A stretch of DNA of 64,000 nt from Balneolaceae bacterium (GCA_017640605.1 JAEPQH010000006.1:1-64000), one strand, 5' to 3'; positions 1-64,000 are shown, numbered from the stretch's first letter. Made by a program: numbers and translations. The notes: generated by a model not told the origin, from the sequence alone.

Positions 1-102
1 GCCAGACAGGCAGTGAAAGCTGCCATCAAACTTTATAATGAAGAACGCCCACACCTGAGTCTGAACTATCAGTTTCCAGACCAAGTGCATCGGGCAGCTT
101 AA
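1..102 (+). CDS. IS3-family transposase (OrfB), C-terminal fragment
   Basis: The window opens inside a reading frame whose last 34 codons run to a TAA at 100-102. The readable tail contains YNEERPHLSLNYQFPDQVH. This is the typical C-terminal end of the DDE integrase core in IS3-group OrfB transposases, where (Y)N..RPH..L....P..(V/F) follows the catalytic Glu. The catalytic residues and OrfA lie upstream, outside the window, so it cannot be judged whether the element is intact. The IS3 assignment is by family pattern and is fairly secure for such a short piece. Confidence 0.8.
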   Translation, partial: ARQAVKAAIKLYNEERPHLSLNYQFPDQVHRAA

Positions 103-139
103 CAAAACAAAAACTGTAAACCTATTCTAGGACTAGACC
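103..139 (+). mobile_element. Probable right end of the IS3-type element
   Basis: Just after the transposase stop, the stretch CTGTAAACCTATTCTAGGAC and the following TAGACC have the composition and position of an IS3-family terminal inverted repeat, which normally lies tens of bases after orfB and ends in TG/CA-type bases. The exact end (about 139) is inferred, because the matching left end is outside the window. A short run of CCAGTAA repeats follows at about 145-160. Confidence 0.4.
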
Positions 140-178
140 AGAAACCAGTAACCAGTAACCAGCAACTAATAACGATCC

Positions 179-1168
179 CTAAACAACCGCAAAAAACTCT
201 TCTTCTTTGTAGTTGAGTAAAATCTCTAGGATTGGATCCATGGTATCATATTTCATGAGTTCAAGACGCAGCTTCTTTCCATTTCGGATGCCTTTCAAAT
301 ACTGTCCGTAATGCTTTTTCATGATAATGACGCCATAACGCTCGCCTTGATGAGCCACTGATTTGCGAAGCTGTTCGGCGGTAAGTTCCAGTCGATCTTG
401 AAGCGTAGGTTCGGGTAGTAATTCTCCCGTTTCGAGATAATGGCGTGTTTGCTCGAAAATCCAAGGGTTTCCAATTGCACCGCGACCAATCATTACACCA
501 TCCACACCTGTTTCTTCGAACATCTGTTTGGCGAGTTCAGGAGTAGTTACATCGCCGTTTCCGATAATTGGGATTTCGAGCCCGGGCGTGTTTTTTAGTT
601 TCTTCAACCATTCCCATCGAGCATCGCCTTTGTATTTTTGGGCACGGGTTCTAGCGTGAACGGTTAACGCTTTAACCCCGAGTTTTTGAAGCATCAGTGC
701 AACTTCCTGAATTTTGATGGTAGAATCATCCCAGCCTAGGCGTGTTTTTACAGTAACCGGTTTTGATTCGACCGCATCCACAACTGTGCCTGCCATGCGC
801 TCCATCATCCCAAGATCCTTTAGGCATGCAGCACCAGCGCCTTTGTTCACAACTTTATAAACTGGGCATCCGAAGTTGATGTCAACCAAATCGGGATTGT
901 TGTTTTCAGCTACTTTTGCCGCTCCGTACATGGCTTCCTCTCGGCCACCAAAAATCTGAATTCCGAGAGGTCGTTCGCTCTCAGTATAGCTCATCTTGTG
1001 GAGTGCGATATCGGAGTCGCGGATGAGTGCTTCGGAGCTAATAAATTCTGTGTAAACGATATCTGCTCCTTTTTCCCGGCAAATTTGTCGGAATGGAGAA
1101 TCAGAAACATCTTCCATCGGAGCGAGGAAAAGCGGTTTCTCAGGAAGTTCTATTGGGCCTATGTTCAT
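179..1168 (-). CDS. dusB: tRNA-dihydrouridine synthase, DusB type
   Basis: This FMN-dependent enzyme reduces uridines in the D-loop of tRNA. The 329-residue protein has the family length and a TIM-barrel order of motifs. These are APMEDVSDSPFR near residues 16-27 (FMN binding), DINFGCPV at 96-103, the general-acid Cys115 in GAGAACLKD, TVHARTR near 170, IIGNGDV near 202, and MIGRGAIGNPW near 228 for phosphate binding. The start is an ATG at 1166-1168. It is divergent from fbaB, with about 143 bp between them. Dus paralogues are separated by small differences, so the subfamily is likely DusB, while the enzyme class is certain. Confidence 0.93.
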   Translation of the reverse strand: MNIGPIELPEKPLFLAPMEDVSDSPFRQICREKGADIVYTEFISSEALIRDSDIALHKMSYTESERPLGIQIFGGREEAMYGAAKVAENNNPDLVDINFGCPVYKVVNKGAGAACLKDLGMMERMAGTVVDAVESKPVTVKTRLGWDDSTIKIQEVALMLQKLGVKALTVHARTRAQKYKGDARWEWLKKLKNTPGLEIPIIGNGDVTTPELAKQMFEETGVDGVMIGRGAIGNPWIFEQTRHYLETGELLPEPTLQDRLELTAEQLRKSVAHQGERYGVIIMKKHYGQYLKGIRNGKKLRLELMKYDTMDPILEILLNYKEEEFFAVV

Positions 1169-1272
1169 GGTTCATCAAAAATTTACAAAAGATACGGATT
1201 TTGTGGCGTTTCGAATAAATAAATCCCGAAACGGAGCAGAATGGCAGTAGTAGTTCCAACGATTATCTGCTA

Positions 1273-1280
1273 TATTTTTG
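1273..1280 (+). promoter_or_regulatory. Candidate Bacteroidota-type -7 box for fbaB
   Basis: TATTTTTG fits the TAnnTTTG -7 consensus of the primary sigma factor in this group and lies 32 bases before the fbaB start. No clear TTTG -33 box is seen at the usual spacing, so support is weak. Confidence 0.3.
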
Positions 1281-1311
1281 CACCAAATGATTAATCACAA
1301 ATTAGAAAGAT

Positions 1312-2388
1312 ATGTCACTTGATACAGCTAAAATTGCAGAGTACTTAGGAGATGAGGCCTCGTACCTGTTGGAGCATGAAAGTAAAACAATAAGTAAAGA
1401 TCGCTTAGCAATACCATCAGCGAATTATGTAGATGAAGTATGGTACCACTCCGATCGAAATAATAGAGTGTTGGGGAATTTACAATGGTTAATGGAAGCC
1501 GGACGTTTAGGTGGTTCCGGATACGTTTCTATTCTTCCGGTTGACCAGGGGATTGAGCATTCAGGTGGTGCATCTTTCGCAAAAAACCCGGATTACTTCG
1601 ATCCTGAGAATATTGTTAAACTAGCCATCGAAGCGGGATGTAATGGTGTAGCATCTACTTTTGGTGCACTTCGATCCGTTTCGCGTAAATACGCTCATAA
1701 AATTCCATTCATCGTAAAAATCAACCACAATGAGTTGATGACCTACCCAAATACCTTCGATCAGATCATGTTTGGATCAATCGATCAGGCGTATGATATG
1801 GGTGCAGCTGCTGTGGGTGCAACTATTTACTTCGGTTCAGACGAATCAAATCGTCAGATTCAGGAAGTAGCTCAAGCTTTTGCTTATGCTCACGAATTAG
1901 GAATGGCAACTATTCTTTGGTGCTACACTCGTAATAATGCTTTCAAGGTTGATGGTGTTGATTACCACACTTCTGCTGATTTAACCGGTCAGGCGAATCA
2001 CATTGGTACAACTATTGGCGCTGATATTATCAAGCAAAAGCAACCGGATGTAAACGGTGGTTTTAAAGCATTGAATACCGGCGATTCCAGCTATGGTAAA
2101 TTAGATGAGCGCATTTACAGCGAATTAACTTCGGATCACCCGATTGACCTAACTCGTTACCAAGTGATTAACTGCTTCGCTGGCCGAGCAGGTTTAATCA
2201 ACTCTGGTGGTGCTTCCGGCACGAATGACTTTGCTGATGCCGTTAAAACTGCCGTTATTAACAAGCGTGCGGGTGGTATGGGCTTGATTAGTGGTCGTAA
2301 GGCATTCCAGCGTCCACTTGGTGAAGGCGTAAAGCTCTTAAACACTATTCAAGACGTTTACTTGAATGACGATGTAACGATTGCGTAA
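1312..2388 (+). CDS. fbaB: Class I fructose-bisphosphate aldolase (FbaB/DhnA type)
   Basis: This enzyme interconverts fructose 1,6-bisphosphate with dihydroxyacetone phosphate and glyceraldehyde 3-phosphate in glycolysis and gluconeogenesis. The 358-residue protein aligns throughout with my memory of E. coli FbaB. Shared stretches are [18 protein letters not shown] (about 73-90), VKINHNE near 135, [11 protein letters not shown] near 169, ADLTGQANH at 222-230 and [13 protein letters not shown] near the C-terminus. The Schiff-base lysine is expected in GADIIKQK, around Lys241. The start is an ATG preceded by AGAAAGAT. A strong terminator follows. The gene is monocistronic and divergent from dusB. 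Confidence 0.96.
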
Positions 2389-2411
2389 AATTCGCATCGA
2401 AACGAAAATGA

Positions 2412-2438
2412 AGCCACGCACGTCGTGGCTTTTTTTTT
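2412..2438 (+). terminator. Rho-independent terminator of fbaB
   Basis: A 7-bp stem AGCCACG / CGTGGCT (2412-2418 and 2424-2430) with a 5-base loop is followed by eight T residues, 24 bases after the fbaB stop. Confidence 0.9.
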
Positions 2439-2461
2439 ATATTTGATTCCATTTCTCGCCA

Positions 2462-3535
2462 TTGAGTACAGACGGAATAAACATACCACAACCCAAGAGT
2501 TTTATATCTAAAAGGTATATAGCGCTCTCTCTATCGTTAAGCTTGCTTACGATGGCAGGAGTAATTTACTACACCTATACACCGGGAATTCTAACTCATC
2601 TGGCTCCAAAGCGGATGCCGGGTTTGTTCATAGCTTTATTGGTGTCTTTTCTACGGGTGTGGGCTACCGCGGCAAAGTTCCGTGTGCTTTCAGAGCAAAC
2701 AGTAAGTTGGTTGGGTGCTTTTCGTATTACATTGACTTGGGATTTTACTTCTGCTGTTACTCCATCTACAATTGGTGGCGCTCCGATGGCAACCTACGCT
2801 ATGACAAAAGAAGGACTGAAATTAGGTGAATCCACTGCAATCATACTTTATAGCGTATTGTTGGATCAGATTTGGTTTGCGCTGGCAATACCTATTTTAC
2901 TAATTTCAGGGATTTATTTTGAGGTAGTTCCACCCGAAGCAGGGATGATTGGGGAAGCCTCAATGCTAATCCTCTACATCTTTTTGCTTAGTTATGCAGG
3001 TTTGTTGGCATACGGAGTTTTAGTAAATCCGGCAGCTATAAAAAAAGTTGTTAAGTTTGTTTTCAGGTTGCCATTTTTGAACAGATGGGAAGAAAAAATT
3101 AGCGCTGAAGCGGAGAATTTGGAGAGTTATGCGCATCAGCTACGTAAAAAGCCATTCTCATTCCTTTTGAAAGCATTTTTGTTTTCTACCTCTTCTTGGT
3201 TGTGTAGAATAGCACTTCCGACCATTGTAATTTTAAGTTTACTTCCGGCACCAGAGATCTTGTCAGTACTTCGAAGTTTAGCAATGAATCTCACTTTTCT
3301 TGTGGTACCAACTCCCGGAGGAAGTGGAGGTGTAGAAGGATTGTTTGTGCTCTTCCAGGGACCATTGTTGTTTATGTCGCCTTCGGAAATTGCGATGGAA
3401 GTTAGGGAGTCGTTTATCGGGCTTTCCTTATTCCTTTGGAGAGTGATCAGCTATTACATTGCTATTGGTGTTGGCCTTGCGGCTACTACTTATTATATCA
3501 ATCGGCAGGTTGAAGAAATTCAGAACAAGGACTGA
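2462..3535 (+). CDS. Flippase-like integral membrane protein (MprF N-domain / UPF0104 family)
   Basis: This is a 357-residue multi-pass membrane protein with about eight hydrophobic segments, the first at roughly residues 20-38. Family marks are DFTSAVTPSTIGGAP near 95 and VVPTPGGSGGVEGLF near 285. These are the two conserved loops of the lysylphosphatidylglycerol synthase transmembrane (LPG_synthase_TM) family. Only the membrane domain is present, with no aminoacyl-transferase domain, so it is not a complete MprF. Such stand-alone forms are usually assigned to lipid translocation, but the substrate here is unknown. The start is TTG at 2462, since no in-frame ATG lies between the upstream TGA and the first membrane helix. 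Its stop overlaps the radA start (TGATG), so the two are probably translationally coupled. Confidence 0.8.
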   Translation: MSTDGINIPQPKSFISKRYIALSLSLSLLTMAGVIYYTYTPGILTHLAPKRMPGLFIALLVSFLRVWATAAKFRVLSEQTVSWLGAFRITLTWDFTSAVTPSTIGGAPMATYAMTKEGLKLGESTAIILYSVLLDQIWFALAIPILLISGIYFEVVPPEAGMIGEASMLILYIFLLSYAGLLAYGVLVNPAAIKKVVKFVFRLPFLNRWEEKISAEAENLESYAHQLRKKPFSFLLKAFLFSTSSWLCRIALPTIVILSLLPAPEILSVLRSLAMNLTFLVVPTPGGSGGVEGLFVLFQGPLLFMSPSEIAMEVRESFIGLSLFLWRVISYYIAIGVGLAATTYYINRQVEEIQNKD

Positions 3536-4878
3536 TGGCCAAAACCAAAATTCAGTTTGAATGCTCTTCGTGTGGACATATTTCACCCAAATGGTTAGGA
3601 AGCTGCCCAAGTTGTAATGAATGGAATACCTTTGTTGAAAAGACATCCACAAAGAAAGAAGTAGATCATAAAGCGAAGGTAGCCGGAATAGAATCGGCAA
3701 GCGCTCCGCAAAAACTTGATGAAGTTGAAACTTCAGAGAAATCCAGGTTTTTAAGCAACATTTCTGAATTTGACCGGGTACTTGGAGGAGGTTTTCTTCC
3801 GGGCGCTTACATTTTGATTGGCGGGGAACCCGGTGTAGGTAAGAGTACACTCACACTACAAATTGCAAAATCGAATCCCGATCTTAAGATTCTGTATTGT
3901 GCCGGAGAAGAATCCGCTGGTCAAATTAAGCAACGTGCTCAGAGATTAGGAGTCCAATCTCAGAATTTACTTGTTTACAACGAGACTCAGGTTAACCTGA
4001 TCATTGAAGAGGCACAAAAGGTAGATCCTGATTTATTAATTGTGGATTCTATCCAAACGGTGTACCGTACAGAGCTTTCGAGCATGCCGGGATCCATTCA
4101 ACAGGTGAAAGAATGTGCCGCATTGTTTCAGCAAGTTGCTAAGAAAAAGAATATCACAACGTTGGTAATTGGGCACGTTACTAAAGAAGGAGATATTGCC
4201 GGTCCACGAGTATTAGAGCATATGGTAGATACTGTGCTGCAATTTGAAGGGGATAAGAATTACACCTATCGATTACTGCGATCGCTCAAAAATAGATTTG
4301 GTCCGGCGCAGGAAGTGGGTGTATTTGAAATGTTCGAACACGGACTACGAGAAGTATCCAATCCTTCTGAACTGTTCTTATCGGATAAAACTGAAGGTGT
4401 CAGTGGAAATGCTATTGTGTGTACGATGGAAGGCTCGAGACCGCTATTAATTGAAGTGCAAGCATTGGCAACACCAACCAGTTTTGGCACTCCTCAACGA
4501 ACAGCAAATGGATTTGATCGCAACCGATTGTTACTTCTTTTAGCTGTTTTGGAAAAGAGAGCTGGATTCAGTTTCGCCAATCAAGATGTTTATTTAAACG
4601 TGGCAGGTGGCTTTCGACTAAGTGATCCAGCCGGTGATTTAGGAGTTTGTTGTGCACTTGTTTCCAGTTTAATTGACAAAGCTATCAATCAGCGGGTTGC
4701 CTTTGTTGGGGAAGTAGGGCTTGCTGGCGAAATCCGAACGGTTCCTCACATTGAGCAGCGGATTAAAGAAGCCGCCAAGTTGGGTTTTTCTGAAAATATA
4801 GCTCCAATAACGAAAGGGGGACTAGGTGTTAAGTACTTACGAGACGCCATAAAAAAAGCCCTCCCGATGAATCGGTAG
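3535..4878 (+). CDS. radA: DNA repair protein RadA
   Basis: RadA is a DnaB-like helicase/RecA-related ATPase that drives branch migration during recombination. The 447-residue protein has an N-terminal C4 zinc finger (Cys10, Cys13, Cys24, Cys27), Walker A GEPGVGKST at 97-105, Walker B LLIVDS near 168-172, the RadA-specific KNRFG motif at 252-256, and a C-terminal Lon-protease-like domain (about 280-447). Its ATG overlaps the stop of the upstream membrane-protein gene. The last codons also encode a terminator for the convergent rpsU gene. Confidence 0.97.
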   Translation: MAKTKIQFECSSCGHISPKWLGSCPSCNEWNTFVEKTSTKKEVDHKAKVAGIESASAPQKLDEVETSEKSRFLSNISEFDRVLGGGFLPGAYILIGGEPGVGKSTLTLQIAKSNPDLKILYCAGEESAGQIKQRAQRLGVQSQNLLVYNETQVNLIIEEAQKVDPDLLIVDSIQTVYRTELSSMPGSIQQVKECAALFQQVAKKKNITTLVIGHVTKEGDIAGPRVLEHMVDTVLQFEGDKNYTYRLLRSLKNRFGPAQEVGVFEMFEHGLREVSNPSELFLSDKTEGVSGNAIVCTMEGSRPLLIEVQALATPTSFGTPQRTANGFDRNRLLLLLAVLEKRAGFSFANQDVYLNVAGGFRLSDPAGDLGVCCALVSSLIDKAINQRVAFVGEVGLAGEIRTVPHIEQRIKEAAKLGFSENIAPITKGGLGVKYLRDAIKKALPMNR

Positions 4879-4881
4879 GGC
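4851..4881 (-). terminator. rpsU terminator embedded in the 3' end of radA
   Basis: The hairpin GCCCTCCCGAT / ATCGGTAGGGC (4858-4868 and 4871-4881, one mismatch, tight loop) is followed on the minus strand by seven U (A-run 4851-4857 on the plus strand). It lies 22 bases after the rpsU stop and overlaps the last seven codons of radA. There is no T-run on the plus strand, so it should act mainly on rpsU. Confidence 0.75.
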
Positions 4882-4902
4882 CGTAATTCGTGAAACAACG
4901 AA

Positions 4903-5097
4903 TTAGTAATTGTCGCGCTGACGGCGACGTTGCTCGCGTACGGCTTTTTTCATAGCCTCTCGCTTCAAAATAGATGGCTTTGTAAACTGTTGACGATCCT
5001 TGTATTCATTCAAGATTCGAGAACGAGTTACCATTTTCTTGAAACGATTGATTGCGCGCTCAACACTTTCGTTGTCTTTAACTTCAACGCCTAGCAT
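4903..5097 (-). CDS. rpsU: 30S ribosomal protein bS21
   Basis: This is a 64-residue, very basic protein of the small ribosomal subunit. The N-terminal VKDNESVERAINRFKK and the C-terminal run of Arg/Lys (REAMKKAVREQRRRQRDNY) are characteristic. The length matches the family. It is transcribed alone toward radA with an embedded terminator. A 160-bp AT-rich upstream region should hold its promoter. Confidence 0.95.
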   Translation of the reverse strand: MLGVEVKDNESVERAINRFKKMVTRSRILNEYKDRQQFTKPSILKREAMKKAVREQRRRQRDNY

Positions 5098-5266
5098 TGG
5101 AGTCTCACATCCTTTCGTTTATTTTATTTTCTCATTATTGAGAACTTGAAAGATAAAAAAAATTAGCTCGAATATACAGAGGTGTAATTCTGAGTGTTTT
5201 CGAGGACTTAAATCATTTACCAACTCTTTGTTTTCTGAACAGGATTTATTTGATTTAATGATTTAT

Positions 5267-5692
5267 ATGACTAAAACTGAGTATAAATATTCTGATTTAA
5301 CAGGGAGAATAATAAAAGCAGCTATGAATGTTCATACTGCATTGGGTAATGGTTTTCAGGAAGTAATCTACCAAAGAGCGCTTCAAATTGAGTTAAGAGA
5401 CTCAAACTTATCATTCGAGCGAGAACAGGAAATGCCTATCTATTACAAAGATACACCCATCGGAAAGCGAAGAGTAGATTTTTTTGTAGAGGATAAAATC
5501 GCGCTAGAAATTAAAGCAGTTACGGAATTACAAGATGTTCATGTCTCTCAAGCGATAAATTATTTAGAAGCATATGATCTCGAAATTGGCCTTTTAATAA
5601 ACTTTGGCGCTCGAAGTTTGCAATTTAAAAGAGTCTATAACAAATCTTTTAAGCAGAAATTACAAGGCAATCCATTACAAAGAAAATCTTGA
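5267..5692 (+). CDS. GxxExxY family protein (PD-(D/E)XK nuclease-like)
   Basis: This is a soluble protein of about 141 residues. The name-giving motif is GFQEVIY, after VHTALGNG near the N-terminus. Further on, RRVDFFVEDKIALEIKAV carries the D...E-x-K arrangement of the PD-(D/E)XK nuclease fold. The family (TIGR04256) is common in Bacteroidota and Cyanobacteria and has no established biological role. The frame can begin at TTG 5228, ATG 5258 or ATG 5267. I chose 5267 because MTKTEYKYSDLTG matches where family members normally start. It is an isolated single gene between rpsU and a convergent TIGR02757 gene, so it was probably acquired independently. Confidence 0.8.
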   Translation: MTKTEYKYSDLTGRIIKAAMNVHTALGNGFQEVIYQRALQIELRDSNLSFEREQEMPIYYKDTPIGKRRVDFFVEDKIALEIKAVTELQDVHVSQAINYLEAYDLEIGLLINFGARSLQFKRVYNKSFKQKLQGNPLQRKS

Positions 5693-5712
5693 ACATCATT
5701 AAATCCACTGAA

Positions 5713-6546
5713 TCATTGTAATACATTGAGATAATATTTCTCATCCACCAACTCGGGACGTACTCCTAATCCAAAAAGTGCATAATCGTATTTAGCAGGG
5801 TCAGTTGGATCGAGGATCCTAAGCTTTTCCATGAGTTCTAAAACCGATTTCCAGTCGTTTTGTTTGCGGGATAAGAGCCCTAAAGCTCTGGCTTGACGGG
5901 CAACATGAACATCCAAAGGGATTTTTAGTTCGGATGCGGGCATGAATTTCATGGTGCCTAAATCAACGTCACTTTTGCGAATGCACCAGCGCAGATACAT
6001 GTACATTCGTTTTGCAGAGCTGTTTTTTTCTGGGTTGGATAAGTGCTTTCTTGAGCGTTGCGGAGTTTCCGGATAGAATTCAAAAAATCGTTGATGAAAC
6101 ACAGCCATAAGCTCTCTTCCTTCTTCTTTTGATTGCTTATAACAATCTGACCAAAACCCTTCAAAAGAATTGAATTGAGTAATTGCAGCTTGAATTGCTT
6201 TCACCATCCAATAGATATCTTCAGGCTTGAAAGTACGATGTTTGAATCCATCAAATGCAGAAGAATCAGAGTCGGTGAAATTTGAGATAAATTCCTTGGG
6301 GCGATAATTCATTCGATTCAGTAAATCATCTACTTTTGCAATTACAATATCGCGGCGCCCCCAAGCCATGATCGCGGCAAAAAAACCGGCCAAATTCTGA
6401 TCAGTTTTATCCTCAAAAGCATGCATGAATTGTATGGGATCCGAATCGATGTAATTTGGGGTCTCGACAATCTTGACAATTTTATCCAGATAAGGCTTTA
6501 GTTCGAGTAGCTTCTTTTTAGAGAGGATTTTGAGCTTTTTGGGCAT
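5713..6546 (-). CDS. TIGR02757 (DUF2400) family protein
   Basis: This soluble protein of about 277 residues is of a family widespread in Bacteroidota and Spirochaetes with unknown function. Recognised stretches are DPIQFMHAFEDKTDQNLAGF near residue 40, AIMAWGRRDIVIAK near 60, YLRWCIRKSDVDLG (about 190) and IPLDVHVARQARALGLL (about 213). The DVHV region resembles the helix-hairpin-helix DNA glycosylase superfamily, which is an inference. The ATG at 6544-6546 is preferred to TTG at 6561, which would overlap the upstream PIN gene. It lies one base downstream of that gene's stop, so the two are probably cotranscribed. Confidence 0.85.
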   Translation of the reverse strand: MPKKLKILSKKKLLELKPYLDKIVKIVETPNYIDSDPIQFMHAFEDKTDQNLAGFFAAIMAWGRRDIVIAKVDDLLNRMNYRPKEFISNFTDSDSSAFDGFKHRTFKPEDIYWMVKAIQAAITQFNSFEGFWSDCYKQSKEEGRELMAVFHQRFFEFYPETPQRSRKHLSNPEKNSSAKRMYMYLRWCIRKSDVDLGTMKFMPASELKIPLDVHVARQARALGLLSRKQNDWKSVLELMEKLRILDPTDPAKYDYALFGLGVRPELVDEKYYLNVLQ

Positions 6547-6547
6547 A

Positions 6548-6949
6548 TTATGATTGTACAAACTCCCAAAATTGTCGTGGCGTTAAGATTTTTGGCTTAT
6601 CAATTTGATCAGCTATTTCCAATAAATCCTTATCTCCGGTAATCAAGATGTCTGCTTGGGCATTAATTGCAGATTGAAGAACCCATCGATCGTCTTGATC
6701 GCGTATAATAATTTCTGATTTATTTTCAGGAATCTCTTGGACATCAAACTGCCGAAGTAATTGTTCAACTTCATCTATATACTTTTCAGGAAGTTTTATT
6801 TTTGTCAAAATTACTCGTTTGAATTCAGTTAATATAAACTCACCCAATACAAGTTCATGTTCGGATAATATCAATTGAAATACATCTACACTTAGTCCAC
6901 GTGTTGCGAATGCACTAATCAGAAAATTTGTGTCTGCAAATACTTTCAA
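6548..6949 (-). CDS. PIN-domain toxin of a type II toxin-antitoxin pair
   Basis: This is a 133-residue PIN domain, a metal-dependent RNase fold. The acidic active-site set is visible: Asp6 in FADTN, Glu42 in LTEFKRV, Asp87 in QDDRWVL and Asp106/Asp108 in TGDKDLL. The overall pattern is that of the TIGR00305 subfamily (putative toxin component, PIN family). The upstream ribbon-helix-helix gene overlaps it by four bases (ATGA), as in classical antitoxin-toxin operons. The likely action is RNA cleavage, and the target cannot be predicted from sequence. Confidence 0.88.
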   Translation of the reverse strand: MKVFADTNFLISAFATRGLSVDVFQLILSEHELVLGEFILTEFKRVILTKIKLPEKYIDEVEQLLRQFDVQEIPENKSEIIIRDQDDRWVLQSAINAQADILITGDKDLLEIADQIDKPKILTPRQFWEFVQS

Positions 6950-7164
6950 GAGATTTCACGCCAAATATCTTCATCGGTTAGTAAGCCCTGCGACTCAGCA
7001 AAGGGAAGGATTCGAGATCTAAGTTGTTGAAAAGAATCAATAGTTAGTTGACGGCGCAGTGCTTCGCGAACAACCTCGCTCTTTGGCCTACCTGATGATC
7101 TTGATACCTTATCGAGCATAGATTCCAGCTCAGAATCGATGCGTATGGAAATTGTTGTACTCAT
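6946..7164 (-). CDS. Ribbon-helix-helix (CopG/Arc-type) antitoxin
   Basis: This 72-residue protein has an N-terminal beta strand TISIRID followed by two helices and the GRPKSEVVREALRR signature of ribbon-helix-helix DNA-binding domains (residues 3-40). The C-terminal tail (40-72) would wrap the toxin. The start ATG at 7162-7164 sits 14 bases from a perfect 17-base palindrome that is the natural candidate operator. It is translationally coupled to the PIN toxin. Autoregulation and toxin neutralisation are inferred from the family. Confidence 0.88.
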   Translation of the reverse strand: MSTTISIRIDSELESMLDKVSRSSGRPKSEVVREALRRQLTIDSFQQLRSRILPFAESQGLLTDEDIWREIS

Positions 7165-7178
7165 AAAAGAAATAAAAT

Positions 7179-7195
7179 GTATTACATTGTAATAC
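7179..7195 (-). promoter_or_regulatory. Candidate operator of the PIN/RHH toxin-antitoxin operon
   Basis: A perfect inverted repeat, GTATTACA-T-TGTAATAC, lies 14 bases upstream of the antitoxin start. Ribbon-helix-helix antitoxins normally bind such palindromes at their own promoters. The position fits autorepression, but binding itself is inferred. Confidence 0.6.
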
Positions 7196-7222
7196 GCAAT
7201 AGCTTAATGTATTTGAACCGGA

Positions 7223-8299
7223 TTAGTTATCGTACTTCATCAACTTTTCTGTCAACTTTTTATTGGCTTTTGGAAATGGATACTGCTCCAATTCAGAAAT
7301 TTCAACCCAACGTATTTCCTGACTCGATTTCGGTTTAGGTTCTCCCGATATCATCCTACATAAAAAAGCATGCATAGTTATGGAGAAATGTGAGTACACA
7401 TGCTTTAGGGTCATAGATTCCTCGTAGGCAGTTACCTCGACACCGAGTTCTTCTGCTAATTCACGCTCCACCGTTTGTTCAATAGTTTCGCCTTTTTCCT
7501 GTTTTCCACCCGGGAATTCCCACAATCCTCCAAGCATGGCATCTTCAGGTCTAAGGGCAATGAGAACCTTTCCATCATTTCTCATAATAATCCCAACACC
7601 AATATGCTTATGGGGCTTTTTCTTTGCCGGCGACTTATAGGGAATCACATCCGTTCTAGCTGTTTTGTTGGCCACACAATCATAAGAAATGGGACAATTA
7701 TTGCAGTCTGGGTTAGTAGGTTTACAAATAGTAGCGCCAATTTCCATCATCCCTTGATTGAAATCTGCTGGATGCTCACTGCTTATTAACCGATCAACAT
7801 GCTGTTGAACTTGTTTGGTAGTTTTGCTGGAACGGACATCTTCTTCGATTCCAAAATATCGGGTTATTACACGAATCACGTTCCCATCTACCACGGCATT
7901 TGGTTTGCCATAAGCTATACTAGTAATGGCAGCCGCAGAGTACGGTCCAATTCCTTTCAGTTTGATGATTTCATCGTAGGATTCGGGTAGTTTGCCATTA
8001 TATTCATCGACTATCGTTTTGGCCGCAGCGTGTAGATTCCGTGCTCTGCTGTAATAACCTAATCCTTCCCAGGCTTTTAAAACCTGTTGTTGATTGGCCT
8101 TTGCGAGATCGAAAACAGTGGGGAATTCTGAAATAAAGCGTTCGAAATAAGGCCACGCCTGATCCACGCGTGTTTGCTGAAGCATGATTTCAGAAATCCA
8201 GATTTTATATGGATCTCCGGTTTCACGCCAAGGCATTGGTCGTTTATGTTCGGCATACCAATTTAAGACAGAAGATGTAAAGTTCGATTCGGAGCTCAA
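7223..8299 (-). CDS. mutY: A/G-specific adenine DNA glycosylase MutY with intact Nudix box
   Basis: MutY removes adenine mispaired with 8-oxoguanine. The 358-residue protein has Glu37 in SEIMLQQTRV, the helix-hairpin-helix LKGIGPYSAAAI (114-125), the catalytic Asp138 in VVDGNVIRV, and the four iron-sulfur cysteines Cys192, Cys199, Cys202 and Cys208 with the expected 6-2-5 spacing. The C-terminal domain contains a complete Nudix signature from Gly265 to Val287 (G-x5-E-x7-REL-x-EE-x-GV). Many MutY proteins have lost this catalytic set, so the domain could still hydrolyse nucleotides. The start is an ATG just downstream of the gene at 8307. Confidence 0.96.
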   Translation of the reverse strand: MSSESNFTSSVLNWYAEHKRPMPWRETGDPYKIWISEIMLQQTRVDQAWPYFERFISEFPTVFDLAKANQQQVLKAWEGLGYYSRARNLHAAAKTIVDEYNGKLPESYDEIIKLKGIGPYSAAAITSIAYGKPNAVVDGNVIRVITRYFGIEEDVRSSKTTKQVQQHVDRLISSEHPADFNQGMMEIGATICKPTNPDCNNCPISYDCVANKTARTDVIPYKSPAKKKPHKHIGVGIIMRNDGKVLIALRPEDAMLGGLWEFPGGKQEKGETIEQTVERELAEELGVEVTAYEESMTLKHVYSHFSITMHAFLCRMISGEPKPKSSQEIRWVEISELEQYPFPKANKKLTEKLMKYDN

Positions 8300-8306
8300 A
8301 AAAAGA

Positions 8307-9845
8307 CTATTCGCCTCGTGAAATATTTATCACTTTATAAGTTACTTCGATGGATGATGCAGTTCCCTGCTCATCAGTTGCTACGATTCTAAACGACTGA
8401 TCACCAATCTGCCGTTCGTTGGGCGTCCAACTAAATTCGCCGGTTTGTTCATTTAGTGTAGATCCTTCCGGGAGATCAACTCCTAAATATCGAATTAACC
8501 CATTTGAAGGGTTTTCGGGATCGATGGCGTTAAATGTGATCTGATAAGGATCATTAACTGCGATTGTAGAGCCACGAACGGGACTGAATCGAGGTGGAGT
8601 ATTGAATGTTCGGACCTCGACAGTAAAGCTAGTACTATCGATTTCGCCTTTGCTGTTAGTTCCAATTATAGTAAAAGGAGTAATACCTACTTGGTTGACA
8701 GAAGGTTGCCAATAAAAGCCCTGTTTTTGGATACGAGCATTTGCAACCGGCGATTTGTAGGTAAAAGTTACGTCACTATGGTCGCCGGATTCAAGTTCGA
8801 TCGCTGTAATAAGCGGCTGAGGAAATGTTAGTGTTTTGTTGTCTATTGATTTGAGTCTGAAAGCACCTGAATTGGTTCCTGAGGTCGAAATTGGAGCTGA
8901 TCCATCATTATTTTTTTGCAAAGGACTTACTTTATCAAAAATTGAAATCCAGAGTGCATCGGTACTTTTAGCAATATAATTACCGCTTTGGCTTTCACCC
9001 TGCCATAATCGTAAGGCTCCATTATTTTCCGAAATCCAAAGCTGTCCATTCTGAGTACGCACGAATAATGTATTGTCAAACTCAGCAACTTTAAGAATTG
9101 GTGTATTTGTAGCGCCTATTTTTCGCCCCAAACCATTTGTGGTAACCGAATACAAATCGCCGTTATCGGTTGAACCCCATAGTTTTTCGTTTTGAATAAA
9201 AAGATTGGTTAGGTCTTCACTTACCGACAAAGAACTAATGGACTCTAAGCCGTTATCACCTATTTGAAAGGAGTGAATTTTTCGATCATCAGATAACACA
9301 AAGAGCTGATTGGACAATAGCGATGAAACAACGTCTAAAACAGCAACTCGTCCTATTGTGCCATTTGCAACGATAATTGCATCCGAATCAAATTCATCGG
9401 GAGAAGTCAATGGAAGTTCACCTAAGCCTTCCTCACCAAGTGCCACATATAATTTATCAGCTAAACGAGCTACACCTCTTGGTGAAACAGGAAGTTGTGT
9501 AGATGAAAACACCCCAAGCACAGAGGTTGGTTCCAGAACGGTCAATCGCGTCGAATTTCCATACAAGTAGGCGAAACGAATGTCTGATTCGATAATATTT
9601 CCTCGACGCTGCATTCCCGATGAGGTGTACAGCCATTGCAAAGAATCGCCATAAACTCGAAAAACTGCCATGCCTTCAAGTTCGGATAACACGTACAAAT
9701 GAGAGGCTGAGGCATCTAAAGCTTTGATGTTGGAAATCTCAATAAGGTTTTCGTAGTCCTGCGACCATTGTGCGTGCGTTTGGGCGCTGAAACAAAATAC
9801 CAGAAAGAATAAGATTGCAGTTGTGATGTTATGCATATGCTTCAT
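8307..9845 (-). CDS. Exported protein with beta-propeller-like body and C-terminal Ig-like domains
   Basis: This 512-residue protein has a signal peptide (MKHMHNITTAILFFLVFCFS, cleavage after THA near residue 25). The middle (about 30-320) has recurring short strands around phrases such as LYVLSELEGMAVFRV, LYVALGEEGLGEL and LFVLSDDRKIHSF, suggesting a LVIVD/propeller-type repeat fold. The C-terminal part (about 340-505) holds two Ig/cadherin-like modules. The last, with NTPPRFSP, ITFNAIDPEN and GEFSWTPNERQIG, is typical of putative Ig (He_PIG) domains. It lies seven bases upstream of mutY on the same strand. Function is unknown; a secreted or surface adhesion role is only a guess. Confidence 0.7.
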   Translation of the reverse strand: MKHMHNITTAILFFLVFCFSAQTHAQWSQDYENLIEISNIKALDASASHLYVLSELEGMAVFRVYGDSLQWLYTSSGMQRRGNIIESDIRFAYLYGNSTRLTVLEPTSVLGVFSSTQLPVSPRGVARLADKLYVALGEEGLGELPLTSPDEFDSDAIIVANGTIGRVAVLDVVSSLLSNQLFVLSDDRKIHSFQIGDNGLESISSLSVSEDLTNLFIQNEKLWGSTDNGDLYSVTTNGLGRKIGATNTPILKVAEFDNTLFVRTQNGQLWISENNGALRLWQGESQSGNYIAKSTDALWISIFDKVSPLQKNNDGSAPISTSGTNSGAFRLKSIDNKTLTFPQPLITAIELESGDHSDVTFTYKSPVANARIQKQGFYWQPSVNQVGITPFTIIGTNSKGEIDSTSFTVEVRTFNTPPRFSPVRGSTIAVNDPYQITFNAIDPENPSNGLIRYLGVDLPEGSTLNEQTGEFSWTPNERQIGDQSFRIVATDEQGTASSIEVTYKVINISRGE

Positions 9846-9853
9846 TTATGATT

Positions 9854-10831
9854 CTACAACCAATTATTATTTTTGTACCATCTGATAGTGCGCGAAATGC
9901 CTTCCTCTAAAGTTGTAGTTGGTGTATAACCTAGTTCCTTCTTTGCTTTCGCTGATGAACACACCCATTCGTGGGTCATCTCTTTGGCCTTTTCTTCATT
10001 CAATACCGGATATTTCCCAAAAATTCCTGCGCCTTTCTCTACCAACGATCCAATTTTTTTAATCCAATCAGACTTCAACTTTAAGGGGATTGGCTTCCAG
10101 CCAGTGACTATTGAGGTGATATCACGAATCTGATTCCATGAATAAGCGTCTTTAGGTCCACCCATGAAATAAATATGTGTTCCTTTTTTTGTGAATTCTG
10201 CGGCTTTCATTATGCCATTTACCAAATCCTTAATGTATACCATAGAGAGCTTCGGATGGTTCCCATCGCCAACCATTGGGCAAATCCCAAGCTTAAATGT
10301 TTTAAAAAAAGTGTAGATATCAGATTCGCGCGGTCCAAAAACGGCAGGTGGACGAATAATTTTAATGCTTTCGTTTTCTGATGCAGTTCTTAGTATAACT
10401 TCTTCCATTTCTTTTTTGGACTCTCCATACATACTTACCGGGCGCCGCGGTGCTTGTTCTGTGATAGGTGTTCCATTACTGGGTCCGGACGCTGCTAAGG
10501 AAGAAAGAATCACTAAGTTTTTAATTCCTTTCTTTTGCGCAATGCGTAGCAGATTTTCAGTGGCATCAACATTAGCTATTTTAAAATCCATCCATTTCGG
10601 AGCTCTAACTACACCCGCCACATGGAAAATAACATCCACACCTTCCAGCGCGGAACTAAGTACTTGTAAGTCGGTTAAATCGCCTTTAACTCTAGTAAAG
10701 GCTTTTCCGGTTAACCACTTATCAGAACTTCTAACCAAACACAATACTTCCGAATATTGATCGGATTCGATCAGTGCATCAACAAGATGACTGCCAACAA
10801 AACCGGTTCCGCCGGTAACAAAGGCTCTCAT
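9854..10831 (-). CDS. Extended short-chain dehydrogenase (NAD-dependent epimerase/dehydratase family)
   Basis: This 325-residue protein has an N-terminal Rossmann motif VTGGTGFVGSHL (5-16), VKGDLTD near 48 for the adenine ring, SSLAASGPS near 119 and the catalytic YGESK near 144. A membrane-facing C-terminal helix region is also present. Such proteins act on nucleotide sugars, sterols or lipids. It is divergent from the glycosyltransferase-spt block at 10.9-15.7 kb. In Caulobacter the 3-oxo-ceramide reductase CerR is an extended SDR of this annotation class encoded near spt, so a role in sphingoid reduction is a reasonable hypothesis. The alternative is a sugar epimerase, and the sequence alone does not decide. 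Confidence 0.75.
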   Translation of the reverse strand: MRAFVTGGTGFVGSHLVDALIESDQYSEVLCLVRSSDKWLTGKAFTRVKGDLTDLQVLSSALEGVDVIFHVAGVVRAPKWMDFKIANVDATENLLRIAQKKGIKNLVILSSLAASGPSNGTPITEQAPRRPVSMYGESKKEMEEVILRTASENESIKIIRPPAVFGPRESDIYTFFKTFKLGICPMVGDGNHPKLSMVYIKDLVNGIMKAAEFTKKGTHIYFMGGPKDAYSWNQIRDITSIVTGWKPIPLKLKSDWIKKIGSLVEKGAGIFGKYPVLNEEKAKEMTHEWVCSSAKAKKELGYTPTTTLEEGISRTIRWYKNNNWL

Positions 10832-10930
10832 AAATGTGTATATTTATCGGATTTTTGAAAATTGGTTAGCGCATCATTGGATAGTCGCACAGCCTCGAAG
10901 ATACAAATCTACGAACTGCTTTTAAACTGA

Positions 10931-12088
10931 ATGAACGAACTGAGAGTAGCATTATTTACCGGTAATTATAATCACATCAGAGATGGTGTGTCGCTTACAT
11001 TAAACAGACTGGTAGCCTATTTAGAGAGACAAAACATCCCTGTATTAGTTTTCGGGCCGAGTATAAAAAATCCACCCATGGAGCACTCCGGAGAGTTGGT
11101 GGTTACGCCATCCATACCAATGTTGGTTCCCGGTAGAACTGAGTATAGAATTGCCACGCATTTTCCCGGATGGGCAAAAAAGCGATTAGAAGAATTCAAT
11201 CCAACATTAATTCATGTTGCCACTCCAGATGGTCTTGGAAGCAGCGCGCTTAAATGGGGTAAAAAACATGATGTGCCGGTTGTTGCTAGTTACCATACTC
11301 ACTTTTTGAGCTATGCCACATATTACGCTGCATTTTTGATGCCCGTTTTTCTGCCGGCTAAATGGCACATGAAATCTTTCTATAAAAAAGTGCAAGAAAC
11401 CTATGTTCCTTCTCAATCTATGATCGATGAACTCGAAGAAATCGGGTTGGATAGTAAAATGAAAATATGGGCTCGTGGAATTGATTTAGAACGTTTTAAT
11501 CCAAATAAAAGAGATATTGAATGGCGGCGATTGGTTGGATTTAAAGACGATGAAATTGTAGTGAGCTTTGTATCTCGTTTAGTGTGGGAGAAAGAATTAA
11601 GGACTTACATAAAAGCAGTAAAAAATTTACAAGCTAAGAATCCTAAAGTGCGTGCATTAATTGTAGGTGATGGTCCCGCTTTGGAAGAAACGAAAGAGCT
11701 GTTACCTGTTGCCCATTATACCGGTTTCGCAAAAGGAGAAGAATTAGCGCGTGCATATGCTAGTAGCGATATTTTCTTATTTCCATCGCATACCGAAACA
11801 TTTGGAAATGTTACGCTTGAAGCAATGGCTAGCGGTTTGCCCTGCGTTGTTGCTGATGCAATTGGTAGCAAATCGTTGGTACAAGATGGTGTAAATGGAT
11901 TTTGGGCAGAACCAAAAAACGAAGCTGATTTTACTGAGAAATTGAATAGAATTGTAGAAAACGAAGAGCTTCGAAGTTCGATGAGTAAAAAGTCTCAGGA
12001 ATTCGCGATGGAATATCAATGGGATTCAATCAATGGTGGGCTCGTAGAAAACTATAAATCCGTGATTAAGAATTATTCTGCTTCATGA
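10931..12088 (+). CDS. GT4-family glycosyltransferase (first of two)
   Basis: This is a 385-residue GT-B retaining glycosyltransferase. The N-terminal acceptor domain has FTGNYNHIRDGVSLTLNRL near 10-28 and SYHTHF near 120. The C-terminal donor domain has FVSRLVWEKELRTYI near 215, VGDGPALEE near 247 and the conserved ETFGNVTLEAMASGLP near 288 containing the EX7E motif. The pattern is close to digalactosyl/mannosyl-lipid GT4 enzymes (PimB/MgdA-like), which is family inference. It overlaps the second glycosyltransferase gene by four bases and precedes spt, so a lipid acceptor such as ceramide is suspected. The start is an ATG at 10931. Confidence 0.87.
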   Translation: MNELRVALFTGNYNHIRDGVSLTLNRLVAYLERQNIPVLVFGPSIKNPPMEHSGELVVTPSIPMLVPGRTEYRIATHFPGWAKKRLEEFNPTLIHVATPDGLGSSALKWGKKHDVPVVASYHTHFLSYATYYAAFLMPVFLPAKWHMKSFYKKVQETYVPSQSMIDELEEIGLDSKMKIWARGIDLERFNPNKRDIEWRRLVGFKDDEIVVSFVSRLVWEKELRTYIKAVKNLQAKNPKVRALIVGDGPALEETKELLPVAHYTGFAKGEELARAYASSDIFLFPSHTETFGNVTLEAMASGLPCVVADAIGSKSLVQDGVNGFWAEPKNEADFTEKLNRIVENEELRSSMSKKSQEFAMEYQWDSINGGLVENYKSVIKNYSAS

Positions 12089-13221
12089 TGAAGATTTTGT
12101 ACATATCCCATTTACATCCGCCAAAAAATGCCCCTCTAGAAAGCATTGGTGGAATGCAACGAGTTAGTATTCAGCTTGTTAATGAGCTTAAAAAAAAGCC
12201 AAATGTGCAGATAAAAACAATTATTCAGCACGCACCATGGAAAGGGATTGAAGCCCGAACGGCAGTATTTTTGTTAAAACTGATTCGTAAACTCCCCAAA
12301 ATTGTAGAGGACTATCAACCCGATGTGATTCTTTTCTCCTCGATGGTTACCGCAACTTTGGCAAAATTCACCAGAAAAAAGATTTCTGTGCCAATGGTTA
12401 CCATTAATCATGGACAGGATGTGAAAATGCCAATAGGTTTATATCAGAACTTTGTACCCAAAGTATTTGATGCGCTGGACGGTGTTATTTCTGTATCAAA
12501 AGCTACGCGCGAAGAATGTATCAAACGGGGAATGCATCCAGATAAAGGTATAGCTTTGCCTAATGGATTTGATATGGCACATATACAAGAAACGCCTGAA
12601 AAATCAGCAGCCAGAAAAGAACTGGAAAATGCATTTGGTTTCTCTCTTGAAGGCAAGAAATTATTGTTAACGGTTGGCCGACAAGTAAAACGTAAAGGTC
12701 ATGAATGGTTTATTACCGAAGTTTATCCAAAAATTAATGGCGATGTAATCTATCTCGCTATTGGTGATGGTCCAGAACATGAACGGTTATTGCAAGTTCG
12801 GGATGAACTCGATTACAAAGGGCACTTACACTTTGTTGGAAAACAATCAGACCAATTACTTCGAAAATCTTATGCTGCCGCTGACGTATTTATCATGCCA
12901 AATATTCCGGTGGAGGGAGATATGGAAGGATTTGGGATTGTAATGCTGGAAGCCAATCTTGCATCAACACCCGCAGTAGCTGCCGATCTTGAAGGAATTA
13001 AAGATGTGATTAGCGATGGCGAGAACGGTTTTAAGGTAGAAGTAAAAGACGCTGAAACCTTTGCCGCACGGATAGATGAGGTTTTAACCACTGATTATAC
13101 TACATTGAGCGAGAGTAGCAGGAACTATGTGGAGCAAAATTTTGCTTGGGAACGGGTCGCTGATAGATATATTTCTTATCTTGGCGAGGTTATAAAAGAT
13201 CACAGCACTCTAAATGGCTAG
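12085..13221 (+). CDS. GT4-family glycosyltransferase (second of two)
   Basis: This is a 378-residue GT-B fold protein. It has IGGMQRVSIQLVNEL near 21-35 (acceptor-side glycine loop), TINHGQDV near 105, ISVSKATREECIKRG near 133, LTVGRQVKRKGHEWFI near 194 and EGDMEGFGIVMLEANLAS near 275 for donor binding. It begins with ATGATG overlapping the upstream stop, so the two glycosyltransferases are coupled. Only about 70 bases separate it from spt on the same strand. Two consecutive sugars on one lipid anchor is the simplest reading, but donor and acceptor cannot be told from sequence. Confidence 0.86.
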   Translation: MMKILYISHLHPPKNAPLESIGGMQRVSIQLVNELKKKPNVQIKTIIQHAPWKGIEARTAVFLLKLIRKLPKIVEDYQPDVILFSSMVTATLAKFTRKKISVPMVTINHGQDVKMPIGLYQNFVPKVFDALDGVISVSKATREECIKRGMHPDKGIALPNGFDMAHIQETPEKSAARKELENAFGFSLEGKKLLLTVGRQVKRKGHEWFITEVYPKINGDVIYLAIGDGPEHERLLQVRDELDYKGHLHFVGKQSDQLLRKSYAAADVFIMPNIPVEGDMEGFGIVMLEANLASTPAVAADLEGIKDVISDGENGFKVEVKDAETFAARIDEVLTTDYTTLSESSRNYVEQNFAWERVADRYISYLGEVIKDHSTLNG

Positions 13222-13293
13222 TTGGCGGATTTGAATGAATTTTAATACTAGCTATATTCAACGTTATTCGATTATTTGGACAGGACGGATCGC

Positions 13294-14526
13294 ATGAGCG
13301 AAACTAAAAAATTGGCCACTCAAGACATTTTTCAAAAAGCACACAATTTCACACGAGCTGATGAAGTAAAAGCATTGGGATTATACCCATATTTTAAACC
13401 GCTCGAAGCCACCGATGGTACCATCGTTGAAATTGAAGGTCAGGAAGTAATAATGGCCGGATCTAACAATTATTTAGGCCTTACAAACGACCCACGCACC
13501 ATTAAAGCCGCTCAGGACGCTCTAACCAAGTACGGTACAGGATGTACCGGATCCAGATATCTGAATGGTACACTGGATATCCACCTAGAACTGGAAGATA
13601 AACTTGCTGAATTTATGGGCAAGGAAGGCTGTGTACTTTTTAGTACAGGGTACCAAACCAATGAAGGAGCTATTCAAACCATAGCCGGCCGAAATGATAT
13701 TATTTTCTCGGATCGTGACAATCATGCTTGTATAGTGGTAGGAACTCAAGTTTCTAATGCAAAGACGGTTCGTTATAAGCATAACGACATGGATCAGCTA
13801 CGAAAGTTTTTAGAGCAAGCCGATCCCAAAGCTGGCAAAATCATTGTTACGGATGGTGTTTTTTCCATGTCGGGCACACTTGCAAAAGTGCCGGAATTAG
13901 TTGCTCTTGCTAAAGAATTTAATGCACGCTTGTATTTGGATGATGCCCATGCGGTTGGCGTTGTTGGTGAAGGTGGACGAGGTTCTGCTTCAGTGTTCGG
14001 TTTGACGGATGAAGTTGATTTAATTAGTGGTACTTTTTCTAAGTCGTTTGCTTCACTTGGTGGTTTCTTGGTTGGTGATCGAACCGTAATCGAGTATATT
14101 CGCCATCATTCGCCGGCGCATATATTTAGCGCTTCTATGCCACCCGCTAACGTAGCTACAGTTCTTACTGCACTTGAAATTCTTAAAGAAGAAACCTGGC
14201 GTTTAGATCGATTAGAAGAAATTTCGATTTACATGCGCACAGAATTGGAAAAACTAGGTTTTAATGTTTGGACGAGTCAATCACCAATAATTCCAGTTGT
14301 GATTGGTGATATGATGGATTGCTTTAAGTTCTGGAAAGATCTTTTTAAAGAAGGTGTATATGCTAATGCGGTAATACCGCCAGCAGTACCTCAAGGGCAG
14401 TCGTTGTTACGAACCAGTTACATGGCCAGCCACACTGATGACCATTTAGACAGAATACTTGAAGCATTCAGAAAAGTTGGTATCAAACACGGGATAATCG
14501 ATAGTAACGGACACTCGGCAAGCTAG
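13294..14526 (+). CDS. spt: Serine palmitoyltransferase (alpha-oxoamine synthase)
   Basis: This PLP enzyme condenses serine with a fatty acyl thioester to 3-ketosphinganine, the first step of sphingolipid synthesis. The 410-residue protein (counting from ATG 13294; a TTG at 13276 would add six) has SNNYLGLTNDP near 57, YGTGCTGSRYLNGTLDIH (about 80-97), the PLP-stacking His in DRDNHACIV (about 144), LDDAHAVGVVGEGGRG (about 215-230) and the Schiff-base Lys250 in GTFSKSFASLGGF. The combination KALGLYPYF near the N-terminus and IFSASMPPANVA matches soluble bacterial SPTs of Sphingobacterium and Bacteroides better than 8-amino-7-oxononanoate synthase or Kbl. It is nine bases from the GNAT gene. 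Confidence 0.88.
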   Translation: MSETKKLATQDIFQKAHNFTRADEVKALGLYPYFKPLEATDGTIVEIEGQEVIMAGSNNYLGLTNDPRTIKAAQDALTKYGTGCTGSRYLNGTLDIHLELEDKLAEFMGKEGCVLFSTGYQTNEGAIQTIAGRNDIIFSDRDNHACIVVGTQVSNAKTVRYKHNDMDQLRKFLEQADPKAGKIIVTDGVFSMSGTLAKVPELVALAKEFNARLYLDDAHAVGVVGEGGRGSASVFGLTDEVDLISGTFSKSFASLGGFLVGDRTVIEYIRHHSPAHIFSASMPPANVATVLTALEILKEETWRLDRLEEISIYMRTELEKLGFNVWTSQSPIIPVVIGDMMDCFKFWKDLFKEGVYANAVIPPAVPQGQSLLRTSYMASHTDDHLDRILEAFRKVGIKHGIIDSNGHSAS

Positions 14527-14535
14527 AAAAAGGAT

Positions 14536-15657
14536 ATGAACACTACGGGAATTACGATCGTCACTACCGATGACGAGAAAAAGACATTTCTGGAATTCCC
14601 GTACACTCATTATCAAAACGATCCCCACTTTGTTCCACCACTCAGGATAGATCAGAAAAAACTGATCGACACAAAGAAAAATCCATTTTATGAAAATGCA
14701 GAAATTGCTTTGTTCATAGCCGAACATAATGGGAAAATTGCAGGTCGTATTTCAGCCACTGTGGATCATCGGTTTAACAAATATCATAATTCAAAAACGG
14801 GTCACTTCGGCTTTTTTGAATGTATAGATCATCAACCAACCGCAGAATTATTATTCAGAGTTGCAGAAGACTGGCTTCGGGATCGTGGAATAACTAAAGT
14901 GCTAGGACCTGCAAGCCCGGGCATGATGGATATGATTGGGATTTTGACCGAAGGCTTTGATCGCGATCCTTTTGTCATGATGCCCTATTCCAAGCCATAC
15001 TACCCAAAGCTGATTGAAGCTTGTGGTTATGATGTTGAAATGGAATTACTCGCTTTTATGATTTCTCAAGATGATGTGGCTTCCGATCGAATGAAACGCG
15101 CAACCGAAATCGTTCATAAGCGCAATCCCGGTTTAAGTTTTCGGCAAGTAAATATGAAGCGCATCAAAGAAGAAGTAGAAATTGTTCGCGAAATTTACAA
15201 TCAGGCTTGGAAGGATAACTGGGGATTTTTACCCTTAACCAAAGCCGAGCTACAATCCACCGCCGACGATTTTAAACTGATATTAGACGCCGACGTAGCC
15301 CACATTGCAGAAATTGATGGAAGACCGGTTGGTTTTTCAATTTCCATTCCGAATTTGAATGTGCTGTTCAAAACGATGAATGGAAAACTATTTCCTTTTG
15401 GGATTTTTAAACTACTTTTTGGGCGTAAAAAAATTAATGAATTACGTACGGCACTAATGGGTGTATTGCCGGAATATCAAGGCAGAGGAATAGAGGCGTT
15501 ATTAAATCAGCGAACAATTGAACGAGGGAAAATAAAAGGATACGATCGGTCAGAAATCAGCTGGGTGCTGAACAATAACGTTGACATGATTCGTGTAGCT
15601 GAGCGCCTTGGGGCAAAAGTTGATAAAAAATATCATATGTATACGAAGGCACTTTAG
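14536..15657 (+). CDS. GNAT-superfamily N-acyltransferase, candidate ceramide synthase
   Basis: This 373-residue protein has two GNAT-like halves. The C-terminal half has ELRTALMGVLPEYQGRGIEA (about 302-321), whose QGRGIE is the acyl-CoA pyrophosphate loop. The N-terminal half has HYQNDPHFVPPLR (25-37) and LGPASPGMMD (about 123-132). It starts nine bases after spt and is certainly cotranscribed. Bacterial ceramide synthase (bCerS), which N-acylates the sphingoid base, is reported to be unrelated to eukaryotic CerS and to belong to an acyltransferase family of the GNAT type. Proximity to spt makes this protein the candidate. The GNAT fold is secure, and the substrate is inferred. Confidence 0.75.
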   Translation: MNTTGITIVTTDDEKKTFLEFPYTHYQNDPHFVPPLRIDQKKLIDTKKNPFYENAEIALFIAEHNGKIAGRISATVDHRFNKYHNSKTGHFGFFECIDHQPTAELLFRVAEDWLRDRGITKVLGPASPGMMDMIGILTEGFDRDPFVMMPYSKPYYPKLIEACGYDVEMELLAFMISQDDVASDRMKRATEIVHKRNPGLSFRQVNMKRIKEEVEIVREIYNQAWKDNWGFLPLTKAELQSTADDFKLILDADVAHIAEIDGRPVGFSISIPNLNVLFKTMNGKLFPFGIFKLLFGRKKINELRTALMGVLPEYQGRGIEALLNQRTIERGKIKGYDRSEISWVLNNNVDMIRVAERLGAKVDKKYHMYTKAL

Positions 15658-15760
15658 TCTTCATACCATGTTCATACTGTAATTGGATGTTACAGTATCG
15701 TGTTGATTACATAATAGTGCGATAAACTGAAAGTTTAGATTAATAGAAAATCAAAAAATT

Positions 15761-17149
15761 ATGAGCGATTACAGAATCGAGAAAGACAGTATGGGCGAAA
15801 TTAAAGTGCCCGTGAATGCACTCTATGGTGCGCAAACGCAACGTGCGAATGATAATTTCCCTATTTCAGGAATTCGATTTAGTCGTGAATTTATCGAAGC
15901 ATTAGGTACCGTTAAAAAAGCTGCAGCCTCAGCAAATAAATCACTTGGTTTGATAGATGAAGCTAAAGCTGATGCGATTATGAGTGCGGCTACAGAAGTA
16001 ATTGAGGGAAAGCACGATGAACAATTTGTGATTGATATCTTCCAGACCGGTTCGGGCACATCAAGTAATATGAACTCTAACGAAGTTATCAGCCATATTG
16101 CTAATCAGGGTAAAGAAGGTGAGGATCGAATCCATCCGAATGATCATGTAAATTTTGGGCAAAGTTCGAACGATGTAATCCCCACAGCAATTCGAATAGC
16201 TGCAGTTTTATCCGTAAAGAGAAATTTAATCCCTGCTCTAAATCACCTAAAGGATACTTTTTTGGCTAAAGGAGCTGAGAACGCACATGTTGTGAAAACA
16301 GGGCGTACGCATCTTATGGATGCAATGCCGGTTACTATTGAGCAGGAATTTGGTGGATATGCTCGCCAACTTGAACTTGGTGTTGAACGTGTAAAAGCTG
16401 CATTAGAACGAGTAAAAGAGCTGCCACAAGGCGGAACTGCAGTAGGCACAGGTATTAACACGCATTCAGATTTTGGTAAAACATTTGCGGCAACCGTTTC
16501 TGATATAACTGGTGAAGCTTTCGAAGAGGCTACGAACCATTTTGAAGCCCAGGCTACGGTTGATGCACCTGTTGAATTAAGCGGTCAGCTTAAAACGATT
16601 GCAGTAAGCTTAATGAAAATTTCCAACGATTTACGCTGGATGAATAGCGGCCCTAATTCAGGAATTGGCGAAATTCAGCTGGCAGCCTTACAGCCGGGAT
16701 CGTCCATTATGCCGGGTAAAGTGAATCCGGTAATCGAAGAATCGATGAATATGGTTTGTGCTCAGGTAATTGGTAACGATGCCGCGATAACCGTTGGCGG
16801 TTTAAATGGAAACTTTGAGCTGAATGTGATGTTGCCGATGGTTGCACATAATTTGTTAGAATCGATCAATATTCTTGCAAATGCATCCAGAAATTTTGCT
16901 GATCGTTCAGTATCCAAGCTTACTGTTCGAGAAGATGTAATTGCTGAAAAAGTTGGTAAGAACCCGATTTTAGTTACAGCTTTAAATCCAATTATTGGAT
17001 ACGATCTTGCGGCAAAAATTGCTAAAAAAGCCTACGCCGAAAATCGTGCATTATTAGATGTAGCGCTTGAAATGACCGACTTGTCGGAAAAAGAATTGAA
17101 AGATGCCTTAGATCCAATTAAGATGACAAAAGGAGGATTTACCGATTAA
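15761..17149 (+). CDS. fumC: Fumarate hydratase class II
   Basis: This enzyme interconverts fumarate and malate in the citric acid cycle without an iron-sulfur cluster. The 462-residue protein has the family length. The signature GSSIMPGKVNP occupies residues 313-323, GRTHLMDAMP near 181-190 carries the active-site His, and TGSGTSSNMNSNEVI lies near 96-110. The start is an ATG at 15761. It stands alone, 100 bases after the GNAT gene, and is followed by a small hairpin. Confidence 0.96.
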   Translation: MSDYRIEKDSMGEIKVPVNALYGAQTQRANDNFPISGIRFSREFIEALGTVKKAAASANKSLGLIDEAKADAIMSAATEVIEGKHDEQFVIDIFQTGSGTSSNMNSNEVISHIANQGKEGEDRIHPNDHVNFGQSSNDVIPTAIRIAAVLSVKRNLIPALNHLKDTFLAKGAENAHVVKTGRTHLMDAMPVTIEQEFGGYARQLELGVERVKAALERVKELPQGGTAVGTGINTHSDFGKTFAATVSDITGEAFEEATNHFEAQATVDAPVELSGQLKTIAVSLMKISNDLRWMNSGPNSGIGEIQLAALQPGSSIMPGKVNPVIEESMNMVCAQVIGNDAAITVGGLNGNFELNVMLPMVAHNLLESINILANASRNFADRSVSKLTVREDVIAEKVGKNPILVTALNPIIGYDLAAKIAKKAYAENRALLDVALEMTDLSEKELKDALDPIKMTKGGFTD

Positions 17150-17157
17150 TGTAAAGA

Positions 17158-17176
17158 TAAGATTACATTAATCTTA
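17158..17176 (+). terminator. Hairpin after fumC, weak terminator candidate
   Basis: A perfect 8-bp stem TAAGATTA-CAT-TAATCTTA begins nine bases after the fumC stop. There is no T-run on the plus strand, so termination is uncertain. A second 7-bp hairpin GTGCTTT/AAAGCAC lies at 17209-17226. Confidence 0.35.
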
Positions 17177-17291
17177 AAGCGTAAATTGGGCTTTCTTTGT
17201 ACAGTTTCGTGCTTTAAAAAAAGCACATGAAATTGTATATTGGAAGCCCTTTCACAGATATCAAATAGTCAAGTAAGTACAAACCATTGCC

Positions 17292-19712
17292 ATGATAGAA
17301 GTTAAGCCAAAGACCCGAGGTAAATTCTCTGCCGCTGAAAAGAAGGAGATTCTTTCCGACTATAAATTAGGTTGGACAAGTAGATATATGTCGCTTATTG
17401 GCCGCAAAGAAGTTCTATCCGGTAAAGCCAAATTTGGAATCTTCGGCGATGGAAAAGAAATCCCTCAAATTGCATTGTCTAAAGTATTTCGCGATGGCGA
17501 TTTCCGCTCAGGGTATTATCGAGATCAAACTTTGATGATGGCAATTGGTGGGGTAACAGTAGAGCAGTTTTTTGCACAATTGTATGCGCACCCCGACCCT
17601 GAAGCAGATCCTAATTCTGCCGGTCGACAAATGAATTCACATTTCGCCAGTAAATTGATCGATGAAAACGGAGAATGGATCGATCAAACCAAGAATAAAA
17701 ACACTTCTAGTGGTATTTCGCCAACGGCTGGGCAGATGGCACGGTTAGTTGGTTTAGCTCAAGCCTCTAAAATGTACAGAAATGTACCGGAGCTTTCCGG
17801 CGAAGAATGGTCGAAGTTTTCGAATAACGGTAATGAAATAGCTTTTGGAACAATCGGGGATGCATCAACCTCTGAAGGCGTTTTTTGGGAAGCAATTAAT
17901 GCCGTTGGAGTGTTACAGTTACCGATGGTAATGTCGGTTTGGGATGATGGTTATGGGATTTCAGTACCAAAAAAATACCAAACTACGAAAGAAAGCATCT
18001 CAAAAATTCTTTCGGGATTTCAGCGAACAGAAGAAGAGCCTGGCTTTGAAATTCTAACCGCAAAGGCGTGGGATTATCCACAATTACTGGCTACTTACGA
18101 AAAAGCTGAAGAGATCGCGCGAGAACAACATGTACCCGTATTAGTTCATGTAGAAGAAGTAACGCAACCACAAGGGCATTCAACATCCGGATCGCATGAG
18201 CGCTATAAGAGCAAAGAGCGCTTAGAGTGGGAGGTAGAATATTGCTGTCTCAATCAACTAAGAAAATGGATTTTAGCGAAAAAGATTGCCACTGAGGCGC
18301 AACTCGATGAAATTGAAGCTAATGCACTGGAAGAAGTAAATGTAGCCAAAACTAAAGCTTGGGCGGATTACATCGATCCGATGAAAAAGGAAAAAACCTT
18401 CGTGCTTTCTAAGGTTGCTGAATTGAAAAAAGAGCTGAAAGATGATCGTTTCACAGCGCTGGAACGAAGGCTCAAAGCATCACCAAATGCTATCCGCAAA
18501 GATATTATGCCGGTTGCTAAAAAAGCAGTGCGATACTCCGTTGGAAGTGAGAATGATGCTCGCAAAGCACTAATTGATTGGTTAGAAGAAAATAAGCCGA
18601 TAAACGAAGACCGCTATAACAGTCATTTATTGAGCGAGACTCCAAAGTCACCATTGAACGTTGAGCACATCGCCCCTGAATTTTCCAGTAATTCAGATAT
18701 GGTAGATGGGCGGATTGTTCTTCGAAATAATTTTGACAAGCTTTTTAACGCATATCCAAATTTACTCACTTTTGGTGAAGATGTTGGTGCCTTGGGCGAC
18801 GTAAATAAAGGGCTTGAAGGACTTCAAGAGAAGTACGGGAAACTTCGAATTGCGGATACGGGAATTCGAGAAGCAACCATTTTAGGGCAAGGGATTGGTA
18901 TGGCGCTCAGAGGCTTGCGACCCATTGCAGAAATTCAGTATCTCGATTACCTTTTGTATTGTTTTTATGTATTAAGCGATGATCTTGCAACATTGCGCTA
19001 CAGAACTAAAGGCCGTCAGGCTGCTCCGGTTATTATACGTACTCGGGGACACAGACTCGAAGGAATCTGGCATTCTGGTTCACCTATGGGAGTCATTTTA
19101 AGTGGTGCTCGTGGAATTCATTTATGTGTGCCAAGAAATTTAACTGAAGCTGCCGGTTTTTATAATTTACTTCTGAAAGGAGATGATCCCGCAATCGTAA
19201 TTGAGCCTCTCAATGGGTATCGATTGAAAGAAAAACAACCGGATAATATTGGTGAATTTACTACCCCTTTGGGCATTCCTGAAATTGTTCATCAGGGTTC
19301 GGATATCACAGTAGTTTCTTACGGATCAACATTTAATATCATAGAGTCCATCATCCCACAGCTAGAGGAAGTTGGGATTAATATCGAGTTGATCGACGTT
19401 CGAACGTTGATGCCTTTTGATATCAACCACATCATCGCTGATTCCGTAAAGAAAACGAATCGATTGTTAATTGTTGATGAGGATGTTCCGGGAGGAGCTT
19501 CTGCATTTATTCTGCACAATGTATTGCAAACTCAAAATGCATATTACCATCTAGATTCAGAACCACGATGCTTAACGGCTAAAGAACACCGTCCGGCGTA
19601 CGCTTCTGATGGAGATTACTTTAGTAAGCCAAATGCAGAAGATATTTTCGATGAAATTTACTCAATGATGCGGGAATGTGAACCATCGAAATTTCCATCT
19701 ATCTACGAATAA
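17292..19712 (+). CDS. 2-oxoacid dehydrogenase E1 component, alpha-beta fusion
   Basis: This is a thiamine-diphosphate dehydrogenase E1, most likely for branched-chain 2-oxoacids. It decarboxylates the substrate and passes the acyl group to lipoyl-E2. The 806-residue protein fuses both subunits. The alpha part (about 1-400) has YYRDQT near 75 and the TPP-binding stretch GDASTSEGVFWEAINA (190-205), ending in VWDDGYGIS (217-224). The beta part (about 470-806) has FGEDVGALGDVNKGLEG near 493 and IVDEDVPGGAS near 730. A linker rich in charged residues joins them. The usual asparagine of the GDG...NN motif reads DD, as seen in this subfamily. No E2 or E3 gene is adjacent. Confidence 0.88.
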   Translation: MIEVKPKTRGKFSAAEKKEILSDYKLGWTSRYMSLIGRKEVLSGKAKFGIFGDGKEIPQIALSKVFRDGDFRSGYYRDQTLMMAIGGVTVEQFFAQLYAHPDPEADPNSAGRQMNSHFASKLIDENGEWIDQTKNKNTSSGISPTAGQMARLVGLAQASKMYRNVPELSGEEWSKFSNNGNEIAFGTIGDASTSEGVFWEAINAVGVLQLPMVMSVWDDGYGISVPKKYQTTKESISKILSGFQRTEEEPGFEILTAKAWDYPQLLATYEKAEEIAREQHVPVLVHVEEVTQPQGHSTSGSHERYKSKERLEWEVEYCCLNQLRKWILAKKIATEAQLDEIEANALEEVNVAKTKAWADYIDPMKKEKTFVLSKVAELKKELKDDRFTALERRLKASPNAIRKDIMPVAKKAVRYSVGSENDARKALIDWLEENKPINEDRYNSHLLSETPKSPLNVEHIAPEFSSNSDMVDGRIVLRNNFDKLFNAYPNLLTFGEDVGALGDVNKGLEGLQEKYGKLRIADTGIREATILGQGIGMALRGLRPIAEIQYLDYLLYCFYVLSDDLATLRYRTKGRQAAPVIIRTRGHRLEGIWHSGSPMGVILSGARGIHLCVPRNLTEAAGFYNLLLKGDDPAIVIEPLNGYRLKEKQPDNIGEFTTPLGIPEIVHQGSDITVVSYGSTFNIIESIIPQLEEVGINIELIDVRTLMPFDINHIIADSVKKTNRLLIVDEDVPGGASAFILHNVLQTQNAYYHLDSEPRCLTAKEHRPAYASDGDYFSKPNAEDIFDEIYSMMRECEPSKFPSIYE

Positions 19713-19776
19713 GAATGAACTGTAACTTTTAGTTCTCTTCATCGTGCTAGATGAAGTCACATTAACTACATCTGGT

Positions 19777-20841
19777 ATGAGTAATAGAGAAAGGGTTCGG
19801 CCAAACGATAATCAGGATTTTGATCTTGATGATTATTTAAGGGAGAAATCCGGATTAGAATCAGAATCCGACAGTAATTCGGTCGATGAAGAAAGTACAA
19901 ATAGAAGGAAATACGGATTTTGGCTGATTTTTGTGGCGATCGTCTTTATTTACTTTATGAACCCGCTTGGACAATTTGAGCGTTTTTTTGGAGAAGGAGA
20001 TAATCAGCTAACCGAAATCTCTGTCCCTGAGATACCGGCCCCGGTCGTCCCCACTCAACAATCGATACCTGTTTCGAACAATTCTCAAGAACAAGCCTTT
20101 GAAGCTTTCGAACAAAGTGGAAGTTTTCTCGATTATGCAACCGCTTTACGTAGTTTTGATATCACCGACGATTTATCAGTATCAAATGCACAAGCGTTAT
20201 TCGATAGAAATATTCCTCTCGATTATATAAACGTTTTGGAAGAGTCTGATTTGTTTGATGACTTATCTTCGGCCGGCATCATCAGCATATTTGATAATAA
20301 CATTCCTCAAAATTATCTGAATGAACTTGGAGCTTCTGATCTTTTCGATGAAATGAGTGCAGCAGGTATTATCGGATTATATAACCGTCAGGTACCATCC
20401 GAATATGTTCTGGCAATAGGACAAACTGATTTATTTGACGAAATGTCGGGTAATGGATTGATTAGTGTGTATAACCGAGGAATTCCTGTAGAGTACGTGC
20501 AGGCTTTGGCTTCGTACGATTTAATTGATGAAATGAATGCTAATGGTATTATTTCATTGTACGATCAAGACATTCCGCTAGAGTTTGTTGAAGCTCTTGG
20601 TGCTGCTGATTTATTTGACGAAATGAATGCAGCGGGAATTATAGCTTTATATAATCAAGATATTCCATTGAGTTACATTAAAGCTATGGGGGATGCTAAT
20701 ATCTTTGATGAAATGAATTTTCGAGGTGCATTAGCCTTGTACAATCAGGGAGTTCCTGAAGATTTCTATCAAGATTTAAGTAATCGTGGAATCGAAGACA
20801 TAGAATTCAGAGATGTGCTCAGGCTTTTTGATGCGAACTAG
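19777..20841 (+). CDS. Single-pass membrane protein with seven 30-residue repeats
   Basis: This protein has about 354 residues from ATG 19777 (GTG 19744 would add eleven). Its acidic N-terminal region is followed by one transmembrane segment (FWLIFVAIVFIYFMNPLG, about 48-65), a Pro/Ser-rich linker, and an extracytoplasmic domain made of seven consecutive units of exactly 30 residues (about 137-346). The unit consensus is roughly IIxLYNQxIPLEYVxALG-xxDLFDEMNAAG, with DLFDEM recurring at a strict 30-residue step. The units resemble the IPxDYIxxL-type repeats found in some Bacteroidota proteins, and I know of no assigned function. It is probably cotranscribed with the E1 gene 60 bases upstream, and overlaps the convergent DUF58 gene by four bases. 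Confidence 0.75.
   Translation: MSNRERVRPNDNQDFDLDDYLREKSGLESESDSNSVDEESTNRRKYGFWLIFVAIVFIYFMNPLGQFERFFGEGDNQLTEISVPEIPAPVVPTQQSIPVSNNSQEQAFEAFEQSGSFLDYATALRSFDITDDLSVSNAQALFDRNIPLDYINVLEESDLFDDLSSAGIISIFDNNIPQNYLNELGASDLFDEMSAAGIIGLYNRQVPSEYVLAIGQTDLFDEMSGNGLISVYNRGIPVEYVQALASYDLIDEMNANGIISLYDQDIPLEFVEALGAADLFDEMNAAGIIALYNQDIPLSYIKAMGDANIFDEMNFRGALALYNQGVPEDFYQDLSNRGIEDIEFRDVLRLFDAN
20182..20811 (+). repeat. Seven degenerate 90-bp coding repeats
   Basis: The 30-residue protein units give a 90-bp DNA period. The DNA copies are diverged while the protein consensus is kept, so these are old repeats under protein-level selection, not a recent expansion. Confidence 0.75.
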
Positions 20842-22169
20842 ATTAAAGTTCGAGCTTTTAATTCTAAATACTTGTTGATTGCGTTAATTGAAAGTTCCTT
20901 TGGTGGGGTGTAAATAGTATGAATTCCATACCGATTTAGTGACTTAACAATCTGCTTTTTCTCAAAACTAAATTTCTCTGCAATGGTTTTCAGGTAAATA
21001 TCAGATACGTTTTGAGCGTCTTTTTGGGTTAGGGATGTCAACTCGGTATTTTCAAAAAATATGGTTACAAGAAGATGATCCTTTGCAATTTTTCGCAAAT
21101 AGGGAAGTTGACGCTCCATACTGCTTAAGGTCTCAAAATTGGTATAAAGCAGGATTAAACTACGTTGTTTCACATGAGTTTTAAGAGCCAGAATCAACTT
21201 ATCGAAATCCGATTCCATGAAATTTGTATCGATATTATACAAACCCTGCTGAATTTTGCGTACATGAGTTCGTTTTTTATCAGCTGGTATAACTGTTAAA
21301 TCATTGTTGGAAAAAGCAATCAAGCCGGCTTTATCTTCTTTCAATACCGCAATATTGGAGAGTACCAGACTGGTATTTATGGCATATTCCAGCAGTTGTA
21401 GACCGTCGAAAGGCATTTTCATTACACGACCTAAATCTACCACATTGATAATCTGTTGCGAACGTTCATCCTGATATTGGTTAATCATCAATTGATTGCT
21501 TCGAGCCGTTGCTTTCCAATTAATAGATCGAATATCATCGCCACGAACGTATTCTCTGATTTGATCAAATTCCATCGTGTGGCCAAGTCGCCGCACTTTC
21601 TTCACTCCGAGGTCGGTTAACCTGTTCGAAATGGCATACATCTCAAATTTCCGCATTTGTACGTACGAGGGATACACAGGTATGCTCCGGCTTTCATCAA
21701 TGCTAAACCTACGCTTGAAAAGAGATAGTTTTGTTTGCACAAAAACATTGATTGAACCGAATTCAAATTCACCGCGATTTACCGGTTTTAAAGTATATGA
21801 AAATTGATGACTGGCACTTTGATTAAACTCTTGTTTAATAGAGAAATCCCTTATCTGAAATTGAATGGGAAGCTCATCTATAATCTCAACGAATGTGTTA
21901 ACACTATAATGAGATTTAACGGTCAGTTTTATGGTATTCTCATCACCGTTTGATAATCTTTGCGGAGTAATTCGTGAGGCACTTATTCCGGAGTTTTTGC
22001 CAAATAAAAGCAAAAAATCGGCCACACAAATTACAATGAGGCCTACTGCAGCTATTTGAGCCAAAGCGAGTGCTGCATCCACAAAGAACCCAACGGTATA
22101 TAAAATTGCGACTACAAAAAGAGCAAAATAGAATCGTGGTGCTATGTATAAACTTTTCAGAAAAATCAC
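20838..22169 (-). CDS. DUF58 domain protein
   Basis: This 443-residue protein has two N-terminal transmembrane segments (about 10-55) and a conserved DUF58 core, with GDDIRSINWKATARSNQL near 210-227 and a von Willebrand A-like remainder (NVVDLGRVM near 243, ILLYTNFETL near 340). DUF58 proteins pair with MoxR ATPases and are thought to act in chaperone-like maturation of protein complexes, as in methanol dehydrogenase or the Bacteroides Bat systems. Its ATG overlaps the moxR stop by one base, so it is coupled to that gene. Confidence 0.9.
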   Translation of the reverse strand: MIFLKSLYIAPRFYFALFVVAILYTVGFFVDAALALAQIAAVGLIVICVADFLLLFGKNSGISASRITPQRLSNGDENTIKLTVKSHYSVNTFVEIIDELPIQFQIRDFSIKQEFNQSASHQFSYTLKPVNRGEFEFGSINVFVQTKLSLFKRRFSIDESRSIPVYPSYVQMRKFEMYAISNRLTDLGVKKVRRLGHTMEFDQIREYVRGDDIRSINWKATARSNQLMINQYQDERSQQIINVVDLGRVMKMPFDGLQLLEYAINTSLVLSNIAVLKEDKAGLIAFSNNDLTVIPADKKRTHVRKIQQGLYNIDTNFMESDFDKLILALKTHVKQRSLILLYTNFETLSSMERQLPYLRKIAKDHLLVTIFFENTELTSLTQKDAQNVSDIYLKTIAEKFSFEKKQIVKSLNRYGIHTIYTPPKELSINAINKYLELKARTLI

Positions 22170-23170
22170 TAACGAGGTACTTCTATTTTATTCGCTAACT
22201 GTGTAAGTACGGAATCCGGAGTAATACCTTCCATTTCTTTTTCGGGAGTAAGTGCGATGCGGTGCCGTAAAGCAGGTACAAAAATTTCCTTAACATCTTG
22301 GGGCGTTATGAAGTCTCTGCCTTGCATTGCTGCCCAAGCTTGTGCTGCTTTCATGATGTAAACCGAAGCTCTCGGCGATGCACCAATTAATATGGATGCA
22401 GAATTACGAGTTTCATGTACTAGTTGTGCGATGTAAGTCATCAATTCTTTTTCGACATGTACTTCCTGCACTAGTGCTCGCTGTTGATTCAGCTCATTTG
22501 AGGAAATAACAGCTTCAATTTGTTGGGTATCCGGGGCAGCTTTTCGTTGATAACTTCCCTCCAGAATGGCAACTTCATCGTTAACAGAGGGATATCCCAC
22601 ATCAATTTTAAATAAAAACCGATCAAGTTGAGCTTCAGGTAATCTGTAAGTGCCTTCGTGTTCGATAGGGTTTTGAGTTGCAATTACCATGAATGGATTT
22701 TCCATAGGATAGGTGTTGCCATCCACAGTAATCTGTTGTTCTTGCATTACTTCGAACAAGGCGGCTTGAGTTTTGGCAGGAGATCGATTGATTTCATCGA
22801 TGAGTACTAAATTCGAAAAGATGGGACCTTTTTTGAATTCAAAATCACTGTTCTTTGTATTGAAAATGGTAGTCCCAATGATATCAGCAGGCATTAAATC
22901 GGGTGTAAACTGAATTCTTGAAAAATCAGTATCAATTGTTTTGGCAAGAATTCGAACAGTAAGTGTTTTAGCTACTCCCGGCACTCCTTCTACAAGAACA
23001 TGGCCGTTTGCTAATAACCCACATATAAGCAGATCGATAAACTCGTTTTGCCCGATAATTACTTTTCTGATTTCGTTACGAATCCGATCTACTAAACGAT
23101 TAAGTCCGGTTAGATCAATTCTGCTATTAAAAGATTCTTCGTTTGGAGAAATGGATGATTGGTCTTCCAT
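22169..23170 (-). CDS. MoxR-family AAA+ ATPase (cluster copy)
   Basis: This is a 333-residue AAA+ ATPase. Walker A GVPGVAKT is at about 62-69, Walker B LVLIDEINRSPAK near 120-132, sensor-1 IATQNPIEHEGTYRLPEAQLDR near 160, and sensor-2 GASPRAS near 262. MoxR proteins remodel or insert cofactors into partner complexes, usually with a vWA/DUF58 partner, which is encoded directly downstream here. It is tightly packed with the upstream DUF4350 gene by a one-base overlap. A second MoxR (57.4 kb) in this window shares the same motif order but lies outside this cluster. Confidence 0.93.
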   Translation of the reverse strand: MEDQSSISPNEESFNSRIDLTGLNRLVDRIRNEIRKVIIGQNEFIDLLICGLLANGHVLVEGVPGVAKTLTVRILAKTIDTDFSRIQFTPDLMPADIIGTTIFNTKNSDFEFKKGPIFSNLVLIDEINRSPAKTQAALFEVMQEQQITVDGNTYPMENPFMVIATQNPIEHEGTYRLPEAQLDRFLFKIDVGYPSVNDEVAILEGSYQRKAAPDTQQIEAVISSNELNQQRALVQEVHVEKELMTYIAQLVHETRNSASILIGASPRASVYIMKAAQAWAAMQGRDFITPQDVKEIFVPALRHRIALTPEKEMEGITPDSVLTQLANKIEVPR

Positions 23171-24369
23171 CAGCGTTGTGTATGTTTATAGAACCAATCA
23201 ATCTGATCGGTTATCTGTTTAAGTTGCTCGGTAGTAATTTCTGTTGCTGATTCAACAGCACGTAATCTTGAAAATAAGTCCTCAATATCCACAGTATCTA
23301 ACCCTGACCTCTGTGCGGTTTGCTCAACATCTGATTGATCAAAGTTGGTAGATATCCCGAGATTAGATCGCAAGTATTCCTTAAAAAAGAGCAGTTTTTT
23401 GTTTAGAAGTTCAGCATGAGTACCATTGTTTAAGTACAGGTTCGAAATGGTTTGTGCAAACTCAACGCTGGTATTTTTTATAGGATGAAGTTCCGGAATA
23501 ATTCTCTGTTTCCGCTTCGAACCAAAAATGAGGTATACAATCAAACCAATAATTCCGATAAACCATGCGGTGCTAAGTCCCGGTTGGGATGCTACATAAG
23601 CCATAGGGCTGTTAAATTGTTGGCGACCAATTTTATAGTATTCATCCCATAAAGTACGGTGGCGTGGTAAATAGGAAAGTGCTTTAAAAGCATAGTCGTA
23701 TCGGTCTATATCTCTTAAGAAATAGTTAGTAAACACGAATGGGTTTGAATGAATAAATATTTGGCCGTCACCATAATCGTATTTTAGAAAATTCACACGT
23801 TTAGCTTCTACTTTCCCCAGCACGGTCGATTTAGCGGTATCAAATCGTGAGATATAAGTTTCTACTAAACCAGAAGGGAACTCCCATTTTGAGGAACTCC
23901 TTAATTGAGGATTAGAGAAATTTACACGTCGTTGGAGTAATGAATCCAAAGAGCTAATGCTTGGATTAATTCCCGGAAAACCACTTTGGAAAACGATATT
24001 TAAGCTATCGGCTAAAGATCCTTCGAAAGTCCAGGCAGAAATAAATATGGAACTACCCGAAGCTACTTTTTGCAGTAGAATCTCGGTTTCAAATTCATCG
24101 AAGGTTAAGGCCGAATTGATAAATATTAGATTGGTACGCGAAGAATCAAACGGCAATTCAAAAACAGGCGAAAAATTGGTTTCTATATCCCTTCCGGGAA
24201 TTAGTTCATTTAGTTCATTAAATAATATAAAGGTGCCAAAGGGCTTTTTTTCTGAAGCAGAATAGCCTTCACTCCAATCGATCGGGGACGGTCGCAGTAA
24301 TCGGATAATGATAGCTACGAGAGTCACTACGAGCAAGCCGATGTAATATTTCCGATCAGATTTATTCAT
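23170..24369 (-). CDS. DUF4350 domain protein
   Basis: This 399-residue protein has an N-terminal transmembrane helix (YYIGLLVVTLVAIIIRLL, about 8-25), an extracytoplasmic domain beginning with the DUF4350-like segment SEKKPFGTFILFNEL (about 40-54), a second membrane helix near 270-287 (AWFIGIIGLIVYLIF) and a cytoplasmic C-terminal tail. This architecture is constant in MoxR/DUF58 clusters of Bacteroidota. Molecular role is unknown. It overlaps the upstream DUF4129 gene by eight bases. Confidence 0.82.
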   Translation of the reverse strand: MNKSDRKYYIGLLVVTLVAIIIRLLRPSPIDWSEGYSASEKKPFGTFILFNELNELIPGRDIETNFSPVFELPFDSSRTNLIFINSALTFDEFETEILLQKVASGSSIFISAWTFEGSLADSLNIVFQSGFPGINPSISSLDSLLQRRVNFSNPQLRSSSKWEFPSGLVETYISRFDTAKSTVLGKVEAKRVNFLKYDYGDGQIFIHSNPFVFTNYFLRDIDRYDYAFKALSYLPRHRTLWDEYYKIGRQQFNSPMAYVASQPGLSTAWFIGIIGLIVYLIFGSKRKQRIIPELHPIKNTSVEFAQTISNLYLNNGTHAELLNKKLLFFKEYLRSNLGISTNFDQSDVEQTAQRSGLDTVDIEDLFSRLRAVESATEITTEQLKQITDQIDWFYKHTQR

Positions 24370-25066
24370 TCAATGCAGTCTTGATTTCTTCATGCACAAG
24401 ATTGTATCGATCGAACTGTGACTCATTAATCTCAAAATCACCATACTCCACATATTCATAGGTTTTTGTGAGAGAAGAAAAATCTATCTTAATAGGATGA
24501 CCGGTTAATTCGCGCAAAAAATCGAGATTCGTTTTTTCCAGACTCCAGGTAATGAGCCCTTTCTTGGCTAGCAATTGAAGTGTTATCAGGTACACAAAAC
24601 GAGTTGCGGCATGATAATCATTGTTCTTGAGAGCCAACTCTAGTTGCTGCTCAAAATCGGTTTGTTCTAACTCTTCTCTGTTTATGCCGAGAGAAAATCC
24701 CTTGTTTTTGTCTTTGGTAAACAAGGTAATCAACTCACCCCCCAGCAGTTGATTGATGAGGGCAAAAACCAGCCCGATAACAGAGACAATTAGAATAAGA
24801 TTTACAAAAAATTCACCCAATGGATTATTTAAAATTCGAAGGATCGTATTTATCACAAAGCCGAAGATACGCTGGCTAAGCGAGTTGGGATTTTCCGCTG
24901 CTTGTAAATAGGTAAAAGCGGGATCATTGGCGTAAACTTCAATGGCTTGTTCGTTGGGTAGACGCACATCAACAGTGGTGGTGTCTAGTTGAACTTCCTG
25001 AGTAAAAGAAAGCTGAGGAAGTAGCCAGACAGTTGTAAATAAAACTAACGCTATGATCCTTCGCAT
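24362..25066 (-). CDS. DUF4129 domain protein
   Basis: This 234-residue protein has a signal peptide (RRIIALVLFTTVWLLPQLSF), a short periplasmic segment, a transmembrane helix near 88-110 (FVNLILIVSVIGLVFALI) and a cytoplasmic C-terminal DUF4129 domain with NNDYHAATRFVYLITLQLL near 148-166 and TYEYVEYGDF near 205. DUF4129 occurs in MoxR/DUF58 and transglutaminase clusters. No enzymatic activity is known. It is cotranscribed with its neighbours, with four bases to the preceding gene. Confidence 0.85.
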   Translation of the reverse strand: MRRIIALVLFTTVWLLPQLSFTQEVQLDTTTVDVRLPNEQAIEVYANDPAFTYLQAAENPNSLSQRIFGFVINTILRILNNPLGEFFVNLILIVSVIGLVFALINQLLGGELITLFTKDKNKGFSLGINREELEQTDFEQQLELALKNNDYHAATRFVYLITLQLLAKKGLITWSLEKTNLDFLRELTGHPIKIDFSSLTKTYEYVEYGDFEINESQFDRYNLVHEEIKTALNE

Positions 25067-25070
25067 GAAC

Positions 25071-25907
25071 TTAATCTACGAGACCTTCAATTTTCGATCG
25101 TAGACTTCCACCTTCTTTTCTTTCAACCAGATTGTAGTATTGTAGAGCAATTCCAATAAATAAAATCGTGGATAGCAATGAAGTTATTGCGGTCAAAATT
25201 CCATTAATGATCATAAAGAGGTTTGCGATAAAACTGGTATCACCGGCAGAAGTGGCTCCTGCATCAATCACCAGAAATGATAAAATTGAAATAGGAAGCA
25301 GTAGAGCATAACTCACCAGCATCATCAAAAAGTACATCACAATTAGCACTCCAAATGTCGACCACCAGTGATTAGAAGTAAGTTCCCACGACCTGCGCAT
25401 AGCACCTGTGATGGATTCGTCTTCGAGAATGAGTGCAGATGTGCTTAAGCAGAATTTTACTCCAAAAAAGAAGAAGGGAATCACAAAAAACAAAAGAGAA
25501 AAACCGAGTGTGATCGATAGAATAATGTATAAGCCGATGTACTTGAATACATTTGGAACGATGTCTTCGAGAATTTCTTCCGGCGTTGCTTCATAACCGT
25601 TTTCGGTAAGCTGTAGGTGTTTCAGTGTTACCACCGTAAGCGTTGCACTGGCAAGAATTGAGATCAAGATTCCAAGAAAATATCGACCGCTGAATAATGA
25701 GCTAAAATCGTTGAAGTTATTGGCCTGAATATTCGCGAAGAACTGATCTGTATATCCTTTTAATAAAAAAAACTGAATGATATACATGGGTAACACAAAG
25801 AAAAGGAGTGCTTTACCCAAGGTTTGATAGTGCTCACGAATGTATTGGAAGGAATCGGTGATGATATCACCAATGTCTCGGACTTTATGATGGACGAATG
25901 ATTGCAT
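25071..25907 (-). CDS. Multi-pass membrane protein of the MoxR cluster (GDPD-membrane-domain-like)
   Basis: This 278-residue protein has about six hydrophobic helices, for example LLFFVLPMYIIQFFLL near 35-50, IILSITLGFSLLFFVIPFFFFG near 128-149 and VLIVMYFLMMLVSYALLLPI near 188. LEDESITGAMRRSWELTSNHWW (about 161-182) is the short conserved amphipathic region typical of glycerophosphoryl-diester phosphodiesterase membrane-domain-like proteins. It has no catalytic domain. It overlaps the SpoIIM-like gene by 23 bases. A scaffold or membrane-shaping role within the cluster is inferred only from context. Confidence 0.7.
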   Translation of the reverse strand: MQSFVHHKVRDIGDIITDSFQYIREHYQTLGKALLFFVLPMYIIQFFLLKGYTDQFFANIQANNFNDFSSLFSGRYFLGILISILASATLTVVTLKHLQLTENGYEATPEEILEDIVPNVFKYIGLYIILSITLGFSLLFFVIPFFFFGVKFCLSTSALILEDESITGAMRRSWELTSNHWWSTFGVLIVMYFLMMLVSYALLLPISILSFLVIDAGATSAGDTSFIANLFMIINGILTAITSLLSTILFIGIALQYYNLVERKEGGSLRSKIEGLVD

Positions 25908-26868
25908 GTATTTGTTTTCTTTTTAAGTAGATGCGAATTGGAAGAACGAAATAATATCCTCCAATAAAAATAAAAGAGCCAATAATAATAAATAAGCTCA
26001 GCCAGATAGGCATTTCGGTGTAACGAGTTACATAGCTTTCAAGAAAGCCAGCGGTAATAAAAACGGGTACTAAACTAATCAGCATTTTTAAACCGTCTTT
26101 AACCCCCTTAGCAAAAGCGGTTGTTCTCTTTAAAGTGCCCGGAAAAATGAAACTATTACCAAGCACAAATCCAGCGGCTCCCGAAATGGTAATGGCACTG
26201 AGTTCTAATGCTCCATGAATAAAAATGACCAACATCGCTTCTGAAAGTAAATCGTAACCGGCAAAAAAATTAATAAATGCTCCAACCATTATGCCGTTTT
26301 TTAACATCACCCAGCCCGTACCAAATACCGTAAATATCCCAAGCACAAAATTGATAAAAGAAACCCGAATGTTATTAAAGGTGATCGCAAAGAACATGTT
26401 AAGCTGAGTATGTGACTTATACACCGCAAGTGGATCTCCTTCTTGGATATTATTTATTGACATATTCACGTACGCATCACCTAAAATGGTACGAGCAAAA
26501 GATGGATCATTTTGTTGGGAGATGACGCCAATTGCACAAAAAAGTAAAAAAACAACAACCGCCGCAGACAATTCTTTCAAACGATGCGAAAAAACTTCAG
26601 GAACTTCTTCGGTCCAAAAGGTGATGATTCTGCGATTATTCTCTTTTTTATTTCGATAAATGGTGTTGTGAGCCTGAATTGAGAGGTCGTTTAGATATTG
26701 AGTGGTTTTGCTTGCAGGATAACAGCTTTGCGCATAGGCCAAATCATTATTCAACTCAACATAAAGCTCAGATATACGATCCCCATCGTACTTTTTATGA
26801 TGCTTAAGAATGTACTCGAACTCTTTCCACTTATCGGCATTTTTTCTTAAAAAAGTGACTTCTCGCAT
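25885..26868 (-). CDS. Stage II sporulation protein M-like (SpoIIM/DUF95) membrane protein
   Basis: This 327-residue protein has a charged cytoplasmic N-terminus (about 1-95) containing the usual start REVTFLRKNADKWKEFE, followed by five or six membrane helices. The SpoIIM/DUF95 signature is visible as YKSHTQLNMFFAITFNNIRVS near 156 and FFAGYDLLSEAMLVIFIHGALELSAI near 208. In non-sporulating bacteria these proteins sit in MoxR/DUF58/RDD clusters with unknown function. It is the first gene of the minus-strand operon and is divergent from the RDD gene. Confidence 0.88.
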   Translation of the reverse strand: MREVTFLRKNADKWKEFEYILKHHKKYDGDRISELYVELNNDLAYAQSCYPASKTTQYLNDLSIQAHNTIYRNKKENNRRIITFWTEEVPEVFSHRLKELSAAVVVFLLFCAIGVISQQNDPSFARTILGDAYVNMSINNIQEGDPLAVYKSHTQLNMFFAITFNNIRVSFINFVLGIFTVFGTGWVMLKNGIMVGAFINFFAGYDLLSEAMLVIFIHGALELSAITISGAAGFVLGNSFIFPGTLKRTTAFAKGVKDGLKMLISLVPVFITAGFLESYVTRYTEMPIWLSLFIIIGSFIFIGGYYFVLPIRIYLKRKQIHAIIRPS

Positions 26869-26906
26869 TCGCTTCGATCAGGGGTTATTTTCTGTAGATA
26901 AATGCT

Positions 26907-26924
26907 GTATCTTTTTTAAGATAC
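26907..26924. promoter_or_regulatory. Inverted repeat in the SpoIIM/RDD divergent promoter region
   Basis: A perfect 7-bp inverted repeat GTATCTT-TTTT-AAGATAC lies in the 89-bp space between the divergent starts. It could be an operator shared by both transcripts, and there is no further support. Confidence 0.35.
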
Positions 26925-26957
26925 TAACAATTTTCAGCGTTATTTAGAATCAATTTT

Positions 26958-27707
26958 ATGCAGCCTATTGGAGTAGAAACTACCCAACACGTGCAACTTG
27001 CCTATAATCCGGCATCGGTAGGAGAGCGGTTACTAGCCTTTTTACTCGACGGTTTTGTAATAGTAGGATATTTTTTGTTGATGCAGTCGTTTGTTGGGGC
27101 TTTGGAAAAATCGAACTTAATGAGTAGCGAGGCGATAGAAAACCAGCAGTGGGTGTTTGTACTTATCTACTCCATTGTTCCATTCTTTTATCATTTGGCG
27201 AGTGAAGTGCTATGGAATGGGAAATCTTTTGGAAAATGGATTATGGGCTTACAAGTGGTACGTACAGATGGTACGAGTCCTTCATTTTCAAATTATTTGA
27301 TTCGTTGGTTATTCCGTTTGGTTGAAATCACATTTACAACCGGTTTAGTTGCATTTATGACAGTTCTGTTGAACGGAAAAGGGCAACGACTCGGTGATAT
27401 TGCCGCGAAAACAGCAGTGATTAAAACCAGAAGGAAAGTAAAACTGAGCGATACTCTATATTCTGAACTTGAAACTGAATACGAAGCACGATATCCGCAG
27501 GTAAAAAATCTATCAGATAAAGACATAACCACCATTAAAGAAGTGCTGGCTTCTCGTAAAGGTTATGAATATGCAACCTGGTTTGTGATGATTCAGCGAA
27601 CTGCCAATATCATCCAGATGAAAATGGATATCAAAAAACTGGAAGTAAACGCCGACGATTTTCTAAAACAAGTGATTAGCGATTACAATCACGTGCATCA
27701 AAACTAA
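26958..27707 (+). CDS. RDD-family membrane protein
   Basis: This is a 249-residue protein. The RDD domain occupies about 15-155. It begins with NPASVGERLLAFLLDGFVIVG (the R and D of the family name are in this stretch), followed by GKSFGKWIMGLQVVRTDGTSP near 90 and GQRLGDIAAKTAVI near 138. Two to four membrane helices are present. The C-terminal 90 residues are soluble and charged. The gene diverges from the MoxR cluster, of which RDD proteins are regular members. Its end overlaps the convergent ctaB by four bases. Confidence 0.88.
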   Translation: MQPIGVETTQHVQLAYNPASVGERLLAFLLDGFVIVGYFLLMQSFVGALEKSNLMSSEAIENQQWVFVLIYSIVPFFYHLASEVLWNGKSFGKWIMGLQVVRTDGTSPSFSNYLIRWLFRLVEITFTTGLVAFMTVLLNGKGQRLGDIAAKTAVIKTRRKVKLSDTLYSELETEYEARYPQVKNLSDKDITTIKEVLASRKGYEYATWFVMIQRTANIIQMKMDIKKLEVNADDFLKQVISDYNHVHQN

Positions 27708-28606
27708 AACAGTCGGTCGATAAATAGAACTACCCAGAATAATGGGAGATAGGCGATAGATGCGAACATTAGTTTTCGAGCATTTACCAGCGTACGATCT
27801 TTAGCAAATACAACGCTATACCAGAGATAAACGAGTGCGAGAGTAAAGCTTGAAACAAGAAACGGCATTCCTGCTAGTTCAAAATAATAAATGGCATAGG
27901 ATGCAGGAAAGAGTAAGAGTGTGCAAAGCACGGCATAAAAGCCCGTTTTTGTTCCCTTTAGGTCGTTTTTGGGTAACATTTTAAATCCAGCACCAAAATA
28001 ATCGTCTTTGTATTTCCATGCGATGGCCATTACGTGTGGAATCTGCCAGAATAAAACGATCGCAAATAGTAACCACATTCCCGGTTCAGTGATATTACCG
28101 GAAGCGGCAGCCCATCCACCAACAGGTGGCAATGCACCGGGTATTGCTCCTACCAAAATATTGAATGCTGATACGCGCTTTAAGGGAGTGTAGGCGGCTA
28201 AATAAATGAGAGTAGTTGCGAATGAAACCAATCCTGCAACCGGATTTACCACAAGCACTAAATAGGTTAATCCTGTAAAAATCAGCACTAAAGAAAAGAT
28301 CATTCCATTTTTGGCAGAAATTCGCTGTTGTGGAAGTGGTCGTTGCTCGGTCCGTTTCATCATCCCATCAAAAGTACGCTCCATGAACATATTATGAGCG
28401 CTGGTGCCTGATGCAATTAAGAAAGTTCCGAAAATAGCATGCAACATCAAGATGAGATTAACATTGCCATTACTTCCCAAAATAAAACCCATAAGCATAC
28501 TCATTAGCACAGCCAATGCAATACCGGGCTTGGTTAGTTGAAAGTAATCAGCAATAATAGACTGAAATGATCGCTCTTGAACGATATTATCTTGAGTTGA
28601 ATTCAT
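27704..28606 (-). CDS. ctaB: Protoheme IX farnesyltransferase (heme O synthase)
   Basis: This membrane prenyltransferase of the UbiA superfamily adds a farnesyl group to heme B, giving heme O for terminal oxidases. The 300-residue protein has nine predicted helices, the conserved NMFMERTFDGMMKRTEQRPLP near 71-91 (Asp-rich prenyl-diphosphate site) and the second loop WKYKDDYFGAGFKMLPK near 195. It is divergent from heme A synthase (74 bp between starts), the next enzyme of the pathway. A candidate -7 box TATTTTTG lies on the minus strand in that gap. Confidence 0.93.
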   Translation of the reverse strand: MNSTQDNIVQERSFQSIIADYFQLTKPGIALAVLMSMLMGFILGSNGNVNLILMLHAIFGTFLIASGTSAHNMFMERTFDGMMKRTEQRPLPQQRISAKNGMIFSLVLIFTGLTYLVLVVNPVAGLVSFATTLIYLAAYTPLKRVSAFNILVGAIPGALPPVGGWAAASGNITEPGMWLLFAIVLFWQIPHVMAIAWKYKDDYFGAGFKMLPKNDLKGTKTGFYAVLCTLLLFPASYAIYYFELAGMPFLVSSFTLALVYLWYSVVFAKDRTLVNARKLMFASIAYLPLFWVVLFIDRLF

Positions 28607-28680
28607 GTATTTAATTGGGTAGACACGTAAATTACAGCGCCCAAAAATAAGGATTTTTAAACTCTTTTTCGCATTTCTTC

Positions 28681-29739
28681 ATGAAATTAAACATCTACCA
28701 AAAAGTTGCTATTGCCACAGTTTTTGCAACCCTTTTTTTAATTCTTGTGGGAGGATTAGTTAGAGCCACGGGAGCAGGGATGGGATGCCCGGATTGGCCA
28801 AAATGTTTTGGCGAGTTTATTCCACCAACGCACGTTTCTGAGTTGCCTGACAACTACAAAGAAGTATTCGTTGAGCAACGAATTGAGAAGAATAAAAAAA
28901 TAGTATCCTATCTAAATAGTTTGGGATTTACTGAGCTAGCCGAAACTATAGAGAACGATCCAAACGTGCGAAAAGAGGAAGATTTTAACGCTATAAAAAC
29001 ATGGACCGAGTATATTAATCGTCTGGTAGGTGCACTGATAGGAGTATTAGTTCTCGCGACTTTCATCACTTCTCTTCGCTACTGGAAAACCGATAAAGTA
29101 ATTCCCATCACCGCATTCGCAGCTGTTGTTTTAACACTTTTTCAAGCTTGGTTGGGTTCGATTGTGGTTAGTACAAATTTACTGCCCGGTACAATTACCA
29201 TCCATATGGTTTTTGCGATGATTATAGTTACAGTACTTCTATATGGCGCATTCAGAGCAACAAAATCGTTATTTGTTATTGAAGTAGAGGAAGGAGTTCG
29301 CAAGAAAATTTATTGGTCGGGTATCCTGCTACTTGTGTTAACTACTGTTCAAATGATTCTGGGCACTCAAGTTCGGGAAGTGGTAGATGCCATTAAATTA
29401 ACTACCGATATCGAACGTTCAGGTTGGTTAGATCAGGCTGGTGCAGTTTTTTTAATTCACCGAAGTTTTTCGTGGATCATACTAATAGCCGGCGTATATG
29501 TTATGAGTATTTTTTGGCGGAATGAGATTCACGGAGTACTCTATAAACTGGGTATAGCAAATTTCGCTCTTATAATCTTGCAAATAGCTATTGGGGTAGG
29601 GCTAGAATATTTAGGAATGGCGGCACCTCTACAGGTAATCCACTTGGTGGGTATTGCGCTTATGATATGCGCTCAATTTTTGATGATTTTATTGGTTTCA
29701 GAATCGCGGAAAACTATAGCTTCTCCAGCAATTGGTTGA
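28681..29739 (+). CDS. ctaA: Heme A synthase (CtaA/COX15)
   Basis: This enzyme oxidises the C8 methyl of heme O to the formyl group of heme A for cytochrome aa3 oxidases. The 352-residue protein has eight helices, LVGGLVRATGAGMGCPDWPKC near 22-42 (first conserved cysteine loop), EYINRLVGALIG near 110 with a heme-ligand region, and HRSFSWIILIAG near 260. The C-terminal half repeats the N-terminal topology. No assembly-factor or oxidase genes are visible nearby. The 3' end overlaps the convergent MerR gene by 26 bases. Confidence 0.92.
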   Translation: MKLNIYQKVAIATVFATLFLILVGGLVRATGAGMGCPDWPKCFGEFIPPTHVSELPDNYKEVFVEQRIEKNKKIVSYLNSLGFTELAETIENDPNVRKEEDFNAIKTWTEYINRLVGALIGVLVLATFITSLRYWKTDKVIPITAFAAVVLTLFQAWLGSIVVSTNLLPGTITIHMVFAMIIVTVLLYGAFRATKSLFVIEVEEGVRKKIYWSGILLLVLTTVQMILGTQVREVVDAIKLTTDIERSGWLDQAGAVFLIHRSFSWIILIAGVYVMSIFWRNEIHGVLYKLGIANFALIILQIAIGVGLEYLGMAAPLQVIHLVGIALMICAQFLMILLVSESRKTIASPAIG

Positions 29740-30040
29740 GAAAGACCTTCATCTCAGTTAAATCTTTTTTGATATCGGAGGGAACCACCGGCTTAACTAC
29801 AACGGCATCGTTTTCTCCGTTCAACACTTTCTTTACGCCCTGACTAGTGAATTTTTTCTCTTCAAGTAGGTCTTTGATTTTGAAGATTAGTTGAACTTCC
29901 TCATCTCGATAGGCTCTGTTTCCGGCGCTATTTTTTTTGGGTTTAAGCTGGGGATAGGTCTTTTCCCAATTTCGGAGTACATGAGGGGCTAACCCGGTGA
30001 GTTCACTCACCTCGCCCATCGAGTAATACAATTTTTTCAT
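29714..30040 (-). CDS. MerR-family transcriptional regulator
   Basis: This short 108-residue protein has an N-terminal winged helix-turn-helix, with YSMGEVSELTGLAPHVLRNW (6-25) as recognition region and NRAYRDEEVQLIFKIKDLL (about 42-60) as wing and following helix. No effector domain is visible, so it resembles small MerR-like proteins of Bacteroidota that may act with partners. It is convergent with ctaA, and the target is unknown. Confidence 0.88.
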   Translation of the reverse strand: MKKLYYSMGEVSELTGLAPHVLRNWEKTYPQLKPKKNSAGNRAYRDEEVQLIFKIKDLLEEKKFTSQGVKKVLNGENDAVVVKPVVPSDIKKDLTEMKVFLNQLLEKL

Positions 30041-30120
30041 AGATAACAGAAAGTGTATTTTGTCGTCGATTCAATCTACAGGAATTAAACCAATTCAACC
30101 GTTTTTTAAAAGCAGGCATT

Positions 30121-31083
30121 TTGCAGAAAACTGAACATTCAATTCAACCCGAGGTTTCCATTGTAGTACCTCTTTATAATGAAGCCGAATCTTTACCTGA
30201 TCTGGTTTCTGAAATTGAAAAAAGCCTAACAGGAAAATATGAATATGAAATCATATTTGTTGATGATGGTTCTAACGATGACTCCTGGAAGGTTATTCAG
30301 TCATTAGCTACCGGAAAATCATTCATTAACGGGATTTCTTTCCGTACAAATCAAGGAAAGAGTTCGGCTCTTCAAGCAGGTTTTGAGCAGGCAAAAGGGA
30401 AGTTTGTTGTTACAATGGATGCCGATTTGCAGGACGATCCCAATGAAGTCCCGGACATGATTGCGATGCTTCAAGATGGAAATGACGTGGTAAGCGGATG
30501 GAAAAAAGAGCGTTTCGATCCCATTTCTAAAACAGTGCCTTCAAAATTTTTCAATTATGTAACACGTGTTTCATCCGGGATAAAGTTGAATGATTTCAAC
30601 TGTGGATTGAAAGCCTATCGGAGTGAAGTAATCAAAAATATTTACCTATATGGTGAATTACACCGTTATGTGCCGGTTTTAGCCAAACGCCAAGGGTTTA
30701 CTCGTATCGTTGAAAAAGTGGTGAAACATCATCCCCGCAAATACGGAACCACAAAATTCGGACTCTCAAGATTCATCAACGGGTTTCTGGATTTGATTAC
30801 CATTCTTTTTGTGCAACGATATCTACAAAAACCGATGCACTTTTTTGGAAGCATTGGAGTGTTACTACTTCTAATAGGCGGGGCAATAAATATCTATCTG
30901 GCATTCATCAAATTGATTATGAATGTAGGTATAGGAAATCGCCCGTTACTGTTTTTAGGTATCCTATTGATGGTGTTAGGTGTACAATTTTTTAGCACCG
31001 GATTATTAGGAGAGCTGATAAATCGAAATCACGTTGAGCAACAAAAGCCAAGCATAAAAGCAGAGATTAAGCAAACAAGTTAA
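30121..31083 (+). CDS. GT2-family glycosyltransferase (dolichyl/undecaprenyl-phosphate sugar synthase type)
   Basis: This 320-residue protein has a GT-A catalytic domain with VVPLYNEAESLPDLVSEI (15-32), EIIFVDDGSNDDSW (about 44-57), TMDADLQDDPNE (the metal-binding DxD, about 99-110) and LNDFNCGLKAYR near 156. Two C-terminal membrane helices (about 240-300) follow. This is the layout of DPM1/GtrB/ArnC enzymes that load a sugar onto polyprenyl phosphate. The start is TTG at 30121. The next gene begins on its last base, so they are an operon. A GtrA homologue lies nearby. Confidence 0.88.
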   Translation: MQKTEHSIQPEVSIVVPLYNEAESLPDLVSEIEKSLTGKYEYEIIFVDDGSNDDSWKVIQSLATGKSFINGISFRTNQGKSSALQAGFEQAKGKFVVTMDADLQDDPNEVPDMIAMLQDGNDVVSGWKKERFDPISKTVPSKFFNYVTRVSSGIKLNDFNCGLKAYRSEVIKNIYLYGELHRYVPVLAKRQGFTRIVEKVVKHHPRKYGTTKFGLSRFINGFLDLITILFVQRYLQKPMHFFGSIGVLLLLIGGAINIYLAFIKLIMNVGIGNRPLLFLGILLMVLGVQFFSTGLLGELINRNHVEQQKPSIKAEIKQTS

Positions 31084-32579
31084 TGAAAGAACTATCTCAA
31101 GAGATTGCGAAATATCGCTGGGCAATTGCCGGTATTTTCGTTTTGCAGTTTATCTACGTGCTTTATGCAGCATGGTCAACCCGGATATTTTACCCGGATG
31201 GCACCATATTTTTTACGCACATTTTACAGGTAGTTGAACCGGTACATTGGCATTGGGACCGTCAATTTGCCTATTACGTTCAGCATTCGCCGCTCATATT
31301 ATCAATCAAAAGTGGTATTACCGATATTTTCACACTCGCTCGAATTCATACCTTTTGGTATTTCTCTTTTGGATTAATCTCGTTGGTTGCAAATTGGTTT
31401 ATCATCCCAAAAGAGAAAAAGGCGTATTTCTTATTCCCACTAATCTGGATGTTCGGTTTTTATTTTAATACCGAGTTTTTTCCAATAACTCCGGGAAGGT
31501 TACTAACTGCTTTATTCTGGATGATATTTAACCTAATGCTTTTCCATCGGAGTTGGAGAAGTATCATCCTGATTGTGATCATCGGCTGGCCCTTACTTAG
31601 AATTTATCAGGGGATGTTGATTCTAGGTCCACTTTTAGGAGTACTTGCTTTTTGGAAAGCGTGGGCGTTTAAGGATACCGACAAATTTAAGATGCTAAGT
31701 TATCTCATTATCGGCCTTTACATGTTTGCTGGGGCACTTTTGTCCTTTTTGTCGGTACTCGATCCACAAGACAAAACCAGTTTTGTTACCTTTATAATCG
31801 GCTTTTTACTTGTTTTCGATGAGGAATTATACCCACATTGGCCTCAGTTTTTATCGTTGTTTGCTTTCGGATACTTTGCTATCAGTGTATGGAAACCGCA
31901 ATTGTTTAAATCCACAAAACAACTATTCGTCCCATTTTTACATGTTTTTTCTGGTGCAGTTTTCTTAATGCCAATAATATGGGCCGAGAGTCTGGCACCG
32001 GAAACGCATCAACAAGTTAGATCCTTAAACATCTATTTTACGGCACTCTTAGCTATAGTAGCATTCTTTGTTGCTCAAAAGAAGATCAAAATATCTAGAG
32101 AAATTTATCGATCGGCAGTTCGAGTATTTTTGATAATCGCTTTCGTGCAAATTGGCTGGGCAATTCAGGCTACTATGCAGTGGAATGAATACTTGGATAT
32201 TTTTAAACAGGAGTTGGCAAGCTTAGAGCCTGGCTTACATTTGGCACAAGAAACGACTTTACTCGACATTAATGAAGAGTATGGACTCTCAAACGGAATG
32301 CACAACGATTGGGATACTGTACTAATGAGTATATTATTTTCGCCGGATGACAGTGTAAAAGCAATTATCGCACATGCATACGGAAATGTGTACTTCCCAG
32401 TAGATCCTTATGATGCATCTAGCGTGCCCGACTTATCGGCCTACGGAAAAAACATGGATAAGTATTTCAATGCTTTGGCGAGGCAAGACACGGTGTTAGT
32501 CCCTGATCGACCACTCCCGGATATACTAAAGTGGTTTAGCACCGAAACGGTAGGAGAAAACGATTACTTTGAAGATTGA
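31083..32579 (+). CDS. Polytopic membrane protein of unknown function (GT-C-like topology)
   Basis: This 498-residue protein has about 11 hydrophobic helices between residues 12 and 370 and a C-terminal extracytoplasmic domain of about 120 residues (WNEYLDIF to the end). No catalytic motif can be recognised. Position directly after a GtrB-like sugar-loading enzyme, with a coupled start, suggests it could be the transferase or flippase that uses the lipid-linked sugar, but no signature proves this. The 3' end overlaps the convergent GtrA-like gene by 16 bases. Confidence 0.6.
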   Translation: MKELSQEIAKYRWAIAGIFVLQFIYVLYAAWSTRIFYPDGTIFFTHILQVVEPVHWHWDRQFAYYVQHSPLILSIKSGITDIFTLARIHTFWYFSFGLISLVANWFIIPKEKKAYFLFPLIWMFGFYFNTEFFPITPGRLLTALFWMIFNLMLFHRSWRSIILIVIIGWPLLRIYQGMLILGPLLGVLAFWKAWAFKDTDKFKMLSYLIIGLYMFAGALLSFLSVLDPQDKTSFVTFIIGFLLVFDEELYPHWPQFLSLFAFGYFAISVWKPQLFKSTKQLFVPFLHVFSGAVFLMPIIWAESLAPETHQQVRSLNIYFTALLAIVAFFVAQKKIKISREIYRSAVRVFLIIAFVQIGWAIQATMQWNEYLDIFKQELASLEPGLHLAQETTLLDINEEYGLSNGMHNDWDTVLMSILFSPDDSVKAIIAHAYGNVYFPVDPYDASSVPDLSAYGKNMDKYFNALARQDTVLVPDRPLPDILKWFSTETVGENDYFED

Positions 32580-33016
32580 TTTGTGGCGCGAGATTTAAAA
32601 TCGTCCAACCGTTTGCGCTCGAAGGCAAAACGCTTAGTGTAGAAATTGTAAGCAAACATAATTCCAGTAACAATCACTTTTGTTAAAATCAGATACTCCA
32701 AAAAGAATTGAAACTGACTAAAGAGGTAAATAAGCAAGCTACTAATTACCAATCCTAATAAAGAGAAGGTAAGTGATAGTTGAAAGGTTCTGGAAACGGT
32801 TCTTTTTAACTCAAATACGAAGCTTTTTTGAAGAAAAAAATTAGTCAATAACCCACATGAATAGGCTATGACCTGAGCTAAAGTGGTGTATTTCACTGTT
32901 AATAAGTGAACTACGGAAAAAAACACTAAATAGTCGATCGAGGTAGCTACTACCGAAGAAGCTCCATATTTTAGCTTGGGTACAATAAAGTCTTTAATTC
33001 TCGCTTTTGTAATCAA
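32564..33016 (-). CDS. GtrA-family membrane protein
   Basis: This is a small four-helix membrane protein of about 150 residues. KYGASSVVATSIDYLVFF and YSCGLLTNFFLQKSFVF are typical GtrA/DPMS-1 stretches, and the family takes part in flipping or placing polyprenyl-phosphate sugars. The frame stays open to a TTG at 33097. I place the start at TTG 33014-33016, giving the usual short N-terminus and leaving a 22-base gap to the divergent TPR gene. The start choice is uncertain. It is functionally related to the GtrB-like gene at 30.1 kb. Confidence 0.75.
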   Translation of the reverse strand: MITKARIKDFIVPKLKYGASSVVATSIDYLVFFSVVHLLTVKYTTLAQVIAYSCGLLTNFFLQKSFVFELKRTVSRTFQLSLTFSLLGLVISSLLIYLFSQFQFFLEYLILTKVIVTGIMFAYNFYTKRFAFERKRLDDFKSRATNQSSK

Positions 33017-33038
33017 AATAAATAGAAAATCACCTGAT

Positions 33039-33878
33039 TTGTATATCCCTAAAGTACACAGATTTTTTGTAGCAATACTAGTGTTGCTTTCTTTCAATAA
33101 TCATCTATTTGCTCAATCTGAATCAAATCAGGATGTTGAGAACTCCGACAAGTATGAGCAATTTGAGCCATGTATCGCTGAAGTTTTACGAAGCTCAGAC
33201 CAAGTGAAAGTAGAACTCGGTCAGGTAGAGGAGGTAACCTTTCTAAGAGATAATGTGAACCTATGCGGACCTTCGAGTACAATCACACGTCGTCTTGCAC
33301 TACGATTGCTAGAGCTAGGAGATACTAACTACGACGACAAAGGAGTTGAGCTCGAACAAGATAAGCGGGAAATTTTTGATGAAGCGTTAGAATGGTCGCG
33401 AATTGCACTTTCGCAGGATACTTCCGAGCATCTTAATTACGAACAAATGTCGATGGCGTTTGCAGCACTTATCTCTGTTTCGCGACTTAAAGGGAAAGCG
33501 GTGCTAGCCGATTCTGTGCGTATTTACGCAGAAGAAGCGGTTCGTATTAATCCAAACAATGATAGAGCCTATCACATATTAGGCCGATGGCATTTCGAAG
33601 TATCTCAATTAAGCTGGTTCTTAAGGAAATTATCCAAACTTGTATTTCGCACCTCACCGGAAGGTTCATTCAAACTCGCTATAAATTATTTCAATAAAGC
33701 GCTGGAACTCGATAACATACCGGTACACAGGTATTGGCTCGGGATGGCTTATCTGGAATCAGGTAACACCGAAGAAGCATTAATTCATTTTAAGCAGGTA
33801 CTGCAGTTAGAGAATGTTCAACACAACGACGACTATTTTAAAAGAGAGGCGCAACGTCTTATCGATAAGCATGAGTAA
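33039..33878 (+). CDS. Exported TPR-repeat protein
   Basis: This protein has about 279 residues, with a signal peptide FFVAILVLLSFNNHLFAQ near the start and tetratricopeptide-like helices in the second half (AVRINPNNDRAYHILGRWHF, YFNKALELDNIPVHRYWLG, EALIHFKQVLQLEN). The frame extends to TTG 32976, but the signal peptide is positioned correctly from TTG 33039. No ATG is available in either case. It overlaps the outer-membrane gene start by eight bases, so the two are coupled. A role in envelope assembly is an inference. Confidence 0.72.
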   Translation: MYIPKVHRFFVAILVLLSFNNHLFAQSESNQDVENSDKYEQFEPCIAEVLRSSDQVKVELGQVEEVTFLRDNVNLCGPSSTITRRLALRLLELGDTNYDDKGVELEQDKREIFDEALEWSRIALSQDTSEHLNYEQMSMAFAALISVSRLKGKAVLADSVRIYAEEAVRINPNNDRAYHILGRWHFEVSQLSWFLRKLSKLVFRTSPEGSFKLAINYFNKALELDNIPVHRYWLGMAYLESGNTEEALIHFKQVLQLENVQHNDDYFKREAQRLIDKHE

Positions 33879-35007
33879 AGTATTTTTTTCGCTGATTCTA
33901 GTTTTTACATTTATAGGATCAGTGCAAGCACAAGATTCTACCCGCACAGGTATTAAATATGGCTTCTTACCGCTTCTATCATTTAATACCGATGATGGTG
34001 TTTATTTAGGTGGAGAAGTGCAGATTTATGACTACGGTGCTATGTTACCGTTCGATAGTTATACCAGAGTTAATGCAACCTACCGAACCAATGGCGCTTT
34101 TGGGTTGTATATGTATCGCGATCAGGTTAGAACTTTTGGAACCGACGTTCGAACCGGGATGGATGTATTGCTTTCTCAGAACTTTGGAAATTACTTTTTT
34201 GGGGATACCGAAGAGATTGAATTTAGTCAGGCCCGATTTGATACCAGTAAATTTTACTCTTTTAAATCTTTCAGAGCAGCATCTGGTATTTCCACTAGAT
34301 TTCCGATTAGCTTTGGCGAAGGTATCTCACGCTTCGATTTAAAAACAGGATTAATTTTGGTCTATGAGTCGCCCTGGGATTTGGCAGAAGGTTCATTCAT
34401 GCAACAGCAAAAGTTCACCGGTTATGATGGTGCCTTTTTAAGTTTGATGGAACTTGGATTGGTTTTAGAACGCCGAAATAATGAATTTGTAGCCCAACGT
34501 GGGTATAAAATTGATGTAGGTACAAAAGTAGCCCCACCATTAATTAGCACGAATGTAACAGCTGAAAATTATTTTATATTCGTTGGTTTTTTACCCGTAC
34601 TCGAATATAAAGGGCGCTCACTTACGCTGGCCTCAAAGTTTGCGTTAAAAAACACAGTCGGAGATACACCATATTGGTTTCTCCCCAGTTTAAGTGGTTC
34701 GGATAACATACGTGGTGTTTATTACCGTCGTTTTTCTAGTGATAATGCCATTTCATATTCGCTGGAAGCCAGAACCTGGCTCATACCCATCAAATACAAG
34801 AATATAAACTTAGGCCTGAACTTCTTTATTGATGGCGGTCGGGTTTTCAAAAATGATGATTGGGGAGGCATCCTATCCGATCATATTCACTCATTGGGTT
34901 TAGGCGGGGTTATGTCTATCTTTACGCCGGATTTTATTCTCAAATATGAGATGGGATTCTCGGAAATAGGAACAGGAGTTTATTTGGGGACAGGGTACTC
35001 CTTTTAG
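33871..35007 (+). CDS. BamA/D15-like outer-membrane beta-barrel protein (copy 1)
   Basis: This protein has 378 residues from ATG 33871, with a signal peptide MSKVFFSLILVFTFIGSVQA and a beta-barrel rich in alternating aromatic strands. It ends in a final strand with C-terminal aromatic (GVYLGTGYSF). GSDNIRGVYYRRFS (about 285) resembles the L6 loop RGY/RGF motif of the Omp85 superfamily surface-antigen domain. No POTRA domains precede the barrel. It is similar in length and motif order to the gene at 60278-61438, so the two are paralogues. An upstream open frame to 33814 belongs to the TPR gene region and is not used. Confidence 0.78.
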   Translation: MSKVFFSLILVFTFIGSVQAQDSTRTGIKYGFLPLLSFNTDDGVYLGGEVQIYDYGAMLPFDSYTRVNATYRTNGAFGLYMYRDQVRTFGTDVRTGMDVLLSQNFGNYFFGDTEEIEFSQARFDTSKFYSFKSFRAASGISTRFPISFGEGISRFDLKTGLILVYESPWDLAEGSFMQQQKFTGYDGAFLSLMELGLVLERRNNEFVAQRGYKIDVGTKVAPPLISTNVTAENYFIFVGFLPVLEYKGRSLTLASKFALKNTVGDTPYWFLPSLSGSDNIRGVYYRRFSSDNAISYSLEARTWLIPIKYKNINLGLNFFIDGGRVFKNDDWGGILSDHIHSLGLGGVMSIFTPDFILKYEMGFSEIGTGVYLGTGYSF

Positions 35008-35037
35008 CATTCATCAAGTACAGAGCAGTTTTAATTT

Positions 35038-36522
35038 ATGTGGCCATCATTTATTCCCGAGTTAATAGTAGCATTTTACGCAATCGGTGTTATTCTCATC
35101 ACTGTGTACACTTTCGGGCAATTTCATTTATTGTATTATTTCAGTACCCCTAAAAAAAACGGGCGTTTTCATCCTTCATATTCTCCGATGAAAGATCAGG
35201 ATCTGCCAACGGTTACTGTTCAGTTACCCATGTATAACGAGCGATATGTTGCATCAGCTGTAATTGATGCCTGCGCACGCTTAGATTACCCAAAAGACAA
35301 ACTTGAAATACAGGTTGTTGATGACTCCACCGATGATACCGTTCAGATTGTGGAAGAACGTGTACAACACTGGACATCTCAGGGTATTGATATTAAAGCG
35401 GTACATCGTGAACATCGCCATGGTTTTAAAGCCGGAGCCTTAGCGGATGCCACACCGGACGCCAAGGGAGAATTTATCGCAATATTTGATGCAGATTTCA
35501 GGCCAAATCCTTCCTTCTTAAAACGAACCATTCCTTATTTCCAAAATGAAAAGGTGGGGATAGTTCAAGGAAGATGGGGGCACATTAACAGGGATTATTC
35601 CGTGTTAACAAAATCACAGTCTATCTTTTTGGATATGTTTTTTGTGATAGAACAGCAAGCAAGATCGTTGGCAAAGTTCTTTTTACGGTTCAATGGTTCA
35701 GGCGGAGTTTGGAGAAAAACAACCATTGAAGACGCAGGTGGATGGTCGGCAGATACACTATCTGAAGATTTAGATTTAGCATTTCGAGCACAGTTAAAAG
35801 ATTGGGAAGTTATTTACGATGTGGATGTAGAAGCTCCGGCTGAGATCCCTGTTACCATGCTCGATTTTAAGGCTCAGCAGTATCGATGGACGAAAGGCAA
35901 GGCTCAGGTTGTGCGCAAATTGTGGTCATCTATCCGCCAAAAGGGAATGTCATTCAATGATAAAATGCACGTTTACTTCGATCTGTTCAATTTCGCGATC
36001 ATACCGGGCATTTTTTTGATTGCTATGCTAAGCCTTCCGCTTACAATTTTGTTATTCCAAACGGATGAATTCGATAAAGTCCTTACATATTTCAGCATTG
36101 CACTGATAAACATAATTTTAGCGCCGATTTACGCATATATCGTAATGCTAATGTATAATAAAGATTCTAAGTGGGAAGCGTTTAAAGAAACACTGGTTTC
36201 ATTTTTTCCATTTACATTAATGACATTAGGAATGATGGCATTTCAAATCACAAGTATGATTGAAGGCTTCATCAGTAAGAAAGTGTTTTTCCATAGAACG
36301 TCGAAGTACAACATCACTTCCAACGACGATAAGTGGAAAGATAAAGTATACAGGCCGAGCGAAGTACCGTTGATTACTTATGTAGAAGGGCTCTTAGCTT
36401 TGTATTTCATGGCTGCCATTTATGTCGATTTTAAGTTTGGCGGACTATTTTTCTTACCCTTTCACTTATTATTAGTGTCGGGCTTTTTGTACGTATTTAT
36501 CCTGTCGTTTAGAAAAGCCTAA
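35038..36522 (+). CDS. Cellulose-synthase-like GT2 glycosyltransferase
   Basis: This processive-type membrane glycosyltransferase has 494 residues. The first helix is at about 8-28. The GT-A core contains VVDDSTDDT (about 94-102), FDADFRPNPSFL (the DxD, about 149), TLSEDLDLAFR (about 240) and the QQYRW acceptor motif (about 280), followed by four or more helices. The pattern matches the CslA/mannan-synthase-like branch and not BcsA, since no PilZ domain or Bcs partners are present. The product is unknown. It follows the outer-membrane gene by 30 bases, so the TPR, barrel and GT genes may form an export unit. Confidence 0.88.
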   Translation: MWPSFIPELIVAFYAIGVILITVYTFGQFHLLYYFSTPKKNGRFHPSYSPMKDQDLPTVTVQLPMYNERYVASAVIDACARLDYPKDKLEIQVVDDSTDDTVQIVEERVQHWTSQGIDIKAVHREHRHGFKAGALADATPDAKGEFIAIFDADFRPNPSFLKRTIPYFQNEKVGIVQGRWGHINRDYSVLTKSQSIFLDMFFVIEQQARSLAKFFLRFNGSGGVWRKTTIEDAGGWSADTLSEDLDLAFRAQLKDWEVIYDVDVEAPAEIPVTMLDFKAQQYRWTKGKAQVVRKLWSSIRQKGMSFNDKMHVYFDLFNFAIIPGIFLIAMLSLPLTILLFQTDEFDKVLTYFSIALINIILAPIYAYIVMLMYNKDSKWEAFKETLVSFFPFTLMTLGMMAFQITSMIEGFISKKVFFHRTSKYNITSNDDKWKDKVYRPSEVPLITYVEGLLALYFMAAIYVDFKFGGLFFLPFHLLLVSGFLYVFILSFRKA

Positions 36523-36542
36523 TTTACTTTTTCATGCACAAT

Positions 36543-36574
36543 AAAAAAGCCGATTAGCAATGCTAACCGGCTTT
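36543..36574 (-). terminator. Terminator at the end of the tRNA operon
   Basis: The inverted repeat AAAGCCG-A-TTAGC / GCTAA-C-CGGCTTT (36546-36574) is followed on the minus strand by a U-run (A-run at 36543-36548 on the plus strand). It lies two bases past the last tRNA-Glu. It may also serve weakly for the convergent glycosyltransferase. Confidence 0.8.
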
Positions 36575-36575
36575 G

Positions 36576-36648
36576 TACCGCGTACGGGATTCGAACCCGT
36601 GCTACCGCCGTGAAAGGGCGGCGTCCTAGGCCCCTAGACGAACGCGGC
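36576..36648 (-). tRNA. tRNA-Glu (UUC), copy 1
   Basis: A full cloverleaf can be drawn with acceptor GCCGCGT, anticodon stem CCGCC/GGCGG, loop CTTTCAC and anticodon TTC, and a standard T-arm GGGTTCGAATCCC. No CCA is encoded. It differs from the second copy (36880-36952) by one base in the D-arm. Confidence 0.97.
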
Positions 36649-36667
36649 GTAGGAAATCAATAATTGG

Positions 36668-36742
36668 GGAGCCTGATGGGAATCGAACCCACGGCCTCTA
36701 GTGCCACAAACTAGCGCTCTAACCGACTGAGCTACAGGCTCC
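36668..36742 (-). tRNA. tRNA-His (GUG)
   Basis: The anticodon stem is CTAGT/ACTAG, with loop TTGTGGC and anticodon GTG. The extra G at position -1 is encoded opposite C73, as required for histidyl-tRNA identity. Confidence 0.97.
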
Positions 36743-36744
36743 AT

Positions 36745-36864
36745 CTACTGGTCTTTTTTAGAATCATCGTCGTAATTGGCGTTCGTCATGGTTATCAGCA
36801 ACCAATATCCGAAGGTGCATATTACAAAGAACACGATTATAAAATAAAGTATAAACGATGGCAT
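36745..36864 (-). CDS. Small single-pass membrane protein between tRNA genes
   Basis: This 39-codon frame starts at ATG 36862-36864 and lies between tRNA-His and tRNA-Glu on the same strand. The product has one strong transmembrane helix (FILYFIIVFFVICTFGYWLL) and an acidic, Lys-rich tail (DDDSKKDQ). The hydrophobic-then-charged layout is what a real small membrane protein looks like, but no family is recognised and no ribosome-binding site is evident. It may be translated from the tRNA transcript before processing. Confidence 0.4.
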   Translation of the reverse strand: MPSFILYFIIVFFVICTFGYWLLITMTNANYDDDSKKDQ

Positions 36865-36879
36865 GATTCTAAATAATTG

Positions 36880-36952
36880 TACCGCGTACGGGATTCGAAC
36901 CCGTGCTACCGCCGTGAAAGGGCGGCGTCCTAGGCCTCTAGACGAACGCGGC
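36880..36952 (-). tRNA. tRNA-Glu (UUC), copy 2
   Basis: It has the same fold and anticodon TTC as copy 1, with a single G-to-A change in the D-arm (GTCTAGAGGCC instead of GTCTAGGGGCC). The duplication is therefore recent, or the two copies are kept similar by gene conversion. Confidence 0.97.
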
Positions 36953-36999
36953 ATCAGTAAATTCAATGAACAAAGCGAGCAACTAAACCCGAATGTTTG

Positions 37000-37070
37000 A
37001 GGCGACAGGCGGATTCGAACCGCCGTACGAGGTTTTGCAGACCTCTGCCTAGCCACTCGGCCATGTCGCC
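37000..37070 (-). tRNA. tRNA-Cys (GCA)
   Basis: Acceptor GGCGACA/TGTCGCC, anticodon stem GAGGT/ACCTC and loop CTGCAAA give anticodon GCA. The discriminator is T, as usual for cysteine tRNA. Confidence 0.97.
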
Positions 37071-37083
37071 TTTAAAGTAGTAG

Positions 37084-37157
37084 TACGCCCATCAGGACTC
37101 GAACCTGAAACCTACTGCTTAGAAGGCAGTTGCTCTATCCAGTTGAGCTATGGGCGC
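37084..37157 (-). tRNA. tRNA-Arg (UCU)
   Basis: Anticodon stem ACTGC/GCAGT with loop CTTCTAA gives anticodon TCT. The 5' acceptor heptamer GCGCCCA is also the first part of the tandem repeat that extends upstream of the gene. Confidence 0.97.
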
Positions 37158-37433
37158 CCAACTTATGCTTAAAAAATATGTCAAAGTCGGAAGGCTACAA
37201 AGCGCATGCTTTGAAACCGTTCCTAAAGCAGTGCGACCATGTTGATGGGCGCCCAACTTATGCTTAAAAAATATGTCAATTTCGGAAGGCTACAAAGCGC
37301 ATGCTTTGAAACCGTTCCTAAAGGAGTGCGACCGTGTTAATGGGCGCCCAACTTATGCTTAAAATATGTCAATGTCAGAAGGCTGCAAAGCGCATACTTT
37401 GAAACCGTTCCTAAAGCAGTGCGACCATGTTGA
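37151..37433. repeat. Three tandem 95-bp repeats upstream of tRNA-Arg
   Basis: Units begin with TGGGCGCCCAACTTATGCTT at 37151, 37246 and 37341, with lengths of 95, 95 and 93 bp. They differ at only a few positions. The first unit starts inside tRNA-Arg, so each unit carries a copy of the tRNA 5' acceptor heptamer plus its leader. Each contains a hairpin CAAAGC-GCAT-GCTTTG (degenerate in unit 3), flanked by GGAA/TTCC. A decayed fourth start (TGGAGGCACAGCTTGTG) follows at 37434. This fills most of the gene-free stretch 37158-37501. Confidence 0.95.
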
Positions 37434-37501
37434 TGGAGGCACAGCTTGTGTGTCAATAAATCAAAAAACCGAAATCCTTTTTCAAGGATTCCAGTTTGTT
37501 G

Positions 37502-37575
37502 TCGGGGAGACAGGATTTGAACCTGCGACCCTTCGCTCCCAAAGCGAATGCGCTACCGGGCTGCGCCACTCCCCG
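37502..37575 (-). tRNA. tRNA-Pro (UGG)
   Basis: Acceptor CGGGGAG/CTCCCCG, anticodon stem TTCGC/GCGAA and loop TTTGGGA give anticodon TGG. It is the first tRNA of the minus-strand cluster. The tandem repeat lies between it and tRNA-Arg. Confidence 0.97.
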
Positions 37576-37657
37576 CCTTTTTTCAAAGACTAGAAAGATA
37601 AGATTTTATATGGTTGGAAGGCAATACTGAATTGAAAAAAAGATTAATAATTTTCAT

Positions 37658-38929
37658 TTAATTTCTCAGAATTGCCTTTACGTAGTTCTCCCAGCTCATA
37701 TACTCGGCTGCTTTACTTACATTTTGTGTCGGCAATGGTTGATCCAGAAATTTGAGCATCTGTTCTGCCATCGAATCAATGTTCTCTGATTCGGCTAAAT
37801 AGCCATTAAAACCATCTTTTACGGTTTCCGGAAAATGCCCAACATTGGTTGCTAATATAGGCAACTCAAAGTTATAAGTGAGCGATTCAACGCCGGATGG
37901 GGTAGCAGTAAGGTAGTAAAGAATGCTGCAATCAGACACCTGAAAATATTTATGAACATCCTCGTTGGGAACAAATTCATTTTTCACTACCACTGAATCT
38001 GAAAGATCTAGTTCATCAACCAATTTTAGCGGCCGATAATCCTGCTCACTTTCTTTGTTTTTCAAGAATAACGATTGGGCAATGCCGAATAAAAAACGTT
38101 TTAGTTTGGTTGAGAATTTCGAGGTATCGAGCGTAGCCCAAAACTCTTCACCACAAATCAAGAACGAAACATCGTCTCGCTGTTCAGTAACTTTTTTAAA
38201 TGCTTTTATGGCATTATGGAGTCCTTTGTATTTCCTGATAAATCCGAAAAACAAAAACACATTCTCCTTTAAACCCAATTCTTTTTTGAAGGCTTCAATA
38301 TCAAAGTTTGGATCGGGCTGATACAAATCATATACCGGATGAAATAGTTTGATCACACTTCGTTGTCCGATTTTCGTAGAACGATCCCCGTTTTCGTTAA
38401 CCAGCATATCCATTTTTGGGAATAGAGCCTGTAATTCTTTTACAGTTTTGTAGGCATGCGTAATATAGGTTTGCGCATGTTTAATTCCCAGTTTTGTGAG
38501 TCGCTCATCGATGGTACTCCCTTCTTTTTGTACTACAAAGTGTAGGTCGAAGATTACCTCAACGGTTGAGTGCTTTTTTAGCCATTTAGCTATCGAACCC
38601 ATTGGGATGCCTTGAATAGAAATCGCCCACTGAAAAATGACTTTATCAGGATTTAATGAGGCAATATATCGTGCAGTTTCTCGCCAACTAAATGGATTAT
38701 TATAATTGGTAAGATACTTTACCTGAATGCGAGTGCCTTCTAAAAAATCAGATTTACTGGATTTGTCAACAAACTCTCTGGGTATAATGGATGGATATTG
38801 ATTTGTCCATGAAACTATATGAACCTCGTTATTTGGATCTTTATCCAGCGTTTTAGCCAACGAAGTATTGTAATTTGAGATCCCGCCTTTAAATTTTGGT
38901 CCCGGACCAAAGCACACGATTTTTGGCAT
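37658..38929 (-). CDS. GT4-family glycosyltransferase
   Basis: This 423-residue GT-B glycosyltransferase starts with IVCFGPGPKFKGGISNYN (about 4-21), the glycine-rich acceptor loop. The donor domain has FLFFGFIRKYKGLHNAIKAF near 233, FLICGEEFW near 262, and ATPSGVESLTYNFELPILAT near 345 with the glutamate of the EX7E region. It lies one base after the epimerase gene stop, so they form an operon, and the epimerase may supply its nucleotide sugar or extend the same glycan. The acceptor is unknown. Confidence 0.85.
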   Translation of the reverse strand: MPKIVCFGPGPKFKGGISNYNTSLAKTLDKDPNNEVHIVSWTNQYPSIIPREFVDKSSKSDFLEGTRIQVKYLTNYNNPFSWRETARYIASLNPDKVIFQWAISIQGIPMGSIAKWLKKHSTVEVIFDLHFVVQKEGSTIDERLTKLGIKHAQTYITHAYKTVKELQALFPKMDMLVNENGDRSTKIGQRSVIKLFHPVYDLYQPDPNFDIEAFKKELGLKENVFLFFGFIRKYKGLHNAIKAFKKVTEQRDDVSFLICGEEFWATLDTSKFSTKLKRFLFGIAQSLFLKNKESEQDYRPLKLVDELDLSDSVVVKNEFVPNEDVHKYFQVSDCSILYYLTATPSGVESLTYNFELPILATNVGHFPETVKDGFNGYLAESENIDSMAEQMLKFLDQPLPTQNVSKAAEYMSWENYVKAILRN

Positions 38930-38930
38930 A

Positions 38931-39977
38931 TCAGGTGTATTTTTTAACCGCTACATCATAAACTCTGCGCATTCCTTCTTCGATGCTCAGCTTTGGTTTC
39001 CAACCTAGTTTCTCGGTCACATAATCCATATTTGCGTATCGAGAATGTACGCCTACCGGCTTATCAAGCAATGGTTTGATGTCTGGATTGTATCCTGCAA
39101 AAGAAGTGAAAATCTGAATCAAATCGAGGAAGGAAGTCAGCTTACCACTTCCAATGTTAATGGCGCTTCCGTCTTTGATGTGATCCATAGCCAGCAATGT
39201 ACAATCCATTACATCTTCGATATGCACAAAATCACGACCTTGTTTACCGCTTCCCCAAACTTCGAATGGGTTTTCTTTAAGGGCTGCACGTCGGGCAATG
39301 GCCGGAACCGGATAGGAGAGATCCTGATCTTCTCCAAATCCTGAGAACGGACGAATACACGTAACCGAAACGCCGTAATGCTCGGCAGCAATAGAAGCGA
39401 GATATTCGCCGGTTAATTTCGACCAGCCGTAGGTCATATCCGGTTGACCCATGCGCGTGAAATCAATATCACTTTCAGACAAAGCAATTGCATCCGATTC
39501 AGTTTGCAAATCAACCGGATAAGCTGCACTGGAGCTTGGATATAATGCTCGCTCGGGTTTATTCAGGCAGATCCATCGGAAAAAGAGCGCATCAATGGCT
39601 AAATCGAGAGCAACTTTCATTGGATCGCCATCTATCGTTGCACGACCTCCAACTATCGCCGCAAAGTGAAACACGTCTTTGAATTTCTCGATGGGCAGTT
39701 CATACGTTTTATTGAGATAGTCGCTGTCTTCAATTAGATGCTCTAGCAATACGCGGATATCAGCTTTGAGAAAGATGAGGCGGTTGTCATCTCCAAAATA
39801 TTCAAGTCCGTTTTCTGTGGTTCGGCTACTGGTTCCTTCCGGTAGCCAAGTTGATGGATGGGTTCCAACCGATAAGTCATCAACAAATAGGATGGTGTCG
39901 GTGGTAGTGTTATAAATTCGTTTTACAAAATTGCGGCCAACAAATCCGCAACCGCCGGTAATTAGATGATAATTCAT
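38931..39977 (-). CDS. NAD-dependent nucleotide-sugar epimerase/dehydratase
   Basis: This extended SDR has about 348 residues from ATG 39977 (TTG 39992 would add five). It has the Rossmann motif ITGGCGFVGRNFV near 5-17, DDLSVGTHPSTW near 33, FHFAAIVGGRATIDGD near 103, SSAAYPVD near 144 and the catalytic YGWSKLTGEYLA near 182, followed by RPFSGFGEDQDLSYPVPA. The pattern is that of UDP-glucose/GDP-mannose-type epimerase/dehydratase enzymes, and the exact sugar cannot be assigned. It is paired with the downstream GT4 gene. Confidence 0.85.
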   Translation of the reverse strand: MNYHLITGGCGFVGRNFVKRIYNTTTDTILFVDDLSVGTHPSTWLPEGTSSRTTENGLEYFGDDNRLIFLKADIRVLLEHLIEDSDYLNKTYELPIEKFKDVFHFAAIVGGRATIDGDPMKVALDLAIDALFFRWICLNKPERALYPSSSAAYPVDLQTESDAIALSESDIDFTRMGQPDMTYGWSKLTGEYLASIAAEHYGVSVTCIRPFSGFGEDQDLSYPVPAIARRAALKENPFEVWGSGKQGRDFVHIEDVMDCTLLAMDHIKDGSAINIGSGKLTSFLDLIQIFTSFAGYNPDIKPLLDKPVGVHSRYANMDYVTEKLGWKPKLSIEEGMRRVYDVAVKKYT

Positions 39978-40093
39978 AATGTCATTTTTCAAGTATCGCA
40001 GAAGATAGGCAATTCTAAAAAAAGCCTTAGCAAATAAAGCACTTTGTTTGAAAAATCCCTTTCTTTAAAGCCTTAATTTAATTTAAATGCTCC

Positions 40094-41068
40094 ATGTTAC
40101 GAAGCGTATTTTTTGTCTTATTTCTTTCGATCCCATTTTTAAGTGTATCTGCACAAAATCTTGATGTTACTACTTCTACCTATTACAAAAATACCGTAGG
40201 CGCTACTGTTACCGAAACTGGAATGATAGTTAGTGAAGGAAATAATACCATATTAGAAGCCGAATATAATTTTCCGGCAGAACCTGATCCTTCATTGAAA
40301 GCTTATGCCATGCCCAATGGGAGTGTGGTTGTGCGCGAGAATATTGCCAATTTCTTGTTTTATGATTCTTTCGGAAATATTCGAAAATCAATATCAAACA
40401 GTTCGCAGAGTGAAGGGGGAGAAGCCATTTCTGAGTTTACGGTGGATGTAAACGGCAAAACGAAAGTGATTTACAACCCAAAGATTGTTAGGGGTGGAAA
40501 TACCGGGTCGCGTGCAAAGTTTGTACAAGCAAACTTGGAAGTTACTGATGTATTTTCGAGTCAGGATCGTGCGATCCAAAATGTTGATATATCCTCGAAT
40601 GGAGAACTTATTGCTATTACGACAGAGAAAGATGGAACCGATGATGAGGTGACGATCCTCGATCAGTTCGGAAATATGCTTGCAACCATAGAGTTCGATC
40701 AGGATGTAAAAGGAGTAGCATTTTCAGAAAATGGATTATTCGCTACTATTTATTCGGGTGGACGAGCAGCTGCTTATGAAATCAGAAGTAAAGAAAGAGT
40801 AGGTTCTACCAGCTTTAGAAATACAAGTGTTATCTATGCCAATTACAGTCCAGAGGATAAAACAATTATTGCGCTAACCGGTAAAGGTGAGCAATCCTAT
40901 TCCGAATTACAGGCACATACCGTAAATGTATCGGCCCGAAAAATTGCCCGAAAAGATATTAACGGAACGATGAAGCAACTTCATCAAATTGTTATGGAGC
41001 GTACGGGTAAAGGAAGGTATTTACTACTTGGCCTCGATTCCATGATCAATCTTAGAGCGCAGTTCTAA
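40094..41068 (+). CDS. Exported protein with possible beta-propeller fold
   Basis: This 324-residue protein has a signal peptide (LRSVFFVLFLSIPFLSVSA, cleavage before QNLD near 21). The rest is made of short strands, with repeated phrases such as VDISSNGELIAITTEKDG and VAFSENGLFATIYSGGRAAAY, suggesting WD40-like blades. No catalytic motif is seen. It lies 43 bases upstream of the GH97 gene on the same strand. Function unknown. Confidence 0.65.
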   Translation: MLRSVFFVLFLSIPFLSVSAQNLDVTTSTYYKNTVGATVTETGMIVSEGNNTILEAEYNFPAEPDPSLKAYAMPNGSVVVRENIANFLFYDSFGNIRKSISNSSQSEGGEAISEFTVDVNGKTKVIYNPKIVRGGNTGSRAKFVQANLEVTDVFSSQDRAIQNVDISSNGELIAITTEKDGTDDEVTILDQFGNMLATIEFDQDVKGVAFSENGLFATIYSGGRAAAYEIRSKERVGSTSFRNTSVIYANYSPEDKTIIALTGKGEQSYSELQAHTVNVSARKIARKDINGTMKQLHQIVMERTGKGRYLLLGLDSMINLRAQF

Positions 41069-41111
41069 GAAAAACAGTTTTTAAAACCACAACTATACTA
41101 ACTATAGTACT

Positions 41112-43232
41112 ATGCTACGACTATTCACCGTGTTGATGATACTTGCAATGACTGCAACATTTGGGTGTTCTAATAACTTAACCGACACTAAATTAGAATC
41201 TCCATCAGGCAATTTAGCTATTGAATTTCAGCTCAACGAGCAAGGAGTGCCAATTTATAGTGTCATAAAAGATGGAAAAGAAATTATCAAACCCTCAGCG
41301 CTCGGTTTTGATTTTAACGATCAAGCACCATTAAATGAAGATTTAGTGATGATTGGGGGTGAGAAATCCACCGAAAAAGAAACCTGGGAAATGCCTTGGG
41401 GCGAGCAGCGCGAAGTGGTAAATCACTACAATGAAATGAAGGTAGAATTGGAAGAGCAATTTTCTCCAAATCGGAAAATTGACCTTTATTTCCGTGCTTA
41501 TGATGACGGTGTAGCCTTCCGATATTATTTCCATGAGCAGGATGGACAGGATACCTTAACCATTGCTGACGAGCGTACCGAATTCAACTTAACAGGCGAC
41601 CATACCACTTGGTGGCAACCCGGCGATTGGGATATTTATGAGCAATTATATACAGAATCGAAATTCTCTGAGATTGAAGTAGATCCGTATCGTTCAAATC
41701 CGGCAAATCTGATTGCTACTTACATCCCCGAAAATTCAGTGAATACTCCGGTAACCATGCGAATGGACGATGGTACTCATCTCAGTTTTCATGAAGCCAA
41801 TTTGTGGGACTATGCAGGAATGACACTTTTGGTAGATACAACGAATCTATCCATGAAAAGTAGTCTTGTGAAATCAGATCGTTTTGGACATGCTGTGAAA
41901 AGAGCACTTCCTTTTGCAACTCCTTGGAGAACGATTCAGATTACAAATAACGCCGGTGATTTGATCGAATCGAGATTGATTGTAAACCTAAACGAGCCAA
42001 ATAAACTGGGCGACGTTAGCTGGTTCACTCCTATGAAATACATGGGAATCTGGTGGGAAATGCACTTAGGGATTGCAACCTGGGATTATGAGCAAACGCA
42101 GGATATGAGTACATGGAATACCGATGAAGCAACATCTGTCCGACATGGTGCCACCACCGAAAACGCGAAACGATACATCGACTTTGCATCCGAAAACGGC
42201 ATTAAAGGATTGCTGATTGAAGGGTGGAACACCGGATGGGATCGATGGATAGGTTTCCCTGATCGTGAAGGTGTGTTCGATTTCGTTACTCCTTACCCGG
42301 ATTATGATATCGACGAAGTGGTTAGATATGCTACCGAACGTGGTGTGGAGATTATCATGCATCACGAAACTTCTGCAGCGGTTCGAACCTACGAGCAACA
42401 AATGGATACCGCGTACGCTCTAATGCAGAAATACGGCATGCACTCAGTTAAAACCGGGTATGTTGGTCCGATTATTCCTGATGGAGAATATCATCACGGA
42501 CAGTGGATGGTAAACCATTACAATTACTCGACCATGAAGGCCGCGGAATATCAGGTAGCGCTAAATATTCATGAGCCCATAAAGGCTACCGGATTACGCC
42601 GAACGTATCCAAATTTAATTACCCGCGAAGGCTTACGCGGACAGGAATTCAATGCTTGGTCATTAGATGGTGGAAATCCACCCGATCATTTACCAAAAGT
42701 AGCATTTACCCGCATGCTGGCCGGACCGATTGATTTCACACCGGGAATTTTCAACATCAAGCTCGATCCATATCGGGATGATAATCAGGTAAGTACTACC
42801 TTAGCACAACAGTTGGCGTTGTATGTGGTGATATACAGTCCGGTACAAATGGCGGCAGATTTACCCGAAAATTACGAAGGTCAGCCAGCTTTTCAGTTCA
42901 TCCGTGATGTTGGAGTAGATTGGGAGCAAAGCATAGTGTTAAACGGCGAAGTGGGCGATTTCGTGACTATAGCTCGTGAAGAACGCGAAACCGGAAATTG
43001 GTTTGTAGGTGGCATCACCAACGAGGAAGCTCGTGAACTAACCATAGATTTCGATTTTCTGGATCCAAATGCCGAGTATGATGTGATCATCTATAAAGAT
43101 GCCGAAGATTCTCACTGGGATGACAATCCTACAGCCATAGACATTGAAGAAATTGAGATCGACCAATCCTCCTCATTGACAATTCAACTGGCAGAAGGTG
43201 GTGGATTCGCGATTAGTTTGTTGAAGCGGTAG
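41112..43232 (+). CDS. GH97-family glycoside hydrolase (inverting, SusB-like), lipoprotein
   Basis: This 706-residue protein hydrolyses alpha-linked glycans at the outer membrane or periplasm. The lipobox TATFGC puts the acylated cysteine at 19. An N-terminal beta-sandwich (about 25-300) precedes a TIM barrel. Residues matching the SusB catalytic set are Glu419 in MHHETSA, Glu488 in NIHEP and Glu512 in RGQEF. Their spacings of 69 and 24 equal those of the inverting SusB residues 439, 508 and 532, so the inverting alpha-glucosidase branch is predicted. No SusC/SusD genes are adjacent. A strong terminator follows. Confidence 0.94.
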   Translation: MLRLFTVLMILAMTATFGCSNNLTDTKLESPSGNLAIEFQLNEQGVPIYSVIKDGKEIIKPSALGFDFNDQAPLNEDLVMIGGEKSTEKETWEMPWGEQREVVNHYNEMKVELEEQFSPNRKIDLYFRAYDDGVAFRYYFHEQDGQDTLTIADERTEFNLTGDHTTWWQPGDWDIYEQLYTESKFSEIEVDPYRSNPANLIATYIPENSVNTPVTMRMDDGTHLSFHEANLWDYAGMTLLVDTTNLSMKSSLVKSDRFGHAVKRALPFATPWRTIQITNNAGDLIESRLIVNLNEPNKLGDVSWFTPMKYMGIWWEMHLGIATWDYEQTQDMSTWNTDEATSVRHGATTENAKRYIDFASENGIKGLLIEGWNTGWDRWIGFPDREGVFDFVTPYPDYDIDEVVRYATERGVEIIMHHETSAAVRTYEQQMDTAYALMQKYGMHSVKTGYVGPIIPDGEYHHGQWMVNHYNYSTMKAAEYQVALNIHEPIKATGLRRTYPNLITREGLRGQEFNAWSLDGGNPPDHLPKVAFTRMLAGPIDFTPGIFNIKLDPYRDDNQVSTTLAQQLALYVVIYSPVQMAADLPENYEGQPAFQFIRDVGVDWEQSIVLNGEVGDFVTIAREERETGNWFVGGITNEEARELTIDFDFLDPNAEYDVIIYKDAEDSHWDDNPTAIDIEEIEIDQSSSLTIQLAEGGGFAISLLKR

Positions 43233-43275
43233 GCGACGAAGGACGATTGACGAGCGAATTAACAACATTTTGAGA

Positions 43276-43304
43276 CTCCGTAGCTCTGCTGCGGAGCTTT
43301 TTTT
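43276..43304 (+). terminator. Rho-independent terminator of the GH97 gene
   Basis: The 9-bp stem CTCCGTAGC-TCT-GCTGCGGAG (one G-U pair) is followed by C and seven T, 44 bases after the stop codon. Confidence 0.9.
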
Positions 43305-43327
43305 ATAGTTTTATTTTAACGGTCCAG

Positions 43328-43449
43328 TATAAGTGCAGTAGCGGAATTCAAGGCGATTACCTCTCCGCTAGCACAAAGGTTTACTAAATATACTGGCCTT
43401 CGATATATCACTTCACCCGCTATTGCTATTATACAATGTTGTAGCCAGT
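43328..43449. repeat. Long imperfect palindrome at the left edge of the accessory island
   Basis: TATAAGTGCAGTAGCGG (43328-43344) is the inverted counterpart of CCGCTATTGCTATTATA (43417-43433), 14 of 17 positions matching. An inner pair TAGCGGA/TCCGCTA (43339-43345 and 43371-43377) and an outer ACTGGC/GCCAGT (43392-43397 and 43444-43449) add structure, and ACAATGTTGT flanks the right arm. The layout resembles cassette recombination sites (attC-like), but canonical attC core boxes are not evident. It overlaps the 3' end of the HxlR pseudogene. Confidence 0.55.
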
Positions 43450-43863
43450 TTTTCCCTGTATTTTTTCTCTATGACTTTGGCAAAAGCTACTTTGTCCTTT
43501 TGCAGTATTTCTATCGATTCTCCATCCTTCAGAGTTGGGTGGATGTCTCTAAGGTGTCCATCACTCCAGGTTGCAAGTTCTACCAGTATCGGTGTCAAAG
43601 CCAAACCCTTTTCGGTCAAAAAGTAGAGATTGGTCTTTTTTATTATCGGGTCGCTTTGTCTTGATAATGATATCCACTTCTTCTAAAAGCTTGAGTTTAG
43701 ACGAAAGAATATTGGTTGCGATAGATTCCTCACTTTCTGTAAAGTCCTTAAAGTTCTCTTTACCTTCGATAAGCATCTGCCTTACAATAACCAATATCCA
43801 CTTGTTGCCCAAAATGTCAAGGGCAGAAGTGAAGGGACAATAACATCTAAATTCTTGACTCAT
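43413..43863 (-). pseudogene. HxlR-family regulator, frameshifted
   Basis: The first part (about 80 residues, 43863 down to roughly 43640) reads as a winged-helix HxlR protein, with CYCPFTSALDILGNKWILVI, the conserved Cys and a recognition region. The frame then runs out of register into LLFDRKG, while a +1 frame continues with YFLTEKGLALTPILVELATW, the normal HxlR ending, down to 43413. One base too many near CAATCTCTACTTTTTG (minus strand, about 43630-43645) explains the break. HxlR proteins sense electrophiles or redox stress and control nearby reductases, such as the gene at 45798. Confidence 0.85.
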
Positions 43864-43977
43864 AGATTATGATGAGCTGTATTACTTGCAAATCAAAAGT
43901 TTTTATATAAATTACTTGCGAATTGAAAGTTATTATGTATTTTTGCTTGCGAAACAAAAGTAATAATTAATCATCAA

Positions 43978-44073
43978 ATGGCAACATCAATGAGAAAGAC
44001 ACTAAGCGCGCTTTTATTTTCAGGTATTCTCGCTTCCTGTGGCACAGCACAAACAAAAACAACAAGAATATGA
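43978..44073 (+). CDS. Short lipoprotein signal ORF, probably detached from the NTF2-like gene
   Basis: This 31-codon frame encodes MRKTLSALLFSGILASCGTA, preceded by MATS, with a clear lipobox (LASC). Its TGA stop overlaps the next start (ATGA), and the next frame begins without a signal although its paralogue at 44903 has one. The simplest reading is that this was the 5' end of the same gene, separated by a one-base indel. A real coupled leader peptide is the alternative. Confidence 0.5.
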   Translation: MATSMRKTLSALLFSGILASCGTAQTKTTRI

Positions 44074-44879
44074 CAAACAAAGAAATCGAATCATCAGTAA
44101 AGGCAACTAAAGAACCAACGGAACCGGCTATTGCAGCTTTCAATGCTCTTTTTAAAAATTATAGTGAAGAAGGTGTCAAAAACGTATTCACAGAAGATAT
44201 TATTCAACACAACCCTTTCGTGCCTACAGGGCGAGATGCGCTACTTGGATTTTTGCCAACGCTGGAAAAGTTAGGTACAACGTACCAAAACCACCGGCTA
44301 TTCCAGGACGGGGAATATGCGGTTATGAACAATACATTAAACAATGCTGATGCATTTGGCGCGAAGCAAATTGTGTCCTTCAATATGTACCGTACCGAAA
44401 ACGACAAAATTGTGGAACACTGGGGCGTTCCTGTTCCTATAGTTGAGAACCTTGATGAAGGTGTCACTCAATTTGGTGGTGCAACTGAAGTGAAAGATTT
44501 GGACAAAACCAATGAACATAAAACAGCGGTAAAAAAACTGTTCAATACGTTTATTAATGGTACACAAGCAGAAGTGGACGAACTCGTAAACGGAATGTTT
44601 GAGTCTGGTTATGTGAACCACAATCCAAGCCTTGGAAATGGTATTGCTGCACTTTTTGAAGCATTTGAAAATGAGCAATCGGTATTTAAATAGAATCATA
44701 AAATACTTGGACAAGGAAATTTTGTATTGTCTATTTCTGAAGGAACGGCTAAAGGCAAGCCAGTAGCTTTCTATGATTTGCTGCGCTTTAAAAACGGTAA
44801 AGTAGCTGAGCATTGGGATATAATTTTCCCTATACCTACCGAAGGGTTGGCGAATGACAATGGAATGTTCGGATTTTAA
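44070..44879 (+). pseudogene. Two-domain NTF2/SnoaL-like protein with premature amber stop
   Basis: The frame reads 207 codons, then TAG at 44691-44693, then continues in register for 61 codons to TAA at 44877. The downstream part includes ISEGTAKGKPVAFYDLLRFK and IPTEGLANDNGMFG. It aligns with the end of the intact paralogue at 44903 (ISEGTWNGTSNAFYDLFRME, VPTENLANDNGMFGG), so the stop is a nonsense mutation. The motif IQHNPFVPTGRDAL and EHWGVP are hallmarks of SnoaL-like nuclear transport factor 2 domains. The signal peptide is encoded out of frame just upstream. Confidence 0.85.
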
Positions 44880-44902
44880 TCACAATCAAAAAGAAAGAAA
44901 AA

Positions 44903-45784
44903 ATGACACATCTTAAGCATATAGCAACACTCTTAGTCCTGACCTTTTTCATTATGTCTTGTGATAAGGATGACGACTCCCCCACTCTTAGCACTCCATC
45001 TTTGAGCCAAAAAGAAAAAGTCGCTATCTTTTTTAAGGCGATAAACGAGCGCGATGTAGCAACCATACAAGAGTTGGTAACAGAAGACTATATACAACAC
45101 AACCCTTTTATTCCAACTGGAAGAGATGCCTTTGTGCAACTTTTGACCACCGTTTTAGAAGACAATGGCACGCAAGTTCAGAATATTCGAGTTATAGAAG
45201 ACGCTAATTTTGTCGCAATACACAATCTATGGACCAATGCTGCTCCTTTTGGTGCTGATACCGTGGTTACTTTTGACATTCTTCGTTTTGATGCGAATGG
45301 AAAGATAGCAGAACATTGGGATGCAATACAACCTTGGGAATTTCCTACAGCTAATGGAAACACCATGACGGATGGAGCAACAACCATTACTAACTTGGAT
45401 GAAACAGTAGCAAATAAAGCTTTAGCGGTAAACATAATCCAAGATGTGCTCATGGGGCAAAACCCAAGCAACATCACCAATTATATTGCTGAAGATTATC
45501 TTCAACACAACCCTCAAATCGACAATGGTCTACAAGGGATTCAGGATGCCGTGGCTTATCTAACTTCTATCAATAATATGTTTCAATACAATACCATTTA
45601 CAAAGTAATTGGAGAAGGAAACTTTGTTTTGACAATAAGCGAGGGAACTTGGAACGGTACTTCTAATGCATTTTACGATTTGTTTAGAATGGAAAATGGC
45701 AAAGCAGTTGAGCATTGGGATGTGATTCAACCTGTGCCTACCGAGAATTTAGCAAATGATAACGGAATGTTTGGTGGGTTTTAA
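44903..45784 (+). CDS. SnoaL/NTF2-like two-domain lipoprotein
   Basis: This 293-residue protein has a lipobox FIMSC (acylated Cys near 20). Two SnoaL-like domains follow, about 30-150 (EDYIQHNPFIPTGRDAF, AEHWDAIQPW) and 165-290 (EDYLQHNPQIDNGLQG, VEHWDVIQPVP). SnoaL-like polyketide-cyclase/NTF2 folds bind small hydrophobic molecules and may be enzymes or carriers, and this subgroup is uncharacterised. It is an intact paralogue of the broken gene immediately upstream, so the pair arose by tandem duplication. Confidence 0.85.
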   Translation: MTHLKHIATLLVLTFFIMSCDKDDDSPTLSTPSLSQKEKVAIFFKAINERDVATIQELVTEDYIQHNPFIPTGRDAFVQLLTTVLEDNGTQVQNIRVIEDANFVAIHNLWTNAAPFGADTVVTFDILRFDANGKIAEHWDAIQPWEFPTANGNTMTDGATTITNLDETVANKALAVNIIQDVLMGQNPSNITNYIAEDYLQHNPQIDNGLQGIQDAVAYLTSINNMFQYNTIYKVIGEGNFVLTISEGTWNGTSNAFYDLFRMENGKAVEHWDVIQPVPTENLANDNGMFGGF

Positions 45785-45797
45785 AAATTAAAAAATT

Positions 45798-46385
45798 ATG
45801 AAGAAAGCACTGATAATAAATGCGCATCAGGAATATCCTTTTGCGAAAGGCGAATTGAATAAAGAAATCGCTAAAAGAATTGGAGAACACCTTCAAAGTG
45901 TGGGTTATGAAATAAAAACCACCACCATGAAAGATGATTGGCAGGCAGAAGAAGAGGTTGAAAAACACACCTGGGCAGATGTAGTCATCTTACAATCGCC
46001 AGCAAACTGGATGGGATTGCCTTGGAGTTTCAAGAAATACATGGACGAAGTTTATACAGCGGGAATGTTTGGCACTATGAGTCAGAATGATGGTAGAACA
46101 GCAGAATCACCGAAAAAGAACTATGGCGGTGGCGGGCTATTACAAAACACCAAATATATGCTTTCGCTCACTTTTAATGCGCCCGAAGAGTCTTTTAATG
46201 ATTCTGATGATTTTTTTGAAGGGAAAACTATCGATGATTTGTTTTTTCCTCAACACATGAATTTCAAATTTTTTGGAATGCAAAAATTGCCAACTTTTGC
46301 TTGCTTTGATGTGATGAAAAATGGTGATATCGAAAATGATTTCAAGAGGCTAGAAACTCATCTTTCCAACCTATTTACGAACTGA
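45798..46385 (+). CDS. NAD(P)H-dependent oxidoreductase, MdaB/flavodoxin-2 type
   Basis: This 195-residue FAD-binding quinone reductase-like protein has KKALIINAHQEYPFAKGELN (2-21) as flavin-phosphate loop, WADVVILQSPANWMGLPW near 56-73 and the flavin-shielding segment YGGGGLLQNTKYMLSLTFNA near 112. The pattern is that of MdaB (modulator of drug activity B), which reduces quinones by two electrons. An HxlR-type regulator lies divergently upstream, a common arrangement for such reductases. The start is an ATG at 45798. Confidence 0.88.
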   Translation: MKKALIINAHQEYPFAKGELNKEIAKRIGEHLQSVGYEIKTTTMKDDWQAEEEVEKHTWADVVILQSPANWMGLPWSFKKYMDEVYTAGMFGTMSQNDGRTAESPKKNYGGGGLLQNTKYMLSLTFNAPEESFNDSDDFFEGKTIDDLFFPQHMNFKFFGMQKLPTFACFDVMKNGDIENDFKRLETHLSNLFTN

Positions 46386-46404
46386 TAATTAGAACAATAT
46401 AAAA

Positions 46405-47274
46405 ATGAAAAACATCATCATCACAGGAAGCAGCAACGGTTTCGGACTGAAAGCTGCCAAAGATTTTGCCGACAAAGGCTATCGGGTTTTTGCTACAATG
46501 CGTAATCCAAGTGGGAAAAATGCAGTTGCATAAGCAGAGTTAGAGAACCATTCTGCCAACATTAAAGTGGTGGATATGGATGTTACCAACGATGCTTCTG
46601 TAAAAGAAGCAATGTCAACTATTCTTGTCGAAGTAGGAAAAATTAATGTCCTTATCAACAATGCAGGGATTATGTATTTAGGAATTACCGAAGCATTCAG
46701 CGTAGAACAAGCCAAATTTCAAATGGAAACCAATTATTTTGGGGCTATTAGAGTAATGCAAGCCATTTTACCATCTATGCGTAAAGCAGGTTCAGGTTTA
46801 ATTATCAATACTTCTTCGTTGGTGGGTCGTATGTCACCACCATTTTTTGGTACTTACACCGCAACTAAACACGCTTTGGAAGGATATTCACAAGCATTGC
46901 GTTACGAAGTTTCAACTTTTGGTGTTGATATTGTCTTGGTTGAACCTGGACCTTTCGGTACAGGATTATTAGCATCAGGTCAAGCACCTGCCCATAAAGA
47001 AGTTTTAGAAACCTATGGTGAATTGGCTGGTGTTCCGTCTGCAATGGGTGAAAATTTTGCTCAAATGCTACAAAGCGAAAACGCACCCGACCCACAATGG
47101 GTAGTAGATGCGTATTTGAAATTGGCAGAACAACCTTTTGGAAGTCGTCCTACAAGAACAGTTGTCGGTATCACTTGGGGAACTGACGAAATCAACAACC
47201 TAACTCAACCTATTCAAGACAGAATTTTGAAAGAAATGCAACTTGAAAGTGTTTTAGGTGGTGTTTCTGGTTAA
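46405..47274 (+). pseudogene. Short-chain dehydrogenase interrupted by an ochre stop
   Basis: The frame starts at ATG 46405 with the Rossmann loop IIITGSSNGFGLKAAKDFA and meets TAA at 46531-46533 after 42 codons. It then continues in the same frame for over 240 codons with DVTNDASVKEAM, NVLINNAGIMYLG, the Ser of NTSSLVGRMSPPF and the catalytic YTATKHALEGYSQ. A single change (for example CAA to TAA) accounts for the interruption. A downstream start at 46567 would lack the nucleotide-binding loop, so the product is probably inactive. Confidence 0.85.
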
Positions 47275-47300
47275 ACTTTAAACTATTATCAATTTAATTA

Positions 47301-47334
47301 AATCACAAGGGTTTCGGTTCTTGTGATTTTTTTT
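47301..47334 (+). terminator. Rho-independent terminator after the SDR pseudogene
   Basis: The 9-bp stem AATCACAAG / CTTGTGATT (47301-47309 and 47320-47328) with a 10-base loop is followed by a T-run to 47334, 27 bases after the stop. Confidence 0.9.
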
Positions 47335-47371
47335 GTCAAGTTTTTCTGTTCGGTATTGTCGTCCTAAAATT

Positions 47372-47446
47372 GGCTACAACGGTCTGCATAAATGGCGTGA
47401 GGGCGCATAGCCATCATGAACATTTTATGCTTTGTTGTGTGCTGCC
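47372..47446. repeat. Imperfect palindrome between the SDR pseudogene and the CDF gene
   Basis: Nested inverted pairs can be read: GGC/GCC (47372-47374, 47444-47446), ACAAC/GTTGT (47376-47380, 47434-47438), GCATAAA/TTTATGC (47386-47392, 47424-47430) and TGGC/GCCA (47393-47396, 47410-47413), with unpaired bases mainly on one side. A folded single strand would have outer and inner stems with asymmetric bulges, as in integron attC sites, although the canonical RYYYAAC/GTTRRRY boxes are not present. Confidence 0.6.
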
Positions 47447-47450
47447 TTTT

Positions 47451-48320
47451 TTATTCATTAGGTTCGATATGAATTAATACATGACCTAAGTTCGGTATTT
47501 CACTTCTCAAGTAGTCTTTTAGTTTATGAGAAATGCGGTGTCCTTTTTTTACTGAAATTTCTCCGTCAACTATTGCGTGCAAATCAACATGGTATTTTAT
47601 TCCTGCTTTTCTGATAAAACATTTTTCTGTCCCTATTATGCCTTCCACTTCAATTGATTTTTCTCGAATTTCTTTTAATAGGTCATCATGCATATGTTCA
47701 TCCATAATCTCTCCCAAAGCTGGTCTAAAAATCAAATAGCTATTGTATAAAATAAATGCAGAAGCTAATAAAGCTGCCCAATCGTCAGCTGTTTCATATC
47801 CTTTTCCGAAAATTAAAGCGATAGAAATTCCAATGAATGCCATAATTGAAGTAATTGCATCACTTCTATGGTGCCAAGCCTCTGCCTTGAGTGAAGTGCT
47901 ATTTGTCTCCTTACTTTTTTTTATTACTATTCTAAAGGACACTTCTTTCCAGATGATAATTACACCAAGTACAATCAAAGTCCAAGATTTTGGAACCTTA
48001 TGAGGTGTCTGAATATTTTGAATGCTTTCGTAGGCAATAATAGTTGCTGATGTTACAAGAAAAGCTACTACTAAGAATGTTATTAGTGGTTCAATTTTTC
48101 CGTGTCCGTATGGATGATTTTTGTCCGCTGGCCGTTTGGCATATTTTAAACCAAATAGCACAAGTAGAGAAGAGAAAATATCGGTTGTTGATTCTATTGC
48201 ATCAGCAATGAGCGCATATGAATTACCAAAGAATCCTGCAAGTCCTTTAATCAAAGCTAAACTGGTGTTTCCAATTATGCTAAAAAATGTAGTTCGTATT
48301 GCAGTTTGTTCGTTAATCAT
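47451..48320 (-). CDS. Cation diffusion facilitator family transporter
   Basis: This antiporter of divalent metals (Zn, Fe, Co, Cd or Mn) has about 289 residues from ATG 48320 (GTG 48341 would add seven). It has six helices, with ALIADAIESTTDIFSSLLVL near helix 2, the YGHGKIEPL loop, and AEAWHHRSDAITSI near helix 5 (HxxxD metal site). A cytoplasmic C-terminal domain (about 200-289) follows. The helix 2 site reads D-x3-E-x2-D-shaped in place of the usual HxxxD, so metal preference may differ. It is flanked by imperfect palindromes, with the recombinase gene downstream on the opposite strand. Confidence 0.9.
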   Translation of the reverse strand: MINEQTAIRTTFFSIIGNTSLALIKGLAGFFGNSYALIADAIESTTDIFSSLLVLFGLKYAKRPADKNHPYGHGKIEPLITFLVVAFLVTSATIIAYESIQNIQTPHKVPKSWTLIVLGVIIIWKEVSFRIVIKKSKETNSTSLKAEAWHHRSDAITSIMAFIGISIALIFGKGYETADDWAALLASAFILYNSYLIFRPALGEIMDEHMHDDLLKEIREKSIEVEGIIGTEKCFIRKAGIKYHVDLHAIVDGEISVKKGHRISHKLKDYLRSEIPNLGHVLIHIEPNE

Positions 48321-48340
48321 TCGGTTTTTCAGGTTGCACA

Positions 48341-48411
48341 CAACATTGGAATATGCTGAACTCTATTCATTATATCCCAGATTTTAAATCAACGAAGCTT
48401 CAGCACAGTTG
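48341..48411. repeat. Imperfect palindrome between the CDF and recombinase genes
   Basis: CAAC (48341) pairs with GTTG (48408-48411), and GCTGAA (48355-48360) with TTCAGC (48399-48404). Next to it, GCACACAAC (48336-48344) is the inverse of GTTGTGTGC (47434-47442), so the CDF gene is bounded by inverted copies of this 9-mer. Support as a recombination site is moderate. Confidence 0.45.
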
Positions 48412-48425
48412 ATGATCTTTAAGTG

Positions 48426-48468
48426 TTATTCATCATATTCTACTAAATAATTAGAATATGATGAATAA
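48426..48468 (+). promoter_or_regulatory. Perfect 17-bp inverted repeat covering the recombinase start codon
   Basis: TTATTCATCATATTCTA (48426-48442) and its exact reverse complement at 48452-48468 are separated by CTAAATAAT. The tandem ATGATG start (48458-48463) lies inside the right arm. In mRNA the hairpin would hide the start codon. On DNA it could be an operator or a binding site of the recombinase itself. Confidence 0.75.
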
Positions 48469-49303
48469 ACACGATTTGCTTTCAAAGTACAAACATCAGC
48501 TTATTCTTAAAAATTTTAGTGATCAAATTGTTTCATCCTATCTAAGTTGTATTCATTTGTTTTTGCGATACGTAAGTAATAATAAACTAACTGAGGTGAC
48601 TGGGGAAGACCTTAGGGTGTATTTTAGCTTTTGTAAAACCGAACTAAAGTATAGCTACTCAACAATGAAACAACATTTAGCGTCGGTCAGATTTTTATAT
48701 CATCATGTTCTAAATAAACCCATCGATTTTGATTTTAATATCAAAATGAAAAAACCTTCAACTATCCCGGAAGTGCTCTCGATTGAAGAAGTGCAACGAT
48801 TCTTAAATACGTTTACCAATCTGAAGCATAAAGCCATTTTCACTCTATGTTATTCGGCCGGTTTAAGAATAGGAGAGATTCTGAATCTGAAGATTAGTGA
48901 TATTGATTCTAATCGAATGCAAATTAGAATCCATCAGGCAAAAGGAAAGAAGGATCGCTATTCCTTGCTATCTCCTAAAGTGTTAGAGATTCTTCGACAA
49001 TATGTTAAAGTCCATAGCCCAAAAGAGTATCTGTTTGAAGGGCAACATGGTGGAAAGTATTCTAGCTCTTCTATCCAGAGCCTAATGAGGAAACACCGGA
49101 AGCTTGCCAACATAAAAAAGAAGGCAACACCGCATACCCTCAGGCACTCATTTGCTACCCATTTGTTAGACAATGGCACCGATATTCGATTTATTCAGGA
49201 ACTTCTGGGGCATGCACACATTTCTACCACTCAAATTTATACACATGTCACTAATCGCAGTGTAAAAGAAATTCAGAGTCCGATTGAGAAGTTGCAGATA
49301 TAA
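48458..49303 (+). CDS. Tyrosine recombinase/integrase
   Basis: This is a 281-residue site-specific recombinase. The N-terminal SAM-like core-binding domain (about 1-95) contains FLRYVSNNKL and the KQHLASVRFLYHHVL helix. The catalytic domain has Arg in YSAGLRIGEIL (about 136), Lys in KGKKDRYSLL (about 162), His-x-x-Arg in TPHTLRHSFATHL (about 228-231), His in LLGHAHISTTQ (about 251-254) and the nucleophile Tyr in IYTHV. All catalytic residues are present. It is shorter than integron integrases and lacks their extra helix. The family is common in Bacteroidota accessory regions. Its start is inside a 17-bp palindrome. Confidence 0.92.
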   Translation: MMNKHDLLSKYKHQLILKNFSDQIVSSYLSCIHLFLRYVSNNKLTEVTGEDLRVYFSFCKTELKYSYSTMKQHLASVRFLYHHVLNKPIDFDFNIKMKKPSTIPEVLSIEEVQRFLNTFTNLKHKAIFTLCYSAGLRIGEILNLKISDIDSNRMQIRIHQAKGKKDRYSLLSPKVLEILRQYVKVHSPKEYLFEGQHGGKYSSSSIQSLMRKHRKLANIKKKATPHTLRHSFATHLLDNGTDIRFIQELLGHAHISTTQIYTHVTNRSVKEIQSPIEKLQI

Positions 49304-49426
49304 CTTCAGGTACTTTAAATGGTTTAAAACAATTGTTATCAGGCATCAGATTACACCATAAGTATATCTTTAAAGGACTTGGCGAAAGGAGTGTGATGTA
49401 TCAAAATGACCTTTGCCATTAACTTA

Positions 49427-49486
49427 AGATTGCCGCGTAGAATGCTTTCAATTGCTAATTAGAGTTTATGGGCTCCTCGCAATGAC
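49427..49486. repeat. Intergenic dispersed-repeat-like element A
   Basis: The stretch begins with GATTGCCGCG and ends with GCTCCTCGCAATGAC. This pair of short ends (in reverse GTCATTGCGAGGAGC...CGCGGCAATC) resembles a repeat family seen between genes in many bacteria. A second, degenerate copy follows at 49561. The gene-free stretch 49304-49689 also contains a segment CTCCGTGTTCTCTGTGTAC at about 49528-49546, and nothing that codes. Confidence 0.5.
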
Positions 49487-49560
49487 TTGAATAGATGTAG
49501 TATTGAACAAGAAATATTCAAAACTACTCCGTGTTCTCTGTGTACTCAGTGGTATAAAAG

Positions 49561-49609
49561 GAGATTGCCGCGTCGATTAAGATAGTGGTTCCGGGCTCTT
49601 TGCAATTAC
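49561..49609. repeat. Intergenic dispersed-repeat-like element B (degenerate copy)
   Basis: GAGATTGCCGCGTCG at the left and GGGCTCTTTGCAATTAC at the right match the ends of element A in the same orientation with several changes. It lies just upstream of the clpC terminator. Confidence 0.45.
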
Positions 49610-49616
49610 TAGATAC

Positions 49617-49646
49617 AAAAAAGCCCGACTCACCGAGCCGGGCTTT
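49617..49646 (-). terminator. Rho-independent terminator of clpC
   Basis: The 12-bp stem AAAGCCCGACTC/GAGCCGGGCTTT (49620-49646, one G-U pair in RNA) is followed on the minus strand by a U-run (A residues 49617-49622). It lies about 45 bases after the clpC stop. Confidence 0.9.
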
Positions 49647-49689
49647 AGTGTTAAAAGTTCGACGTTGAAAGTTCAACGTTCAATGTTCA

Positions 49690-52275
49690 TCAGGCTTTTG
49701 CCTCTTCCGATTCGTCTTTGGTTTCGTCGCTAGAATCGTTTGATGCTTCCGGAGCTTTTTCTTCCACTTCCACCCAATCAAATTCTAAGTCATCGCGCGA
49801 CTTATTCATTTTGATCTTAATGGTTGAACCTTCCGGTTTCTTATGCTCCAGCAATTCTTCAGCTAACGGATCCTCGATATATTTCTGGATCGCTCGCTTA
49901 AGCGGACGAGCACCATATTTCGGATCAAAGCCTTTATCGGTAATGAAGTCTTTAGCACCTTTGGTGATTTCCACAGTGTATCCAATCTCTTTAATGCGAT
50001 CGAATAGCTCCACTGAAAGAATATCGATAATCTGGAAGATATCTGTTTTTTCGAGTGGCTTGAAGGTGATCACATCATCAATTCGATTCAGGAATTCCGG
50101 GTTGAACACTTTTTTCAGGGCATCCTGAATAGTAGTCTTCATCTTAGCGTAATCGAAGGCTGTTTCGTTGATATCAGCAAAACCGATGCCTTTGCCCATA
50201 TTCTTAATATCACGTGCTCCAATGTTGGAAGTCATGATAATAATGGTGTTTCGGAAATCCACACGTCGGCCAAGGCTGTCTGTTAGAATACCGTCATCCA
50301 GCACTTGCAACAGAATGTTGAACACATCCGGATGTGCTTTCTCGATCTCATCAAGTAAAACAACACTGTATGGTTTTCTGCGAACTTTCTCGGTAAGTAC
50401 GCCACCTTCTTCGTAGCCAACATAACCCGGAGGCGCTCCGATCAAACGAGATACAGAGAATTTCTCCATATACTCACTCATATCAATTCTGATCAAGGCT
50501 TCGTCTTTATCGAACAGATATTTGGCAAGTACTTTCGCCATTTCCGTTTTACCAACACCGGTTGGTCCTAAGAAAATAAAAGACCCAATAGGTCGCGACG
50601 GATCTTTCAATCCGGCACGAGTTCGTTGAATGGCTTTCGTTAGTTTAACAATGGCTTCATCCTGCCCAATCACTTTCCCTTTCAGACTTTCCTTCATTTT
50701 CAGAAGTTTCTGTCCTTCGTTCTGGCTGATTTTATTCACAGGAACACCGCTCATCATGGCAATTACAGAAGCAACATCTTCTTCAACTACATCAAAAACG
50801 ATGCTTTCGCTTTCTTTTTCCCATTCACGTTGAGCAACTTCGAGGTCTTCGATTAATCGCTTTTCCTTGTCGCGTAATCGGGCAGCTTCTTCAAAGCGCT
50901 GCTTTTTAACCATCGAGTTTTTCTCAGCACTGGTGGTTTCAATTTCTTCTTCCAGTTGGATGATATGCTTTGGAACAGTGATGTTCGCTAAATGCACACG
51001 CGCACCTGCTTCATCCAACGCATCAATAGCTTTATCCGGTAAAAAGTGATCGGTTACATAACGATCGGTCAATTTTACGCAGGCATCAAGAGCATCCGGT
51101 GTATAGTTCACACTGTGATGCTTCTCATATTTTCCTTTGATCTGATTCAGAATCTCCACCGTTTCTTCAGGCGTGGTTGGATCAACCATGATTTTCTGGA
51201 ATCGTCGTTCTAAAGCGCCGTCTTTTTCGATGAATTGTCGGTACTCGTTCAAAGTAGTGGCACCAATGGCCTGAATATCTCCACGAGCAAGTGCCGGCTT
51301 CAACATGTTCGATGCATCAAGCGAGCCACTTGCACCACCTGCGCCAACGATTGTATGAAGCTCATCGATAAACAGAATCACATTATCAGTTTTTTCGAGC
51401 TCAGTCATCACCGCTTTCATGCGTTCCTCGAACTGACCTCGATATTTTGTACCGGCAACCAATGCTGCCAAATCGAGAGCAATTACTCGTTTGTCGTATA
51501 ACACACGAGAAACTTTGCGTTGTATAATTCGAGCAGCTAGGCCTTCGGCTATGGCCGTTTTACCAACACCGGGTTCTCCAATAAGAACCGGATTGTTTTT
51601 CTTACGTCGACTCAATACCTGAGCCACACGTTCAATTTCTTTATCACGGCCAATAATTGGATCCAATTTTCCTTCTTCGGCCATTTGAGTGAGGTCGCGC
51701 CCGAAGTTATCGAGCACCGGTGTTTTCGATTTGTCCATTCGTTTTTCTCTTGCACTACCGGAACTCTGAGAGCCTTTAGAAGGAGGGGTGCTTGCGCTTG
51801 CTGTCATTGCATCGCCTTCGTCAGAATCTTCACGAGATTTACCGGATATGATTAAATCAAGTTCTTCACGAACAGCGTCGTAGGATACGCTGAACTGTTG
51901 TAAAATTTGAGCTGCAATATTTTCGTCATCTCTTAACAGAGATAATAATAAATGCTCGGTGCCAATCGTGTCGCTTTTATAGAGCTTCGCTTCCAAATAA
52001 GTGATGCGGAGTACTTTTTCGGCCTGCTTGGTAAGCGGGATATTTCCCACTGTAACAGAACCTCCGGTACCTCTCACGGTATCTTCAATGGTTTTCTTAA
52101 GCTTAAATAAGTCGCAATCCAGATTTTTTAATATTCGTACGGCAACACCATCTCCCAGGCGCACAATACCTAAAATTAAATGTTCTGTTCCAATGTAATC
52201 GTGACCAAGTCGTAAAGCTTCCTCTCTACTAAATTGTATAACGTCACGAACTTTACTTGAAAAATTACCCTCCAT
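49690..52275 (-). CDS. clpC: ATP-dependent Clp protease ATP-binding subunit ClpC
   Basis: ClpC is a two-ring AAA+ unfoldase that feeds ClpP. The 861-residue protein has a Clp_N repeat pair (about 1-145, with [17 protein letters not shown] and [14 protein letters not shown]), a Walker A of D1 [13 protein letters not shown] near 227, a UVR-containing middle domain ([15 protein letters not shown] near 455) that marks ClpC and separates it from ClpB, Walker A of D2 [12 protein letters not shown] near 568, and the arginine and sensor motifs of D2. The C-terminal tail is acidic. It is monocistronic with its own terminator. Confidence 0.96.
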
Positions 52276-52384
52276 GTGATAAGTCCTTTAATAATGAAAA
52301 ATTCTATTCTCTTTAGGGCAAAAAACGAGCCAATCAAAAAATTAGTTCATTTCGTTACGAATGTAGGAGAGCGGGTAAGTAAAT

Positions 52385-52408
52385 GCAAACTAAATGACGT
52401 TAGTTTGC
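52385..52408 (-). terminator. Candidate terminator of gpmI
   Basis: A perfect 9-bp inverted repeat GCAAACTAA-ATGACG-TTAGTTTGC begins right after the gpmI stop. On the minus strand it is followed by ATTTACTT, a poor U-run, so termination strength is uncertain. Confidence 0.5.
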
Positions 52409-53926
52409 TTAAAAAAGGGGAGTGCCTGTCATTTCTTCAGGTTGATCGATCTCCATCAATTTAAGCAAAGTAGGTGCTACATCGGCAAGTATTCCCTGTT
52501 TTAGCGTAATATCTTCCGGGTGATTTACGATAATTGCGGGAACCGGAGCCGTGGTGTGCGCGGTGTGAGCGCTGCCATCAGGTTTTGTCATTTGATCTGA
52601 GTTTCCGTGATCGGCAATAATCAACGTTCGGTATCCATGCTCGCTGGCTGATTCCACTACTCGTTTTAGTTGAAGATCTACCGCTTCTACTGCTGCGATG
52701 GCTGCATTCATATCGCCGGTGTGGCCAACCATGTCGGGATTGGCAAAATTCAGAATTACTAAGTCGTAATAATCTCGTTGAAGTTGCTCTATTAAAGCAT
52801 CGCCTACTTCGGGGGCGCTCATTTCCGGTTGTAAATCATAAGTAGCAACTTTTGGACTTGGTATCACCAAACGATCTTCGCCTTCATTAGGCACTTCTTC
52901 GCCACCGTTAAAGAAATAAGTTACATGTGGGTACTTTTCAGTTTCAGCGATACGGAATTGCTTCAGTCCTTTTTTACTCACCCACTCGCCCAAAGTATTG
53001 GTAAGTATTTGCGGGGGATAGGCAACGTGAACGTGTTCGAAGGTTGCATCATACTGAGTAAAGCAGGTGTAATGAAGATTTAAATCAGCAACTACTTCAA
53101 ACTCATCGAATCCTTTTTCGGTAAATGCTCTGGTGATTTCTCTTGCCCGATCACCCCGAATATTGTAGAAGATTACTGTGTCATCTTTTTCAATTCTTGA
53201 TTCCTGACCCGAATTCAAAAGCACGGGATCAATGAATTCATCGGTTTTGCCGTTCGCATAGCTGCTTTCGAAGGCTTCATCCGCAGAATTAAAAGATGTG
53301 CCTTTGCCGTGTACTAATAAATCGTAACCCTTTTGAACACGCTCCCAACGGTTATCACGATCCATAATGTAGTATCGACCTACGATGGAAGCAATTTCTC
53401 CAACGCCAATTTCGTCTGCTTTCTGCTGAAATTGTTTCGCGTAGTTTATTCCGGATTCGGGAGCTGTATCACGTCCATCAGTAAAAGCGTGTACGTACAC
53501 ATTTTCGATACCGTGATTTTTGCAAAGCTTAAGAAGTGCAAATAAATGATCGTTATGGCTGTGTACGCCGCCATCGGAGAACAAACCCATTAAATGGATC
53601 TTGTTTTTCTTTTTGGCAGAATTAATGGCTTTGAGTAGTTCCTCATTTTCGAAGAAATCGCCATCTCGAATGTCTTTATTAATGCGAGATAGAGCTTGCC
53701 AAACAATGCGACCTGCCCCAATATTCAAATGGCCAACTTCGGAGTTACCGAACTGGCCATCTGGAAGTCCTACTTGTTCCCCGCTTGCAAGTAATTGAGT
53801 GCGTGGGCATGATTCTACAAGTGAATCATAAAACGGTTTGTGCGCCTTATCAATAGCGCTAACCTCGGGGTTCTCCGCGATTCCGAACCCATCTAAAATT
53901 ACTAGCATTGCTTTTGAATTTTTCAT
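52409..53926 (-). CDS. gpmI: 2,3-bisphosphoglycerate-independent phosphoglycerate mutase
   Basis: This metalloenzyme of the alkaline-phosphatase superfamily interconverts 3- and 2-phosphoglycerate. The 505-residue protein has VILDGFGIAENPE near 9-21 (metal Asp), the phosphorylated Ser in PDGQFGNSEVGHLNIGAG near 56-73, HAFTDGRDT near 128, and FANPDMVGHTG and IADHGNSDQM near 400-440 for the second metal site. The start is an ATG at 53924-53926, 30 bases downstream of rpsT on the same strand. Confidence 0.96.
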   Translation of the reverse strand: MKNSKAMLVILDGFGIAENPEVSAIDKAHKPFYDSLVESCPRTQLLASGEQVGLPDGQFGNSEVGHLNIGAGRIVWQALSRINKDIRDGDFFENEELLKAINSAKKKNKIHLMGLFSDGGVHSHNDHLFALLKLCKNHGIENVYVHAFTDGRDTAPESGINYAKQFQQKADEIGVGEIASIVGRYYIMDRDNRWERVQKGYDLLVHGKGTSFNSADEAFESSYANGKTDEFIDPVLLNSGQESRIEKDDTVIFYNIRGDRAREITRAFTEKGFDEFEVVADLNLHYTCFTQYDATFEHVHVAYPPQILTNTLGEWVSKKGLKQFRIAETEKYPHVTYFFNGGEEVPNEGEDRLVIPSPKVATYDLQPEMSAPEVGDALIEQLQRDYYDLVILNFANPDMVGHTGDMNAAIAAVEAVDLQLKRVVESASEHGYRTLIIADHGNSDQMTKPDGSAHTAHTTAPVPAIIVNHPEDITLKQGILADVAPTLLKLMEIDQPEEMTGTPLF

Positions 53927-53956
53927 GGGTGGTTACCTCAAGGGTTCGGGATGGAG

Positions 53957-54208
53957 TTACAAATTGTTTACGTACTTGGTAAGACGAGCTTTTTTACGTG
54001 CAGCGTTGTTCTGGTGAACAATACCTTTCACACTCATTCGGTCTAGGTAAGAAACAGCATCTTTAAGAGCTACTTCTGCTTTCGCCTTATCAGTCTCAGT
54101 AAGTACTTTTTTTACAAGGGTACGCATTTTAGAACGACGTGCAGTGTTGTGCTCGTTACGAACTTTGTTTTGTCGTACACGCTTGATAGCTGATTTATTT
54201 TGTGGCAT
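53957..54208 (-). CDS. rpsT: 30S ribosomal protein bS20
   Basis: This is an 83-residue, very basic three-helix protein. NKSAIKRVRQNKVRNEHN near the N-terminus and VKGIVHQNNAARKKARLTKYV at the C-terminus are standard for the family. A typical group-specific promoter is seen upstream. It may be cotranscribed with gpmI. Confidence 0.95.
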   Translation of the reverse strand: MPQNKSAIKRVRQNKVRNEHNTARRSKMRTLVKKVLTETDKAKAEVALKDAVSYLDRMSVKGIVHQNNAARKKARLTKYVNNL

Positions 54209-54254
54209 GGATAATTAAATTTTCTCTTTGTGTGTCCAAAAGTTTTGAAGACTG

Positions 54255-54285
54255 CAAAATTACGGGTTCCTAAAATACTAAACAA
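54255..54285 (-). promoter_or_regulatory. Promoter of rpsT
   Basis: On the minus strand the -7 box TAATTTTG (54255-54262) fits TAnnTTTG, and TTG (54283-54285) lies 20 bases upstream as -33 box. The transcription start would be about 40 bases before the rpsT ATG. Confidence 0.5.
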
Positions 54286-54333
54286 GAAATGATTGAATAT
54301 AAAAAGGAATAAACTTAATTTAGCTGATCTGTT

Positions 54334-54996
54334 ATGATAGTAGTTATAGATGGGCCGGCCGGATCCGGAAAAAGTTCAACTGCAAAAGCAGTAGCGCAAA
54401 AGCTTAAGATACAATATTTGGATTCAGGTGCCTTATATCGCGCTGCCACCTTGATTTATAACAAATGCAATCAAGACAGAGACAAGTTCTTTGATACGTT
54501 GAATGAAGTCAATATCAGTTTTAAATATTCTGATGCTTTCTTTAGTGTTTTTGTGAATGATGAGAATATTTCGACGCAAATTCGCGCTCAGGAAGTGAAT
54601 AATGCCGTCAGTATTGTAGCCGCAATGCCGGAAGTTCGAGCCTATGTTAATGCATTAATGCATGAAGCCGTAGAGCACGATCACTACATCGCCGATGGGC
54701 GCGATTTAGGTACTGCAGTGTTCCCGAAGGCGAGATTGAAGTTTTTTATGATCGCAGATCTAGAAGTTCGGGCTCAGCGCAGGCTAAAAGAAATGGACGA
54801 TCAGAATATCTCACTCGAAGAAATTAGAGAAAATATTGCCTCTAGGGATGCCATCGACTCAAGCAGAGATTCCGACCCACTAAAGAAAGCACCGGATGCT
54901 ATCGAAATTGATACCACTTCATTTACCTTTGAAGAACAAGTAGAATTTATTTGTGCGCACATTCGTCCACATTTAGAAACTGCACCCAAACAATAA
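54334..54996 (+). CDS. cmk: (d)CMP kinase
   Basis: Cytidylate kinase phosphorylates CMP and dCMP to the diphosphates. The 220-residue protein has the P-loop IDGPAGSGKSSTAKA (about 5-19), the CMP-binding stretch YLDSGALYRAATL (28-40), IADGRDLGTAVFP near 121-133 and the LID region RAQRRLKEMDD near 150. It is divergent from rpsT and precedes rpsA, the frequent cmk-rpsA pair, with 55 bases between the genes. Confidence 0.95.
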   Translation: MIVVIDGPAGSGKSSTAKAVAQKLKIQYLDSGALYRAATLIYNKCNQDRDKFFDTLNEVNISFKYSDAFFSVFVNDENISTQIRAQEVNNAVSIVAAMPEVRAYVNALMHEAVEHDHYIADGRDLGTAVFPKARLKFFMIADLEVRAQRRLKEMDDQNISLEEIRENIASRDAIDSSRDSDPLKKAPDAIEIDTTSFTFEEQVEFICAHIRPHLETAPKQ

Positions 54997-55051
54997 CCTT
55001 ATCCCACTCCCGAAAGTCGGTTGTGAGGTAAAACATGAACAAACAGTTATA

Positions 55052-56983
55052 ATGTCAGAAGACAAAAAAGAAACCATCGAACAAGAAGCAACTACCGAAG
55101 AAGCCGTAGTTGAAGAAACTCAAGAAACTCCTGTTTCTGAAGAAACCACCTCCCCTGAAGAGAACGCCGAAGAAACTGCTGAAGAAGTGAAAGAAGAAGC
55201 CCTAACGCATGTGTTTAGCGGCGATGTTGAAGGCGAAGTTTATACTTTCGACCAATTGGACAGCCCATCGGACGAATACACAGCCGACGAGTACAACCAA
55301 TTGATGGGCATGTATGAGAATACATTGAACACCATTGAAGAAAAAGAAATTGTTACCGGTCGAATTGTATCTATTGATGAGAAGTATGTAGTAATCGACA
55401 TCGGATTTAAATCGGAAGGTATTATTGCCGTAAATGAGTTTTCGAACAAATCGCTCGAAAACATGGCTCCCGGTGATGAAGTTGAAGTATTCCTAGACCG
55501 TGTAGAAGACAAAGAAGGTCAGTTAATTCTTTCTCGCCGTAAAGCAGATATCTTACTCGCTTGGGAAAAAATTGAAGGTGCTCACGAAACCGGTGAAGTG
55601 GTTGAAGGACTTATCAAGCGCCGCATTAAAGGTGGTATGGTTGTTGATTTATTTGGAATCGATGCCTTCTTACCTGGTTCGCAAATCGACGTACGTCCGG
55701 TTCGCGACTTCGATGCTTACGTAGGTAAAACCATGGAGTTTGCCGTTGTTAAATTAAACATGGCTGCAGAAAATGTGGTTGTTTCTCACCGTGCACTTAT
55801 CGAGAGCGATCTTGAAGAACAAAGAGAGCAAATTCTTGATACTATCGAGGCCGGTCAGGTTCTTGAAGGTGCCGTTAAAAACATTACCGACTTCGGTGTA
55901 TTCATCGATCTTGGTGGCGTTGACGGACTATTGCACATCACCGATCTATCATGGGGACGAGTTGACAATCCAAGCGAAATCGTACAATTGGATCAGCGCT
56001 TAAACGTAGCTGTAATCGACTTTGACGAGCGCAGCAAGCGTGTATCTCTTGGTTTGAAGCAATTACAGCCGCACCCGTGGGAAGAAATTCATGGCAAGTA
56101 TCCTGAAAACATGAAAGTTCAGGGACGTGTAGTTTCTATCGCCGATTACGGTGCATTCATCGAGCTTGAAAAAGGTGTGGAAGGCTTAATTCACATTTCT
56201 GAAATGAGCTGGACTCAGCACATCAAGCATCCGTCTCAACTTGTTGAGAAAGACGATGTAGTAGAATGTATTGTATTGAACATCAACGAAGATGAGAAGA
56301 AAATCTCTCTTGGTGTGAAGCAATTAACTAACGATCCTTGGGCTGATATCCTTGAGCGTTTCCCAATCGGTTCGAAGCACAAAGGTTTTGTTCGCAACCT
56401 CACCAACTTTGGTGTGTTTGTTGAGCTTGAGCCTGGTATCGACGGCTTAATTCACGTATCTGACCTTAGCTGGGAAGATAAAGTGGAGCACCCGAACGAA
56501 GTAGTAACCAAAGATCAGGAGATCGAGGTTGTTATTCTAGGTGTTGACTTCGACAACCGTCGTATTACTTTAGGACACAAGCAAGTACTTGAAAATCCTT
56601 GGGAGATTTACGCACGTGAGCTTACTCCGGGTACCGAAGTTAAAGGTGAAGTTGTGAAAGTAACCGATCGTGGTGCTTTTGTGAAGCTTACCAACGGTGC
56701 TGAAGCATTCCTAAACCTAACGAAAGCTGTAGAGCCTGAGTTTAAAGAAGGAATGGAAGTTGAAGCATTCGTATTGAAGTTCGACGAAGCAGGAAAGTCG
56801 ATCGACTTATCTCAGCTCGATTCTGATCAGAAAAAAGCAGTAAAAGCGGCTAAGAAAGCCGAAGAAGAAGCAAACATGGAAACCGGTGCTCCAACACTGG
56901 GTGAAATGAGTGGTCTGGCTGCGCTGAAAGAAAAGATGGAAGCTGAAGAAGCCGCCGAAGCAAAGAAGAAGAAAGAAGACTAG
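55052..56983 (+). CDS. rpsA: 30S ribosomal protein bS1
   Basis: bS1 binds mRNA leaders for translation initiation. The 643-residue protein has an acidic N-terminal tail (about 1-90, Glu/Thr rich) and six S1 OB-fold domains between about 100 and 600. Three clear repeats begin with GAVKNITDFGVFIDLG, GRVVSIADYGAFIELEKG and GFVRNLTNFGVFVELEPG. The end is Lys/Glu-rich (KAAKKAEEEA, EAAEAKKKKED). The long acidic N-terminal extension is typical of this group. It is followed by a strong terminator. Confidence 0.95.
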   Translation: MSEDKKETIEQEATTEEAVVEETQETPVSEETTSPEENAEETAEEVKEEALTHVFSGDVEGEVYTFDQLDSPSDEYTADEYNQLMGMYENTLNTIEEKEIVTGRIVSIDEKYVVIDIGFKSEGIIAVNEFSNKSLENMAPGDEVEVFLDRVEDKEGQLILSRRKADILLAWEKIEGAHETGEVVEGLIKRRIKGGMVVDLFGIDAFLPGSQIDVRPVRDFDAYVGKTMEFAVVKLNMAAENVVVSHRALIESDLEEQREQILDTIEAGQVLEGAVKNITDFGVFIDLGGVDGLLHITDLSWGRVDNPSEIVQLDQRLNVAVIDFDERSKRVSLGLKQLQPHPWEEIHGKYPENMKVQGRVVSIADYGAFIELEKGVEGLIHISEMSWTQHIKHPSQLVEKDDVVECIVLNINEDEKKISLGVKQLTNDPWADILERFPIGSKHKGFVRNLTNFGVFVELEPGIDGLIHVSDLSWEDKVEHPNEVVTKDQEIEVVILGVDFDNRRITLGHKQVLENPWEIYARELTPGTEVKGEVVKVTDRGAFVKLTNGAEAFLNLTKAVEPEFKEGMEVEAFVLKFDEAGKSIDLSQLDSDQKKAVKAAKKAEEEANMETGAPTLGEMSGLAALKEKMEAEEAAEAKKKKED

Positions 56984-57009
56984 TTCTTCTCAATTCTTAT
57001 TGAAATTAG

Positions 57010-57042
57010 AAAGCCCTGTTTTGAAAGAAGCAGGGCTTTTTT
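57010..57042 (+). terminator. Rho-independent terminator of rpsA
   Basis: The 9-bp stem AAAGCCCTG/CAGGGCTTT with a 12-base loop is followed by a T-run, 26 bases after the stop. Confidence 0.92.
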
Positions 57043-57071
57043 AATTTTGTGATTAACAATGATGTCTAATC

Positions 57072-57320
57072 TCACTTCAAATAAAAGAAAACAATCTTAT
57101 TCTGCGAATCTTTCTTACTCTTTACCTTTTTATCATTCTCTCGATTATAGGCATACACTACATTTCGTGCAGAACTCAATTCTTTTTCATTAGCGTATTT
57201 AACCTGTACGGCATCCCCGCCGGGCTTCAATTTTGATAAGGCATCGAGTAATGGTGAATATTTCGAGCTTTTTTTTCTCGAGCTTGAAATGTTTCCCCTT
57301 GGAACCATTTTAATTTTCAT
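57072..57320 (-). CDS. Small basic protein of unknown function
   Basis: This 82-residue soluble protein has a high Lys/Arg and Ser content. A Lys/Ser-rich N-terminus (NISSSRKKSSKYSPLLDALS) is followed by GGDAVQVKYANEKELSSARN and a basic C-terminal region ending in IVFFYLK. The second half could form a single alpha/beta unit, and no family is recognised. It lies downstream of moxR on the same strand with 76 bases between. The start ATG at 57318-57320 is the only likely one. Confidence 0.6.
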   Translation of the reverse strand: MKIKMVPRGNISSSRKKSSKYSPLLDALSKLKPGGDAVQVKYANEKELSSARNVVYAYNRENDKKVKSKKDSQNKIVFFYLK

Positions 57321-57396
57321 AATTCTCTATCGTCTAATGTATTTTATACAATAAACTATAATGGAATTATTGAAATTTTAAAAATTAGAAATGTAT

Positions 57397-58398
57397 CTAC
57401 GGAACTAATACGTTCTGCATAATTTTTTCTACGATATCTTCGGGTGAGATATCTTCGGCTTCGGCTTCAAACGTTGGGATAATGCGGTGCCTGAGTACAT
57501 CCATCGCTATAGTGCGCACATCTTCGGGTGTTACATAGGCTCGGTGCTCCATAAACGCCTGAGCGCGTGCTGCAAGGTTTAAATTGATGGTAGCACGTGG
57601 CGAAGCGCCAAAGCTGATTAAATCCACCAAATCGTCTAATCCATAATTTTTTGGTTTTCTAGTAGCAAATATTAGATCAACAATATATTTCTCTACTTTT
57701 TCGTCAATATAAATTTCATTAACGGTTTCACGAGCTTTTAGAATGGTGGATACATCTACTACTTTCTCTAATTCCGTTTTAGCTCCCGTTTTTGCCATCC
57801 GGCGCATAATTTCGAGTTCTTCGTTCTCGGTAGGATAGCCAATTTTCAACTTTAGCATAAACCGATCTACTTGTGCTTCGGGTAGTGGATAGGTTCCCTC
57901 TTGCTCCACCGGGTTTTGAGTGGCAAGTACTAAGAATGGTTCGTCGAGTTTAAACGTTTCTTCGCCGATGGTTACCTGCTTTTCCTGCATCGCTTCAAGT
58001 AGCGCGCTTTGTACTTTAGCCGGCGAACGGTTGATCTCATCCGCAAGAATAATATTTGCAAAAATAGGTCCTTGCTTTACAAAGAAATCGCCTTCCTTCT
58101 GATTATAAATGAGCGTACCAATCAAATCGGCAGGTAAAAGGTCGGGGGTAAACTGTATTCTCTGGAAATCGGTATCGATTACCTTGGCAAGTGAGGAAAC
58201 AGTGAGTGTTTTTGCCAATCCCGGCACACCTTCGAGCAATACATGACCATTGGTTAATAAACCGATCAGAAGTCGATCAATCATGTAATGCTGACCGATA
58301 ATTACCTTGTCTAATTCAACTCTGATATCATCGATGAAGGCACTGCTTTTTTCAATTTTCTGTTGCAGCGCTTCCATGTCTATAGTTTGCTCGCTCAT
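57397..58398 (-). CDS. MoxR-family AAA+ ATPase (orphan copy)
   Basis: This 333-residue protein has the same length as the cluster copy at 22169. Walker A GVPGLAKT is at 57-64, Walker B IILADEINRSPAKVQ near 113-127, sensor-1 LATQNPVEQEGTYPLPEAQVDR near 151 and the sensor-2 GASPRATIN near 255. It has no DUF58 or vWA gene next to it, and only an 82-residue basic protein gene lies downstream. It might share the partner of the other cluster or act with a distant one. The start is an ATG at 58396-58398, divergent from uppP. Confidence 0.93.
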   Translation of the reverse strand: MSEQTIDMEALQQKIEKSSAFIDDIRVELDKVIIGQHYMIDRLLIGLLTNGHVLLEGVPGLAKTLTVSSLAKVIDTDFQRIQFTPDLLPADLIGTLIYNQKEGDFFVKQGPIFANIILADEINRSPAKVQSALLEAMQEKQVTIGEETFKLDEPFLVLATQNPVEQEGTYPLPEAQVDRFMLKLKIGYPTENEELEIMRRMAKTGAKTELEKVVDVSTILKARETVNEIYIDEKVEKYIVDLIFATRKPKNYGLDDLVDLISFGASPRATINLNLAARAQAFMEHRAYVTPEDVRTIAMDVLRHRIIPTFEAEAEDISPEDIVEKIMQNVLVP

Positions 58399-58470
58399 TG
58401 TATAAGTTTGGTGGTTATCTAAACATTAAGTTCTTAATTTCTCGCCTTTCATAATAACCTTCAAACGTCA

Positions 58471-59277
58471 ATGGACATTTTACAATCTTTTTTACTGGGA
58501 CTCATTCAAGGGTTAACAGAATTTTTACCAATCAGTAGTTCCGGTCATCTTGCTTTAGGGCGATATATACTGGGGGGCGATACCGAAATGGGGATTACTT
58601 TTGAAGTAGTAGTTCACTTCGGAACGCTTTGCAGCATCGTAATTTACTACAAAACAGAGATACTTAATCTAATCAAAGCATTATTTCGATTTATAAAATC
58701 TCCAATGGAGGCTAAATCTGAGAAAGACGTAAAGGTAATTGGGTTCATTTTGATCAGTATGATTCCGGCATTCATCGTTGGGATGACGCTCAAAGATCAC
58801 ATAGAGGGAATTTTTATGAACCCCATTTTGGTGTGTGGGATGCTCATTGTAACGGGTATTGTTTTATTTCTTACCAAATTCAGTAAGAATCCAACGGGTG
58901 AAATAACTACCAAACGTGCAATTTTGATCGGTATCGCTCAGGCGTTTGCCATGATTCCGGGTATAAGTCGTTCCGGATCAACTATTTCAACTTCATTGTA
59001 TTTAGGTGTGAGCAGAGAGGAGGCTGCGAATTTCTCGTTTTTAATGGTGATTCCTGTAATAGCCGGAGCTATGATTCTACAAATGGGTGAGGTGTTGGAA
59101 GCTGGCATTAGTAGTTCGCAGATATCCATTTTATTGGTAGGGTTTCTTACAGCCTTTATTTCTGGCTATTACGCGCTCAAATACCTGATTATCATTTTAA
59201 AGAAACAAGGCTTTCACTACTTTGCCTATTACTGCTGGTTAGTGGGTGGTATTGGCCTTATTTATTTTTTAGTGTAA
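58471..59277 (+). CDS. uppP: Undecaprenyl-diphosphate phosphatase
   Basis: UppP (BacA) removes one phosphate from C55-PP to recycle the lipid carrier for peptidoglycan and other glycans. The 268-residue polytopic protein has GLTEFLPISSSGHLAL (about 14-29) with the catalytic region and a second half with PGISRSGSTISTS (about 163-175), the two inverted-repeat motifs of the family. The start is an ATG at 58471. It is followed after 34 bases by the desaturase gene on the same strand. Confidence 0.95.
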   Translation: MDILQSFLLGLIQGLTEFLPISSSGHLALGRYILGGDTEMGITFEVVVHFGTLCSIVIYYKTEILNLIKALFRFIKSPMEAKSEKDVKVIGFILISMIPAFIVGMTLKDHIEGIFMNPILVCGMLIVTGIVLFLTKFSKNPTGEITTKRAILIGIAQAFAMIPGISRSGSTISTSLYLGVSREEAANFSFLMVIPVIAGAMILQMGEVLEAGISSSQISILLVGFLTAFISGYYALKYLIIILKKQGFHYFAYYCWLVGGIGLIYFLV

Positions 59278-59311
59278 ATACTAGTTCACACGCATTTATT
59301 ATTCAAAGATT

Positions 59312-60277
59312 ATGTCTGAATCAAATTACATCCAAACTGACACGATTGATCCTCATGTAGAGCGACGGCGTGCAATATTAAAAGCTCATCCTGAAGTGAA
59401 ATCATTGTATGGCCGAAATCCTGCAACATTTGGCTGGATTCTGTTTCTGTTCTTCGGGCAGTTGATCATCGCTTATTTGGTGAAAGATGCCTCGATCTGG
59501 TGGGTTTTGGGCGCTGCATACTTTATTGGTGCGTTCTTTAATCATTCAGCCTTTTGCTTAAAGCACGAGTGTACGCATCATCTAGTTTTTAAGAACAAAA
59601 CGGCCAATATGCTTTCAGGGATTTTGGCAAACCTTACCTCTTGTACTCCCAGTTACGCCATCTTTTCGGTAACTCATATTAAACATCATTCTCATCAGGG
59701 AGAATATGATATGGATTTTGATTTGCCTCTGCACTGGGAAGCAAAACTCATCGAAAACACACCATTTGGAAAAATTTTGTGGATGTTGCTTCAGCCGCTT
59801 GCAGTGTCTTTACGACCGCTTAGAAAACATACTATGAATTACGTTACAAAATGGGCGTATGTAAATGTAGCGGCTGTTATTCTGTTCGATATTGCCATTT
59901 TATATTTCATGGGGCCGTATGCTTTTTTCTATCTGTTTTTATCCACTGTGTTTGGGTTAGGATTGCATCCCTTAGGTGCACGATGGATTCAGGAACATTA
60001 CGTGGTTCATGAAGATCAAGAGACTTATTCGTATTACGGTTGGTTAAATAAAATCACTTTTAATATCGGGTACCATAATGAGCATCACGATTTTCCGGGA
60101 ATCCCTTGGAGTAATTTGCCATCGTTACGTAAGATGGCCCCGGAATTTTACGATACGCTTTACTACCACGAATCATGGAGTAAGCTGTTGTGGAGATTTT
60201 TTACCGATAAGAATCTGACTTTATATTCGAGAATAGAGCGACCCGGTAAATCGGAACTCGCTAAATCAACCGGCTGA
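59312..60277 (+). CDS. DEGS-type sphingolipid delta-4 desaturase homologue
   Basis: This membrane di-iron desaturase has 321 residues. The Lipid_DES-like N-terminus DPHVERRRAILKAHPEVKSL (13-32) parallels DEGS1 (PHADRRREILAKYPEIKSL, recalled). Histidine boxes are HECTHH (85-90), HIKHH (122-126) and HNEHH (255-259), with FGLGLHPLGARWIQEHY before the third. The C-terminal ETYSYYGWLNKITFNIGYHN and FYDTLYYHESW also follow the animal protein. General bacterial fatty-acid desaturases lack these marks. The substrate would be dihydroceramide or a related sphingoid base, consistent with spt at 13.3 kb, but the reaction is not proven. Confidence 0.85.
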   Translation: MSESNYIQTDTIDPHVERRRAILKAHPEVKSLYGRNPATFGWILFLFFGQLIIAYLVKDASIWWVLGAAYFIGAFFNHSAFCLKHECTHHLVFKNKTANMLSGILANLTSCTPSYAIFSVTHIKHHSHQGEYDMDFDLPLHWEAKLIENTPFGKILWMLLQPLAVSLRPLRKHTMNYVTKWAYVNVAAVILFDIAILYFMGPYAFFYLFLSTVFGLGLHPLGARWIQEHYVVHEDQETYSYYGWLNKITFNIGYHNEHHDFPGIPWSNLPSLRKMAPEFYDTLYYHESWSKLLWRFFTDKNLTLYSRIERPGKSELAKSTG

Positions 60278-61438
60278 TCAAAACATAAATCCGGTGGTAA
60301 AGTAGACGCCAATGCCTTCCTCCGAGAATCCAAAATCGCCTCGGATTATAAAATCCGGCGTGAATAAGGAAGCAAGGAGTCCAAAGCCGAAGGTCGTTTT
60401 AAGATCATTAGTGATTTGTTCAAATGTAGTGCCCGCAGAAAAAGTGCGTCCAGTATCCATGAAAAGAGTTCCGCCAAATCGAGTATCAAATTCAGGAAAT
60501 TCCAGTAGCCATGTTCGTAATTCTGAGTTCAAAACAATGGCATGATCATCGGTGAATCTTCGACTTTCGTAACCACGCAAGGTTTCATCATCACCTGCAT
60601 AGGATAGCTTCCAGTAGGGGATTTCACCGTTAGTGAATCGTGCATTTATACGATTTGCAAAAGTGATCGGTTTAAGAAGGGTAAATGTAAAGTAGTACCT
60701 AAGGTCTGATTCAAAAACAGTGAGATCGTAGGAGCTTCCCCATAGAGAATTTCCTACTTCTATACTACTGCTCGCATAAGAGCCTTTTGTTGGTAGAAAT
60801 TCGGAGTTTCTCGCTTCCCAAATCAAGCCAGCACCCAACATAGCTGTGGTACCGCCATCTACACCCAGTGGAGCTTCATTGGTTATAAGTCGATCGGTAC
60901 CATTATCCCATGGAGTTTCGTACCTGTAATTAACAATCAAATTCGCATCTAATTGCGAACGCGAAGTAGGTCGGATTAATGGTAATCGTCCATTTACACG
61001 AAAGCCCGCAGAAAACGATTTAAAGAGATAAAAATCAGGGTTGTCATCCGGTGGGTTATCGATGGTTGAGTAGTTTGCAATACCGAAATATGTGTCCTCA
61101 AAAAAGCGGGAAGCATATATCTCTGACGTTAACCGTAGATCTTTGTTAAAGGCATAAGGCTTATCATACAATAAAGAGAAAGATGCTAAGCCTTTGGTGG
61201 AGATAATTGCGCTCAAATTGATGAACCCAAAGAAAGGATAGGTGTCATCTTTATAAATGTACCAATTTGCCACACCACCACCGATTAAACCAAGATCAGA
61301 ATTGAAGGCAATTGCAGGTAAAAAAGCGAACTCGGTGGAGTCGGTAACAACAGTTTGTGCGTTCGACTGTTGAATGTTAGAGAAACAAAAAAGGGCGATA
61401 AAAAATATCGCCCGGAAGTATAAATGGTTATTCGGCAA
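60278..61438 (-). CDS. BamA/D15-like outer-membrane beta-barrel protein (copy 2)
   Basis: This 386-residue protein has a signal peptide (HLYFRAIFFIALFCFSNIQQ, cleavage near residue 28 before QTVV). The barrel strands are recognisable by alternating patterns. GDDETLRGYESRRF (about 285) is the Omp85-type RGY loop, and the chain ends with FTTGFMF, an aromatic C-terminus. It is a paralogue of the gene at 33871 (FLPAIAFNSDLGLIGGG here against FLPLLSFNTDDGVYLGG there). Stops of this gene and the desaturase gene abut at 60277/60278 without a terminator. Confidence 0.8.
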   Translation of the reverse strand: MPNNHLYFRAIFFIALFCFSNIQQSNAQTVVTDSTEFAFLPAIAFNSDLGLIGGGVANWYIYKDDTYPFFGFINLSAIISTKGLASFSLLYDKPYAFNKDLRLTSEIYASRFFEDTYFGIANYSTIDNPPDDNPDFYLFKSFSAGFRVNGRLPLIRPTSRSQLDANLIVNYRYETPWDNGTDRLITNEAPLGVDGGTTAMLGAGLIWEARNSEFLPTKGSYASSSIEVGNSLWGSSYDLTVFESDLRYYFTFTLLKPITFANRINARFTNGEIPYWKLSYAGDDETLRGYESRRFTDDHAIVLNSELRTWLLEFPEFDTRFGGTLFMDTGRTFSAGTTFEQITNDLKTTFGFGLLASLFTPDFIIRGDFGFSEEGIGVYFTTGFMF

Positions 61439-61442
61439 AATG

Positions 61443-62873
61443 TTAAATGAATATCCAGGTGACTAATAAATAAACAGGTACCAATATACCTACCGACCAG
61501 ATCATATATCCACCAAAACTTGGCATTTTTACTCCGTTTTGATCAGCAATTGATTTCACCATGAAATTTGGTGCATTACCAATATAGGTGAGTGCTCCAA
61601 AGAATACGGCACCGGCCGAAATTGCTACCAGTGTTTGGGTCATTTCATTCATCAACATTTCGGCATTTCCACCGGCTGCATTAAAGAATACAAGATAGGT
61701 TGGAGCATTATCCAAGAAGGCAGATAAAACTCCGGTGATCCAGAAAAACATGGTGTTTATGGGGTCGCCATTACTGTCGAATACCGCGTTATTTATAAAT
61801 TGAAGTGCTCCCTCGCCATTATTAGCAGCCTTCAACATTGCAATAGGCGCAATAATGGTGATGAATATTCCCGCAAAAAGCTTACCCACTTCTTGAATAG
61901 GGAACCAATTAAAGCCATTGGCAGCCCGACTTTCTTTCGATGTAAAATGCCAGCTCACCCAAGTAAGGAAGAGTAGAACTACGTCTCGTATTACATTTTC
62001 GATGCGAACATGAACATGATATACCGTAAACTCACCGATTTTTACTAATCCTGAAAAGAGAACGGCTCCTACCACTCCAAGAATTAATAATAAGTTAAAC
62101 GAACCTTCTAAGCCAAGCGGTTCGCTACCATCATCTTGAGGTGGAGTATTAGTTTCTTTGTTATATAAGTACTTATCCCATGCGTAATAAATGGCCAATA
62201 AAATTGTAGCTACAAATGCCATCTCCCAGAAGAGATTGGTGGTAGTCCAGAAAAAGCCTACGCCTTGTAAAAAGCCCAAGAATAGCGGAGGATCACCAAG
62301 GGGTGTAAGCGAACCCCCAACGTTTGCCACCAAAAAGATGAAAAAGATTACGATATGCTTTTTTGTATTTCTCCATGCATTTGCTCGCAGAATCGGTCGG
62401 ATTAAAAGCATTGCTGCACCGGTAGTTCCCATCCAGCTGGCAAGTAACGTACCAATAAGCAAAATTCCGGTGTTCACTTCCGGTGTGCCCTTTAGATATC
62501 CTTTAATTCGCACTCCACCGGAAATGGTAAAAAGTGCAAGTAATAGAATAATGAATGGGAAATATTCTAGGAGATACGCATGCAGAACTTCATAAAGTGT
62601 TGCTCCAGGACCGAAGGTGAACGTCATTGGAATGACTAACAATAATCCCCAGAAAGCTGAAACTTTCCCAAAATTATGATGCCACCACTCTTCATTGACA
62701 AGTGGGAAAATTGCGATGGAAAGAAGGATTCCGGCAAAAGGAATGGTCCAAAGCAGATTTAATCCACTTCCATCGATTCCGTATCCCTCAGCCGCAAGTA
62801 ATACTTCGGGGGCAAAAGTAATCCCCAACAAAAGAAAAAAGAATTTTAGTGTAAGCGTATATTTTTGTGGCAT
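61443..62873 (-). CDS. Sodium/proton antiporter, NhaD/ion-transporter superfamily
   Basis: This membrane protein has about 476 residues from ATG 62873 (TTG 62936 would add 21). About 12 helices are present. The two re-entrant loops of the ion-transporter superfamily are visible, with LLASWMGTTGAAMLLIRPIL near 145 and GNAPNFMVKSIADQNG near 435, and ANVGGSLTPLGDPPLFLG near 175 is characteristic of NhaD. It probably exports sodium in exchange for protons, fitting a marine or saline organism. It is on the same strand as the barrel gene, separated by four bases. Confidence 0.85.
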   Translation of the reverse strand: MPQKYTLTLKFFFLLLGITFAPEVLLAAEGYGIDGSGLNLLWTIPFAGILLSIAIFPLVNEEWWHHNFGKVSAFWGLLLVIPMTFTFGPGATLYEVLHAYLLEYFPFIILLLALFTISGGVRIKGYLKGTPEVNTGILLIGTLLASWMGTTGAAMLLIRPILRANAWRNTKKHIVIFFIFLVANVGGSLTPLGDPPLFLGFLQGVGFFWTTTNLFWEMAFVATILLAIYYAWDKYLYNKETNTPPQDDGSEPLGLEGSFNLLLILGVVGAVLFSGLVKIGEFTVYHVHVRIENVIRDVVLLFLTWVSWHFTSKESRAANGFNWFPIQEVGKLFAGIFITIIAPIAMLKAANNGEGALQFINNAVFDSNGDPINTMFFWITGVLSAFLDNAPTYLVFFNAAGGNAEMLMNEMTQTLVAISAGAVFFGALTYIGNAPNFMVKSIADQNGVKMPSFGGYMIWSVGILVPVYLLVTWIFI

Positions 62874-63047
62874 CTCTAAGAATTTAAGTTTGGAACTCTT
62901 ATCGGACAGAAAATAGCATAACTCAAGAGCTTTCAAAAAGTAGGTTGTTAGATATTAAAAGAAACCCGATTAAAAGATTGTTAAGCCTAAAAACGTTAAT
63001 GGAGTTAGTTATGTTAACAGTGCAAGGATAATCAAACAAAATGCACT

Positions 63048-63332
63048 ATGGAACCATTAAAAGAAGAAAAAATTAACGAACACTTAACTAGTTTGAATGG
63101 ATGGAAATATGAGAATGATTCCATCACTAAAGATTTTAAGTTCAATGACTTTAAAGAAGCACTAGCATTTATAATTCGAGTTGGGTTTGAAGCGGAAGAG
63201 TTAGGGCATCATCCGAATCTGTCAAATGTGTACAATCAGGTGAGTATTGCCTTACAAACGCATGATATTGGTAATAAAGTGAGTGAAAAAGATATTGAAC
63301 TCGCACAGAAGATCGAGAAGATTTTAGCTTAA
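63048..63332 (+). CDS. 4a-hydroxytetrahydrobiopterin dehydratase
   Basis: This 94-residue pterin-4a-carbinolamine dehydratase recycles the cofactor of aromatic amino acid hydroxylases. The active-site histidines are visible as His54-His55 in EELGHHPNLS and His72 in LQTHDIG. The length matches the family. No hydroxylase gene is nearby. The start is an ATG at 63048. Confidence 0.93.
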   Translation: MEPLKEEKINEHLTSLNGWKYENDSITKDFKFNDFKEALAFIIRVGFEAEELGHHPNLSNVYNQVSIALQTHDIGNKVSEKDIELAQKIEKILA

Positions 63333-63451
63333 AACATTTTCGCTAAGTATATAGCATACTACCTTAGAAAATGTGTATATTTAGGGCTCTCTGTTACTCG
63401 GAAAATCCAGAGTAACTGTTTTCAATTAACGGAAACATCCAAAGAAACATT

Positions 63452-63826
63452 ATGAGTAAAAACTATTACGAGTTTACGTACATCGTAAACCCTGTTCTGG
63501 AAGAAGAACAAACTAAAGAAGCCGTTGAGCAAATTACTAAGCTTTTCACAGACAACGGCGCAGACATTGAAGAAGTTAACGAGTGGGGATTACGTAAGTT
63601 TGCTTACGAAATCGACAAAAAAAACAGCGGATACTATGTGAATATGTATCTGGAAGCTCCCGCCGAGGCCATCCCTGTTGTTGAGCGTTTTTTACGTATC
63701 GAAGACAACTACATGCGTTACCTAACTCTAAAGTATGATGCAAAAATGTTGCGTCACCGCGAGTTGGTTAAGAAAAATGCAGTGCCTGATGTATTTGAGG
63801 TTGCTGAAGAAGAAACAGAAGGGTAA
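63452..63826 (+). CDS. rpsF: 30S ribosomal protein bS6
   Basis: This 124-residue protein has the bS6 ferredoxin-like fold. YEFTYIVNPVLEEEQTKEA opens the chain, with EWGLRKFAYEIDKKNSGYY in the middle and RIEDNYMRYLTLKYD near the C-terminus. It is followed after 24 bases by rpsR, the standard rpsF-rpsR order. Confidence 0.95.
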   Translation: MSKNYYEFTYIVNPVLEEEQTKEAVEQITKLFTDNGADIEEVNEWGLRKFAYEIDKKNSGYYVNMYLEAPAEAIPVVERFLRIEDNYMRYLTLKYDAKMLRHRELVKKNAVPDVFEVAEEETEG

Positions 63827-63850
63827 TCGCAACATAAAAGGAAATTTCTC

Positions 63851-64000
63851 ATGATTAAGAATCCATCACACCCAAAGAAAAGCGTACGCAAAGTTAAGCA
63901 GTGTAAATTTACTCAGGCTGGCTTAGAGTATATCGACTACAAAGACGTAGACACACTACAACGTTTCACCAACGACCAAGGAAAAATTCTTCCACGTCGT
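63851..64000 (+). CDS. rpsR: 30S ribosomal protein bS18, 5' part (runs past the window)
   Basis: Fifty codons are present from ATG 63851 to the window edge. [20 protein letters not shown] and GKILPRR near the break match bS18. The gene continues to the right and is probably followed by rplI. Confidence 0.93.

Follow-up and report, generated by a model that had tools for sequence, protein, structure and literature searches.

Does the segment between positions 9,854 and 15,657 of this Balneolales genome encode a complete route from serine to glycosylated ceramide, or a ceramide pathway lying beside glycosyltransferases that serve another lipid? The first-pass annotation of the window (the whole stretch of DNA that was analysed, 64,000 nucleotides of a 3.74-Mb genome) favored the former, and open reading frame calls confirm the five genes that it placed there (Table 1). 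The nearest named relatives of the genome are Balneolaceae, Balneola, Gracilimonas and Rhodohalobacter among them, and we accordingly refer to the order as Balneolales. Our analysis indicates that the locus in all probability specifies a bacterial ceramide pathway of three steps, a prediction from sequence comparisons in which the enzymes are Spt, a CerS-type GNAT protein and a CerR-type SDR, while the evidence for glycosylation is weaker and is considered separately below.

Table 1. Predicted features of the candidate ceramide locus and of the distant desaturase gene (positions in the window)
Feature	Coordinates	Strand	Remarks
SDR, CerR-type extended, candidate 3-oxo-ceramide reductase	9854-10831	-	325 aa; Epimerase/3Beta_HSD
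SDR-GT4a divergent intergenic region	10832-10930	.	99 nt; both promoters presumably lie here
GT4a, candidate first-sugar glycosyltransferase	10931-12088	+	385 aa; PF00534/PF13439
GT4b, GT4-family, candidate for optional second sugar	12085-13221	+	378 aa; PF00534
Spt, predicted serine palmitoyltransferase	13276-14526	+	416 aa counted from TTG
GNAT, CerS-type double-GNAT, predicted N-acyltransferase	14536-15657	+	373 aa; PF00583
Lipid_DES-type desaturase, candidate sphingolipid delta-4-desaturase	59312-60277	+	possible accessory, unlinked to locus

The genes are closely packed. By their ORF coordinates, GT4a and GT4b share 4 nt, and the end of GT4b is followed by 54 nt to a TTG or 72 nt to an ATG at which spt may start, the ATG (position 13294) being the likelier of the two. 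The GNAT gene begins 9 nt past the spt stop codon on the same strand, as the first-pass annotation had noted. Co-transcription of spt and cerS is very likely, and GT4a, with or without the second GT4 gene, is probably expressed along with spt; promoter and terminator scans of the locus gave nothing clearly above shuffled sequences. Because spt is found in 116 of 117 Balneolales genomes and GT4a lies upstream of it wherever the two genes share a contig, the five-gene arrangement is not due to chance.

The first step of the pathway would be the condensation of serine with an acyl chain by Spt, an activity that the first-pass annotation had assigned to this protein and that both its structural relatives and its phylogeny predict. 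Spt matches Aminotran_1_2, and its top NCBIfam model is the CFB-type serine palmitoyltransferase NF047600, at 500.4 bits under a 640-bit cut-off that is a naming rule and not a functional feature; since the score falls below that cut-off, we regard the protein as a member of a divergent predicted SPT lineage. The closest solved structures are of the Sphingobacterium SPT (3a2b/8guh, 412 bits), as compared with 225 bits for cysteate-C-fatty acyltransferase (CapA) and no more than 288 bits for Kbl/BioF-type chains. His, Lys and Arg residues of Spt align to H138, K244 and R367 of solved SPT, which we take to be the stacking histidine, the PLP lysine and the carboxylate-binding arginine, respectively. 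In a tree that took in a sphingomonad SPT (907 bits to 2jg2), Spt fell on the SPT side, apart from most other alpha-oxoamine synthases (support 97/80), as did the second copy from one Bacteroidia genome (L248); two of the comparison proteins could be named, one a glycine C-acetyltransferase (above its cut-off) and the other a BioF/Kbl-family enzyme. The tree places Spt with proteobacterial sphingolipid enzymes, and by both tree and scores it is a predicted serine palmitoyltransferase, closer to SPTs of known function than to the rest of the alpha-oxoamine synthase family.

The Spt product would then be N-acylated by the double-GNAT protein, at this stage or after reduction. This protein matches PF00583 with 40 bits, and a search of plasmid sequences returned matches of roughly 30-39% identity, among them E. 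coli YghO as well as proteins whose genes adjoin SPT genes or lie close to them in Klebsiella, Sphingomonas, Roseomonas, Rubrobacter and Streptomyces. With the proteins at the CerS position of the Klebsiella and Sphingomonas loci, a position assigned by synteny with Caulobacter, it shares 37% identity across ~376 aa, and in a tree the GNAT protein clusters with these proteins and away from the second GNAT of its own genome (100/100). Its AlphaFold model (pLDDT 91.6) is a full-length double GNAT fold, resembling tandem GNATs at Z 21-25 and N-myristoyltransferases at Z 16-17, a likeness of fold that does not reveal the substrate; a sequence search of the PDB with the protein found no significant relative. 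The gene also tracks spt across genomes. Among 149 Bacteroidota genomes outside the class, which are related to one another, so that p-values are indicative only, strong GNAT matches (E<1e-70) were present in 97 of the 99 Spt-positive genomes (Spt at E<=1e-90) and in 2 of the 50 Spt-negative ones. The candidacy for N-acylation proposed at first pass is therefore backed by identity to the CerS-position proteins, by the tree and by synteny, and the assignment as a predicted ceramide N-acyltransferase is well supported.

The remaining step of the backbone, reduction of the 3-oxo group to give dihydroceramide, would fall to the CerR-type SDR, with acylation and reduction following each other in either order. 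The strongest evidence for this assignment is genomic co-occurrence: in the same sample, SDR matches at the strict threshold (E<=1e-38) were found in 95/99 Spt-positive and 0/50 Spt-negative genomes, and a weaker SDR follows the GNAT gene in two of the four Spt-positive genomes that fell short of it (L064 and L068). At this threshold the SDR is thus not conserved where spt is missing; had it been, the first-pass annotation would have counted this against its role. The protein scores 112 bits to Epimerase and 94 bits to 3Beta_HSD, and it is the top match of its own genome to the CerR-position proteins of Klebsiella and Sphingomonas (110-111 bits vs 59-82 bits for the best paralogue). Identity to the proteobacterial CerR candidates is only ~26%, and the SDR tree has deep branches without resolution. 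In Bacteroidia the gene is divergent from spt in many genomes and follows the GNAT gene in others; sister orders within the class have it as well, at a distance from spt. Co-occurrence, together with synteny outside the order, supports the earlier placement of this divergently transcribed SDR in the class of the oxo-ceramide reductase.

Comparison of gene order with Caulobacter, by its published description, and with Bacteroidota spt loci, which the first-pass annotation had recommended, reveals that the grouping of SDR, spt and GNAT genes recurs outside the order. In Caulobacter crescentus, the ceramide genes are aasR-cerR-acpR-spt (CC_1165-CC_1162) and cerS (CC_1154) (PMC11324152). A Klebsiella plasmid locus has consecutive genes for a fatty acyl-AMP ligase, an epimerase-type SDR, an acyl carrier protein and SPT, next to a gene for an N-acetyltransferase, and we read it as aasR-cerR-acpR-spt (+cerS) because its order matches that described for Caulobacter. 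The window resembles Caulobacter in having genes for Spt, an N-acyltransferase and an SDR-type reductase close together, but aasR and acpR do not adjoin them, two GT4 genes intervene between the SDR gene and spt, and spt and the GNAT gene lie 9 nt apart on one strand, whereas in Caulobacter, by the published description, spt and cerS belong to separate operons. Further parallels are found in the plasmid loci of Rubrobacter radiotolerans and Streptomyces sp. NBC_01001, where SPT, GNAT (33-39% identical to the GNAT of the window) and SDR genes form a compact same-strand row, although in these loci the SDR gene is downstream of the GNAT gene, instead of divergent, and there is no GT4 gene. The SDR-SPT-GNAT set also occurs in MAGs that bear the labels Gemmatimonadota, KSB1, Methylomirabilota, Acidobacteria, Chloroflexi, Desulfuromonadaceae and others, a list that was retrieved by way of the GNAT protein rather than drawn at random.

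The same enzyme set is expected within the Bacteroidota, and Spt, CerS (BF9343_4218) and CerR (BF9343_4240) have been described for Bacteroides and Prevotella (PMC10865984). The genomes of one family that we read as Prevotella-like (f21) have homologues of Spt, GNAT and SDR; in these the GNAT gene is apart from spt, whereas in the window the two adjoin. It has been stated that cerS sits always in another operon (PMC11324152) and that Bacteroidota do not have the three ceramide genes close to each other (PMC11334938). The spt-GNAT neighbourhood of the window is a counter-example to both statements. The ceramide backbone part of the locus is otherwise ordinary in kind, being a module known from Proteobacteria and Bacteroides that is here gathered into one compact locus.

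What sets the Balneolales locus apart is the GT4 pair, of which GT4a would glycosylate ceramide with a first sugar and GT4b would add an optional second one. Of the route from serine to glycosylated ceramide that the first-pass annotation saw within 6 kb, the backbone is well supported by synteny, co-occurrence and, for Spt and the GNAT protein, trees, and the glycosylation is only plausible. GT4a is present in 115/117 Balneolales genomes, and a hand count places it immediately upstream of spt, in the same orientation, in every one of the ~106 that have both genes on one contig. Its EX7E motif is intact, E289 and E297 being invariant in 20 GT4a sequences. The block SDR-GT4a-(GT4b)-spt-GNAT is kept in 20 loci from five families, with protein identities down to ~40%, one of the loci (L058) being a short contig that does not include the SDR side. 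The GT4b slot is variable: it is filled in some Balneolales, occupied by another GT4 gene in Gracilimonas, and empty in others. No match to GT4b was detected in L051, L055, L175, L177, L182 or L183. GT4b is confined to the class (44/198 genomes of the phylum). Judged against the Bacteroidia layout, that of Balneolales looks like the insertion of a GT4 pair between cerR and spt, and this arrangement is an order-specific variant of the ceramide locus.

Whether the pair acts on ceramide is a closer question, and on the sequence evidence we propose it tentatively, at slightly less than an even chance. The chief alternative, to which we give a comparable, not quite even chance, is that ceramide is made, but that the GT4 enzymes use another acceptor, most likely a glycerolipid (giving a glycosyl-diacylglycerol or a glycosylated phospholipid), and that they stand beside spt through inherited gene order. 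Ceramide glycosyltransferases are represented by BF9343_3149 and ZMO1957 (cited in PMC10865984), which by description place a sugar onto ceramide, as proposed for GT4a. The top NCBIfam models of GT4a differ from these in role, being the glycerolipid enzymes N-acetylglucosaminyl-phosphatidylglycerol synthase (160 bits) and monoglucosyl-diacylglycerol synthase (130 bits). Neither score reaches the cut-off of its model, but the ranking is consistent with a glycerolipid acceptor. Gene order is informative on both sides. That GT4a stands between the SDR gene and spt in all Balneolales examined, contigs permitting, argues for a link to ceramide, but mutY and an Ig-domain gene beside the SDR gene are equally kept in nearly all of the 20 loci, and a fumarase gene in most. 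Because these genes are conserved too, conservation of the block is not specific to lipid genes, and we rejected order-wide synteny as proof of the GT4 role. Genomes of the sister orders usually have GT4a and GT4b side by side at a great distance from spt, in many cases close to uvrA or to genes for an MMPL transporter and a DUF3047 protein, and the distant GT4a homologues of Bacteroidia are scattered, none of them near sphingolipid genes; both observations favor the glycerolipid reading.

Outside the order, a GT4 gene was found near spt in one of 84 loci, a Gemmatimonadetes contig (L201) with the order SDR-SPT-GNAT-GT4a-like, in which the GT4a-like gene immediately follows the GNAT gene. This neighbor speaks against a glycerolipid acceptor, although a single case among 84 is within the expectation from gene density, and it was therefore rejected as strong proof. 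Strong GT4a homologues (E<=1e-50) outside the class were found in 48 Spt-positive genomes and 1 Spt-negative genome; because they come mostly from one family, lineage may explain this co-occurrence. The earlier suggestion that two GT4 enzymes add sugars therefore holds insofar as GT4 genes adjoin spt throughout Balneolales, and is weakened by the location of the pair elsewhere in the sister orders and by the rarity of any GT4 gene beside the module in other loci.

A second alternative concerns the order of steps and leaves the gene assignments intact. The SDR may reduce free 3-oxo-sphinganine before acylation, in a eukaryote-like order, instead of 3-oxo-ceramide. Both orders have been proposed for bacteria (PMC11087976; PMC11324152), and Bacteroides has an active 3-ketosphinganine reductase, BT_0972, whose gene lies at a different locus (PMC9278070). 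We consider the reduction-first order rather unlikely, though a serious contender. That the module yields a sulfonolipid of the capnine type or another alpha-oxoamine lipid, with Spt acting on cysteate or another amino acid, might be suggested by the halocapnines reported for Salinibacter and relatives of a sister group (PMC5167729), and by the score of Spt under the NCBIfam cut-off, but is highly improbable given the much better match of Spt to solved SPT than to cysteate-C-fatty acyltransferase and its placement with the SPTs in the tree.

Ceramide from the predicted three-enzyme pathway could be further modified by a desaturase, which the first-pass annotation located 45 kb away and which we find ~44 kb from the locus. 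Its domain content predicts a sphingolipid delta-4 type: with scores above cut-off it matches FA_desaturase (99.8 bits) as well as Lipid_DES (45.6 bits), and it contains three histidine boxes. Lipid_DES is a domain of sphingolipid delta-4-desaturases, and its distribution is patchy (21/198 genomes of the phylum). Co-occurrence of the desaturase with Spt outside the class was not significant (12 vs 2 genomes, p=0.14), and a PDB sequence search with the protein returned no significant relative.

Our literature search found no sphingolipid report for Balneolota within the papers searched. Fodinibius alkaliphilus and its relatives, of the same family, have iso-C15:0 as a major fatty acid and contain unidentified glycolipids, with aminolipids in some (PMC12260241); the presence of glycolipids is in keeping with the proposed role of the GT4 pair. 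Rhodothermus is described with mainly DPG and PE, and Rubricoccaceae with no glycolipids (PMC5167729). Genomes at 79-81% DNA identity to a named Rhodothermus MAG carry both GT4a and GT4b, and because of the Rhodothermus lipid profile this is a point, if a weak one, against a role of the pair in glycolipid synthesis.

We speculate that Balneolales make glycosylceramides, in some members with a eukaryote-like delta-4 double bond introduced via the Lipid_DES protein, and that these are the unidentified glycolipids of the group, an extended proposal that we think unlikely to hold in full. The locus offers a prediction, at the level of individual genes, as to the unidentified glycolipids of an entire bacterial order. 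Should ceramide be the acceptor of the GT4 enzymes, it would represent a compact, naturally occurring cassette for making glycosphingolipids in bacteria.

The GT4a-like gene of the gemmatimonadete locus L201 (Table) extends past the contig end. The place of the 512-aa Ig-domain gene next to the SDR is conserved throughout the order. On the other side of the locus, E1-like genes lie between GNAT and fumarase in other families of the order (L054, L055 and L057), where they are separate and only ~30% identical. The desaturase is patchily distributed, being present in 21 of 198 genomes of the phylum.

Features of the window and of comparison loci
Feature	Location	Strand	Remark
Ig-domain protein, 512 aa	window 8307-9845	-	weak PorZ-like match
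Fused E1 alpha/beta oxo-acid dehydrogenase, 806 aa	window 17292-19712	+	two genes 3' of GNAT
Bacterial desaturase	window 59312-60277	+	Lipid_DES domain of sphingolipid delta-4-desaturases
SDR-SPT-GNAT, then directly GT4a-like gene	L201 1-4031		Gemmatimonadetes MAG
Different GT4 gene in GT4b slot (between GT4a and spt)	L184 4366-5538; also L042		both Gracilimonas-like
SPT-GNAT-SDR, tight, same strand	L101 5704-9071		Rubrobacter plasmid
SPT-GNAT-SDR, tight, same strand	L103 5766-9048		Streptomyces plasmid
Second GNAT locus, own genome	L242 5325-9689 (C14:260824-265188)		distant GNAT, 29% identity

FabA-like dehydratase, ketosynthase and GT2 glycosyltransferase genes adjoin the second GNAT gene of the window's own genome, and the group possibly constitutes another N-acyl or polyene lipid cluster.
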